From NCBI RefSeq assembly GCF_000003815.2, contig NC_049994.1:15232659-15296658 (forward strand): 64,000 nucleotides of DNA. Reading direction: 5' to 3'. The notes beneath the pieces were generated by a model, which was given only the letters and a program-made list of their open reading frames with translations, had not been told where the DNA came from and ran no database searches. This DNA comes from Branchiostoma floridae. Taxonomy: Eukaryota > Chordata > Leptocardii > Amphioxiformes > Branchiostomatidae. Below are positions 1 to 64,000 of this stretch, in pieces (position 1 is the stretch's first letter; each line of letters opens with the position of its first letter). A program made the position numbers and the translations under genes.

Positions 1-396
1 GATCATCCCCTACAAATTGAAGTTGCAAGATACCACCAGGCTCCTCCGAATAAAAGACCCTGTATACTTTGTAACTCCAACCGTATAGAAAATGATGTCC
101 ATTAATTTTGATATTAGTGTTCTTTATGCAATGATATACATGTACACAATTCTTTAACCAGTGCTCTCAATGTAGACGTAAACAGCTAACCAAAGACTAA
201 CTATTTGTTTGTATAATGACAGGCAGACGACATTGTACCAAAAAAACTCTGGGAGTTTTATGAACACCAGTTTTAAGAAGAGGGATGAGGCAATTTCAAA
301 ATGCCACTTCAATACCAATGGACTAGTCTGTATGCACAATGGTCTATAGAAACAGAGATGGCCACCACCCATATACATGACGGAAGGACATCAACT

Positions 397-3300
397 TCAC
401 CAACCTTCAGTAAGTGCATCATCAGCCATGGTGAGCATGGCGGCAGCAGAGGGGCGTGTGGTGGGGTTGGGGTCCAGACCACAGCGCAGCAAACTCTGGA
501 AACTCTCGTGGATCAACGAGGGAATCTCTGTCTTGATCTCTTCAGCCTTGCTAACAATCTGTAACATAAGACAAATCAATTCAGAACTGCAAATACTACA
601 TGTAGGGTGTATCTATTGTTTTTAATAACTATGATGATATTTTTCATTTGTAATGTTTGTGACTTATAAACAATGCATGCAAGGTCATTATATATGACCA
701 TTAACTTAACCTGAACATGTTTATTCTCTCTGTATAATTACAAAGTACCAAGTTGAACCTGTTGATGAATTCTTTCTGTGCAAAGTACTAGTAACCACAT
801 TTGGATCTTTCCACACCACCAACATGACCCAAGCAGAAGATGAAGACTATCATGATTAATAAGTTGATAAAGGTTAGACATACAGGTAACAAGATACACC
901 AAAAAGCAGTCAATAATGCAACCAGTTCTTGAGTAACTGCTTTTGACACAACATGACAATTTGCAGTTCAACTTTCACATCTTTTACAGATCCAGAAGAA
1001 CTAGTCCAACACAGACGAATTTTCAAATTATGATAAATGTGTGTGGGATGATCTTAAAACGTAACACTTACGATGAGCAGGAGCGTGGCTGCGTGGCTGT
1101 AGCGCCGTATCCATGGGTGACACCCGTTCAGCATGTGGAGTCCCACGCAGCAGCCGCTCCACACGTCCACCTTACAGTTGTGAGGCTTACACTCCGCCAC
1201 TTCTGTAGGCATGTGAGTTTGGGTGCCCTGAAAAAAAAACTAAATACTTAAAACCTTCTCCCTGGTGCCTAACCCTGAAATGATCCAAATTTGGTACAAA
1301 AAGGCTACAGTGCACATACTTCCGTGGGGGGAAGGAAAACAAGCTCTAGAAACAGTGTACAATTTTCGTCCTGGTTACAATACTATGAAACAAGCTTCTT
1401 AATCAAAGTATCAGCATTTACAATGTCTACATGTATGTACCAAAAAACAAAACTTAAAATACAAAATCTGTTTCCTAGGTACTGTACTTAATACTCTACA
1501 AAATCACAGAATTGTATGTACTTGTAATCTGTGACAAGATACATATTGTATACGCACAATCAAAGAGCTGGCTTTACTTACAGAGTTTAAAAAAGATATC
1601 TTGTAAACAAGTGAGGCAAAATGTTACAATGACTGAACAAGGGAAAGAATTATCATAGCCATATCAGTGATCAGACATGGCCTATGCAGCACCCACCTCA
1701 GGAAAGGCGTTCCGTTGTGGTTCCACCCAGTCCGCCCCATCAGGAATGGTGTGCGCCATCCCGAAGTCGATCAGTTTGAGGTGTGCCCCATCAGAAGACA
1801 CCATCATGTTGGCAGCTGTAGGGAACATAAGAGTGGTACTTGTAGTAACACACATTTGATGTAAAAAGTTCCATGCTCCTTTGTTAAATGTGTCCTCAAC
1901 TCAGACAATAGCAATATAAATATATCTAATAGTATATAAGATGTGCCCCATCAGAAGACACCATCATGTTGGCAGCTGTAGGGAACATAAGAGTGGTACT
2001 TGTAGTAACACACATTTGATGTAAAAAGTTCCATGCTCCTTTGTTAAATGTGTCCTCAACTCAGACAATAGCAATATAAATATATCTAATAGTATATAAG
2101 ATGTGCCCCATCAGAAGACACCATCATGTTGGCAGCTGTTAAGGAACATAATAATCATACTTGTATTAACACATTTAAAGCAAAAAGTTCCACACTCCTT
2201 TGTCAAATACATCCTTGACAATACATCTTAGACAATAGGAATATAAAACGGATAATCCACTCAGAGGCCTTCTTACACTGTCACTTGTGGCAGCAAAACA
2301 TTAGATTGGTTTACAAATAGCTTGTTGTAATTTAGCCACAACCTATGTGTATATTCTACTTTATATGTACCTATAGCCACATTTATATGTTGTTTTATGA
2401 TGCGATGATATCGGCAATACCTAAGATAGATAAATCAATGCAGACATCAACTTTATGATGTTTTCATCTATATTTCATTCAAAACCAGTAAATTTAAATT
2501 TCCCATTAAGACAGAAGAAATATCAAAAATCTAACTGATGTATGCCCTCTCTCTCTATGTATTTGAGAGCTACTGCCCTCTGTGTGTACCTATTTTGAAA
2601 GGTACGATCTTACTCTAATTCAAAAGGTGAACATTACACTCATAGACTTTAACCCCTCTACACCTATTGGACATAGTCCCACACTCCAATACTTAACAGG
2701 TCATCAGTGTTACTGTAAATGCATTTAAGTTTGCGGAGATTTTCGCGGTGGTTTTAATTTCTCGGTAGCACCAGGCCCTGTAGTATCTTACTGTTATGGA
2801 AAATGTTCGCGGTGGTTTTAAGTTCATGGTGAAGGGACCGCCTCGAAAACCACGAACATTAAACCACCGCAAAAGTTTCTGCATTTACAGTACCTTTGAC
2901 GTCAGAGTGGACGATCCTTTGCTCCTCCAGGTACACCAGCCCCTCGAACACCTGGCACAGGTAGAACAGAGCCATGTACTGGTGAAGGGTTCGGTACTGG
3001 TCGATGATCTTCTCCAAGGTGTAGCCTGGATGGTAACATGACAATGCCTTAGAATTATCCAACATTCGATTTCAGGCTTCCATATTATTTTTATTCGCAT
3101 TTGTCTAATACCATTATGTATACATAGTCTTATGTAAATTTGTCTTGTACCGTTGTAAGTTATGTTATTTGTAGACCTATGCAATCAGCTGTGCTGCCTA
3201 TCGGTCTGTGTAATGTACCGTCGCATTTTGAATAAATAAATAAATCCAACAGCTATGAAGTTAAAGTCCTTCTGCACCAAATAGTGCATAGGGCTGAGCC

Positions 3301-6300
3301 CATCTCCGTTTCAGTAGCCCTGGGCCACACAACACCAGGAGGCTAGTCCACAAGCGTTGGGTGTTAACCTTCCATACTTGTTCACGAATGCTGAGTGCTA
3401 AGCAGAGAAAGCAGTCTTTGGTATGAATTTGCCAGGGCTCAAACTCATGACCTACCAAATGCAAGGTGGACACTCTACCAACTTGGCTAGGTTGGTAGAG
3501 AGCTGGCATGATTGTAAATCTCGGCACAATTCAATGTTTACTGCAATGCCGATTTTATAAATGATTTTGTCAATAAACAAATCACTACTACTAGGTTGCA
3601 TAGGAGTTACCAAGGATGTTGAAAATTCCCAACCTACTAACAGACACTTACATTAGTATTCATTTAGCAGTGGGATACTAAAACCATTTACATTATGGTA
3701 ACCAGACCTACCTTCAAGGAACTCCATGAAGATGTAGGTCTCCCTCCCTTCCCGGACGGCGCCGAAGTGGGCAGCGATGTACGGGTTGTCAAGGCAACAG
3801 CAGATCTCCAGCTCATCCCGCCGAACTTGGGTCACATCCAACTTTGGGAGACGGTAAAAATTCACTATGTTACAGGCTTTGTAATAACTTGAGAGACTAC
3901 ACTTCTAAAAGTTCTCCTCTGACAATGCGTTCGTAAAGCAACAATGGAGAAACTGTCAGTATATAGTCTTAAACCTTCAATCTAACAATCAATGTTAGAT
4001 ACATATCAGTATGCTTTAACACAGCTTGTAAGGCAGCCAGTTTACCACTCGTGAAGTATCAAGAACTGAATTTTCAAATTATAACCGTCTTCGTAGAAAA
4101 GTAACAAGTTTTGCTCCTCTGACCAGTTTGGATCTTAATCTACAATCTAATGGTCACTACTAATATCAGTATGGTCTAACATTGTACACAGCTTGTAAAA
4201 AAAAAGTTGGCTTATGTGAGATATTGGGAATAAGAGGTATAAATTTTCCAACCTTCTTAGCAGCGAAGTGGAACTCTTGCTCCTCCAATGCTTCTGGAGT
4301 GAAATGCCCTTTTAATCTACACATACTAATATCAGTGTGGTATTACACAGCTCGTAAAAACGGTTGTTTGCCGATTATGTGAGACATCGAGAACAAGAAC
4401 TATGAATTGTCCAACCTTCTTAGCAGCAAAGTGAAACTCCTGCTCCTCCGACGCCAGGCAGCTGAGGTATACAGTTCCGAACCTGCCGCTGCCCAGCTCC
4501 ATGATGCTCCACCAATGTTGATCCAGACGGAACTGATCATCACATGGTGGGAGCTTCTCAGCATGGAGATCCAAGACGAAACCTTGAATAAGACATTTAA
4601 GTTGAGTCCCTCTTTTGCTACATTCAAGAGTCACATTAAATTGCTTTACACTTCCTTTTTTAATGTTTAGATATGTTTACATTCTATCATTTCATTTGAT
4701 TATTTCATTAAATATCCATACTTATTTGATTGTGTTATTTTCTTTGATTTGTTTTGTTTAGTAAAGGCAGAAGCTTTTGGGCCTCCCTTGCCCAGTTATG
4801 TTCTTTAATTTATAATTCATTGTCATGTATTTATTGTTATATTCTTTAAGTGCGAAACTAACAAACAAACCTTCGTGCTCCTGGTTGGTGACTCTGCGGT
4901 TTGTCGTCAGCAGCTCCTCCGCCAGCTGTTCCCAGTGCGCGGCGAAGATGGACGCGTGTCGCGGCGGGACGACGGAAACCGCTCCGAGCGGCGGCAGCAC
5001 CGGTTGTTGTACCATGCTCAGGAGGCTGGAGATGGCCTCGGCGGGGAGGGAGGGCATGGTGGAGACCAGCTGGGACAGTCTGTCGGGGAGGGCTGTGGTT
5101 GACGGGACTTGTAGTTGTAGTCCGTCTGGGGGTGGCGCCACCACCTGGCTATAGTTATATAATGTGTTGTTGTAGGATGGAAGCAGCCCCCTCACTGATG
5201 ATGTTACCTGTGTACAGAGGTGCATATGCATGGAGTGAGTCGTCTCCTACAGTAAGACTGTTTATGTTATTCTATACATGCAGGGAACGCCTGTAAAGCA
5301 GTGTGCTAAGCACTAAGCATGCCTACCCTGTATAAAGAAAAACAGAAATCATCATCATCTTCGTGTATCTGGTTCACACCGGTGAGGTACATTAGATAAA
5401 GCTTTTCCAGTAAGACCTGTCATTCATGGAATACCTTAAAGCTTGCAGCATTGAGCCGAGGGCGGTGGAGAACTCTAGTGCATGCAGTCGGCTCTACGCA
5501 CCATGTTCAAGAGAATGAGTGAGTGAGTGAGTGAGATCCTAACATTCCAATGTCCTTTTCGATCATTGTCTTTGACGTTATGTAAATAAATACCTAAAGA
5601 AACAAAGAAATAAATACCTGGATGGAAGAGCTGACGAGGCTCTGCACACTCCGCTGCTGGAGATAGTCGCCGCGCGTCGCGACAAGGTCTTCTCGTCTTT
5701 CCTCACCACCCGTGGCCTTCTGCAGACACGGCAGCTCGTTGTCGTTGAAAGTCATCTCTCCGTACCTGTCCTGGAAGTAGGCATGCACCGCAGCACGGTT
5801 GTTTTGGGTGACGTCGTCTGCGTCTGTTTCTCCGCCAGACTCGATGTGTCGAAGCTTGACGTCGCGGCGGCCTATCGGATTTTCCAGCCGGAAGTCATCA
5901 TGACAGAAGCCTTCCAAAGCCCCTACATTGAAGTGAAGCTCCTCTGGTGGATTCTGTGCAGCATCTTCTTGTGGTGGTGGAGAATGAGGTGGTTGTTGTC
6001 CTTGAGGAAGTTGTGGCGTTTGTTCTTGAGGGTCGATGCTGGATTTCTTCCGACGTCTGCGAGGGGGTGCAACAGGTGCTGCTGGGGAGTTTTCAGGCTC
6101 CTTCTTGCCTCCTCTAGGCCTAAGGCAGGCAGGTAGCTTCCTTTCTTTTTTCTTCGGGTCAGCTTGCTCAGATGACGGTGGCAGTGGTTGCTGGGTCATT
6201 TTTGGTCGGGCACCAAGCATGACAGACTGCCCAGCTTGCCCGAAGGTGTTCACTTGCTGTCCTACAAGAGGAGGACCTGCTGGTTTGATGTCGAGAGTCT

Positions 6301-9300
6301 TCGGGCGAGCGCCAAGCATGGCGGATGGAGGCAGTGACGGCGGCGGCTGGGTGCCCGGGCCGTAGGGCAGAGACATGTACTCCTGTCGCAGCTGATACCC
6401 TGGGAAGACAGGAAGGCTGGCTGGGCCACTAGCTCCATACTGCAGATCAGGCTGATGGTGAGACCTTGGTGCGGCCCGTTTGACCGTGATCTTTAAGAAG
6501 CCCCACAGCTTCTCAGCGATTCCTCCCACCGGCCCCGGGTCGACCTCGTGAAGCTTAATCTTCACATCCCGACAGAAGGCAATGGGGCACAGGCGGTGGG
6601 TGTTACAAGCCCGGGAGTGGGATACAGCGCAGTAGAACACCGCAGTACAGATCTCGCACTGCCCGGCGGGTTTGGAACACGCCGTGACGTGTTTGACGGC
6701 TCCGTGGACCACCTTACACGACGAGCAGTTGCAGGAAGCCCAGTTGGCGGCACCGCGGTGCTGGCGATGGAGATACGAGGTCATAAGCGCCTGGATGAAC
6801 TGCTGCACTTGATCCTGCTCTGGAAACACGACACCGTCGCTCAGCAGGGCAGTCTGGAAAAACATCAAACTCATCTTCAGAGACATTGTCAAGTTTTAAT
6901 GTTTTTTTTAATAATTCATTGTGACATGTACGGCCATTAAGTTTCTACTGTGTATTTGCAATTGTCCAACAATCATCATTCTTTTAGTGGTTTTAGCTTA
7001 ATAAATCTTTTGTTTACTGTACAAGTTTCCTTTTCCTGTTTTGAAGCCATCTCTACAACAGGCAATTTAGTCCTTAAAAGCACAATCAATAAGAAGACAA
7101 TTTGTTATTTCTTTACCAATGTGGTGACTATGTCCTCTGGTGGTTCCTCCTCTTCTGCTGTCTCCTCCCTCTTCATGACCACCTGTCCATCAAGGGGGGT
7201 CCTCTGTAGGGTGGAGGAGGGGGGTCTCCTAGGGGGGTCCCCATCACCATCATCACCACTGGCTGAGGACTGGCTGGTGGTGCGATGAAGGGGGAGGGGG
7301 GCACTTGGGGAGCCAGCGCTCGATGTGGTCTGTACACAACAATGGTAGAATGTGAGTTTGAATGGAACATAAACAAAACATATTTCTGTAAGTGTTACCA
7401 TGACATAAAAGGCTTCCTTTTTTTCTCTATCTCCTTCTTCTATAGAAGTAATATAAACACAATACTGAGCTACATTAACATATGCCATTTAGATATAAGA
7501 TTTTGTGAAAGACTGTAACAACAGCTAAAGTTTTGCCAACAAAGGCACCTTGTATCAAATCAATTTGTATGGCTAGGTTGAGACTGTAAAACAAAGACAG
7601 TTGAGGATATATATGTATACAAAATTCTGTTTTCTATGTTATTTGTTGCATACAACCTTATAGATTTCCTGTGGCCTTACCTGTGTCTGTGAGCCAGAGT
7701 TGGACTGTTGGCTGTTCTTGTCCCCGGGTGCTCTCCTGGCTGCCTGCCGCCCCCCTCCCCTCCTGCCTCGCCTCCTGCCGTGGCTGTTCTTGTACCTCGA
7801 AGGTTTCCTGTGGAACTGCCGCCTGATGAGGGGATTCATAAGGTCAATGTTACGTTCAATGTACAATAACACTATTCCTTCCAAAGCACAGTTCATTAGT
7901 AGAAACTCTGGGGAAACACTGGAGAAACACACCCTGCAGAAGAGGAGATATCTCCTGTATGTATGTTCCATTTTTTCCCTAGTCAGAGGGTTTCTAATGT
8001 TTGCTCTGGAGGATATATATCTGAAAGCTTTCCTTATGGCCAATTAGCGACTGTGATTCCAATGAGTTTCTCTTGAGTTTCATGGTAATCAATCACACCA
8101 ACTGGTCATGGATATTAGCTATGTTTTCCATTAGGTTTCACATGTGTGTCCTTCAGTCACACATTAAAATCAGAATAGAAAAGTGCCCCAGTATGTGTCT
8201 ACTGTATGACTGAGCTTTGCTTATCTATGTTCAATTTTAACGACCACTGTAATGATAACTGATTGTAATGGCGTGTCGCAATTCAGCCGTTTGGCTGCCG
8301 TGTCATTGTTGTTATTTTGAACTAAACAAACCAGTCATATGTTACAGTAAGTAATTGTAAAATGACAGTATGAAGAGCAGTATGTCCTTAATCTTAACAA
8401 TACTCTATTTCCCTCCAAGATTTATGTGACCATAATATAACAATCCTCAACTAAAACAGAAGCCTAAACAACAATATTCTAAGACACAAAAGGAAATAAT
8501 TTGAAACTTCAGAAATACACTGAGTACATTTAGTGTTACAACGTACCTTTTCACAACAGCACACTGTGATCTTGGAGAATGCTTCCTTGTCTTCTGTTTG
8601 AGTACCTGCTTCTTGTCTACAAAAAGAAAGAAATGAAGTTGAAAAGCCTTTGTTATAACTTAAGTCTTCATAATACATAATACCAGGCACATACAAACAT
8701 TAGTCATTACAAGGTTCAAATGAAAAATCTTATTACATATACTAAAGAGCTGAAACAAAGTTTATTTTTTAAGGAATGGCTACTAATGCTACAACAGTAA
8801 AATGAACATCCCAAGTCATTCAGTATCAGGGTTCAAAATACCACCTGCATAAGCAGGTTAGTGCATGTAAAATTGGAGCTGTACAGGTATTTCTGGTGTC
8901 TACCTGCACGTATCCTGCACTGGTCCATGTACTGGGTTTTATACATAAATGTCATATGATGTAGGTGCATGTGGATTGTTATTAGCTGTATTGAATGTTA
9001 CCACCTATAAAGAACAATTTGAGTATGATCCATACTTTCTAAATTTAGAGTGGTGCAGGAAAGATTTGTCTGGTGCAGGGAATTTTCAATGTTACCTGCA
9101 CCGGTGCAGGTATGCAGAAAAAAGTCTTTCAAGCCCCGAGTATGGTGCTGGTACTTACCCCCTTTGAAAGCCCTTCTCCCAGCATGTGCTGGCTTCTTCT
9201 TGTCATGCTCAGTCTTGGTGGGTGTCCTCTTTTTCAGCTTCTGTTGCTTCTTACCATGTGCCTTGGTCCTGTAAATTATTGCATGGAGTTAGCTTTACCA

Positions 9301-11378
9301 AAAAGTGGAAAGAGCACTTATTCACTGTCATAACTATAGCTTGGCCTATACTTTCTCAGATTCCAACCAGCATTGACATAACGTCCATCATAACATACAT
9401 TTGTACATTATGGCACAGAGTTGGCTCATACCCAAAAAGCCCATAGCATGCTTTTATACATGTGCATTTTGTCCATATGATGTACTCTCCAACCAGAGAT
9501 TTGGCTCCAGCTTTTTATCGGGCTTTCTATTTTATCTGGCTTTCTATTCTGTACCATTATCTCTCTGGTGGCCAAACATAAAGCAAATGGTACAAAATAG
9601 AAAGCCAGATAAAATGCCTAAAAACGTGTCTTTCAACAGCCGGAGTCGATCCTCTGCTTGGAGAGTTCATATGACACTGTAAATGCAAAAACTTTCACAG
9701 TGAGTGGTCTAATGTTTGCGGTTTTCGCGGTGGCCACTTCACTGTGAACTTAAAACCATCGCAAACATTTTTCCATGGCAGTAAGAGACTATAGAGCATG
9801 GTGCTACCGCAAACTTAAAACCACTGCAAAGGTCCTTTTTCCCGCTGACGGGATATCGAACTCCCGCTAACTTAAATGCATTTATAGTACTGTACGATAA
9901 TATCTCCTTTTTTAGTTAAATCCCACACTATAACTTATAGTATAAGAACATAAGTAGTTGCTTAATGTGGGCTAACATGCTTGAAAATTGTTGCAAACTA
10001 CATCATTCTGCACTCACCCCATGGTTCCCTTCATGGTCTTCTCCAGAGCCTCCTCTGTGTCCTTTTCAAAGACAGCTTCATTCTCCTCCACATCTTCCGT
10101 GCTGTTGTCATGGCAACTGGAGGCAGAATTCTCGTCTGCAAAGGTGTCAATCTTCTCTGACTCTTCCTCGACATCCTTGTCAGGGTCGGGTTCCTTCAAG
10201 TCTTCTGTCTTCTCCTTGTCTTGACTCTCTGAGGAGTTTGCAGAATCTTTCTCGAGAGCTCCGTCACTCATAAGATGCAGAATGACTTCTGGGTACTGAG
10301 TGAGCAGCACCTTGGCAACTGCCCAAGGGTCGCTGGACCAGTTTGTAAGAGGAGGGCAATTTTCTTCTTCTCCTTCTACATCGCTCTTCTCACAGTTTGC
10401 CTCGAGATCAGCCTTGCTCCATCCCTGCTGGTCTTCGTCGACAAAGTCGGAGACTTGCTGCTTGCCAGTTTGCTGTTGGGGTTGTGTGGTGATGGTACAT
10501 GAAGTGGGTTCTTTCTCACTAGACAGGCTCACTGACAACTCACACTGTTGGGGCTGTGTGGTGATGGTGCATGACGTGGCTTCTTTCTCATTGGATGCCA
10601 GGCTCACCCACAACTCACACTGTTGAGGCTGAGAGGTGGTGGTGTTGTCATCCTCCTTCTCATCTGGCAAACTCACCTGTAGGACACATTTTTGACATAC
10701 AGTCTCTTTCTAATGGTGCTTTCAAAACACTCTGTACTTTGTTTGGATTCTCCTCTTTGCAAAGTCTATACTACAAAATGTATGGTTTGACTTGAATTAC
10801 ATTGTACAAACTGGTTGTTTTGCACCCTCTTAAATCACACAACTTTGATTAATCAATCAGTGTCCTACCAGACACCTACAGAGGGGGAGTCAGGATTTGA
10901 CTTCTACAAATTATCACCAATTAATTAAGACATTGTTTACATTCATCTGTCCGTTCATGACTTGATATATCTTTGTAACTTTCTTGTTTGATGGTGGTGC
11001 TAACTAAAGTTGACCTAGCTCGTGTACACTGTCATTTTGTTTGTACTTGTTCATTTATGTTTGTTTGATTAAAAAATTAAAAAAATAAAAACTCACCTGT
11101 AAGTTGTCATCATCATCAGATTTCTCTGCAAAGATGTCAGTTTCCGTTACTCCAGCCTTGATGCTGTCTTCTTGCTCTGCTTCATTGATGTACCTGTTGT
11201 CAGTGACTGTGAGGATTTTCAGCACTCTGTCTGTGCCGTTATCCTTCAAGACTGAAGGATCAGGGGAAGAATCGGGGACATCTTTGGATGCATCTGACTT
11301 TTCTTTTTCTTCCTTTTCTTTCAAATGGGCCTCCTTTGGAGTTGTATGATCTCTGTCAGAGTTACCGGTGATGGCCAT
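397..11378 (-). CDS. MAP3K14: NIK/MAP3K14-like protein kinase with TAZ zinc finger, 14 exons
   Basis: Ser/Thr kinase gene. Coding exons in transcript order: 11378-11097, 10676-10018, 9268-9159, 8616-8547, 7822-7681, 7329-7117, 6853-5618, 5207-4871, 4582-4416, 3841-3712, 3025-2894, 1815-1697, 1227-1072, 558-397. All introns are GT-AG and phases match at each junction (0,2,1,2,0,0,0,1,0,1,1,0,0). The start ATG at 11378 sits in GGCATGG, 9 bases after a likely 5' UTR acceptor. The catalytic part closely follows vertebrate NIK, including the stretch LHMLNGCHPW and a FGAVREG...IFMEFLEG hinge. In vertebrates NIK phosphorylates IKKalpha in non-canonical NF-kB signalling; the same role here is inference. 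The end is uncertain: a TGA lies at 397-399, but a weak donor (GAAG/GTTGGT, exon end 405) could lead to exons outside the window. With the TGA the protein is about 1,304 residues. Confidence 0.85.
1781..2225. repeat. 160-bp tandem triplication over a kinase exon acceptor
   Basis: The unit starts at 1781, 1941 and 2101. Copies 1 and 2 differ only at their first base over 160 bp; copy 3 is diverged and runs to about 2225. Each copy carries the first 30-35 coding bases of exon 1815-1697 plus its CTACAG acceptor and adjacent intron. Only copy 1 continues into the full exon with the DFG motif, so copies 2 and 3 are decoy acceptors within the intron. Confidence 0.95.
2713..2890. mobile_element. 178-bp MITE with TA target site, copy 1
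   Basis: Terminal inverted repeats begin CTGTAAATGCA and extend imperfectly inwards with GCGGTGGTTTTAA-type motifs. TA dinucleotides at 2711-2712 and 2891-2892 fit a Tc1/mariner-type target duplication. The right end abuts the donor of kinase exon 3025-2894. The element has no coding capacity. Confidence 0.8.
3246..3530 (-). repeat. tRNA-derived SINE, minus orientation
   Basis: Reading the minus strand, a perfect box A (TAGCCAAGTTGG, 3489-3478) is followed after about 31 bases by a box B-like block (GAGTTTGAGCCC, 3446-3435). That is the layout of a tRNA-derived pol III promoter. The loop carries TGC, suggesting tRNA-Ala ancestry. The body runs to about 3250. Just upstream on the plus strand, 3080-3244 ends in an AATA tract and may be the 3' tail of a LINE. 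Confidence 0.55.
3975..4385. repeat. Local tandem duplication carrying a kinase exon donor
   Basis: Intron DNA at about 4315-4460, including the 3' end of exon 4582-4416, recurs diverged at about 4140-4300 and more weakly at 3975-4040. On the minus strand the 4300 copy encodes a sequence close to EEQEFHFAAKK, followed by GTTGG, and is preceded by a possible CCAG acceptor. It is either a relic or an alternative small exon. Confidence 0.7.
4871..5207 (-). other. Linker exon between zinc-finger region and kinase
   Basis: This exon starts in phase 0 after a CACAG acceptor and ends in phase 1 at GAAG/GTTTGT. It encodes about 112 residues rich in Pro, Leu, Val and Ser, ending in a predicted helical stretch (AAHWEQLAEELLTTN). 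No family is recognised. It joins in frame to the kinase exon 4582-4416, which is the main evidence that the TAZ exon and the kinase belong to one transcript. Confidence 0.65.
5707..5881 (-). other. Short PAZ-like segment (residues about 817-875)
   Basis: Near the end of exon 6853-5618 the protein reads RRDVKLRHI, then after about 20 residues YFQDRYGEMTFNDNELPCLQ. In Argonaute PAZ domains the second half has the pattern YF-x-x-(K/R)-Y, then aliphatic residues, then LPCLQ. The match is short but specific, and a basic VKLRHI-type strand lies at about the right distance before it. The first half of a PAZ fold and its aromatic pocket are not evident. This could be a remnant, a divergent domain, or chance resemblance. 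Confidence 0.35.
6545..6808 (-). other. TAZ-type zinc finger (residues about 508-595)
   Basis: The region lies in exon 6853-5618. It shows the HCCC ligand spacing of CBP/p300 TAZ domains. Site 2 is H547-x3-C551-x6-C558-x2-C561. Site 3 is H571-x3-C575-x5-C581-x4-C586, with the signature CPIAFC. Site 1 is probably an upstream His (521 or 524) with Cys from the cluster at 533-538. The C-terminal helix VKIKLHE matches the basic helix that follows TAZ2. In known proteins (CBP/p300, plant BT proteins) TAZ domains bind transactivation domains of transcription factors. A TAZ domain on a NIK-type kinase is unusual, because vertebrate NIK has none. Confidence 0.85.
8826..9120. repeat. Intronic repeat rich in TGCACC/GGTGCAG motifs
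   Basis: This intron segment contains several copies of TACCTGCA and GGTGCAGG in both orientations, ending in the palindrome CTGCACCGGTGCAG near 9100. It probably derives from an interspersed element, but no transposase or clear ends are visible. Confidence 0.35.
9530..9614. repeat. Intronic 29-bp stem hairpin
   Basis: Arm 9530-9558 is the reverse complement of 9586-9614 with one G:T-type mismatch. The loop is 27 bases. It lies in the intron between exons 9268-9159 and 10676-10018 of the kinase gene. Confidence 0.85.
9677..9887. mobile_element. MITE of the CTGTAAATGCA family, copy 2
   Basis: It shares ends (CTGTAAATGCA; GCATTTATAG then TA on the right) and internal GCGGTTTTCGCGGTGG-type motifs with the element at 2713-2890. 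It sits in another intron of the same gene. The left flank is CA rather than TA, probably through mutation. Confidence 0.7.
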
Positions 11379-12604
11379 GCCTCACATCTATAGGAGGAAA
11401 CAAGGAAGAATCATAAATGGAAAACAGAAAAATGTTGATGTCAATCAACCACATAACCATTTTGCGTTAAAAAAATGATTGATGTACAACTTAATTATAA
11501 TACATGTCTTACTTCTTGGTAATATATATTTGAAGACATTTGTAACTTGGGTTTATGCCAGGCATATGGACCCTCTTCTGCATACTAACATTGTGTGACT
11601 CAAAGATGGCCTTCCTGAGGTCAATCTACAGTTGAACATGTAGCTTGAATACAAATGAAATCGCTAATTTCAAACCATGTATTTGTCTTATAGCTACATG
11701 CATACATCATTCTTCTTTTGGGGATGGATTTTTTTTCTACAATAGAAGAGTTTCTGAGAAATGCCTATGATAACTAGAAAGGCAACATTTTTGAAAAAAA
11801 TGCAGGATGTGGGCGAAGGGAAAAGAAAGTAAAAATCGCAAGAGAAGAAACAGCTAGAAAGGCAAGATTTTCGCGAAAATGCAGCAAATCTTTCCCTTTC
11901 AAAAAGCTTGAAACGTACAGAGCATGGAACAGCCCCAGCTTTTCCTGTGTTTTGGAAGAATATCTGAGCAAAAATAAAATGTAGGCTTCGCCCACATAAA
12001 TATATCTGTATGGTATATCACAGGCCCTACTTACATATGTAGTACATGTACTTTCACTTTGTTTCCATGGGATGGGCTCTAATCTGATCAATGACTCACC
12101 AGTTTCTATGGCCTGTTCCATCTAGCAATTTCAAGAGGGGTGTAGTGGTTATGTATTTATCTAAACACTCACAGGAGGATACAATTACCAGTGTAAGCTT
12201 TTTGGTATTGGACACCAATGTTTCCAACAACAACAAAAAAGAAGGAAGTTTGATGTACTAGTCTACCAATCCATTCCATACAAAATATTACAGTTACACA
12301 AATGACCAGCATGTACACGGGCAAACCTACAAGCTAAACGATTATCAGGTAATTAATAAATCATCTGAGTACAAATGCATTACCCGAGGGGAAAAAACTA
12401 CATCTCAACCTTGCAATAAATTTTGGAAGATATGTCTTGCCAAGAAAAATGAAGTCCTTCAACTTCATATACTAGTATTCATCTACATACAGCAGCATTT
12501 TAAATCTGTCTGACAAGAGAAAGGGGAAATGGAAGGGGAAGTACCATGTTTCCAAGTATTTTGAAACATTTGTATCACTGTTAGTGTTACAAGACAATAC
12601 ATTA

Positions 12605-12768
12605 GAAGCCGCTTAATTGCGCGGACTATTTGCCAGTGCATTTCGTGCAATTATTTGACTGGTGCAATAATGCGAACTTATCTAACTGGACCGCACTGTT
12701 TTGGGATTTAGGGTATCCGTGCAGTTAACAAAAGTGTGCGATAATCCGGTGTGCAATTAAGTGGCTTC
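12605..12768. mobile_element. 164-bp MITE with GAAGCC-TTAATTGC ends
   Basis: The left end GAAGCCGCTTAATTGCGC is the inverse of the right end GTGCAATTAAGTGGCTTC with few mismatches. TA flanks at 12603-12604 and 12769-12770 fit a mariner-type target duplication. It is noncoding and lies in the presumed first intron of the kinase gene. Confidence 0.7.
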
Positions 12769-13334
12769 TACTCTACTGTATACGTAGTACCACATATATT
12801 GTGCAAGTATCACATCTGTTAAGACACCCAGTAGCTTTTTACACATTAAGCAGGAAATACAGTTGATCACATGAAAGGGGAAGTACCTGGCATTACTCAG
12901 CAATTCGTACAATGGCTTTGTTTGGATTTTGACACCCCCTAAATTGTTTTTCACAGATCATCAAACAAAGACATGGAAATAAACACACCTTTACAACAGT
13001 TAGTACAATGTGTTTGGAACCTATGTCAATTCAATTGATAAAATGCCGACACCACTTCAAAAATGTTCTGTCAACATTTGGCAAAGTCTCAGAAATTCAT
13101 CCTTCTAATATACTTTTTGCACATACTATTCTGTGATTGTTGATTTCAAAATCCTATATATCTAAACAACTTTCCTAGAAGACCCCATGTTTTTTAGCCT
13201 TTAGACAGAATAAAGAACAAAGAAACTTTTCGTCTTTCTAAAAAAAAAAACACCAATCTCGCCAAGACAGCCTATCACTGTATCAGTCTACCTGCCTGAT
13301 GCAATAATCTACAACATAATGCAACCTAGCTTAC

Positions 13335-13470
13335 CTGAATAACAGTATGTGTATCCTCACTGCAGATATAGATTACAAAATTTGACTCCCAGCACTACTG
13401 ATTGCTGTATAAAACCCCAAAGAAGTTCAAGTCTAAACAGAGTTACAAAGAATGCAAGATGGCGGGTCCC
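13335..13470 (-). promoter_or_regulatory. Candidate first (5' UTR) exon and promoter of kinase gene
   Basis: On the minus strand a good donor (TTCAG/GTAAGC, exon end 13335) lies about 120 bases after a YY1-type site (AAGATGGCGGG on plus, 13456-13466), a motif common at metazoan start sites. The coding exon has an acceptor 9 bases before its ATG (exon start 11387), so an upstream UTR exon is required. A rival first exon ends at about 15853 (CTAG/GTGAGT). No TATA box is obvious at either. Confidence 0.3.
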
Positions 13471-13559
13471 CTCCTACTTCCCCGTGTCCAAAAACAAAAG
13501 TTCCCGGATGTTGAATAACAAGGCGTTTAGGTCTGTGTTGTGTATGTAAATGAACTCAA

Positions 13560-16500
13560 AGGTCAGCATTGCTTAGACTCAGAGAGAGCCTGAAGGCAAC
13601 ATACCACACAATAACAAGTGCTAATGTATATAAGCAAAAGTCTCTTTCTCCACTGCAGATTTGGCCAGCTAGACAGCATGCTATGCGAGACGTTTGGCTT
13701 CATTGTACTTGTACTTGTAGGCAGTTTTTGCGACCTCAATAGTTTTACCTTGCTTCTTAATTAAGGGAGTTGACGACCTTAAACCATGCCCGTTCCTACA
13801 AATTGTACAATGGATGGTGAGTGAGTGTGACTGTATAACACAAGTGTCACATGTTATATAGATACAAGACTGATACTGTTAAATGTCAAGTTTGACAACT
13901 TAAATCTGTCCAGACGATTTGTCAAGTTCCTTTTTCAGGTTGAAAGATCGTGACTTAGATCATGAAATTAGCTATATGGGTGCTCAGGGTATCATAGTAG
14001 TACAGTCTGCACAGTATCATATACACCATTGAATGTCTTGTTTTTGGAAGAGGGTGATACAAGTTTTGCTAGGTGCTCTTTGAAAGCTAGCAAGACTCAA
14101 ACTCAAAGCAACTGGACCTGAAAATGTTCTACTCAAGTCAAATGCTAACTCAACCCATGTCATGAAAAATATCAACTCAACAGGTCCCAAGGGATGAAAA
14201 ATAAAAACCTGTTTAGTATATATTTTGGAGGTCATACATTGTAGCATGTAAAGAGGAATCTTATAACCTGGACCATGTCATTGTTGTAAAGGTAGTCCAT
14301 AGTTGATCTAGCTTATCAAGTCTTATACTGAAACAATGTTTTATTATTTTGGTAGAGAGAAAGCGAGTCCTTCAAGCATCTATGTAATGGTAGAGTTATA
14401 AATCAGCTATTGTTAAGAACCTTCCCTCACTAAACATGCAATGAATAAAGGAATTCCAAACATACTTCCTTTGTGGTTTTTGTATTTCTGAATGCTGAAA
14501 TTCATTTCTAGCTCAAGTTGCTTAACAATAAAAAAATTAGATGCTACATAAATTTTGCCATAAAACATACTAGTAACAAGTTACAACAGTAGTTCCTGTT
14601 CCGTGCTTTACAACCAAACCCAGACGGTAAACATTGATAAGGCGGATACACTGCACTGCCGCCATATTGTTGTGGCGTAGCAAACAATTCCGACAACGAC
14701 ATGCCAGCCTATCTCACAACACAAGAGAACACAAACTTGTCATCTTGTATACATTTCAGAATCTCTGTATCATTTTAACAGTAGAGCAACATGGCATCAA
14801 CTTCACATTCTGTCAAAGACAAAAACTTTTTAAGTCAGAAGTGAAAACCTGGTCTGTGACATCATTTTCACAACTGTTGCTGCTGAATCATTTATCGTAA
14901 ATAAGCAAATATCTAAATCCTTCTGCATATGTCAATTCTACCTATGACAATCCTGTCAACACATTTGGTAAGGTTTGTCGGAATCATAAACACTGCCCGG
15001 GCAAGTTTTAAGTATGACGTCACCTTGATTTTTTAAGGTTACTTGAACAACAGTGGCCAAAACAGGTTTTTGACCGCCATTTTTTTTGAGAATCCGTTTC
15101 CTCAAATTCAAAAACAACAGCACTGTTTTAATAGTCCCCACTGTCAACATATCAGCAACAGTAATACTGACCATAAAATGTTGCACCAATTCTCTACTAG
15201 TGAGCATTTCAACAAACTCTTGATAAGAACTTATTTTTTTTTACAGTTAGAGGCCCTAGCTGTCTTCCTAGACATCACATGACCCCAGTTCCAGGTATTG
15301 AGGCCATGTCCATTTCGAGGAAGTAATAGCTAAACAGTGACAACATAGCTACAGATCTAAACATTTAAGTACCACAAAGGTATGAATGCCTAACAAATAT
15401 GTATAAAATACATACCCCCTTTTAGGGAAGGTGTATTTGGGGCATAGGGCCTAATAACAACTAGTGAAAGTGACCAGGTTCTAAACACCTACAAATTTGC
15501 ATGTCTGTAAAATAACAAGCCCGCCAGACAATAGGGAGGTGTTAAAAACGTGAATACGACTATCTAGCAACAGTTAGTGCCTCCTTAGCACCATTTATAG
15601 CTAATCTACACATCTGTAGTACGATTTAACAAGGAAGAGGGCATTCAAGTAAGGAAATCGCAGATTTTAGCTGCCAACACGGAGCTCGAAGTTGTTGAAA
15701 TCAACCGACCGGCCGTTGGGCGATCCGTATATACGGGGCGGTCCCCCCGAACCCCCTTCCGATTACATGCCCTTTACCGGCCCCTAAACCAAAATACAGC
15801 CCTCTAATTTCAGAGAGAGTACAAGGGAGCATTCATAAGATGGCTACTCACCTAGAAGGTTGTTCAAACTCCCCGATTTCCGTAAAACTTCGACATAAAC
15901 TCCTGAGAAGTACGTGACCGATCATCGATCAGTACATGAACAGATCACTGTAACTTGTGATGGGGACTGTTTACAACGTAAAAAAATCCTGACGCCGGAA
16001 AAAGTAGACCATGTGATAAGACGAAGTAAAATGCCATCAATCAGATGTTTGCCATCAGTATTTTACAACTGGGCTGTGTATTTTCTGATGAAGAAAATTA
16101 GTGGACATTTCAACGATGTATTTGTCGAAGGAAGTTCAAGGGACTCACTGAGATCGGCGGATGGATTTTGAAACGGATAGTTTAGTGCTGACATCATCCT
16201 CCCAGTGTTTGGCGCGAACCTGGCGACCTTTGAACTCTGAAGCTGGCCCTGATTGGTAGACAGTATTCTCTCTGCAACAGGTGGCTACAAGTAGAATAAC
16301 TTTCAAATACTAGAAATACTATTTCCTGATGATATTCCCTTATCATAATGAAGAAAGGAGAAAGTTATTGACCATATGTGACAACACCGTCGGAACAACA
16401 TAACCTGAAACAAGTAGAGAAGTAACTGAACTTTAATCCAACGCAACTTTAATCCAACACTTTTCAGAACCCATCTGTCAGTCAAAAACTAGCTCCGGTT

Positions 16501-18030
16501 TGCAAATTCTTTTGAGTGCTTTACAAGACCAGTAAGGTATACGACTTAAAACCTTGTAAGTTTGAGCTCACAAAGATCGCATGTTGCAGCGAAAAGTTAA
16601 TCAATCTTCTGGTATGTTTTCATGCTGTTAATCAAGCCGTGGGAAGAGGGCAGCGATTGTACTTTCAAGCAACCCTACTCTTCGTCCTCACATTACACAA
16701 TCATCATCACAGTAAATATAGTGAAATATCAATATACTGTCCATCCAACACAACCAACATGCCTTGAAGTATCCCTCTTTAAAGTACAGGGCCAGGCTTT
16801 GTTACACAAATTCAGTGGAAATCCGAACACGCGCCATTTTGAATCATATTTCAGCACGCCCCTTCACCCCTATTTTTGAAAGTGATCACATCCAAAGGCC
16901 AGTAGGACGGATCTCACTGGCGATACCATTACAGCCCCACATGGGGGACGTGCTGTAGGGAGTTTGTACTGTGTTTTGCAGGGATATTTTTTGGGAGCCA
17001 TTCACAAACAACGTATTTTGCCACCATTTGCTGACCAAACAACGGATGAAAAGTTTGATAGAACGTCATAACTGTGTAGTGGAACAGCAGAACGGATTTG
17101 CCGCTGGTTGATGTATTTTCGGGCCGTGTTTTGATCGCTGCTATCAGCAGTTTACTGACATGCCGATTTGCCAATTTAACCTTGAGTAAGTGCCTGCCGA
17201 TTGATACAAATTTGTCGTTGTAAATATGAAATCCATAGATAAACAGCCTTGTTATATTATTGTGTTGGATTAAAGTTCCACTGGGAATAGAATCCCAAAG
17301 GACTTGCTATCAGTTACACTGTCTTTGAAATGTTATTTTCTCGCGACACAACAGAAAGTGGCTGACCAATGCATGTGTAGCAATGGCCGGGGAAACATAG
17401 TAAACAATGCACTTAACAGTTTCCAGAATGCGCTAAAGCCCGCTTGTTTATTCATGGTTCAGTTTAGAATTTGTTGGAATGTGTTGGATTAAAGTTCAGT
17501 GCCGTGTATTCAATGCGGCGTTACTTCTATCATGTCCCGACTCCGTATCTGTCCACCTACGCCAATATAACGTTATATAACGTTAACGTTAACGTTACAT
17601 GTAACGTTACTGCCTTGCAATGCCATGCAGAAGAGAAGTCCTGCAATAACAATGTGAAACGGTCTATGCCACTATATTTTGTATTGTGCGTAACAATGTT
17701 AGATTAGTACACTAATATTGATACATGTAGCTTATACCTGTTAGTTATATATGTTGACTTCTTGATCTCTCGTTATGGGGTAATCCCATCTTGTTTTTTA
17801 TCACTTAAATGGCAGACAATATTAATTGTGCTGGGGACGGGACCAGATGACTACAAGACGCAAAAAGTAGCCTGTGTCCTCAGTATACATTAGGCCGGGG
17901 ATGTGTTTTGAGCCGGGCCCAGCGGGGGGTGTCTGCGAGGGAAAATGGGTTTTGCAGTGAAGTGAAACGTAAGGCCTACCTGCCTGAGTGCGTAGACCAT
18001 CCCTGACTGGCTGACGTGTTCTATGGACAT
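13560..18030. other. Intergenic DNA between divergent genes
   Basis: No supported gene. It holds scattered YY1-like sites (near 14655), an alternative donor for a kinase 5' UTR exon near 15853, and a palindromic AACGTTA cluster at 17568-17610. Open frames here are short and lack homology. Confidence 0.5.
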
Positions 18031-18031
18031 G

Positions 18032-18674
18032 AGGGGTGCCTAAGTAATCATACGATCCTTACGGAAAACATACGATCCTTACGGAAAACATACGATCCTT
18101 ACGGAAAACATACGATCCTTACGGAAAACATACGATCCACTACTAAGAAACATACGATCCTTACGGAAAACATACGATCCACTACTAGGAAACATACGAT
18201 CCTTACGGAAAACATACGATCCACTACTAGAAACATACGATCCTTACTAATTTGCTGGACCACGTGACATCAGCGGCAAATTCAAGGTGGCGGACTCTGG
18301 AGAACTTCCTTTTCTTGCCGGCTAAGAAGTCAGCAGTGTAGATTGGGGTTTTGGTGTTTAGGAGGATGTGATAAGCCCGTACGCAAAGATATCGTAACGA
18401 ATAATAAGCAATCCCGAGGCCACCATAGTGAATCTGCCGCTTGTGTGACGTGACCCATGCGTTGGTCCAAAAGATTAGTAAGGATCGTATGTTTCTAGTA
18501 GTGGATCGTATGTTTCCCGTAAGGATCGTATGTTTCTAGTAGTGGATCGTATGTTTTCTGTAAGGATCGTATGTTTCCTAGTAGTGGATCGTATGATTTC
18601 CGTAAGGATCGTATGTTTCCTAGTAGTGGATCGTATGTTTTCCGTAAGGATCGTATGATTACTTAGGCACCCCT
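18032..18674. mobile_element. 643-bp foldback element with tandem-repeat arms
   Basis: The ends are AGGGGTGCCTAAGTAATC and its exact inverse. Each arm is an array of two unit types: A (TTACGGAAAACATACGATCC, 20 bp) and B (ACTACTAGGAAACATACGAT plus CC, 22 bp). The left arm is A-rich at its tip, then B and A alternate; the right arm alternates A and B throughout. Inverted homology continues inward to about 18285 and 18420, leaving a loop of roughly 130 bp. No coding capacity and no clear target duplication. Confidence 0.85.
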
Positions 18675-18804
18675 GGAAAAGTACTCAGCTTGTTTTTAAA
18701 GATATAGATGAGTATTGATGAAAACCGTCAATGGCCGTTGTTACTGTTGTATGATATGAAGTAAGAAGGCTGCAGTTTGAACTTTTATCTTGATCTCGGA
18801 ATCT

Positions 18805-19095
18805 TGAGAATATGAAATAACAAGATTGTAGTTCGAAATATGAAATAAAGAGATTGTAGTTCAAAATATGCAATAAAGACGATCGTGATTTGGAATACAG
18901 AATAAAAAGATTGTAGTTTGAAATACGAAATAAAAGATTATAGTTTAAAATATGAAATAGCAAGATTGAAGTTCAAAATATGAAATAACAAGATAGCACT
19001 TCGAAACATGAAATAACAAGATTGAACTTCGAAATATAAAATAACAAGGTTATAGTAAGGAATACGAAATAAGATTGTGATTGTAGTTCGAACTT
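18805..19095. repeat. Diverged ~31-bp minisatellite
   Basis: About nine imperfect copies of an AT-rich unit of the form GAAATAACAAGATTGTAGTT plus CGAAATAT-like bases. It begins 130 bp beyond the foldback element. Confidence 0.75.
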
Positions 19096-19791
19096 TACCT
19101 AGACCTCTATGCCCTTGGTCATGGTCATTCCACGTATAAACAGGAGCACCAATTGCCAGTTAATGCTGACCCATACCTGGGTACCGTGCTACGAATTTTG
19201 CAAATTCTTCATTCCGACTGGTTCTGCTTGATTTCTTTGATTCGGTTTCAATGTGAAGGCCGTAATAGGGTTGGCCCAAACCTGGATACCGTGCCAGGAG
19301 GTTACGTTGGCGAGATACCTAGTTATATAACGTTAGTTATATAGTTCACTTGTGGGGTCGCACCACCGCTAGTAAGATGAATCGGAGGTCCCCAATCAAA
19401 AACAGGAGGTCGATAGAAGTCCGAATGAAAGTTCATCTGTGTTGGTAAATTCCATAGTGAAAAAGTTTAAACTTTGTCCCAACACAATAAGAAAACTGAC
19501 TCACAGCAGCGAGTCATCCATCTGACGAAAAAAGTCTTGTCAACATAGTCACTGTCCCTGATCCTGTCCCTAACCCGACACTTTCAAATATACTTTGTTT
19601 CTTCCTTTATTCTTTATTCTTTATTCTTTATTTCAGGTTAAAACCCATAGGTACACAAACGATACATACATATACATTAAAACCTCTACCTGTATAATAA
19701 GCTATAACAGTTGCGGAAAAAAGGGCATACTAAGGGCATCAAAGCTTTTAAGCGATGGAACTCAAAAGAGGGACGATACAACGTCATATTT

Positions 19792-19799
19792 TGACGTCA
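19792..19799. promoter_or_regulatory. CRE palindrome in decayed promoter copy
   Basis: TGACGTCA followed by TCAGCTA, matching the block upstream of the intact GPCR gene at 20694. It belongs to the degenerate upstream duplicate. Confidence 0.45.
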
Positions 19800-20309
19800 T
19801 CAGCTAACATTATTCAGCTCTACCCTTTCACGAGAACGGACGAATGGAGTCGTACCGTATATCATAGGCGAAGAGAAAGGCGAGGAAAGCCCGTCAACAA
19901 AGGTCGCCAAAGCTGTAGACTCCCGGCCCCATTCTCCAGAAGGAGTGGCTGTCCATCATATTGTTGTACTGAAAAACGTTTCATCCATCAGAATACAGTA
20001 TACAACAACTTTAAACAAAAATTTCATTACAACCACTAAACGCTTTACATCCTGATTTATTCTTCCGAGCTTTTTAGTTCTCTGTAAATTTTGACCTTTT
20101 TTTACTGGAGTAGAGGATCGGACACGCGCGCATATCAACTTTTGTTATACACATCATTTAATTTCCATTTTTTATCAGTATTGTTTACATCTTCTTTTAT
20201 TCTGTATTTCGCTTAGTTATGTTTATGTCCTTGTATATGTGTATCTATAGTGGTGGCGTGAATATAAGTTGATAACTTGAGTGCGCCACAACTACGTCTG
20301 TGTTATCTG

Positions 20310-20495
20310 TCAATGTGAATAAAAAACATCCAAATAACGAACAAACGCCGGCAATCAGAGCTATGAATTTCTCAAACGTATCCTTGACGACCAACGCGTC
20401 TGATGCGGTGTCTTCTTCAGCGAGATTGCCCGTATCGTCACCATAGCCACGTTGGCCATCGCCGGCAAACATTTCGTTATCGTCGTAAGAATACA
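20310..20495 (+). pseudogene. Truncated duplicate of GPCR exon 1
   Basis: An ATG at 20362 starts MNFSNVSLTTNASDAVSSSA, nearly identical to the first residues of the intact receptor at 20887. About 18-20 bases are then missing relative to the real exon, which shifts the frame to a TAG. Homology continues out of frame to about 20490 (TM1 region) and stops. The 5' flank (19555-20361) is also duplicated. No downstream receptor exon is associated with it. Confidence 0.85.
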
Positions 20496-20693
20496 TACAT
20501 CCTAAATTTTACGGGCCACACTCGACTGGTAGCTTATTCTAAAGAAAAAACATGTTTTCACCAGTTCACTCAAAAGCTCTGAGCGTGTCGTCAGTAATTC
20601 TCTAACCCTGTCCCTAACCCCTAACCCAGCACTTTCAAATCTACACAGGGCAACAAAGCTCAAGCTATATGGAACTCAAAGAGGGACGATAAA

Positions 20694-20701
20694 TGACGTC
20701 A
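20694..20701. promoter_or_regulatory. CRE palindrome upstream of GPCR gene
   Basis: TGACGTCA lies 186 bases before the receptor ATG within the GACGTCATCAGCTA block shared with the upstream duplicate. CREB/ATF binding is an inference from the consensus. Confidence 0.45.
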
Positions 20702-20886
20702 TCAGCTACGCGTTATTCAGCTCTACGCTTCATAACTGCCTTCGACTCTCCCGAGACCAGTTGAGTAATATTTTTCGTCGTATCGTATACAACAGTTATT
20801 TGTACTGAAAAACATTCGAACAATCCAGCAGTATCTACAGAAACAACATCCAAATAACGAATCAAACGCCGGCAATTTATAGAGAT

Positions 20887-22843
20887 ATGAATTTCTCAAA
20901 CGTACCCTTCACGACCAACGCGTCCGATGCGGTGTCCTCTTCAGCGAGATTGCCCGCGGAGCCCGCCGCCATCATCACCGTAGCCGCGTTGGCCATCGTC
21001 GGCAACTTCCTCGTTCTCGTCGCAACCACCAGACGACAGACGTTCCCGTCCGCCAGTCGACTCTTCATCGCCTCCATGGCCTGGTCGGACCTGCTACATG
21101 GCTCGATCTTCCCGTTCCTGGTGGCGCCAGCCCGGGCCGGGGAGTGGGTGTACTCACACACCGCCGCACAGGCTATTGTAGTCATAGGAGCGTCCTCCGT
21201 AGCGACAACTGCCTTCGCTCTCGCAGGTACAGCTTCTACTCTTCAAATTCAATGATACCATGATCTGTTGTACCAACTCTGGAGACTCCGAATGGGCGTG
21301 AACGTTTCTGCTGATATCTTTTATTTGTTCACGTAATGCTGGTTCACCTTTATCCGAGGGTAACCTATATTCGTTGTTTGTACAAAAAACGGTTTTAGGA
21401 ATATACAGTAGGTGGACGGTGGTTTAAAGTCGGAACATTTTGAAAATATTGCAAATTTGAAACCACTGTCAGCAGCCTTAATAATCCTAGTCCTAAATGT
21501 GCTGTTTTTAAAGGCAACGGATAAAGGTCACCCCACGGATAAAGGTGAACTAGCGTTACGTGTAAAAGACATCGGCAGAAACGTCCACGCATTTGGAGTC
21601 TCCAGGGCTACTGTACTGCTGTACTAGAACAGATGTTCTGGATGCAACAGATGTTCTGAATGCTTTTGCCGCTTATTCGTAACTCCCAGATTTCCTGGAT
21701 GTGTTTGGTGCCATTGGTAAATCTCACTTTTATTCTGTAATAAGCCCTCCATACCCAGCGCCCGATGTTATTTAAGCTATTACAAGATTATTTCCCTGGT
21801 AGGTCTGACCTATGTAACGTTATATAACGTCCTTGGTCTGACGGTTGCATAGAGAAATGGTTGCCTTATAAGTAGTGATAAATCCTATATAACTCTGATA
21901 ATCGTTGTTGCAAGTACCAAATCCCAAAAGCAACCATTACCAGAAATGTTTGCTATTATCAAATCCCGCTCTTCGTGCAGTGTGTGCTTTGAAGATTGCG
22001 CTCAGGCAATATACAAAGAATTTTGCCATTGCACTCAAAATGGGAAAAGAGTTTTTTTCATATTTTCATAGATATTGTTGTTTGAAGACATCCACAGCAT
22101 ATCACTTACACTGTATAATCGTTGTCATTATAGGTCTGAATGTAGATCGCCTCTGTGCTCTCAAGAACGACGGAGTTGGCATGTCTCGCAAGAAGGCCTG
22201 GATCTTTCTCATCTCAACTTGGGCTGGGGTATACGCTTTTTACATCTTCTCTACAGTGTACGGGGTTCCCGTGTATTACGATCCAGTTATGGCCTTACCA
22301 TCATATGATTTAAAGGCCCACATATGGTTTAGCGCCGTTATGTTTATCATAATATGTAGTCCTCTTATCGTTACGCTGTATTGTGTTGTCCGGATCCTGA
22401 GAGCACTGTGCGCTCAAAACGAGCCACCGGCCGCACAGGCCGCTATCTACATTAACGTGGTTGGGGCTGGGGGTTCTCCACCTCAGAATGCACCCCAGCA
22501 CCAACCCGCGCCCCAGAATGACACCAGCGATCGGTCGTACGCCAAGGTTGTGTTAATTTTAACCCTCGTACAGATAATAATGCAACTTCCAGCTGTATGT
22601 GCTTTCGTCGTAAGCCAGCTGCCCGTTGGTGATGATCTGCCAACCTTCGTGTTTTGGTCAGCCTGGATAGGACTGTCCAACATCTTTCTGGACGTTGTAG
22701 TGTACAGCGTGTGCCAAAAGTCCTTTCGTATAGCTGTGAAAGAGACAACGATATCTGTGGTCTCTTGTCTGCACAACGTGTGCTGTAGGAGAAATCGTGT
22801 TAACGTCGACGACCAACAGAACATAGACATGAGCAATCTGTAA
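20887..22843 (+). CDS. Orphan class A (rhodopsin-like) GPCR, two exons
   Basis: Exon 1 is 20887-21226 and exon 2 is 22134-22843, joined in phase 1 (TCGCAG/GTACAG donor, TATAG acceptor), giving 349 residues. N-terminal NFS and NAS glycosylation sites precede seven hydrophobic segments. TM1 has IVGN, TM2 has SMAWSD. The intron falls at the end of TM3 directly before the DRY-equivalent NVDRLCAL. Intracellular loop 3 is Pro/Gln/Asn-rich. TM7 has LDVVVY where NPxxY is expected. TM6 lacks CWxP and the TM3 start lacks the usual disulfide Cys. It is therefore a diverged receptor and the ligand cannot be assigned. The tail ends in a Cys-rich palmitoylation-like stretch (HNVCCRRN) and MSNL. Confidence 0.88.
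21270..21612. mobile_element. MITE with ~85-bp inverted repeats in GPCR intron
   Basis: The left arm (about 21279-21363, starting CTGGAGACTCC) is an imperfect inverse of the right arm (about 21522-21604). Both contain GTTCACCTTTATCCG and GAACGTTTCTGC-like blocks. The exact ends are not resolved. It fills much of the receptor's only intron. Confidence 0.7.
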
Positions 22844-23276
22844 CGCGGTTAAAAATACAGAGCAGTACTCGTCAGTACTCGTCAGATCCACTATCTAAAG
22901 TAATTCAGCTTCATTTATCTTCCTATGTATATCTATATGATTGGAGCTGTCTATGTCATCACTAGACCAACTTTCTATCAACTGTGTACAATGTATGGTT
23001 TAAGTAAGAGGGGCATATTTGTAGCGTCACACGTTTTGTTTTTTTGTCGAATCAAATGAATATAGGGTGTTCAATGTCAGCATTTTAAACAGTGACTTGT
23101 AACCATATCCAAGCCCAATGTGTCAGTCAATCTTTGTACACACGAGTATGGATGAAAAATAATGATGTATGTGATCTGAATGTTAACATTGATTTTGATG
23201 TAAAGAAAAAGTGTGCAACAATAGTGTCATAGTTATATGTGGAGCTCTTATAGATATCATGCATTTGGCTAACGAA

Positions 23277-23312
23277 AATAAAAAAACTAGTTTGGCCGAC
23301 AGGCTGAATAAA
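23277..23312 (+). terminator. Candidate polyadenylation signals of the GPCR gene
   Basis: AATAAA occurs at 23277-23282 and 23307-23312, about 430-470 bases after the stop codon. They imply a 3' UTR of about 0.5 kb. Confidence 0.45.
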
Positions 23313-23319
23313 AGTTCAA

Positions 23320-25370
23320 AACTTGAATCATATGGCTCCAGATGTCTTTCTGAGGGACGACTGCAGTGTGCAAGATGTCGGTAGCTTGAGGAATGAATCT
23401 ACACTACTATAAACTGAAAATGAAGGATTGTGCGTCAGTTGAATCAACGTGTTGATGGCTATGATTCAGGTGAGGAAATATGAAAATAGGTTCCTAGATT
23501 TAAGAAAAAGGAGAGCATAATTCTGAAAATCACACGTCTCCGTAAAATAGTTGACTTTTGATCGTCCGAAAATGGGAAAATAATGATATGATTTAAAAGG
23601 CATTCCATACATATGATATTACGTATAATATAAAACAAAACGAGTGGTTGTAAATTGGTGGTTGAAATGTAGATTGAAATCTTGAAATCTTGAAATCTTT
23701 ATTAACATACCACGTTGCAGACTTTTAGTTAAGTCTGAATTGTGTTGGCATTTACATATGCTCCTCCAGGGAGAATTGCACCAAGAGTTAAGTACAGCAA
23801 TTCAAAAAGACACCATAGTTAAAAATCTTAATTGCTAACAATACGATTTTTATCACAAATTGGAGATTGAAGTTGGTGCACCTAACTGTGCCTTCCGGCA
23901 ATGAGTGACATGTTATTCCTTGTGCTCTCATCGCTTCGGCGCATTTCAGTACCAAACGTATAAACAAACTCACTAATTGCCAGTTAAGACTGGCCAAACC
24001 TGCGTACCACCACAGGAGTTTGCGCTCGCTTCCACTAATCACGGGGAGAGAGTCAAAGCGAGCGAACGTCATTGACTCATCAGGGTGGTTCCCACGGAAA
24101 TGAGCTGACACAGAGGGTTAAAAAAATATGCCTTGTTTGGTTGCTAATAAGCAGGTGTGAGGCCGTGCACCACGGTATTGCTTGGATACCTGGATAATTA
24201 TAAAGGAACTGTCATCTCAAGTCGTCTGTCAAAAGTTACAATCTTTTGAATACTCGATTTCAGAAAATGATTTCTACTAGCTTATGCTTAGTTTGGCTCT
24301 AGAAGAAATTGTCGATCCTCTGGCGATGTTTTAGTCTTAAACTGCACTATATCATGACAGTAGAACGCTAAAAAATGAGATGTTTCTACCATTTCCTTAC
24401 ATAGAGATCATGAGGTAAATCGAGCCTACAGCCTTACACACGGATATTCAGAGAGAGCTGTTACAACACCATTGCACCCAAGGAACTCCTTGTTGCGCCA
24501 TACAAACATATTTAAAAGTTGCGATCCTTCAACCATCACATGGCCACTGCCAATGACCTGTGGAGCCTGACTGCCGAGAAGGCCGGGGTGCCTTTTAATA
24601 CTTTTAGTGTAGTTTCTGCAAAACCTCATTTCTAAAACGTTTCGTGCAGTTTTCAAGGGAAAAATAACCTACGTTTGTTGTTACTCTACAAGATAGACTA
24701 AGTTCATAAGTACATGTATATCCATCCTGAAGTAAAAAAAATTGATTTGATTTATTAAAAGATATGAGTGTTAGTGTTAGTGTTTCCAAAGACGAAGATC
24801 TTGCCTGTGCTCTTATCTGGCCAGTATGGAGTCTGCCTAACTGATTACCCTATTCAGGATATACCGGTGGTCAGCATGTTGCTGTCATGTGCAGCTGGTT
24901 TCTTCACAGATCACAAACATTAAGAATATTGACCTCACATTCAAATGTGCTAAAAAAACGTGTTGTATAAGTCATTCACATAAAGGTTTTGTTCTAGAGA
25001 ATACTTTCAATTTTAGGGCCCGAATGTCACATAGTACACCTTTTAGGTATGGTAGAGCCTTTATCCTCCACCCAAAAAGCATTCACCCACGCATCGCGCC
25101 CTCAACATGCATTAGGCCGGAAATTAATTTTAAAATGAGGATGCGGGGGCTATGAGTGACAAAATGCTGCTGAGATGGTGCATGGTGCTTGTACTAGTGC
25201 GAGTCGGTTTCCGTGCGATTCGTCTGAGTAAGGAGCTTTCATCAAGCTGCAAGCTCATTGGTCTTTGTAACTGCTTTTTGATGTAATTAGTACGTCACAA
25301 GTGAAGTCCTTTATCATTTTGTGTGGACCAATCCATATAGCCATGGCATATTACAAAAAATCCCTCAAAT
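23320..25370. other. Gene-poor intergenic DNA
   Basis: No supported gene, RNA or clear element. The two flanking receptor genes converge on this stretch. Confidence 0.5.
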
Positions 25371-25375
25371 CGCAG

Positions 25376-26060
25376 GTTGAGTTACAGTTTTCTGTGGATT
25401 TGATTCCACAGGTTCTTTCAAAGCAGGTCAAATGAGGACTACAACTTGGGCCAACAAAGGCAGGCGAAGTTTTAGTAACGAGAAAAAGCTGTTTGCCCGA
25501 GTGGGCTTGTCATGAATACAAATTGCACGTCTAGTTCCCTGTCACCCAAGCAGCTTTCGTCGAGTTGGGTACAATTATTTACTGGGCTTCAAAGTAAGAG
25601 TGTTTGATAATTGTGTACATATAGCTTTACTAAACTGATAAATAAAGGGGTTTCCTCAAAAATATGACAGCTTCTCTTTAATGTTGACTAACAGAAGTTT
25701 ACCTACGTAGATCCCTTTAATTAGACTGGGTTATAATTTTCTGTGGATTTGACTCCACGGCTTCTTTCAAAGCAAAGGCCGACAAGGTCAATTTTGTGAC
25801 GAGAAAAAGCTGTTTGTCAGGATACAAATGGACATAAATTGTACTTCTAGTACCCGGACACTTATGCAGCTTTACTTAAGCCTGGTACAATTACTGGGCT
25901 GCAAAGTGAAAGTGGTTCATGTAGCTTCACTAAACTGACAAAGCATTTTCTCGAAAAATATGACAGCTTCCCTCTTAAGTTGACTAATGGCTTCACTTCA
26001 ATGATAAGAGTTTCCTGAAAAATGTGACAGCTATTATCTAAAGGGTGGCTAATATCTATA
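25376..26060. repeat. Tandem duplication of ~350 bp
   Basis: Copy 1 (about 25376-25695) and copy 2 (about 25735-26060) share ordered blocks, such as TTTTCTGTGGATTTGA, CGAGAAAAAGCTGTTTG and AAAATATGACAGCTTC. They are diverged, with many indels and no coding content. A further partial copy of the last block ends near 26040. Confidence 0.75.
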
Positions 26061-26474
26061 TGTTATTCAACAAGCTCGTTGCTCAAACTGTATAGTCGTC
26101 ATAGTTTCCACATCAAGGCTAACTATAGTATTATGTTGCAACCCGCCCAGCTTCGTGAGTAGTGTGTTGCCATCCAGCGAGCGTCGTTGCGTTGGGCAGG
26201 GTGTCGGCTCCAGCATGGTCATGTTATAAAGGATAGTTTGTTTGTTTATCCATTTAGAGTTTAAAGAAAAAACAATAGATACATGCCAAAAAAGGTATAA
26301 AGACATAACAGTGCAATATTTTACATTCGTCAGTTCCGTTGGTGACGTAGAGCCGGCCGTCCCATGTACGAATAAGCTTCAAGCGGACTGGTAAAAAGCA
26401 CAGGCTATGAGTGTACTGGGTAATTTTGCTTCTACTAACGGTTAGTCCCTGTTGATTAAGCTAATTCTACTCGC

Positions 26475-26538
26475 CATCCATCCATCCATCCATCCATCCA
26501 TCCATCCATCCATCCATCCATCCATCCATCCATCCATT
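26475..26538. repeat. (CCAT)n microsatellite
   Basis: About 16 uninterrupted CATC/CCAT tetramers. Confidence 0.95.
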
Positions 26539-27543
26539 AAACAATATACCGCTACAAGTCTGGCTCCCAGAGTAAGTTAGTATCCAAAAAGCCCCGTGCT
26601 TCTTCCGAGTTTGAGTTTGGTTTGCGTCTAAGTCTGGTCGTTATTATATTCGTGAGCTTTGATAAAGGAGGCCAATCAAAATCTCAATCCTTTGATTCAG
26701 AAAAACCGTTTGGAGTTTGAATTAGTTTTTTTGCCATCGTTTTCCACAACAAATCAAGCTTCAGGCGGACAAAGTCTCAATTTATACATTTATTTCAACA
26801 CATCAAACAAGGTTTCATGATGAAAAGGACCGACAACAGCTATTTGAACATCACAGAGAAGAATACACTTGCCGCTTATTTGTACCACTGTAGGCTAAGG
26901 TATACATGTACAACGCTTTTGCACAAGAGAATAAATAACATGAATATGACAATGTGACTGAAATTACTTACTGTACACACACGGCTCCGTACGCTGTACA
27001 CATGACGTTAACTACATTCATAATCATCAGTGTTGAAATTGTAACAACGCAACACAACAAAACTGTACAACCGTCTATGACTAAGACATTTCTTCAGCCA
27101 GGTAGATAATAGGAAAATTGTTTATGAAATTTCTTTTCCACTCATGGAATGAATGTGTCATACACATGTATAACGGGTTGTTCACCATGTGAAGCTGGCG
27201 TGTCACGCCGAAGGGCGGTTTTACCGGATAATAGATATAGATATTACCCCTTGATAAATGACATATTTTCATATTCTTGAAAACAAGCTAAATTCACATG
27301 ACCCGCAAATGTACTACCACTACTACCACTACTATCAGTCAGTGTATACAGGTTATGGCACATAACTGTGCAGAAAACAAAAATTACAATACAAAAGACA
27401 TGCACTCAGAAATATACATACTGTCCAATCAGACGACCCATGCAACTGAACGGGTCAAGAAATAGTTCAATACAATTGTACACATTCAATTTCACAGCAG
27501 TATTAAACAAAAACGATTCTCCTTGGAGATCAGTTTACCTTGC

Positions 27544-28869
27544 TCACTCGATGTCTTCCACGCTGGCCAAGGCTTCAACAGCTGGCGTCTGCACTGACTT
27601 TGGCGGGGCTACGAACAGCACATCTGCGCGACTGGAGCTCTGTGCGTTTCTCGGATTCTCTGTTGGTCTTCGAGGGAATACCCGTCTGGCCGGCTGGTCA
27701 GTCCGATTGCCCGTACTCGGTCCAGCGGTTCCCATTCCTCGCGGCGCTCCGACCACCTGAATGTTCACCACTTGATTCGATGACCAGCCAAACTTTTCAC
27801 GCACCGCGTTGGCGAGTCGTCGCGCCCTACGATGCATAGCGTCTCGAATCTTCTCGATCCTGAGTGCGTAGATGACCGGATTGATAACCGAACTGCAGAG
27901 ACCGATCAACATCCCCCATTTTGGCTTTGCCTCCATCTCACAGTCTACCCTTGCAAAGCACAAAAACTGCCGCACCATGTCGATGCAGAGCGGCAGCCAG
28001 CTTACGACGAACACCGCTGCAATAATGACAACTGTCACCTGCTTCTTCTGACTGTGTAGGAGGTGCTGGAATTTTCTTGCAGCAAGTCGTTGTTCCCTGC
28101 GTCTTGCGGCGGGGAGGTTGTCTTGAGGGCTCTCGGTAGCCATGGGTCTGGTTCTAGAGATGCGCCGCTTCAGTACGATGAAGATTCTGACGTTGGTGAA
28201 GATCACTATCACTACGGCCATGAACAAGATGATGTTGATAAGGATGAGGTAGCCCACTGGTACCTGCCCTATGCAGTTCTCTGTGTTCATATCAACATCG
28301 ATGCAGTTCCAGCCCATGGCAGGGGACAAGCAGACAAGCACGCAAACTGTCCATGCGATCCCCAAGCTCACGGCAACGTGTCGCTTGGACATGCGGGTCT
28401 GGTAGAATATCGGGTGGAGGATGGCCAGATAACGGTCCACGGATAGAAGGACCACGCTAACTGCTGATAAGACCAGCACTAAAAGGAAGGTACAGACTAC
28501 GCTCACTGATGTCAGTGGTTGAGGCACTTCCGTCTGGAAAATGGCACAGAAGAAGAACGAGAAGAAACCTGCCGCGCAGTCCGCCACAGCCAGGTTTGCC
28601 ACGAACAGGTGCATGGGTTTGGACAGGTGGTGGTTTTTCAGCACCCCGGCCAGGACCGCGCCGTTCATGAGGAGAGCGACTGTCCCGACGGTGGCGGCGA
28701 TGATCCCGACTTTCCGGTTCTCGTCCAGATGCGGAGCTGGCAGATGAGTACAGGAAGTTACCGCCAGGTCGTAGTCAACGTTGCTTTCTAGCTGCCCGCG
28801 GAAGCAAGGCCAGAAAGACTCGAACACCGTGGAGTTTCCTCCGGTGAAGTTCGCGGTGCTTTCGTTCAT
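27544..28869 (-). CDS. Single-exon class A GPCR, MECA/lysolipid-receptor type
   Basis: 441 residues from the ATG at 28869; the reading frame stays open 5' of it through a TTG. Several N-glycosylation sites (NES, NFT, NST) precede TM1. TM1 carries LLMNGAV, TM2 LAVADCA, TM3 ends SVDRYLAILHPIF. TM4 ends LSPAMGWNCI, the GWNC motif typical of EDG (S1P/LPA) and GPR3-type receptors, TM6 has VSWLPLC and TM7 SSVINPVIYALR. There is no Cys at the start of TM3, as in EDG and cannabinoid receptors. ICL3 is basic and the C-tail of about 100 residues is Pro/Arg/Ser-rich. It couples an extracellular ligand, probably a lipid or amine, to G proteins; the exact ligand is not assignable. Confidence 0.92.
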   Translation of the reverse strand: MNESTANFTGGNSTVFESFWPCFRGQLESNVDYDLAVTSCTHLPAPHLDENRKVGIIAATVGTVALLMNGAVLAGVLKNHHLSKPMHLFVANLAVADCAAGFFSFFFCAIFQTEVPQPLTSVSVVCTFLLVLVLSAVSVVLLSVDRYLAILHPIFYQTRMSKRHVAVSLGIAWTVCVLVCLSPAMGWNCIDVDMNTENCIGQVPVGYLILINIILFMAVVIVIFTNVRIFIVLKRRISRTRPMATESPQDNLPAARRREQRLAARKFQHLLHSQKKQVTVVIIAAVFVVSWLPLCIDMVRQFLCFARVDCEMEAKPKWGMLIGLCSSVINPVIYALRIEKIRDAMHRRARRLANAVREKFGWSSNQVVNIQVVGAPRGMGTAGPSTGNRTDQPARRVFPRRPTENPRNAQSSSRADVLFVAPPKSVQTPAVEALASVEDIE

Positions 28870-29590
28870 CCTCAAGACAGCCCTTTCCTCTCCCTATGGC
28901 AAGAAGGACTGATTTGGGGCTTTCCACCTTTTCTTCTAACTCATGACGACTTCGGCTACATGACTTTCTACAATAATCTCTCGGGTCTACTGACAACTGA
29001 GGAAAATGTAGTACATTGTATTTTGCTTCTGTACGTCAGTGTTACCACGGCTTCACACCTGCCACATGTGTTGCCATGACAATCAACAGTCACGATTTGC
29101 TTGTCACCCATTTGATCAAAATGTCAATCCGAGCGAGAATGCTGTGGTGCTGGACACAAACATAGCTCAGGGTTTTGCCCCCTCATAGCAAATACCAATC
29201 CCTTTCAATTACAAATTGCCACAAGCTTTTCATCCATGTCTTTAGAAACATGTCTGAACGGAGGTGACGCATATAAGGCCACAGCCTGGCGCGCACGTTT
29301 CATCCACCCACCGTACACGTGGCCTTAAATATATATAAAGTCCTTCTACAGTAATAGTTTCTTTCACCGGACAGCAAACTTACGGAACTCGACGATACCT
29401 GTTTCCCTCCTGTCTACAACTTATCAGCCTTCAAAACAAATGTCCAAAGCTACCTCCGTACACAGTTTCCAACTTTTTAGTTCATTCCATTGAAGAAGAC
29501 AGAAGCCTTAACCTTGTGTGGAGAGCAAGAATACAAATGACTTATAACTATTAAAGTAAAGCCCTAGCCTCATGCATAGCTACGAAGACA
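28870..29590. other. 5' flank of the single-exon GPCR
   Basis: Presumed promoter and 5' UTR of the minus-strand receptor. No clear TATA box or conserved element is seen. The DNA upstream of about 29,300 is AT-rich without genes. Confidence 0.4.
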
Positions 29591-29715
29591 GAGAAGCCAG
29601 TATGACCAAGAAGAAGAACTGTCGCAACTGGGCAAATCCGGGAATGAGAGATCAATCGCCTTGTTTGCCAACGAGTCTAAACGTTTTCAGTGACAGAAAT
29701 GTGCTAAAATATGCT

Positions 29716-31010
29716 TACTTAGTAAAATGTCTATCTTTTCTGCCTCGACTTTCAATCGAGTGTAAAACTGAAGTTTCTACGAAATGAATACTGGTAAAGT
29801 TTGGAGTGTTATTTCCTTGCCATATGGATGTCTCTAAAAGTAGGTGCACTCTGTGCTGCACGTCAGACGTGAATACCAAGAATATTCTAATAACTGTTAA
29901 TATTACTCTGCCGAGCATTGATAGAATTACAAAATTAACATGGTAGCTATCAGAAAATTCTTCCTATGTGTTAGACGGCGATCGCTCTGATGATGAAGGA
30001 AACCGAAAGCGTGAAATACAAAGGTTGGTATCTTCTGCAGTTATTAAACTGTAATGTAAAGATCAACCGCTGAATACCTTTGACGCCAGAGTCGAGCTTT
30101 AATCAGAAAGGTTGTTAAAAACAACATTCTTGTTCGCTGAGACATCACGTTGCAGTTCCTGAATAAATTATCTCTCCTTAGCCAGTAGTACTTGTTGGTG
30201 AGTATTCTGAATGTAAACATGTCTCGTCTTTTTTCGTGACAGCTATATGATCAAAGATACAAATAGTCTAAAATAAACACGCATCATAGAATATGTTTGT
30301 GGCACTGAGGACAATGGTGTTTTTGTTGATGGACTTTTTATTGAGAGTAAAACTGAAGTTTCTACGAAATGACTACTGGTAAAGTTCGGAGCGTTATTCA
30401 CTTACTTAGTGGTTGTGTCCAATTGTAGGTGCACTCAGACATGAATACCAAGAATATTCTAATGGCTGTTAACGTTACTTCGCCAAGCTTTGATAGAAAA
30501 CACTTGTATAAAAATGACATAGTAGTTATTAGGAAATTCTTCCCATGTCTTGATGATCATGACGCACCGAAAGCGTAAACAACAACGGTTGGCAATTTCC
30601 AGAGTTATTAAGATCTTCATGTAGACTGTCTTTTTTCGTGACAGCAATATGATCAAAGATACAAATAGTCTAAAATAAACACGCATCATAGAATATGTTT
30701 GTGGCACTGAAAACGACGGTCTTTTTGTTGCTGGACTTTTTATTGAGAGTAAAACTGAAGTTTCTACGAAATGAATACTTGTAAAGTTTGGAGTGTTATT
30801 CGCTTGCTTGATGGTTGTCTCTAAAAGTAGGTGCACTCTGTGCTTCGCGTCAGATGTGAATACCAAAAATATTCTAATATCTGTTAACATTACATCGCCT
30901 GGTTTTGATAGAAAACAAAATAACATAGTTATTAAAAGATTCTTTCCATGTGTTCGATGACGCACCGAAAGCGTAAATAAAGGTTGGCAATTTCCAGAGT
31001 TATCAAGATC
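29716..31010. repeat. Three diverged ~400-600 bp repeats
   Basis: The block AAAACTGAAGTTTCTACGAA with GTAAAGTTTGGAGTGTTATT recurs near 29765, 30352 and 30749. Each copy is followed by GAATACCAA-AATATTCTAAT and then CCGAAAGCGT with an AAAGGTTGGCA-like block. A TTTTTCGTGACAGC...CACGCATCATAG block is also duplicated, at 30227 and 30633. No coding sense. Confidence 0.7.
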
Positions 31011-32009
31011 TTCATGTACACGTCATCCAAAAAATATTTTCGACTTCAGTCACAAAGGTTGTTAAAAACAACATTCTTTCCCGCTGAGATATCCCGTTAG
31101 CCACTGAATATATGTTGGTTTCTTAAGCAAGGACATGTCATTGAGCATACTGATGGCACTAATCCAAAGTACACTACACTGCACGAAAAGTGGTATTTAA
31201 CGTAGTAAATGTCAGGTGCTTGCTGCTTTAGACAACGATTATCAGACTTATGTAGGATCTATCGCTATCGTCATGGCAACCATAACCAGATGCACCTGCC
31301 GGACTTACCTTGGAAATAATCTCGTGATAGCTTAAATAACACCTGGAGTTGGGTATAGAGGGCTTACTCCACAGAAAAAGGGGAATTTACAAATGGCGAC
31401 AAATGCATCCAGGGAATCTCTACTGGCGACTTGTATCGCTCAAAGTAAGCCATTTAAAATCCTATCCAAAGGACGGCCCTTATAGTAGCGAAGTATACCC
31501 ATTAAGCACGGGAAGTCGTGATAAGTCCCTTTCCAAACGACACAAGTAGCATATCAACGGATTCGAACACAGGGCCTCTTGGTTATAAGACAATTCAATG
31601 GTTTTGAATTTTGAATGATTTTGTTTGTTTTTCATATCCGGTAAAACGCCTCATGGCGTAACACACCAGGTCTGTACTGAACAGTACCAGCTGCATAACC
31701 GGACAGATTCATTCGATCCACTCACACCGGGAAGGACCCATATTATTTTCGATAAGTGCGGTGGGTTCTTCAGCGCGCTGGAGGTGTGGGTCTCCTCAAA
31801 CAATATTTATACGTGCACTGTAGATACAAACAGTTCATTTATCTTCGTATGATAGTGGTAGGATTGGTGATTTCGACCGTAACGGAGATGTCACCTCAAG
31901 ACTAATGTCCATCAAGGTCATTTGATCTGGACCTGAGGTCCATTTTTTTCTGTCTGTCTGTGGAATCCCTGCTTTCAGAAAGAATCAATCAAAACTACAC
32001 GCAGCCTGT

Positions 32010-33470
32010 ACAACGGGGGGTATAACTTTATTGTCTAGAGATGTGTAGATGCGTGTTAGGTGATATCATCACATTGTAAGACTACACCAGAGTCTTTGGT
32101 ATAGCGAGGCACACACCACGCATGCATGTTCAGGGACAATGACATTTAAAAAAATTGTCTACATATTGAAAGGTAAGATGTAAAAGTTGCGACTTAAATT
32201 GCTGTGCCGTTATATGAGGTAAGTCATGATTCTTTAGTAGTGCTTGACGCGTAACGTTGCTATGCATTTAGGGGGCTGTTGAACTGGAGGTGGGCATATA
32301 AGACATTGGGGACCACCTACGGCCATAGGAAAAAAACAGAGGTCTATGAAAGATCACTGAGCTTTGGAAGATGTCACTGGGAGATCTTGGAGGTCATTGA
32401 AACATCACTAAGAGCTCTGGAAGATCACTCTATTAGGAGACTTTGGAGATCTTTGGTTGTGATTAAAAGACCTTGAACATAATTGAGTGAGTACGCACTG
32501 GATGAAATACCATGAGATTTGACGCTCAAAATAGAATCCTCACGTCAAAAATCACTCAAAGAAAACAACACACAGATCTGTGGTCTTGGAAAGATCACTT
32601 CGCTTTGGAAGACCATTTCATCGGAAGACCTTAGAGGTCATCGAAACAGCAAGAAAGGAATTCTGGAAGATAACTTTACTAGCAAATGAGTGTTAGGTGA
32701 TGTCATCACATTGCAAGACTACGCCAGAGTCTTTGGTAAAGCAAGGCACACACCACGCATGCATGTTCAGGGACAATGGCAAAATTCAAGCGTTTCGTAA
32801 CGTTACATTGAAAGGTAAGTTGTGATGTAAAATTTATGACTGAAATTGCTGTGCTGTAACATGAGGAAAAGTATCATTCTGAGGCAGTGCTTGACACGTA
32901 ATGTTACTGCCATTGGAGACAACTTAAAGGTCATAGGAAGATCTTGTAAAGATCACTGAGCTTTGGAAGAACTTCATCGGAATACCTCATTACAGGTCAT
33001 CACGCAAAACATTAAGCAAGGAACTCTGGAAGATCAGTTTATCAGAAAGCCTTGGATTTTTATCCGATCGCTGTCGCATTTTAAAAGTTATATTTATGCA
33101 TCAATGTTTTAAAGGTAATTGTATCACTTTCAAGCGATTCTGTGACTGATGGCGCATTTCATGTGTTTTTTGTATATGACACATGCCGATTCAATCTGAA
33201 ATAGGCTGAATCTTAGGTCTTTGATTATGATTAGTAGATCTTGAACATAATTGAGTACTGACTGAAAGGCAGGGAAGAATTTGATGCTCAATCTAGAATC
33301 CTCACAAAGAAGAATGACTCAAAGAAAACCGCCACGCACGCTGTACATCAGGGGATATAACTTTATTGTCTAGAGATGTGCAGATGAGTGTTAGGTGATG
33401 TCATCACATTGCAAGACTACGCCAGAGTCTTTGGTAAAGCGAGGCACACACCACGCATGCTTGTTCGGGG
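32010..33470. repeat. ~650-bp tandem repeats matching the nebulin 3' end
   Basis: The block TAACTTTATTGTCTAGAGAT with GTGTTAGGTGATGTCATCAC and CACACACCACGCATG occurs near 32015, 32690 (partial) and 33355. Intervening DNA is also shared (32160-32270 with 32807-32920, and 32455-32590 with 33225-33345). Short internal AAGATCACTGAGCTTTGGAAG units add a second layer. The 33355 copy is nearest the nebulin gene and contains an AATAAA on its strand. Confidence 0.75.
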
Positions 33471-34666
33471 CGCGGCGTATTAACACAGAACGTGTGCAGC
33501 CGCTCTGTGCTCCGCCCCACCTTACTGCACTCACATAGGTTCACTCACGCTCAAAGAAATTTTACAAGTTTCACCCAAAAAAAAAGTTCTCTTAAAACAT
33601 TCCCTGCAAAATGTCCATGAACTGGTGAAGGGAAAGGTACAGTACAGTATGGCACGGTACTTAGAAATGTTTCTTACAAAGTTTTTTTTTGCTATGTAAG
33701 CCTCAAGTTACTAGATACAAGGGATAAACTCCCTAACTTAGGTATAGTTGTCTATACATGCACAACAGTCGAGGTTTCACGGCCATTCACTCTACACAAA
33801 CTCTCAAACTTGCTAGTTTCAGATTAAAGCTAACAAAAAGCCGATAGTTACAATGACTTAGTGATAAAGTACACTAAAAACGAACAAAATCACCTACGTA
33901 TGATCAATGATAAATAAAATGCTATTGCAGTGATACAACGTTTGATCATTTTCAAACTCAAAGTTAACGTCCTACAAATATAAAGGCACATGTTTAAAGT
34001 TCAGCTTTCAAACTAGTTACTGCATCTACCTCTACTATTTCTATGGCTGAAAGGTAAGTTATACACCCATCCAAACATAATAAGGTCTACACGTTTTGTA
34101 GTGTTTCGCAAAACATGAGGTTTGGTTCCCCTGTGGAATAGACCGATTCAGGGGAATCTCTCACATACTTTCCGGTCCTTAAAATAATACAAATCCCAGA
34201 AACATCAGGAATATGTAGTAAAATCCTGGCATTCATTCTCATTCATCAAATCCAGACAAAGAGGAGTTTTTGTCACTCCTTGTTTAGACATTAGACGTGA
34301 AACTGGGAAGACGTTCTTCCAGGCTAGAAGTGGTCAGCCCTAAGTGTAGAAAAAGATCTCACATCCTGGCATTTTTCTCTAATTTTTCGTAACATTCAAC
34401 TGTTTCTTCATTGCAATTATAGATTCCTCAAAACCTATCTTCTAGATTACAGTTCAGCTCGTAAAAAGTTCCATATTTTTTACCAAAAAAGCGCCGCAAC
34501 TGTTACTTTATTTCCGTTGCCAAGGATGGTGCAGTGCTAGTATGGCTCCATAGCTAGCTAGGTCGTCCGCAATCTGTCGTTGTTATAACATCGTGTATGT
34601 GAAGAGGTTGTGATTTCTTTGACGAGTGGAGTTTTTCTTTTTTGTTTAAGCGTTGAATGCTGCTGT
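33345..34666 (-). terminator. Presumed nebulin 3' UTR and poly(A) region
   Basis: Between the nebulin stop and the repeat array there is no other gene. On the minus strand AATAAA within CAATAAAGTTATA near 33360 is a good poly(A) signal and predicts a 3' UTR of about 1.3 kb. A nearer AATAAA at 34507-34512 is the alternative. Confidence 0.4.
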
Positions 34667-34846
34667 CTACGACATGGGCTCCACGTAGTTTGCCGGCAGC
34701 ATGCCGCTCTGTCCGGTACGCTGCACCGTCCCGGTCATCCACCCGTCGTCGATCTTCACGCAGTTGACAATGACGTCACCGTCCATGAAGCTGATCTCGT
34801 CGTCCTCAGCGGCGGTGTAGTCGAACACCGCGCGCATCACGTTTTG
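34667..34846 (-). other. Nebulin C-terminal SH3 domain exon
   Basis: After a CCCACAG acceptor the exon encodes [20 protein letters not shown] and continues with [20 protein letters not shown] to the stop TAG at 34667-34669. ALYDY-, WxxG- and PxNYV-type ligand-binding residues are all present. The [14 protein letters not shown] string is characteristic of nebulin/LASP/NRAP-family SH3 domains, which bind Pro-rich partners at the Z-disc. Confidence 0.95.
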
Positions 34847-37800
34847 CTGTGGGCGGGAATGATACAAGAAGTTAAGATCATTTCATGCTTAATGGTAAAG
34901 GTAGTGCCGAGGGTTGTTTTAAAGGCCATATACACCTTTCTCACGCGGCGGCCATGATAGATCGAAGAAGAGGTCAATGAGGCAAACAGACAAAACTTAT
35001 TTCTAAAATCAGGTCCCATTTAGTTTCCCCCCAAACCACACAAATTTTCATGATATAAGATAGAATAATAAATATTACAAGAAGTGTTATGCACCGAAAG
35101 ATGTAGCAATTTAGAGTAGTGTAGACTGACCCCATAGTCCCTTAAGAGATGCAAAATAAAAACATAATAATGCAAATCTTTAACGAATTTGCAGCCATTC
35201 ACTTACTGGTCGATTTCCTAATTGGCAGGCTACCATTGGTCGAACTGCTAATTAAGATGGACAGCCTTTTGTTTGCCACATTGAACTCGTTTTAGATCTA
35301 TCATGGCCGCCGCGTGAGAAAGGTGTATAGGGGCAATAGATTCTAATCCACTGTGTCTGGGGCATGGTATTGGGGGGGTGGAGCCTAACCCTCTCCTCCC
35401 ATCCGCTTTTATCTTCCTAAACGAAGTCAGGTACCCATTTTCCCCCAGCATTTTTTCATGCTTAAAGACCTGTAATAGTTTCTATATTGCTCACACGATA
35501 TTGTACAGGTACATGTTGGTTTTCACGATTGTACAACGAACTCGGCTGTACAACAAGCCAAAGGAAAAATGAAAGCTTTGACACGACTTGCACTTGCAAA
35601 TAAACTTCTACTGATTATAAGCATAGCAAGAGAAGCTCTACTTCTATGTAATTATCATCAGTGTGAATTCAACAAAGACATAGAGTTTTTTCTTGTTGTT
35701 AGAATACGTACCCCTGACTGGATTGTTGGCTCTGGTTCACTGACAGCAGCGGGAGCCTAGAGGAGGGGTCAGTAACAGCAGCACGGTCAGGTTAGGCGCT
35801 ACTCTACTACAGGGGTCTAGAATAAGTCACACAAGCGAAAGGTCTTCTGCTTTTAAGCCCCGGTCACACATGGTCGACAAAGGCCTCCCGAATTTCTTCA
35901 GACCATAGTTCATAGTTATCAAGGAAGCTCATCCGGTGGCACTGCTTGGGGAGTGGTTGGAAGAAAAGTCATACATGGAAAGGTTCTGTATGTGTGACAA
36001 GGGCTTAAGACAAGGTACAAGCTAATAGATGGGAAAGAAGGCTTTCAACATCTTTTAATCACTTTCTGCTGCAAGCAAACAATATACAGTAACACATAGG
36101 AATGACGGCTCTAGTGTTATTGCATCAAACAATGTAAGGAAATCACAACACTTTAAACTGCAAGGAGATTAACATATCATAGGAATACCTTTTACGAAAC
36201 TGTGGTAGCATAGATTTTGAATCTTGCACAACATTTACTACTGATTAACAGCCATAGCTCAGACACAGAAAAGACCTCTACGTTACAACATACATATCAG
36301 CTGTTGTTAGGGAATATTAAAGAGTTCTAAGGCCTCACCAATATATTTTCTTGTTTCTCGCACTGTTTAAGGCAAATATATAAAAGGTGGACATCTTAAA
36401 AGCAGAGGGCGGAGAGGAAAACTTGAGAAGGACTGTATTCACTCCATGAAACTGGGGTTAGCAATGCATAAACCTTGTCCACAGGTTTTGTTTTCATTAT
36501 GTTGTTTTTCAAGTTAGAAACTTTGAGCATACATTTTTAAAGTCTGGGAACCAACAACTTGGATTGGTGTGGTCGAACTTAGAAATACCAGTCTGCGATG
36601 GTCAAAGACTGGTATTTCTGGTACATCTTTCAACAGAACAACGTTGTGAGAAAGTTGTAAGACGGGCGAACGTACCTCAAACTTAGGCTGCTGTGCATCA
36701 GGATGGGTCATGGGGTCGTAGTCTTCAATCTTGCCTGGCTTCAGCCTGACCTGTTGGTAGCCTGAGTAATGAGGGAAACGGGATTCGTTAATCTTTGACC
36801 CACTCATGATACCATGGAGACCTTTCCTTCAGCTTAATGGTAGGAGTATACCCAAAAAGTGATTTTTGTTTTTCTTTTTACTTAATGGTCATTACGTAAC
36901 AAGGCCTGAAGGCCACTCAAGGTTACGGGTTACACGATTGTAACTGTAACAGCATCTCTTCTCCCTATGTCAGAAACATCATGATTGAGACCAGCCCAAT
37001 TGCTCACTATGAGTGAGGACTAACTGACCCAATATGCGAAGCGCGGGTTACGAGGGCTGCTCGGGAGATTCCCTACCCCATTTTGGCCGGAATGATTTGA
37101 AATCTGTATGCCTTGGTTGATAACTTGATACCCAAGCAGCGACCTGTATACCGTATGACTGGTGAACCATCGTGAAGTAACAAAACCCATTCTTGCCAAA
37201 TTGGCAAGCTCAGAGAGTACTGTTTAAGCAGTAGTTAAACCAACCTTCAAGCAACATTGGAACAAGTTTTGCCAATGGCATTGTAAGTCCTTGTTAATAT
37301 TGCTTCTAATAAGCAAGGTACATGTGGTTCACAACATTTGTGAACTGTATCTATAAATACTAGATGACAATTCCTTCTGAATTCATTCAATATAAGTTTA
37401 CAACTAGATAACTGTATGTAAGTCTTCAGTTATGACAAAACTATGAACAACTAATTAGATGGTCAAAGCTAGAAATGGGGAGAAAACTATATCATATAAC
37501 AATATTTAGAAGAGGATCATACAGGATGTTATGATATCTTGCACAGCAGCTAAAAGAACCTAACATTTCATTTTAATGACAATCAGCTGTCCCCAAAGAT
37601 ATCAAAATAATAATGTACTGGGTAGTCCTGCAATAGCTTGAATAAAAAAATGACTTGAAGAATTTGTAGCTGAGTAGGCCTCTAACCACTGAAGAAGTTG
37701 TGAGCAAAGACACCTGGTCTGGGTGACAGACTAAATAAAAGTTCTTTAACAAGATCTACACATGTATGCAGCTCCAGATGTCTTACTTTACATTCTCTTC

Positions 37801-40800
37801 TGAGATCTTAAGTTTCATGAGTCCCACCACGCATACTAATCATGAACTTAATATGTTCACCAAGTGTGCTCTTCTCAGTACAAATTATGAATTTAGTACT
37901 ATATAAAAGACCTCGCAGTATGATACTTAACTGTTGGATCAGGAATAACGTCATTGTTCTGACCTTTGTAGCATCTAGTGGTGCATACGAGGGGCGTGCA
38001 ATTAGTAATGGTCCTGACCCATTTCCCATAGCAGGAGATTAATGAAACTTGGCACAGTTATTAGTCTTTCTCTTCATAGGAATCACCCAGAGTTATGCAT
38101 TTCTCCCATCGTTTGATGCAGCTCTGGACACCGATTTTGTAGGACACCCCAGGTTGGTCCTCCAACTGATGCCTCATCAATGGCACAAGAGGGACGACCA
38201 GGTCTGGGAGCTGTTTCCACAGACTTCCAGCCACGTTTGAATTCAGCATGCCAGCGTTTTACAAGGTCATATGATGGGGCATCATCACCATAAGTTTCAT
38301 TTATTTCATCAAAAGTCTTCTTTGGTGTGCGTCCTTTCAAATACAAAAACCGGATCACTGCGCGACACTCAACTGGTTCCATTTCACACCTGGTCCATTT
38401 CGCACCTGACTAAGTTCAAACACCAGTAAATCAGAAACCACAATTAGTTCAGAGCTGTCTTTTGCAACATAACCCATAGAGATATGAATTATTACACATA
38501 CAAAATTTAGATCAGACAACTGGAAGTGGGTCAGGACCATTACTTATTGCACGCCCCTCGTAGGTCACCACGTTTGCAGGCTGTTTCTGTAGCAAGGTAT
38601 TTTTCTAAGACAGTGGTTACTAACCTTCTCCTTTAATCTGCATCCCTTTCAAAAAACTGATACAGCCCCAACTAAGATGTCCTAACCCAGAACATCTGAA
38701 CCCTGAACCGGGCCTTCCAGCTAGCAACTAATTGGACCTAGGAGCACAACTGCTGCTCGTACCAGTTCCTCCCTTGCATGACACCATACTAATAATTATC
38801 CATCTAAAGTGCCAGGAGCAACACTTTGATACAGAACACCAACTTACGTTGTTCTGCAGAGATTCTGTATCCTGTTGTGTGTGAATGAGAGATCAGGACG
38901 GTAGAGACATGGCAGGAAGAACAGATGGAGAGAAGAAGAAATGGCCAGAAATGAGAGCAGAAATGAAATGAAAAGAACAGATTGGCAGAAGGTGCAAATA
39001 GAGGAATGATATATGCAAAGATAGGTAAAATATCAACTGATAGACAATACAAAGCAAGCAGTACAATGAATAGATGAAATTAGAAAGAAAAGTTTTGAGA
39101 GAATGAAACAAAGAGAAAGTTCAATGGCAGCAGAACTTTAACATCAACTCTCATAATTTTACCGGGTTACCTAAGACCACTGCATTTGCTAAACACTCAC
39201 TCACATTAGATATTGGTGTTATCAAGGTTTTCCCAAGAATGTCTCAAACACCTGGATGTCTGAGTGCATACTTCGGGTACATTTGTATTACTGATGTTGC
39301 ACCAAAGACGTTGCACTTAGTAGAACACTTTGGACTCACCACATATTTTAATGTCTTAGCGTATCCCATGTAATTATGAGAGTTGACGAAAGAGCTTTCA
39401 CAAACGAAAAAGCCATTTTTTAAAAGTTATGGAGGATGTAAGATTGCATGGAAGGAATGAGGGCGAAGTTTACCCCTGGCTTTCCAGTACTTGTCGGGAT
39501 CGTAATCCCACATGCCCGACGACTCGGAGGCGCTCTCTCTGGTCGACGACTCGTTCTCTGTGGTGTAGATTACTGTTGGGTCATGGGTCAAATGTCGGGT
39601 CGTGGGCCAAATGTCGGGTCATGGGTCAAATGGCATGTGTGGGAAGGAAAGAAGGAAGAAAGCAGAATCGTGAAGGAGAGAAGCAATGAAAGAAATGAAC
39701 AAAAGTGAAAAGCATGCAGCAGAGTTTTCATGAAGGCAAAATGAAAAGCAAACTACAAAAGAATAGACAGGCAGACAAAAGATTTTAAGTAGGTTACGAT
39801 ACAAAAATAAAGTGTGATTTATAACATAGGATGAATAACAACAAGACCACGGCATGTTGGCATGAAATGTAAGGACACGTACAGTCTGCATTGAGGTTGA
39901 GGAAGTCCTCGATCTTGCGGTACTTCATGCCGGAGGTGGTGACTGAGGGGGCGACGAACCAGGGTGAAAATGTGCATAGACATGAAAGGAAGTACGAAAA
40001 TGTTCAGAGAAAATGAAAGAAAAGCATAATGTCTGTGAAGACTTCTTTGTTATGGCTTTAAGAAAGAAGAAGACAGTATGAAACAGTGAGGCAACAAAAT
40101 TTGTAATTGGCAGCAAAATGAGAACAGAGCAGAAACTTACCAACTCCACCCAGTTCACCTTTATGGGGAGGTGGGAAGAACAGAAAGTGAGAATGAAGAA
40201 AAGAGGAAGAAATGAAGAAAATGAGGGATGCTTCCAGGCCACCACAATGCAATAATGCATTAGAACATTGTAACATAAATCTGTATGCAGAACATATAAA
40301 CACAAACAAGGGCCTTAAATGGTGTAGAACTGGTAATTCTTCTTAACACTCATCACCAACTCTTAGTTCCCCATCCACGTTGATCCAAGAAAAGCAGGCA
40401 ACCCCACAAAGCCATTCTTCTTTAACCAGTGACAAGTAGCTATGAGATGCAGCTTTCTTTCAAGCAGTATTCGAGACCCTACTCAATGTTAACCATAAAA
40501 TATCACAGCATTGCATTAGCTACTAATACATGACAAGCTTGAGAACCTTAAATTTTGAACAAACTCAAGTATTTGCATCATATTTTATTCTTCATGCTAC
40601 AAGTACAGGTATATTCAATCAATCAATACCAGGCAGTTGGCCATAACACCTCAAGTCACAGAATTCTTATTCCAAAACCAGAGTGCTAATTACAATACAC
40701 CATTCAATTTCCCTTTAATGGATATTTATGAGTGCACTGATGCAGCTATGGATTGTTTGCCGTATTAACCTGTGGTCTTAGACCAGTAGTGGTGGGAATA

Positions 40801-43800
40801 TTTCTCTGGGTCGTACTCGTACGAGAGACCCTCCCCTTGCCTGCGTTCATACTCCATATCCATCTCTGTAGGCCAGAAAATGAAAGTGTTGATGAAGGTA
40901 AAAAATGAAAGTGTTGGTACAAGAAAATGAAAGTTTTGGCACAAGAAAGTAAAAGTGTTGGCACAAGAAAAAGGAACTTGGATAGACAGGAGGGAAGTTA
41001 ACATGAAATATGTTGTTCCTGTATGCTATTATGATTAATAAGTACAGCCAGAAACAGAGAGAACAAAATGGCAAACTTTCAAAGTGAGGGTTGACAGGAA
41101 ATAGCCCAGTGGTAATTCCTGACAAGTTGATCTGACGTTTTGTGTTTTTCATTCCAACATATCAACTTTACCTCTGCTGTATCTTATACAAATTTGGTAC
41201 TAGGATGTGGGTGTTAGCCACAAATTTTGATGATCTAATTAATATCGGTCTCCAAAAAAGCAATTTGTTTGGGATTGAGGATGTACTTCAATCAAAACAG
41301 TAATTTATTTTGGATTGAGGATGTACTTCAATTAAAACAGTAATTTATTTTGGACTGAGGATGTACTTCAATTAAAACAGCAATTTATTTTGGATTGAGG
41401 ATGTACTTCAATTAAAACAGCAATTTATTTTGGACTGAGGATGTACTTCAATCAAAACAGTGATTTATTTTGGATTGATGACATTAAAAATCACCACTGG
41501 AAAGATACATATGTGCAAAAACAGAGTGGACAGAAAGAGAGAGGGAAGAAAAGAATGAGACAGAAAGACAGACAGTACCAGTAAGTTTGTCTCTGGCCTC
41601 CATGGCTTCTGATGAAAGTAAACAGTAGGACAGACATTAGTGACAGAAACTGTGATCAAACTTGACAATTAAGCAGAAGATTGTGTAAAACTGAATTCTG
41701 ACCAAGGAAGTCCCCATGGAATGCTGCTGATGTATGCTGTTGGCAGTTAATATTGTTAAAGAGAAAAACTCAAATCATTTTGATATTATGCAGAAATGAA
41801 TTAGTGCAGATATAAAACATGCATATATTAAGGTACAATTGAGATGAGTGTAAAGTATATTAATAGAAACATTGTGGCAATTGGAAATTTCAGCCACATT
41901 ACTTTTCTTCAAAGGATCGCTCACTTCTGTGTCATATTTTGAAACAAACTATTTGGACCGTTGTCTTTTTTCTTTTACTATGTAACAAGGCATTCTCATC
42001 ATGGCATCATTTTGCAATAATTTTGAACATCATGATAGTGTTGCTATGTTATTACTACATGTGTATAGCATGAACGAAACCAGTTATGCAGATGAACTGT
42101 GTTATCTTGCAAAACTTGATTTGTTATGCCTTAGTCAGAACAATATTTTCCATCTTAAGTTGCAACAAACGTTCTTAAGAACAGAATTTTCATTTTTATT
42201 TGAAGATATGAAATATATCTTTCCTCTTGCTGCAGAAATGTTTGCACGATATCAAGCTTGACAAAAGACAGCATGTTAGGATAGGCGCAATGAGGGTGGT
42301 GGGGACGGAACTACAAAGCTTTTTTTATCCAAAGAAGTCGTTAAGACAAAGAAGCACAAAGAACAGATTGTGAAGAAGAGAGGAAAGGAAGAAGCAAGGG
42401 AAATTGTCCAAAAGAAACAGCACAGAGGATATTACCCTCAACTTTGGCAGCGCTGACTGTTTTTCGGGAACAAAAGGGGGAGCGCTTGTTATTATTCAAA
42501 AGTATTAAAGAGGACTACAAATATTGTAAAATATATATTAGGGTATTACTTGGCAAAGGAAATGAACAAGAAAGACAGCATATACAAAAACAAACATGCG
42601 TTAAGAAGTAGAAACATAGAAATCTAAGAATAGCATTATCTTATTAATGGTACACAAATTAATGCCAACTGTACAAATGTACAGAAAAGGTTTATGAATG
42701 TGACAGAACGGAGACAAAAGCTTACAGTGACATTGAATATTCAGAGGATTGTTTAAAGCAAAACACAAAGGTATGTAAAGAAGATAAAAATCTAAGCGAT
42801 GTGATACACTTACATATACAGCTTTAGAAGGACAAAGAAATGGTAGCGATATACATGTATGAATGAATAGACAAATTGAAAGAAGCAAAAGATAAACAAG
42901 ACAGAAGAAGAAGAAGAAGATGAAGGGATGATATATGTACCATCTGTGGATTCCTCCACCACAAAGTCTTCAATGGTGCGTATGGGCTTGGCTGGCTTCC
43001 ATGTGGCAGTGGTAACTTGAGGAGCGGGGACAGAAGGAGCATGAGTGGAGGAGTACTTTTAACAGTTACAGAAGGCAGGGTTGGACAAGTCCATTAGTCC
43101 GATTGTCCAGGGCAAGTCAAAGTGCCAATCGGACAAGTGCATGCCCTGCCCCGCTTGTCCGATCGGGCAAGTAAAATTTTTTCATGAGTGAGATTTTGAT
43201 ATACTTGTTACCTTTCATAGTCATGGCATCAAGTATTGGTCAACAGAGAAAAATAGAGCCAATAACAAAAGAATTCCATTGCTGGAAATGAAAATCCATA
43301 GAAATTGTCAATTAGATTGCGGGCAAGTGAAAAGTTGATTTGGGCAAGGAGATTTTTTAATGTACTTGCCCAATAGGACAAGTGAATTTTATAAAACTTG
43401 TCCAACCGTGAAAGGAGTGTTAGCTGTACAAGGAAGAACTGTATTAGTAAGAGTAAAACCTCAGGTGTTCAATGATGCTTGAACTTATGAGTTTCACATC
43501 GACATGAGAGGTTCAACTGGTGGTGGCAGATTTGCAAGAAGCAGTAGCAGTGAGAGTTACGTGCAGTGGTAACAAGGAATTAGCTATATGGGCTTTGACT
43601 TAACGCAATGCTTATATTTTTTATAACGCAAGCTTGCACATGACATGCAGTGGAAAGGGATGGTACATATGCACAGACTCAAGAAGTGTAGTTTTTCAAT
43701 GAAACAAAGGGTTGAAGGAGAAAGCATGGCCTGTTTTCCCCCTGATGTTGTAATCTTGTTAACTCATTCCCAGTATCACAATGTAATTCATGTTCTAGCA

Positions 43801-46800
43801 TTTGATAATATATGGTATATAACCAGTATGATGTGAACACATATTCTTCCATAGACTGTCAGGCTCCATACCTTTAACTGAACATGCTATCTTACAGTGT
43901 TACTTATATGAACAGGAAACTAAAGGGAATACCAAAGGTCTTTTTCGTGTCCTTTTCTGTAGTTTATAGGAAGAAAACAACAACAGAAACTTGGTGGTCA
44001 GTATTTGTTGGATAACTTATCTATTAAGGCTTCTTATGAATTGGTAGCTAATTTTGAATCGTGTCATTCTACTTTTAAAACTTAGCATATATAAATCCTG
44101 TAGTAGGATTTATCTATGTCTTACTCTTGGACCTAAAGTGACTGCAAACCTTCTTCAAAGTATTGTCTACAATGTTATATACGTTTTGGGGTACAACATG
44201 CTTGTCTGTATATTGTTTGTATTGAACCAAATTGCAGGGAAAGGAAGCTAGGAAGTTGCCTGGGTGGGTGCAGCCAGGTCAGCCATTCTTTACAGGCATC
44301 TCAATATTTTTAACCTCAAGTGGAAATACTGAACTATTTTGGAACAGTGTAGTCCTATACAAAATGAATGTCCTTTCACACTTAGTTGGATATTGCTCCA
44401 AGAAAAGGGATGTAACGTTACAAAGGAAGGAGTGTGTTTGCAGACAAGGCCAGGGATTGAAGCCTGCTACATTTTGCCTTTTGAAAATGGTACAATATTT
44501 CCACTTGAAGGTTGCTTCATATTATCTGCACCTTGCTGAAAAGTAATCACCATCAAATGCAAGAGGACTAATGTAAAAAAACAAAACAAAGGAAAGCAAG
44601 AAATGACAGAAAGAAAAAGAAGAAGAAAAGAAAGAGAAAAAGGTACCATAGATAGCCCTTCCTGCCTCCTCCTTGCCTTGATAGGGTTCGTAATCAAAGA
44701 TGGAGCCTGGATCGCCCAGTCTGATGGGCATGTAGCCTGGTTAGTGACAGGAGAGGGACACACAGAAAACAGGAGAGAGAACAAAATCACAAGGAGGAAA
44801 GAAACTTCTAACAGTTCTAAAAGGTGTTCTAACAGTTTTAAGAGGCGTTCTAACAGTTCTAAGAGGTGTTCTAAATGTTGTTCTAAATGTTCTAAGCGGT
44901 GTTTTTACAGTTCTAAGATGTGTTCTAAAAGGTGTTCAACAGTTCTAAGAGGCATTCTAACATTCTAAGATGTATATACTAAGACAGTAGACAAACAGGA
45001 GATTATGTCATTCTATTCTTAAAGAACAAAAAACGTTGCAGCTTGCATACTTCTTACAAGAATCATTAAACTGTTTTACAATCTGAAGAACCTTAGCAAA
45101 GATGTATTAACCCCCCAAGTTGCAGATAAATATACCTTACATGCATATTCATTTTAAATACTATAAAGAACAAGGCATTCAAGCAACTAACATCATCTGG
45201 AACAGACTTCCAATTCAAGCAGTCATTGGAAGAGATAGCAGTTCAATAATAGTACCTTCAGCACCAAGGACAGGTCACAACCAACAAGACAACAGTCCAT
45301 TGCATGGTCATTACTTCTTCTACCTTATCAAACAAATATCCATACGCCAATGCACACGATATATGCATACCTTAAGTTGATATAAAAAGTCGGACAACCT
45401 CTCAGTCCAGGTAGCAACTGACCCAATCAAATGACATGCTACAAATGTCCCAACCAGCGAAAACTTATGTCACACTCATATCAGTCCATGATGCATTAAA
45501 CCCTATTCTTAACTTCTCACACAACATTGTGTCTTGCTCTGTCAAAACCAAGCACAAGTCTTCCAAAGCATTCACCCACCATGCATTCTCTTACAGTTGC
45601 AATGCACAAAATGCCACATGCATTTGGTATGTGTACACAGATTTGCAATGCATTTGGTATGTATTCATAAATGATGATGATGGCAATACTCCTTTGCATG
45701 CTCTTGCCCACATGGGCGAGACTCGGTATGCTTGTCATTTTTCTTCTTACATGTACACATGTCACTATCAGTAATACAGTGGGAATACACATGAATAAAA
45801 TGCATGAAACAAGCTCTGAAGAGGATGCAATTTATGTATACTGTTATCAGTAACGATGGCAAGTGCTGTATATATACTAACAGCACCAGTACATTTAAGT
45901 ACATGAGCCATTGTTTTCATGAACCCCACAATGACTGTATAGACAAACTTAGATGCAACTTTGTGTAATGACTTAAGCTAGAATCACTGATGTACACAAG
46001 ACATAACAACACTTCTGTCTACGCATTGTATCATAATGGAAAGGAAGGCCTCCAAGACACAGTATTGAGATAACAGTGACTTGTGGGTATACGTGTACAG
46101 TTTTGGAAAAGAAGCTTTTCACAGTACTAAGAAATCAGAGTTGAGAGTGAATAGAGAGTACAGAATGAGAGAAGACAGATTTGGTGCTGGAAAATGGGAT
46201 ATATCTGTATAGAAATTGTGCCAAAAATGTGCACAAACTGGTGGCAAAATTGCTGAAAATGAACAAACTTTTCCTGTATTTGTCTGCATGTAATTGTGAT
46301 CAAAAGGGTGATTTTTGACAAATAAAAACGGCTTTTGTGCTGGAAAAACGACTCAAAGGCCTCCCTGCTTGTTGCGCTAGCCGTCTTTAACTTACGTCCT
46401 CCAACTTTGCCCTTCCCCTTGGCCTTGAACTGGGCATAGGAAGCATCAGCAGCCATCCGGGCTTCCATTTCTACAGGGTGACCACAAGGGTTTAGTGCAC
46501 AGATGGGGTGAATGTGTACAATGTGTGGACTTTGGTAGTGTGTACATGTACAATGTACATGCACAAAGTGACCTCAATATTCAAGTGTACAGATGTGGTG
46601 CTTTTGGTACATGTAGTATGCACATAGACTTATAATGGATGTTGTTACAGACATTATACGAATTGTGGAATTTAGGTACATACAAGTACAGAGCTGGCTC
46701 AAATTTTAGTACAATGCACATTTTGTAATGGTAAATGGCAGGATGACAAAAAAGCTAGGCGCAAACACTTCATGAAGTTGTTTTGAAGACAAACAAAGCG

Positions 46801-49800
46801 ACAACATGTTTTACATGATGACTGTGTCAGCATGCATCATGAAGACATACAGTGAGAAGTGTTACCACAGTGAGAAAGGTAGTAACAAAGGTTATAGAGA
46901 AAGTGGTGGACAAGTATACATGTAGTTAAGAGATGCATTGTAACATGGGTGCACAGCTTGGCTATTTGTAATTTGTATGGCCCAGCTGCACTAGCTTCCA
47001 TTGTTAGCCAGCAGTTATACAATGGTGTCAATAGGAATTGCAAGCCAACAGGGGGGTTGATATGGTAGATAATCAATGTCAGTTGCTATTGATGAGGCAC
47101 AACCACAAGGAACTCTACGATGGTATCACCATGCATGCTAAAGTGAATCAGAAATATGTTGTTTAATGATTAACATGTAGTACTAGATGTAGTGTTACAG
47201 ACAAATGCAACTGATGTTAACATTCTGCAGACTTATTCACGGTGACAACATTACACAACTCCACAAAATGAAACATAGAACGGTACTGGCCACCATGTAA
47301 TATATGATGTCTATGTGTGATGAAATACAACAAGATGTACCTACAATGTAAACATGTACATGTAGTCTGGTAAAAGTGCACTTTTGAGCACACAGTATAA
47401 ACTACATGATTCTAAGCAAATGGTATATGGCAAGTAGTAAGGCTGTGAACTGAATACAATGCCTATAACAAGATATGGAATAGCTACATGATGGGAACAA
47501 AATGATTGCACAAGTTATACAGTGGATGTAACATGACTACTGCACAGTCTGCATTGAAGAAAATTGATGGTTCTGAGACAAAGCATGGAGACGTAAACCT
47601 TACCTCCTTACCCAGAGAGAAGTAGATTCCAAGATGTCTTAAAAATTGCTAGACAAGCTGTTAATGCAATGTAATCATCTCAGTCATGTGGTTGTAATGA
47701 TTTATGAATGAAGAATGGTACCACAGCTACTGATGCGCCAGCTTCCAAGTGTCATCTTAGTTTTTGGACTGCTGAGATTCAAACTTTAATAATATTATTT
47801 GCTCATACTTAAGAAAGGTTAGGAGCTTGGATTTTTAACATCTTGAGCAGATCTGAAGTATGCATTGTAGTTAATTGTCCCGAAAGAAATTTCTCACACA
47901 GAAAATGGAAGATATAGTGTTTGATCTATATTGTTCTTGTTTCGATCAATTTAGCATTAAAGGTGGCCCAAACACAGAAACTGCAGATGAAAATGACTGT
48001 ATCTATGTTGCTTTTCAATCTGTTCCTCTGAAAATTTGTACTACTTCAAAGTACCCCAAATCAGACAAATGGGGCAGCCTTAACATGGTGGAGCAGCTTA
48101 CTTTGTATGGAGATAGGGAGTATCCTTTTTTTTTTAACTGTTCCTTTCAAAGTTACCCAAAAAAGACAAATGGGACAGCCCAGACAACCTGTAACACTGG
48201 TGGAATGACTTACTTTGGATGGAGATAGGGGGGTTCTCCTGCCTGCGCATGCTGGCCAGGTGCCGGGCCTCCTCCTCCTGTTGTTGTTGTAGTTGTTGTT
48301 GCATCATGCGTTCGTGCCCGTCCTGGATACTCATGCTTTCCATGCGGTGGGTGGGGTCCATCACTACAGTACAGGTGACCACAAACTTCAGTGCACAACA
48401 TGCTTCAGGCAGTTACCACACAGGGGTGTGACCACACAGTTAAGTACAGAGTCAAGCTCACACATACTAGGTTACTTGTAAGTAAACATTTCCCAACTAG
48501 TAGCTTTGTGACTCCAAGATCCTAGCACACACGTTAGATTGTACCAAACCTTCTAAAATGATTATTGCCATGCGTCAACCTCTAGTGATAATGTTTTATA
48601 CTTTACAGTACAAGTGCAAACAAACTGTGACATGTGACCTCTGAGATACAGATATTAGCTTTTGCCTTGAAGTTGTAGTAAAATGTACATTCTGCAGTCC
48701 AATTTCACACACAATTAGCATGACAATGAATTATGGAGTTGCAATTCCATTCAAGATTGGTGAATGCAAATGTTGAATGGGCATGTTGTACAATTTTGCA
48801 AGGCACTGACGCACATTTCTAAAGATTAGTCAATGGCATAATCTTAAAGAATTTTGTACATTGTTAGTAGAAGTGCATAATACTGAGTGCATGATCAAAA
48901 AACATTATTATCACATGCACCTCTCCTTCTTCTGCTAGGTAGACTTACCTGACTTTTTTCTTTCTAACAAGAAGGCCACTCAAAAAAGGGACATACATTG
49001 TACTTACCTTAGTTACAAACCTTACTTACCTCAGTACCTCACTGCCTGAAAGGAAATAACAATCTTATCTCTCCCTTGCCCTGTTGGTATAAGAGGGTTG
49101 TGTTAACTTCACTCTAGGACTTGTCTGTTAGAACTCACGTGTTCCGAGCTGCTGCCCTGCCGGCTGTGGCATGGGGTGTTCCCCTGGGATCATCTGTCGC
49201 CGCGACTCCATCGTCTGAAGCTTCTCCTTGACGCCCTGGTACGCCAGGTTGCTCTGGATCACCGTGTTCTTCTTGACCCGCGTCAGCTCCGGGTCGTCGA
49301 TTACCGTGTGGTACGCCTTCCCCTTCTGCTTCTCGAAGTCCTCATGGTACTTCACCTGGAGGGTTCAGAGGTCGGAGGTTATGACATGGTGTTTCTATTA
49401 CCACGAGGTCAAACCCAGTTCTATTTGACAAAGTAACATAGAACATCGTGTCAGCCATTTTGTTTGCAGATAAAAGAGCTCAAGGGTTGCAGTATGAGCA
49501 AAATGGCAGACATAATGCTTATTCTGTCCAAAGGTCGAACAAGATTCTATTTAGTAGAGGTCAAACATAGAGACAACATGTCAGCCATTTTGTTCACCAC
49601 AGAGGACTCTTCAGGTATTTCACTTGAAGGGGTTTAGAGGTGAACAAAATGGCTTACTTGGCATTGCTGATGTTCTAAAGACAAACAAGGTTAGAACAAG
49701 CATGATCAACGTCACTGTTAGAATCAGGCAAAATGGATGGGCAGTCTTGTTCCTCCAAGTATCCTTTGTAAGCTGTAGCTACTGGTGTTGAAATGGCTTG

Positions 49801-52800
49801 TAATTTAGCAACAACCTCAAACACCACAAGTTCCAAGATCATGCTATACAAGACATATGGAAAAGAATCATGACATGGAATGTCCTCTCTATAAAGTGTT
49901 CTCAGTGCACTATTTTAACTTCTTTGAAAAGGTAGCGAGACATTCAAGTTTTAATCAAGAAATTGCAAAAGATCAATATACGCAATCAAACATTTTCATT
50001 CACAGTGAGGGTAGAAAAAACATTGAAAATCAGGCAGTATTTGTATTTTTGAAATCCTCTTCATGCTTACAATTAACATGTCATGAGATAATACAACATG
50101 ATAAACCTATGAAATGCTGAAAAGGGAACAAACATTATAAAAATCTAACCAAAATCCATGCTTTGGCACAATAGATGGAAATGTCAAAAATCAATCTTTT
50201 TGACATCACAACATCATGCTACACATCATGTATACACAGCAACAGTTTCAACCCTAATTCACACAACGGCTGAGTCTCCAAGTCTACCTCGCTGGAGATC
50301 TTTGTTGCGTTTCTGATTCTGGCCATGTCCGGTGTGTCCAGGACGGCATTGTACATGTTTATCTTCCTCCCCTTCCTGTACTCATTCTGTGGAGGAAAAT
50401 GGCGGATTGCCATGGCAACAAGTCAGTACAAGAAGAATAGATATGGAATATATACTTTACTTGAAACCCTGGGTGATTTCATGGATGAAAATGACTGAGA
50501 AAATGAAGAATGGTTTTCCAGGATTTGAGTATGACCCACAAAATGAGATGAAAAACACTGTATCACTTCTACACAATATCATATGGAAATTGACTATCGA
50601 CTTCAGGCTAAGTGATACAATAAAACCGGAATAAAGGACAACCATTGGCACAACAGAAGACCAAATCTTTTCTACCATGTCTGTACTTTCATGATGAGAA
50701 ATCTAGAATCTAGAACAGTTGCTTTAGATCAACAAAGATGTCCCTGCAACAGTACACAACAAAGGAGACAACTTGACACTCAGGACATGAGACCAACAGA
50801 CTTACAAAACCATATGTCCACATGACAAGCCACAACACTTTCTTGTTGTATGAGCCAATATATATATACAATCCATCAAAACTAATGCAGACTGAAATTT
50901 TGCAAGATGTCAGTAACGCAATTAACAACAGTATTCTGACATTTCCACATCAGTACAGGAATACACCAAATGCCTTGTAACTTTGACACACTGTACAGAC
51001 TTTTGTCATCTTTTTTCAAATGATTAGTAAGTCTTGATTCCACAGGACACTACTGGTCTGTAATCTAAACAATTGCCATGTATCTACAACAAAAGAAAGA
51101 CATAAACAGCTAACTGAAGGCAACACAAAAACAACTTCACAACAATTGACGTTTCAGCACCATGAACAGCGACACCCACACCACAAGTCTTTACCTCACT
51201 ACTTAGTTTGGAAGCTCTTTTGATCCTTTCGTAATCCATAGAGTCCATGATGCCATTGGTACCAGTAAAAGTACCCCTGCCCTTGCTGAAGTCCTTTCTG
51301 TACAGGGTCTGGTCGTGTCAAAATATAGAGACGGTTATTTTCAAAAGCAACTTTCACAACTAGTTGAGCATTGGACCTTCCACTGTCTCCCAAGAGTCAG
51401 CAGCTTTACAGACCCAATAAACAGGCAGAACTAACAATAGTAAGAATCTCAAGACAAATAACCAGCCATGATTTGCTTTGAGAATACAACACAAGAAATT
51501 CAAAACAATAACCTAGCAAACGCAATGAAAAAAGGCCCAATACAATAAATTTGACCTTTCTCCTTTTTTTTGAAGACACTAGGCTATACCATTTTCGTCA
51601 CGGCATTCCAGTTCAGCATTCCGGTTCAGTCGAACATTTTCTTAATTTATCAAGCTACCATGAAATTGAAGCTCTTAATATGCTAGGCATAAATTACATG
51701 TCTTAACATAAAAGGAATGTATGGGGAGCTCTGTAAGCAAAGGGGGTAGATTAGACTTACAGTTTCATAACAATTAATAAAAACAATATATCCTTGCTAG
51801 TTTATGAACTAGGGTGTTTTAAGGTGTAAATGTTTACTTACTTGCAGCAAATTATGTTTCAGGGAGTAAAGAGCACTTTAAAGAGTAAAAAAAAAGCATC
51901 ATAAGATTGCAAATTTTCTTGGCATTGTAGGGGCAGCCGGCCTACATGGCACAGGGTGGTTGTTGATAACTTGCAGCCAATTAATTATCTTTGATGGGGA
52001 ACACATAAAGCATCTTAACGGAGTAACTACTGCATCTTAAAAGTTTTCTTTCTTTGCACAGGCTCATGAAGGGGTAGCCAATAGATAAAGGGCAGGGTGG
52101 GGCGTTCGTTGGAGATACCTTACAGCCAATTACCTTTCAGGGGAGGAAAAAAAAGCATCTTAGATGGGGTAAGGTCATAGAAGAAAGCATCTTAGAATTT
52201 AAAAACGTTTCTTTCTTAGCATTTTGGTTTAAGGAAGGGGCAGCCTGCGTCATAGGGGAGGGGGGCGTAGTTGATAACAGCCAATTATATTTCAGGGGAG
52301 TAAAAAAGCATCTTACAGGGGGAAAGAAAAAAGCATCTTTGTAACTTTTCTTTCTTGGCATTTTGGTTTAATAATGGGGCAGCGTGAGAGGGGAGGGGGT
52401 GTTGTTGATAACTATCAGCCAACTATCTTTGAGGGCAGTCAAAGAAGAACAAAAAGCATTATATAAAACTGCGACAAGTTTTCTTTCTGGCACGGGAAGG
52501 TCAGCGAGTTCAATAGGCACGGGGTGGGGGAGGGGGGCAGTGTTGATACCTCGCTCTGTATTTTGGTGTTCCGTCTGATCCTCTCGGCATCAATGTCATC
52601 AGTGACCACGTGTAACTTTCCGACCTTCAACTCTTCATCGCGATACTGGAGCTGATGTTTCCATGGAAATGGGGCATTTTATGGACCGTGATGAAGTTGT
52701 AAAATTACTAGCATTCAATATCCAATAAGAGAAAAGCTTTCAGCATGAAATAATCTATTTTTACCATGTTGCCAGCAAAGCTTCTCTGGACTAAGCAGAT

Positions 52801-55800
52801 GAACATACTTTGATAGAGCAGGGCTTATTGATTGGAGCAAGGGCTATTATAAGGGTAAATACAATTTCAAGCAAATTGCTTTTATCTAAAATTTCCTTCA
52901 TTCCTTTCTTCAAAAACAGTCTTAACTCTGCTGAACTTTTATGAAAGCTAAACTTTGCTAGGACATTTACAGTACCCAACAAGTCATGAAGACCCTGACT
53001 TTAAGGCACATTCATGTTCAGGGAAGCACTTTATTTAAAAGTTATGGCAAAAAGCTTAGGGTACTAAACGTTGGCACTGGGGATAGTAGGGTGGGGTTTT
53101 CTTGTACCTCGCTCTGTATTTTGGTGTTCCGTTTGACGCGCGCGGTGTCCAGATCGTCTGTAACTGCTGTCAATCTTCCTGCCTTTAACTCTCGGTCACG
53201 ATACTGCACCTAGTCACGTAACCGGGGGAAACGGGAGGGTGGAGATGATCATATGTAATGGAATGATGGGAGGTCACAGTCAGCCATTTTTAGTGTGTCA
53301 AAAGTCAATTGAAAGGTCATTAACAAAAATCCGTGTGGTCCATAATTTTGTATGGTGCCACCTTTTTGAAGTTAATTTGACAAAAACTGTTTTGAAATTC
53401 AAAGCATTTTAGCATTGAAACAATCCTAAAAATCTAACTCTGTGACAGCTGTTTTGCTTGTTAAGAGAGAAAAACGATACAGAAGTATGGTTTGAAGACA
53501 GACTGTGATCTCAGAGAATGGAGAAAAAAGTGGAATAGTGTGGAGAAGACATGACTTTGAACTGTAGTCATCTGATAAAAGAACTAGAAATATTTCAAGT
53601 CTGCTGACCTCATTTGTTTTTTCAAACAACAGAAATTGGTGGAAATTTTACATTTCCAAGCATTTTCAGATGACGAGTCATCAATTTAAAATGTTTCCCT
53701 ACCAAAAAATTACTGTTAATCCAGTTCAAAGTCATGCAAATCAAGAAAAAAAAGAAGATGGTACAGTGGATTATAGTCAGTGAAATATCAACACATAGCC
53801 AGAGCCATTCAGTTACTTGGATCTTGAATCTGATCTTTAAGAAAAGTTAAAAGTGTCTTTAAGATTATCTGAAAGAAAACCAAGCAATGAAACATGTCTG
53901 GCTTAGTGCTAAGATTGTTGATATTCCATTAGCTATAATGAAGATGAAGAATCAGAAATGCACATGAGAATGAAGCAGAGTCGCAATGGGGTGAACCGGG
54001 AGGGTGTGGCTCTAGGTTGCCATGGCAATGGGAAACTTTGCACTAGGCCAGCAACTTTACAAAAGATATGTCTATGGGGTATTCTTTTACCATACATGTA
54101 TAGAGCTCTTTGAAGCAGCTTGGTACATGGGTTGTTTACAAAAAGGAGCTTCAATACTCATTTTAGAGCCATACAGTAGGCCATTATCAGAGTGCTTTTG
54201 GGCAGGAAACTTGCAAAAGGGTAGCAACTTTACTAAAGCTAACTATGGGGTATCTTTACCTTACATGTGTGCTCTTTTAAGCTGTTTACAGAAAGGAGCT
54301 TCTAGGTCGCCATACAACAGGCCATTACCACTGTGCTTTACAGCTTTAGGGGAGAGGAGATGAATGATTTCCAACCATTATCAGCAGACCATTGCCTTAT
54401 AAGGGAAGGGGGCGATTTTCCTGGGGGGGGGGGTCTGTATTTACCTCGCTGAGCATCTTGGTCACCCCCTTGATTCTGTTCATTTCCGGATCGTCCAGGA
54501 CGTTGGTGTAGCGGGCTCCAGTCTTCCTGGTCTTCTTGTCCCTGTATTGCAGCTGGGGGGGGGGGGGGGGGGGATTCCACAGGTTTTATGGACATGTCCT
54601 TGGTGAAGAGGTGTCATGCTCATCCGCAGACCAAGAAAGTAGTATCCAGACTTTCTCTGCCATAACAGTTTTGATGGACATGCTCTTGATGGAGAGACAT
54701 CATGCTTATTCACTGACCAAGATGATATAGCGTTTTTCTCACATCCTTTACCTTAGACGACCATTATCAAGAACTTGCCTCCCGAGCATCTTTTTAACCA
54801 GAGGGTTTTCAGAACTGGTTCAACACACATGCTCTTGAGGATGCCACTAGGACGTCATCATAACCACTAAACCAGCATCTCAACACAGCAGTTTGCTGTG
54901 ATATGCTGATGGGTACATCATGCTTATCAACAGGCCGGAACAACATCATCCAATCTTCCTCTGCCACACGAATCTACCACAGGCAGTCAAGAATCTGCTC
55001 CTTCAGAATATTTGTCTCAGGCATTCTTGGTACCATCTAGCAGGCAATGTATTGAGTAAACTACTTAGTATAGACTTTGAGCATTCCTGTAATACTGATC
55101 ATCAACAATTTTTTTCTGTGATGCAATAGGATGCTTAAACAGCCTTGTAAGGTCAAAGACCATGTACATTGTACCCTATAACCTCTTTCTCTAGTTCATG
55201 TTATGAGATGCAGATATGACATGGAGGACCAGACATGCTCAAGACATGTTCCATTGTCATCATTACATCTAAAGATTGTATATTTTCAAGAATTCATCAT
55301 ATACCGGTACCCCTAGCAGTCATGCCTAAAGGTTCATCTATAGCAATGCACTTTAAACTTAATTTATAAGTCTTTATATATAGGTATAGGTAGACTCCAC
55401 AGTAATTGTCATGCTTAATTGCCATAGATTGGAGTCACATTCAACCGAGCTGTACCTGTATATACTTCATTCAGAAACAAGTTAACATGCTATTTCTCCA
55501 TCTTTTTCAGGTTTGTAGATTGAACTACGTATGTACCTCACTCTGGAACTTGCCAACGTTCTTCATACGGTTCAGTTCTGGATCGTCCAGAACCGTGGTG
55601 TACCGATTCTTTTCATCAAACTTTCTCACTGCTACCTGAGCCTACGTGTTGTGAGGAAAGGTGCAGATGAGAGAAAGAAAGAAAGAAAGAAATGAAACAA
55701 AATGACAGCAAGACTCAATAAGAAGGAGAAACAGAAAAGCAAGGTAGTTATAGGACAAACAATACAGAAAAGAAATACACAGCTCCTTTAATATATTTGG

Positions 55801-58800
55801 TTACAAAGTTCACGTCCTCTTCCAAAATGTTTCATATATTGTTTTTGTTTCTCATGTTGTTCAACCTTGCAAGGCAGGGATAACCAACAATTTGTTTATT
55901 TGTTTGTGTTTACCTCTGATGCATAGGCATTTGCCTCCTTCAGTCTCTTCATCTCTGGATCCTGCTGGATGGTTGTGTACTTGCCACGCCCCTTGCTGGC
56001 ATCGTCCTTGTCCTTAATCTCTCCATAGAGAACCTTAGGAATATCCCAACCAGCCATTGTTTGTTTATGTTACAATTCACTAGACATTAGCTGCTGATTA
56101 GCCATTGATACAAGATCAGGGAAAGCCCATCACATTGTCTGTGCTGACTGGATTCTGCCTCCAAAAGGCACTTAACCATTCTCACGCTATTCATACTAGT
56201 ATTAAAGCATTCCAGATGTCAAGAATGACCACCAGACCACAAAGGTACAACCATAGCTACAAGCAGATTCAGTAAGCCCAACCTGTGTTGGTCGATCTTC
56301 GACATAAGAGACTGTGCCATGCTATTCACAAATAGAATATGTTTATCAAAAAGCTGTACTGCTTTGAGGGGAGGACTACATGTAAGTATGTAGTATATTT
56401 AAGGCAAGCATCACTTATTGAGGATTTTGACTGCCAATTCCCCAACATGAAACTTTCCCAATCACAAGCAGTTTTCTGAAAACATTATGCCTTCCGACAT
56501 AATCCAAAGTCCAACACCTAGACTTGTATTTGATATCAAGTCACACAACATTCCTTGTGGCAGGCATGAATACCTGGCTTTGGAACTTTCCAACTTCCTG
56601 GAGGCGCTTGAGTTCGGGGTCGTCGATGGCGGCATGGTACTTCTGTCCATGTTGCTCCAGGCGAGTGTGGCCATAGTGGATCTATTGAGAAGTGAATTAG
56701 GCAGAGGAGAAAGATATAGACACCGAAAGGGACAGCCAGCAATACAGGTAGGAAAAATAAATGATCAGCCATTCAAAATTAAGAAGAAAGCGTTAAGACT
56801 AAAATAATATAAAAAGAAATGAAGGGAAAAGAAAATAGGCATGCATCTAACAAAGGTTAAAATAGTGCTACCAATAACAGTGTACACATAAGGGTGTTTT
56901 GGAAGGTAAGCTAGGGATAAGGTGCACTACATGTACATGTGTAAAGTTGCTTAAAGGTATACATGGCATGATTTTTCCAATTTTCTAATGTCAATTTTCC
57001 TTGAAGAGCACAAATCTTGCCTTGTATACTTTTATTGTGAGCAAACTGAAAGAAAAGCATTACAGGCAGGCAGAAAGGTTTCAACATAAACAAAACAGAG
57101 AGAAGAGAGATAGAAAGGAACAACAAAGAGCAACAGGTGTCCAGCAAGTGGTGTGTAAGAAGATGGGAAACAGTACACAGATAGATAGAAGGCATGAGAT
57201 GCATCAGAGCAAAGAAAAAAACACCAGAGAGACATGGTGGAAGAGAAAGGTTTAGGTTCTGGGAGCAGTTGGAAGGATGGAAGAGGAGAAAGCTTCTTCG
57301 AAGGAAGAGACAGTGGTCTACTGTAGCTTTGGTTTGGTTTGGTTAGCTAGGCGGATCCTACGACTACAAAGTAAGCTTCTTCTACGAAGGGAAGGGACCT
57401 CGTCTACTCTTGTAAGGCTTCCCTAACTGTTTAGTACTGTTAGTGGATAGTTTCGAGGTCCATGTACCTGACAGTAAGTGAGCGCCTCAGGGTCTGCCAT
57501 AGTGCACACCGTCCACGTTGGCTGCCTATATCTTGTTGCCTCCACGACCTTATTATTGTTATTGTTCCCATTCAAAGCCGCTAGGTCCTCATCGAGGGTG
57601 CGCACTATCCCCCGCATCGATTGCTCGTGGAGTTCGATAAGACGGCGCACCATGTCCTGGGTCATGGGGGTGTCATCATCCTCCTCCTGACCCCCATCCC
57701 TGAGCGCCTCAGGGGGAGTGTCCGAGCGGCGACTCGTAACCGACACCCCTGGTTTCTCATCTTTCACCGCCCCTGCTGACTTCAAACCCACCTGCTCTAT
57801 CGTCTGTTTCACCTCTTCTACCTGCTCTTTAGTCTCTACGACATCCCCACCCTTATATATAACCTCCAGCTCCGCCTTTCCAGCAGAGTCGGCCCCTCTT
57901 AACTCCTCTCCGGACAGGCTAAAACCTACCTTCTTCTTCCCACGGTATTTAGGCGCCCCTTTACTACTGCTTGTACCCTCAGTATAGGATGGGATCTCTG
58001 GTTCACGATGCTTACCAGAGGCAACATCTTCGTAGAATTTGGCCATGCTTTCAATATCTAGGGACCACTGAGGTTCCTCAAACTGTGTGCTTTCTGATAC
58101 CCTATCCCCGAAAGAGCTCTCAAAAACTTGCCTTTGGTATTCAGCCTGAGCGGTAACTTTGGACAGAGTCAGGGCCCGCTGTGTCTCTGGATCATAAAGG
58201 ACTGTTGTGTAGCTACCTTTAGTTTCCTTAAACCTCTTTTCATAGTTAACAAAGCTGTCTAGACGCGAGATCTCGATAACGCGGCTGTTCTCGGAGTTGA
58301 ACAGCAGGGTCCTGTAGTTGCTGGTTTCGATGATGAGCTCTTCTTCGAATGCAACTAAGTTGTCAACCCTGGTCAGGTCTATGAGACGTAGGACCACCTT
58401 GTTTGTGGCACGTTTGACAATGGTCTCAAAGCTTTCCACGTAATCGTTGCGGAAATCCTTCTGTGATGAGATTGAAGACAAGTTCATGGCCTTCTTTGTG
58501 GCTGGGTCGTACAAAACTGCAACATGAGGCCCAACCTGGTGCGTGAACGCTTCCTTGTACTTGTCAAGGTGCTGGATTTTGGATATTTCCATCACATGCC
58601 GTGTTTCTGGGTCATACAAGATGGCATTGTAGTTCGCCTTTGCGATGTCATAGTCCTCGTGGTATCGGGTGACACCGATAGCCTGGGACATTTCGATTAC
58701 CCTTAGGATGGACATGTCTATGCTGGCGGAGTACGCAGCCCGACCCTCCATTGTTTGAGGGTAGTCTTTGCGATACCTAACCGAGCTCTGAACCTGGGTC

Positions 58801-61800
58801 AGGTCAAGAGCCCGCTGCGTTTCTGGATCAAAGAGGATCGTCGAGTATTTCCCCCTGCCCTTCTGGTGCTCTTCCTGGTACTTTGAAAGGCTCAGGATCC
58901 TCGAGAGTTCGACCACACGTTTGGTTTCTGGGTCATACATAACGGTGGTGTACTTGTCCTTATCCCTGAGGAACTCCTCCTGGTACTTTATCACACTCTG
59001 AACATTTGAGATGTCGATGAGTCTCAACAGCTCTTTGTCACCGTATGTAGAGATGTGAGGCCTTCCTTCGAATGTAATCGGGAAGTCCTTCTTATACCCA
59101 ATCTGTGACTCTGTCTTTGACAGCTCAATGCATCTCCTAGTCTCAGGATCGTAGATGATGGTTGCGTAGTGTCCTTTCTCTTTCTCGAAGTTCTTCTTAT
59201 AGTTGACGTAGCTCTGTATTCTGGTCAGCTCAAGGACCCTCTGCGTCTCAGGATCATACATACAGGTGGTGTAGTCGCCCTTAGACAAGTCATACTCTTT
59301 CTGGTATTGTATCAAACTCTGTAGTTTAGTGAGCTCGATGATGCGCAGCGTCTCCTTGTCGTCAGGAATGGGGATGTAGGCTGCCCTGCCTTCAAACTCT
59401 TGTGGGAAGTCCCTCCTGTATAAGAGAGTGCTCTGAACTCGGGAGGCTTCTTGTGCATGGCGGGAGTCGATGCTGTCAGTTGCCAGAGTGTACTGTCCCT
59501 TCTCTTGCTCAAACTGCTCGTGGTACTTGAACACACTCTGCATCTTTTGCATCTCAATCACCCGTTGCGTTTCAGGATCGTAGAGAACAGTTTGGTACTG
59601 ACCAACATTCCTCTTGTACTCATCCTCGTATTTGACCAGACTCTGGACTGCTGACAGTTCAATGACTCTCTGTGTCTCTGGATCAAAGAGCACTGTTGTG
59701 TATTTGCCCTTGTCCTTCTTGAACTCCTCATGATACTGTGCCAAGCTCTGAAGCTTGCTCACGTCAACGAGACGGAGGATTTCCTTATCAGCCTCATCAG
59801 CGCCCTTTCCACCGCGGCCTTCCATGCCAACAGGGAAATCCTTCTGGTACTGAATCTGACTCTGCAGTTTCGTAGACTCTACCGCTGTCTTGGTACGGGG
59901 GTCCCACAAGACAGTTGTGTAATTTCCCTTATCACGATAGAACTGCTCCTGATAGTTTATCAGGCTCTGGACTCTGGAAATCTCAAGGAGTCTCTTGGTT
60001 TCCGGGTCGAACAGGATAGTGGTGTAACCACCCCTTCCCTTCTCATACTCAGAGCGATACTCGGCCAGGCTGTGCAGTTTGGACATCTCAACAAGCCTGA
60101 CCATTTCCTTGTCTGTTGTGGATGAAGTGTAGCCAGGCCTTTGTTGATACTCCAGCGGATAGTCTCTCCTGTACTCGAACGTGCTCTGGAGATGAGTGAC
60201 ATCGGTGGCTCTACGAGTCTCCACATCGTCCGTAATCTGCATGATGTTGCCCTTTCCTTTTTCGAAGTCCTCGTGGTACTTGAAGGCGCTCTGGATTTCA
60301 GACATCTCCATAAGGCGTTGTGTCTCAGGATCAAACATAATGGTGGTGTACTGACCCTTCGATCTCCTGTAGTCCTCTTCATATTTGATCAGGCTCTGGA
60401 TGGAGCTAACCTCCACAACCCTCTTAGTCTCTGGGTCGTAAAGGACAGTGGTATAGTTGCCCTTGCCTCTCTGGAACTCCTCTTGATACTTCGACAAGCT
60501 CTGGAGCTTGCTGATGTCCACAAGACGCAGGACCTCCTTGTCCTGGTCGTCTATCACACCAGCATCTCTTCCTTCCATGGCAACTGGGAAGTCCTTTTGG
60601 TATTCCAGCTGGCTCTGAGTTTTGGATAACTCTACCACCCGCTTGGTCTCAGGATCGTACAGAACGGTGGTGTAGTTGCCCTTCTGTTGTTGGAACTGTT
60701 CTTGGTATTTCACCAGGCTCTGTACGTTTGAGAGCTCCATGGTTCTCCTTGTTTCTGGATCAAACAGAATCGTGGTGTAACCGCCTCTTTCCTTCTCGTA
60801 TCTCTCGTGATAGTTGATCAGGCTGTGAAGCTTGGTCATGTTCACCATCCTGACCACCTCTTTTTCGTCGGCAACAGGAGTGTACTGTGGCAGCTGTGCC
60901 CGAGCTTCCTTCCCGTACTCAACTGTACTCTGGAAGTGGGACACCTCCTCTGCCCGTTTTGTCTGAACATCATCTGGTATCTGTGAGTAGATGCTCTTGC
61001 CCCTCTCAAAGTCCTCCTGGTATTTGAAAGCGCTCTGGATTTCAGAAAGCTCCAAAAGACGCTTGGTCTCTGGATCGAACATGACAGTTGTGTACTGTCC
61101 CTTATTTTTTTTGTACTCATCTTCGTACTTGACCGCGCTCTGAATTGAGGACAGTTCAACCACCCTTTGAGTCTCGGGATCGTAAAGAATGGTGGTGTAT
61201 TTTCCTTTGCCCTGCTCAAACTCTTCCTGGTACTTGAGGATGCTGTGGAGTTGAGACATGTCCACAAGACGGAGGATTTCTTTGTCAGCCTCTGCACCTG
61301 ACTGTGCAGCCCTACCCTCCTTGAAGTCCTTCTGATACTCGACCTGGCTCTGAATCTTGCCAACTTCGATGGCACGTTTAGTCTCAGGATCGAAGAGAAC
61401 AGTCGTGAAGCTGCCCTTTTCCTTCTGGAACTGTTCCTGGTATTTGATCAAGCTCTGGATTTTGGACAGCTCAATCAGACGTTTGGTTTCAGGATCGAAC
61501 ATCACAGTGGTGTAAGCACCCTTTTCATCTTCATACTCCTTGTTGTACCGGATGAGACTGTGGATTTTCTGAAGGTTCACAACTCTCAGCAGCTCTTTGT
61601 CATCAGGGATCGTTGTGTAGCCCGATCTACCTTCGTAACGAAGCGGGTAGTCTTTCGGGTACACCACTGAGCTTTGGACCTTAGTTATCCCTGTCTGCCT
61701 CCTTGTCTCAACATCGTCAACAACCGATGTGTATTGGCCCTTTTCTTTTTCATACTGCTCATGGTAATGAACATCGCTCTGCTTGCTGGACAGGTCAATG

Positions 61801-64000
61801 AACCTCTGAGTTTCGGGATCATACAGCACAGTTGTGTATCCACCCTTTTCACTCTCAAACTCTTCCTTATATTTGAGGAGACTTTGCACCTTTGACAGTT
61901 CCAGAACACGCTTGGTCTCAGGATCGAATAGGACAGTGGTAAACTTGCCAATGTCATCCTTGTGCTGTTCTTGGTATTTGATCAAACTTTGCAGTTTTGT
62001 AACATCCACAATTCTCAAAGTTTCCTTGTCGGCAGCCAACGACTGGTACTCTGGACGACCTTCGAACTTGGACGGGAAGTCTTTCTGATATTCGCTCATG
62101 CTCTGCCACTTAGAAACAGACCTAAGACGTTCAGATTCAGGATCATCTGTTACAGTTCTGTAACTACCCTTCATCTCATGATACGCCTTCTGGTATTCAA
62201 CATTGCTCTGTATCTTTCCAACCTCCTGAACACGTTCGGTCTCCGGATCGAACAATATGGTGGTGTATTTTCCCTTGTTCTTTTCGAATTCCTCCTGGTA
62301 TTTGTTGATACTCTGGATTGAGGAGAGTTCCACAACTCGCCTGGTTTCTGGATCATACAGGACAGTGGTGAAGTCTCCTTTGTCCTTTTCATACTCTTCG
62401 TGGTACTTCACAACACTGTGCAGCTGCGACATTTCTATCACTCTCAACATCTCTTTGTCAGGGACCATTGTGTAGAAGGCCTTCAGTTTCTGATATTCTT
62501 TCTGATATTCTGTCTCGCTGGCAAACTTGCCAACATCCTTGAGTCTCTTGCTGTCAATGTCATCAGCAACAGAGTGGTACTTGCCCTTCTCTTTCTCATA
62601 CTCGTCATGGTAAGATACTAAGCTCTGTATCTTTGACAGCTCTGTGAAACGCTGGGTCTCAGGATCATACAAGATGGTGGTAAACTGGTCCTTGTCCTTC
62701 TGATACTCCTTCTGATAGGCAATTGCGCTCTGGATACTGGACAGTTCAACCACCCTCTTGGTCTCGGGATCAAAGAGGATCGTCGTGTACTTGCCCTTGT
62801 CTTTCTCAAACTCTTCCTGATACTTCAGCAAGCTGTGAAGCTGAGACATCTCCACCACTCTGACTGTCTCCTTGTCTGCAACAGGAGTGTACCCTGTCCT
62901 TCCTTCAAACTCTTGAGGGAAATCCTTTTGGTACTCCAGCTGGCTCTGATACTTCCCAACATCCTTCGCTCTCTTGGTCTGCACATCCTCTTCCACAGAG
63001 GTGTACTTTCCTCGTAGTCCACGGAACTCCTTCTGATATTCTACATCGCTCTGCCACTTTCCAACCTCCTTGTATCGCTTGCTTTCAGGATCGAACAACA
63101 CTGTGATGTAATTGCCCTTGTTTTTCTCAAACTCCTCGTGATATTGCACTGCACTTTGTAGCTTGGAAAGCTCAACCACACGTTTGGTTTCTGGATCAAA
63201 TAGAATGGTGGTGTACTTTCCTTTCTCCTTATTGTACTCATCAGTGTAGTGCAGGAGGCTCTGAAGTTTGTTGACCTCGACGATTCGCATGTGCTCCTTG
63301 TCATCAGGAGCTGAGTGATAGATGCCTCTCTCTTCCAACCACTTCCTGACATACTCATACTGGCTCTGGTGGCGGGACACCTCCCTGATCCTCTCAGACA
63401 CAGGATCGTCAGTGACCAGCTGGTACTGACCCTTGTCTCTTTCAAACTGTAGATGGTACTCATTTAAGCTCTGAAGCTTCGACATCTCCATCGTGCGGGA
63501 GGTCTCTGGATCGAACATTACAGTCGTGTACTTGTCTTTGTTTGCTTGGTATTTCTTCTCATATTGGATGACGCTCTGAATGCTTGAAAGCTCCACGACA
63601 CGCTTAGTCTCGGGATCGAACAGAACGGTTGTGAACCTGTCCTTGTCTTTCTCGAATTGCTCCCGATACTTGATGAGGTTGTGGAGCTGGGACATCTCGA
63701 CCACGCGGATGGTTTCCTTGTCGGTTACGGGGGTGTATCCTGCCCTCTCTGTCATCTGTTGCGGGAAGTCCTTTTGGTATTCAAGCTGACTTTGCAGTTT
63801 GCCAGCCTCCGTTGCATGTTTGGTCGCAACTGTGTCTGCAGTGGCTGTGTACTTGCCACGGAGGTCTTTGAACTCTTTCTGATACTCCACATCACTGGCG
63901 AGTTTGCCCACTTCCTTGTATCGCTGAGACTCGGGGTCAAACAAGACAGTGATGTAGTTGCCCTTGTTCTTCTCAAACTCTTGCTGATAGTAATTCATGC
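34667..64000 (-). CDS. NEB: Nebulin, C-terminal 2,854 residues, 21 exons, 5'-incomplete
   Basis: Giant actin-thin-filament protein of striated muscle. Exons: >64000-57468, 56681-56574, 56033-55914, 55641-55537, 54552-54445, 53209-53108, 52651-52550, 51308-51195, 50386-50288, 49355-49139, 48363-48214, 46470-46396, 44736-44647, 43015-42941, 41608-41579, 40865-40770, 40158-40141, 39942-39883, 39572-39474, 36761-36676, 34846-34667. All introns are GT-AG and phases match throughout. About 64 modules of ~35 residues with the S-x-x-x-Y actin-binding signature are followed by a linker and an SH3 domain, as in vertebrate nebulin. The 5' end is outside the window: the first residues visible already lie inside a module. 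The two bases before the first full codon are also open. Confidence 0.93.
34931..35328. mobile_element. ~400-bp MITE in the last nebulin intron
   Basis: The left end CACCTTTCTCACGCGGCGGC with following CATGATAGATC is an almost exact inverse of the right end ending GCCGCCGCGTGAGAAAGGTG. TA flanks on both sides fit a mariner-type element. Noncoding. Confidence 0.75.
36581..36619. repeat. Perfect 14-bp stem hairpin
   Basis: AGAAATACCAGTCT at 36581-36594 and its exact inverse at 36606-36619, with an 11-base loop, 57 bases inside the intron after nebulin exon 36761-36676. Confidence 0.85.
37988..38560 (-). mobile_element. Internally deleted mariner transposon
   Basis: Terminal inverted repeats (about 33 bp, starting CGAGGGGCGTGCAATTAGTA) are flanked by TA at 37986-37987 and 38561-38562. 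On the minus strand, 38382 to about 38170 encodes a mariner transposase N-terminus, including [20 protein letters not shown] and [15 protein letters not shown], ending PRPGRPSC. A different frame near 38150-38061 encodes its C-terminus ([15 protein letters not shown]). The catalytic core between them is deleted, so the copy is non-autonomous. Confidence 0.88.
41261..41475. repeat. 40-bp minisatellite, ~5.4 copies
   Basis: The unit, TTTATTTTGGATTGAGGATG plus TACTTCAATTAAAACAGCAA, repeats with few substitutions at exactly 40 bp spacing, in a nebulin linker intron. Confidence 0.95.
43080..43410. repeat. Inverted element rich in GGGCAAGT/ACTTGTCC
   Basis: The left end GGTTGGACAAGT mirrors the right end ACTTGTCCAACC. 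Several internal copies of GGCAAGT and ACTTGCCC lie in both orientations. It is probably an interspersed MITE-like repeat in a nebulin intron. Confidence 0.55.
44808..44970. repeat. ~20-bp minisatellite (TTCTAAGAGGTG units)
   Basis: About eight imperfect copies of TTCTAACAGTTCTAAGAGGTG-type units next to the acceptor side of nebulin exon 44736-44647. Confidence 0.85.
48045..48225. repeat. Duplicated donor end of nebulin linker exon
   Basis: 48045-48121 and 48150-48228 share CAAATGGG-CAGCC, then CTTACTTTG-ATGGAGATAGG. On the minus strand the second contains the real exon end (CTATCTCCATCCAAA/GTAAGT, 48214). The first is an intronic relic with a GTAAGC donor. Confidence 0.7.
51830..52550. repeat. 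~160-bp tandem array running into a nebulin splice donor
   Basis: Four to five diverged copies share GCAGCCAATTA..TTTCAGGGG, AAAAGCATCTTA, CTTTCTTGGCATTTTGGTT and GGGGAGGGGG..GTTGATA. The last copy ends at the donor of exon 52651-52550, whose intron start (GTATCAACACTG) is therefore part of the repeated unit. Confidence 0.75.
54030..54335. repeat. Tandem duplication ~170 bp in nebulin intron
   Basis: Blocks GCAACTTTAC-AAA, CTATGGGGTAT, ACATGT, AGAAAGGAGCTTC and CAGGCCATTA occur in the same order in both halves. Confidence 0.65.
54555..54573. repeat. 19-base G run at a nebulin acceptor
   Basis: On the transcribed strand this is a run of 19 C directly before the AG of exon 54552-54445. A second run of 11 G (54423-54433) lies just beyond that exon's donor. 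Confidence 0.9.
57468..64000 (-). other. Giant nebulin exon with ~55 modules and a 220-residue tail
   Basis: At least 6,531 coding bases (2,177 codons) without an intron, open at the window edge. Residues 1-1957 (63998-58128) parse into 55 modules of 34-38 residues, of four recurring types. A and B carry TT(V/I)(L/M)(F/Y)DPETxR. C carries DD(V/I)xxxR. D carries a DKExxR motif, often preceded by KDFP and EGR. Residues 1958-2177 (58127-57468) leave the repeat pattern: acidic, Ser/Lys-rich, with an asparagine run and a predicted helix ([20 protein letters not shown]). The exon ends in phase 0 at CTGTCAG/GTACAT. Confidence 0.92.

Follow-up and report, generated by a model that had tools for sequence, protein, structure and literature searches.

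A 97-module open frame with changing repeat periods in the nebulin gene of Branchiostoma floridae

The seven-module super-repeat of vertebrate nebulin spans 38.5 nm (PMC7109182), and a length of about 1 micrometre has been proposed for nebulin (PMC9140763). The window analysed here, a stretch of 64,000 nucleotides representing the plus strand of the B. floridae genome, carries on its minus strand part of a gene which is the nebulin of an invertebrate chordate, built mostly on the vertebrate plan. The gene has many PF00880 modules of ~35 residues, seven-module super-repeats and a C-terminal SH3 domain of the LASP/nebulin type, as expected of a giant skeletal-type nebulin, and its predicted exons follow a vertebrate-like order, from seven-module super-repeats in exons of one or two modules through C-terminal simple repeats to SH3. 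The same gene contains a giant open frame. Coordinates past 64000 continue the window numbering into 230 kb of upstream DNA that were added to the analysis; the genome searched comprised 513 Mb in 431 contigs. The features around the giant frame are as follows.

57426-72659 (window-continued), minus strand: giant open frame of 5078 codons, with its stop codon at 57423-57425
57426-64000, minus strand: C-terminal part of the giant frame inside the window, an open reading frame
68565-72659, minus strand: leader of the giant frame, about 1365-1370 residues, preceding the modules
68564-58140, minus strand: 97 nebulin modules of the giant frame (modules 39-135), by segmentation
57426-58139, minus strand: unique C-terminal tail of the giant frame, beginning after module 135
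56574-56681, minus strand: next downstream nebulin-module exon, phase 0, boundaries predicted from sequence only
49263-56012, minus strand: eight more module exons of the C-terminal simple-repeat type, by exon segmentation
34667-34882, minus strand: last exon, SH3 domain, best PDB matches LASP1, nebulette and nebulin

Pfam PF00880 identifies the modules at 58140-63998 (minus strand) as nebulin repeats (E 6.3e-89). A reading of the window made before any search, hereafter the sequence-only reading, had estimated about 55 modules there, which is the number obtained by segmentation (modules 81-135 of the 97); the frame runs beyond the window. Extension into the upstream sequence, which that reading had proposed, followed the giant frame to its full 97 modules and revealed canonical super-repeats, 211 PF00880 modules being segmented upstream. 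Nebulin-module matches extend to about 222 kb (window-continued), giving a gene span close to 190 kb, parts of which are hidden by runs of N (18.3 kb at 157403-175750 and five shorter ones).

The leader is rich in E, P and S and contains internal repeats, five copies at 39-base spacing. It had no Pfam family above the cut-off, only a single chance match at E 0.14, and the tail (57426-58139) had no Pfam match at E 1. Among the best candidates scored in the two genome searches (34 of 35 and 24 of 27), the leader matched only itself, and the window part of the array matched only itself and other parts of the giant frame. PDB searches, in which one upstream super-repeat and the stretch of the frame inside the window served as queries, matched no nebulin-module structure. 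Downstream of the nebulin gene lies a single-exon rhodopsin-type GPCR (27544-28893, minus strand; PF00001, E 6.2e-34). Eight RAG1-like fragments were also seen in this genome (contigs C165, C11 and C6), seven of them with internal stop codons.

The amphioxus nebulin treated by Hanashima et al. 2009 and by Bjorklund et al. 2010 probably comes from the same gene. No description of the giant exon was found in the amphioxus, lancelet or Branchiostoma nebulin literature within coverage, outside which lay Hanashima 2009 (Gene, J Exp Biol) and Bjorklund 2010 (J Mol Biol). These papers are the most likely to describe a giant exon with mixed periods, which is not claimed here as unreported.

The module order given by the sequence-only reading (BCD, five ABCD sets, ABD+ABCD three times, ABD three times, AB) was recovered by an independent segmentation. 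ABCD sets are called tetrads here, ABD sets triads, combined seven-module sets heptads and 8-module units octads.

63669-63989, minus strand: modules 81-83, being B, C and D, by segmentation
61548-63668, minus strand: modules 84-103, five ABCD sets, for which 8-module units of two alternating tetrad halves are the better description
59307-61547, minus strand: modules 104-124, ABD+ABCD three times, 245, 251 and 251 residues, lag 7
58350-59306, minus strand: modules 125-133, ABD three times, lag 3
58140-58349, minus strand: modules 134-135, being A and B, by segmentation

The module lengths agree with the 245, 251 and 251 residues (747 in total) earlier assigned to the three combined sets at 61556-59316; counted from the D module instead, the heptads measure 248, 248 and 251 residues. 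Periods were assessed by comparing lag similarity with that of shuffled module orders, using 2000 shuffles per block (p floor 0.0005). The 4-module period earlier read in the N-terminal part visible in the window was present in modules 79-102 (lag 4, p 0.001), but lag 8 was stronger (z 7.3, p 0.0005) and an 8-module unit fits better. Modules 103-123 had a strong lag 7 (z 6.6, p 0.0005), with lags 3 and 4 alone at p 0.21 and 0.15, modules 124-135 had lag 3 (p 0.002), and modules 49-64, beyond the window, had lag 2 (p 0.0005). Signals in the remaining blocks were weak (modules 39-48, lag 2, p 0.04; modules 65-78, lag 4, p 0.03). The periods along the giant frame are 2, 4/8, 7 and 3 (modules 49-64, 79-102, 103-123 and 124-135), making it a natural case of repeat units that differ in module number along a single frame, so that a possible constraint of the tropomyosin period on nebulin becomes testable within one molecule and across amphioxus species. 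Eight two-module units of 73 residues were noted at 65727-67478 (window-continued), with a mean protein identity of 80% and fourfold sites near random.

That the module missing from the 3-module sets is C, as first read from the sequence, was confirmed by a core motif, by type scores and by alignment of triads with tetrads. The [FYW]DP.T core occurs in 22 of 25 A/B modules and in all seven second (slot-2) modules of the triads (29 of 32 combined); it is absent from C (0 of 9), D (0 of 16), modules 39-78 (0 of 40) and the upstream modules (0 of 211), a distribution which argues that the A/B type is derived. Leave-one-out typing within modules 79-123, which excluded modules 124-135 and the slot-2 modules of the triads, was correct for 40 of 42 modules, both errors being a B called A. 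The best-scoring type of the slot-2 modules was A in four of seven and B in three, never C or D, and C scored 14-28 bits under the best type in all seven; in module 119 B scored about as C did, with A best. Alignment gaps made module 133 unscorable for every type and modules 124, 127 and 130 unscorable for three of the four. Identity of the first three triads to tetrads was 0.505 when C was removed from the latter (0.474, 0.454 and 0.415 for removal of B, A and D), and for all seven triads it was 0.455 (0.422, 0.403 and 0.367, respectively). These comparisons support the reading of the 3-module set as a 4-module set without C. Columns 24 and 33 of the slot-2 modules are C-like, and these modules may be B-C fusions left by a deletion that ended inside the C module. 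Eight of nine C modules resemble the short modules of the 2-module array, which favours loss of C rather than its gain; D (14 of 16) and A (15 of 16) resemble the long modules of that array, a likeness not special to D.

The clustering by type that had been expected of a module phylogeny was clear for D, which formed a clade in both trees (support 85 in the protein tree, 92 in the DNA tree), but the other types, with modules of 35 residues, were weakly resolved. C modules (54) and A/B/slot-2 modules (49) formed clades in the DNA tree only, and in the protein tree six of the seven slot-2 modules fell inside a mixed clade with C and B (support 72). Only three of the seven heptad positions had their three copies in one clade. 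As a separate observation, of 171 typed upstream modules 120 carry the acidic residue of SD/SE-x-x-Y at their end; in 58140-64199 (modules 79-135) none of the 16 D, 16 A and seven slot-2 modules has it at the corresponding position, and it is retained by three of the nine B modules and one of the nine C modules.

The six tetrads split best into alternating halves (rank 1 of 10 splits, in protein and in DNA). When heptads were compared with the tetrad halves, the order of an octad minus C ranked 1 of 20 labelings in protein and in DNA, which corresponds to p 0.05 at best. Six of seven heptad positions agreed with the expected octad half, some by small margins, and the triad D sided with the wrong half. 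There is thus modest support for heptads as octads lacking one C, that of the first half; the octad and the polarity of change, likewise modestly supported, are additions to the earlier reading of C loss.

The canonical super-repeats lie upstream in two typed blocks.

About 146-214 kb (window-continued), upstream in the same gene: canonical super-repeat block
About 97-146 kb (window-continued), upstream in the same gene: canonical super-repeat block

They are encoded by phase-0 exons of one or two modules and comprise 14 module types (a-g and A2-G2). Counted by the first module there are 31 super-repeats (14 a-type and 17 A2-type), and 17 were seen complete (9 of 14 a-g, 8 of 17 A2-G2); six of the 17 A2-G2 sets lack only G2, cut by the exon finder. 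For the c and C2 exons a second round of exon finding with score cut-offs was used, and because some of the f and G2 modules were truncated or overlooked, 14 of the 31 sets are incomplete as recovered. Among the eight complete sets of the first block with a summable length, seven measure 245 residues and one 243. The two kinds of block fit the double expansion of super-repeats in B. floridae that Bjorklund et al. are said to have found. The first upstream type, including the QYPFTPEM module, was also encountered on another contig (C3:34186996-34189152), so that the genome has either a second nebulin-like locus or a duplicate.

These blocks bear on the further proposal of the sequence-only reading, that 4+3 by loss of one C shows how the vertebrate-type seven-module super-repeat arose. 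Three seven-module sets of 245-251 residues do exist and loss of C within the giant-frame array is supported, so that the 4+3 derivation stands for this array; as the source of the classical unit it is very improbable, because canonical seven-module units, made of 14 other module types, sit separately upstream in the same gene and no register of them matches the heptads better than shuffled order does. Over seven registers the best sum for one upstream block was 131, where shuffled orders averaged 127 (p 0.36), and for the other it was 79, where they averaged 112 (p 0.9994). All giant-exon module types score best on a or A2. The upstream modules g and G2 we take to be the counterparts of the vertebrate WLKGIGW module; on these the heptad types average only -2.2 to 2.0 bits, no giant-exon type resembling them, and the D modules, whose alignment with WLKGIGW-bearing modules the sequence-only reading had proposed to test, score -1.2 and -2.0 bits. 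The 4+3 sets do not present seven position-specific types in order, as judged against the upstream blocks rather than vertebrate sequences, nor one WLKGIGW-like module per seven, with g/G2 as the presumed counterpart. The agreement earlier seen with the 245-residue super-repeat carries little weight, since 245 is simply 7 x 35, the length of any seven 35-residue modules, and two of the three sets measure 251. The classical seven-module unit thus does not appear to derive from the seven-module groups of the giant frame.

The age of the copies was judged from differences at fourfold sites, for which random codons give 0.744; NG86 dN/dS, which overcounts twofold sites, was discarded in favour of this measure. 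The 2-module units differed by 0.697 at fourfold sites and 0.196 in protein (0.655 and 0.110 in their core, modules 53-62), octads by 0.758 and 0.442, heptads by 0.678 and 0.399, and triads (modules 124-132) by 0.750 and 0.588. For all pairs of the four upstream types measured, of 14, the fourfold difference was 0.12-0.47 and the protein difference 0.09-0.26. The protein identity of the 2-module copies, 80-89%, could be taken as a sign of recent tandem duplication or of homogenisation by gene conversion, but such an origin is hardly credible given fourfold sites at 0.655-0.697, close to the random value and far from the 0.12-0.47 of the four upstream types; moreover, Tandem Repeats Finder gave one 29-base array in 57000-64000. 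Near-random fourfold sites together with a conserved protein indicate that the giant-exon array is old and held by selection at the protein level, and judged by the same sites the measured upstream super-repeat modules were duplicated more recently. The array is an uninterrupted protein repeat with nearly random synonymous sites, the regularity of which has apparently been kept by protein selection and not by recent duplication. It is our guess that synonymous divergence shields such an intronless repeat from unequal exchange.

The heptads might also be a second, independent seven-module unit, an octad minus one module that was kept since seven modules correspond to one tropomyosin (seven actins). 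This would be a case of convergence on the actin-tropomyosin period, held until synonymous sites were near random, and both the strong lag 7 in modules 103-123 and the age of the heptad copies, with their fourfold and protein differences given above, are in its favour. It is nevertheless unlikely: there are three copies only, their lengths are 245, 251 and 251 residues, the other blocks of the giant exon have periods of 2, 4/8 and 3, and unequal exchange accounts for seven without selection. The link of the seven-module sets to the troponin-tropomyosin period, drawn in the sequence-only reading, found no support, seven being one of several periods.

The analysis shows which module types and periods occur, that C is missing, that the canonical super-repeats lie apart and that synonymous sites are near random; from this we infer an order of events. 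The array would have started as alternating long and short modules with period 2. A new type with the FDPET core would have been inserted as a pair (A, B) between the long (D) and the short (C) module, yielding first 4-module and later 8-module units. Octads that lost one C would have become 7-module (4+3) sets, and loss of both C modules would have given 3-module sets. The giant frame of 97 modules would have grown without introns near the C-terminal end of nebulin, each module would bind one actin, and, with the frame included in nebulin mRNA, a long actin-binding stretch would lie near the Z-disc. Module grouping would then reflect a history of duplication and deletion and not the tropomyosin period. 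To this account as a whole, from the nebulin gene and its intronless 97-module frame through the history of pair, octad and C loss to actin binding near the Z-disc, a probability of roughly 0.7 is assigned.

The location towards the Z-disc is suggested by closeness to the SH3 end, as for the vertebrate linker and simple repeats. At 38.5 nm per seven modules the 97 modules would measure ~0.53 micrometres, and the 211 upstream, 97 giant-frame and 9 downstream modules together ~1.7 micrometres; as this exceeds the ~1 micrometre proposed for nebulin, the giant exon may be optional. Exon 56574-56681 would join in frame to the exon preceding the giant one (SQ|IHY), with the giant frame skipped. It is quite possible, if not favoured, that the giant frame is a gene nested on the same strand and almost free of introns, or else a promoter-specific isoform with its own ATG. 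An ATG stands three bases into the frame (72656), the flanking exons join without it, the frame starts and ends in unique sequence, and some 390 bases beyond the stop, at 57036, there is an AATAAA/ATTAAA signal. Against this, no TATA[AT]A was found ahead of the ATG at 72656, the frame is on the same strand and in place within the nebulin module order, and a phase-0 acceptor-like site at 72608 and phase-0 donor-like sites in the tail at 57792 and 57468 make a cassette exon equally possible. These three sites rank at the 24th-30th percentile of the gene's own sites, on a score trained on 161 exons of this gene which is too permissive, a control stretch giving ~21 acceptor-like sites per kb. The nested-gene or isoform alternative is a matter of the gene model and does not conflict with the proposed history of duplication and C loss.

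Compared with known systems, the giant frame shares with the vertebrate central super-repeats (seven modules, WLKGIGW; PMC7109182) nebulin modules of ~35 residues and seven-module sets of similar length. It differs from them in that the amphioxus sets are 4+3, of other types, within one frame and in three copies, and in that the heptads have no module like the presumed WLKGIGW counterpart (g/G2). With the upstream super-repeats the array shares the gene and the repeat family, whereas the upstream blocks have seven distinct types each, one or two modules per phase-0 exon, and, for the four types measured, fourfold differences well short of the random level. Like the vertebrate linker and simple repeats M163-M183 (PMC7109182), the giant frame lies near the C-terminus and outside the canonical super-repeats; unlike those about 21 modules, it comprises 97, all in a single frame and grouped with short regular periods.
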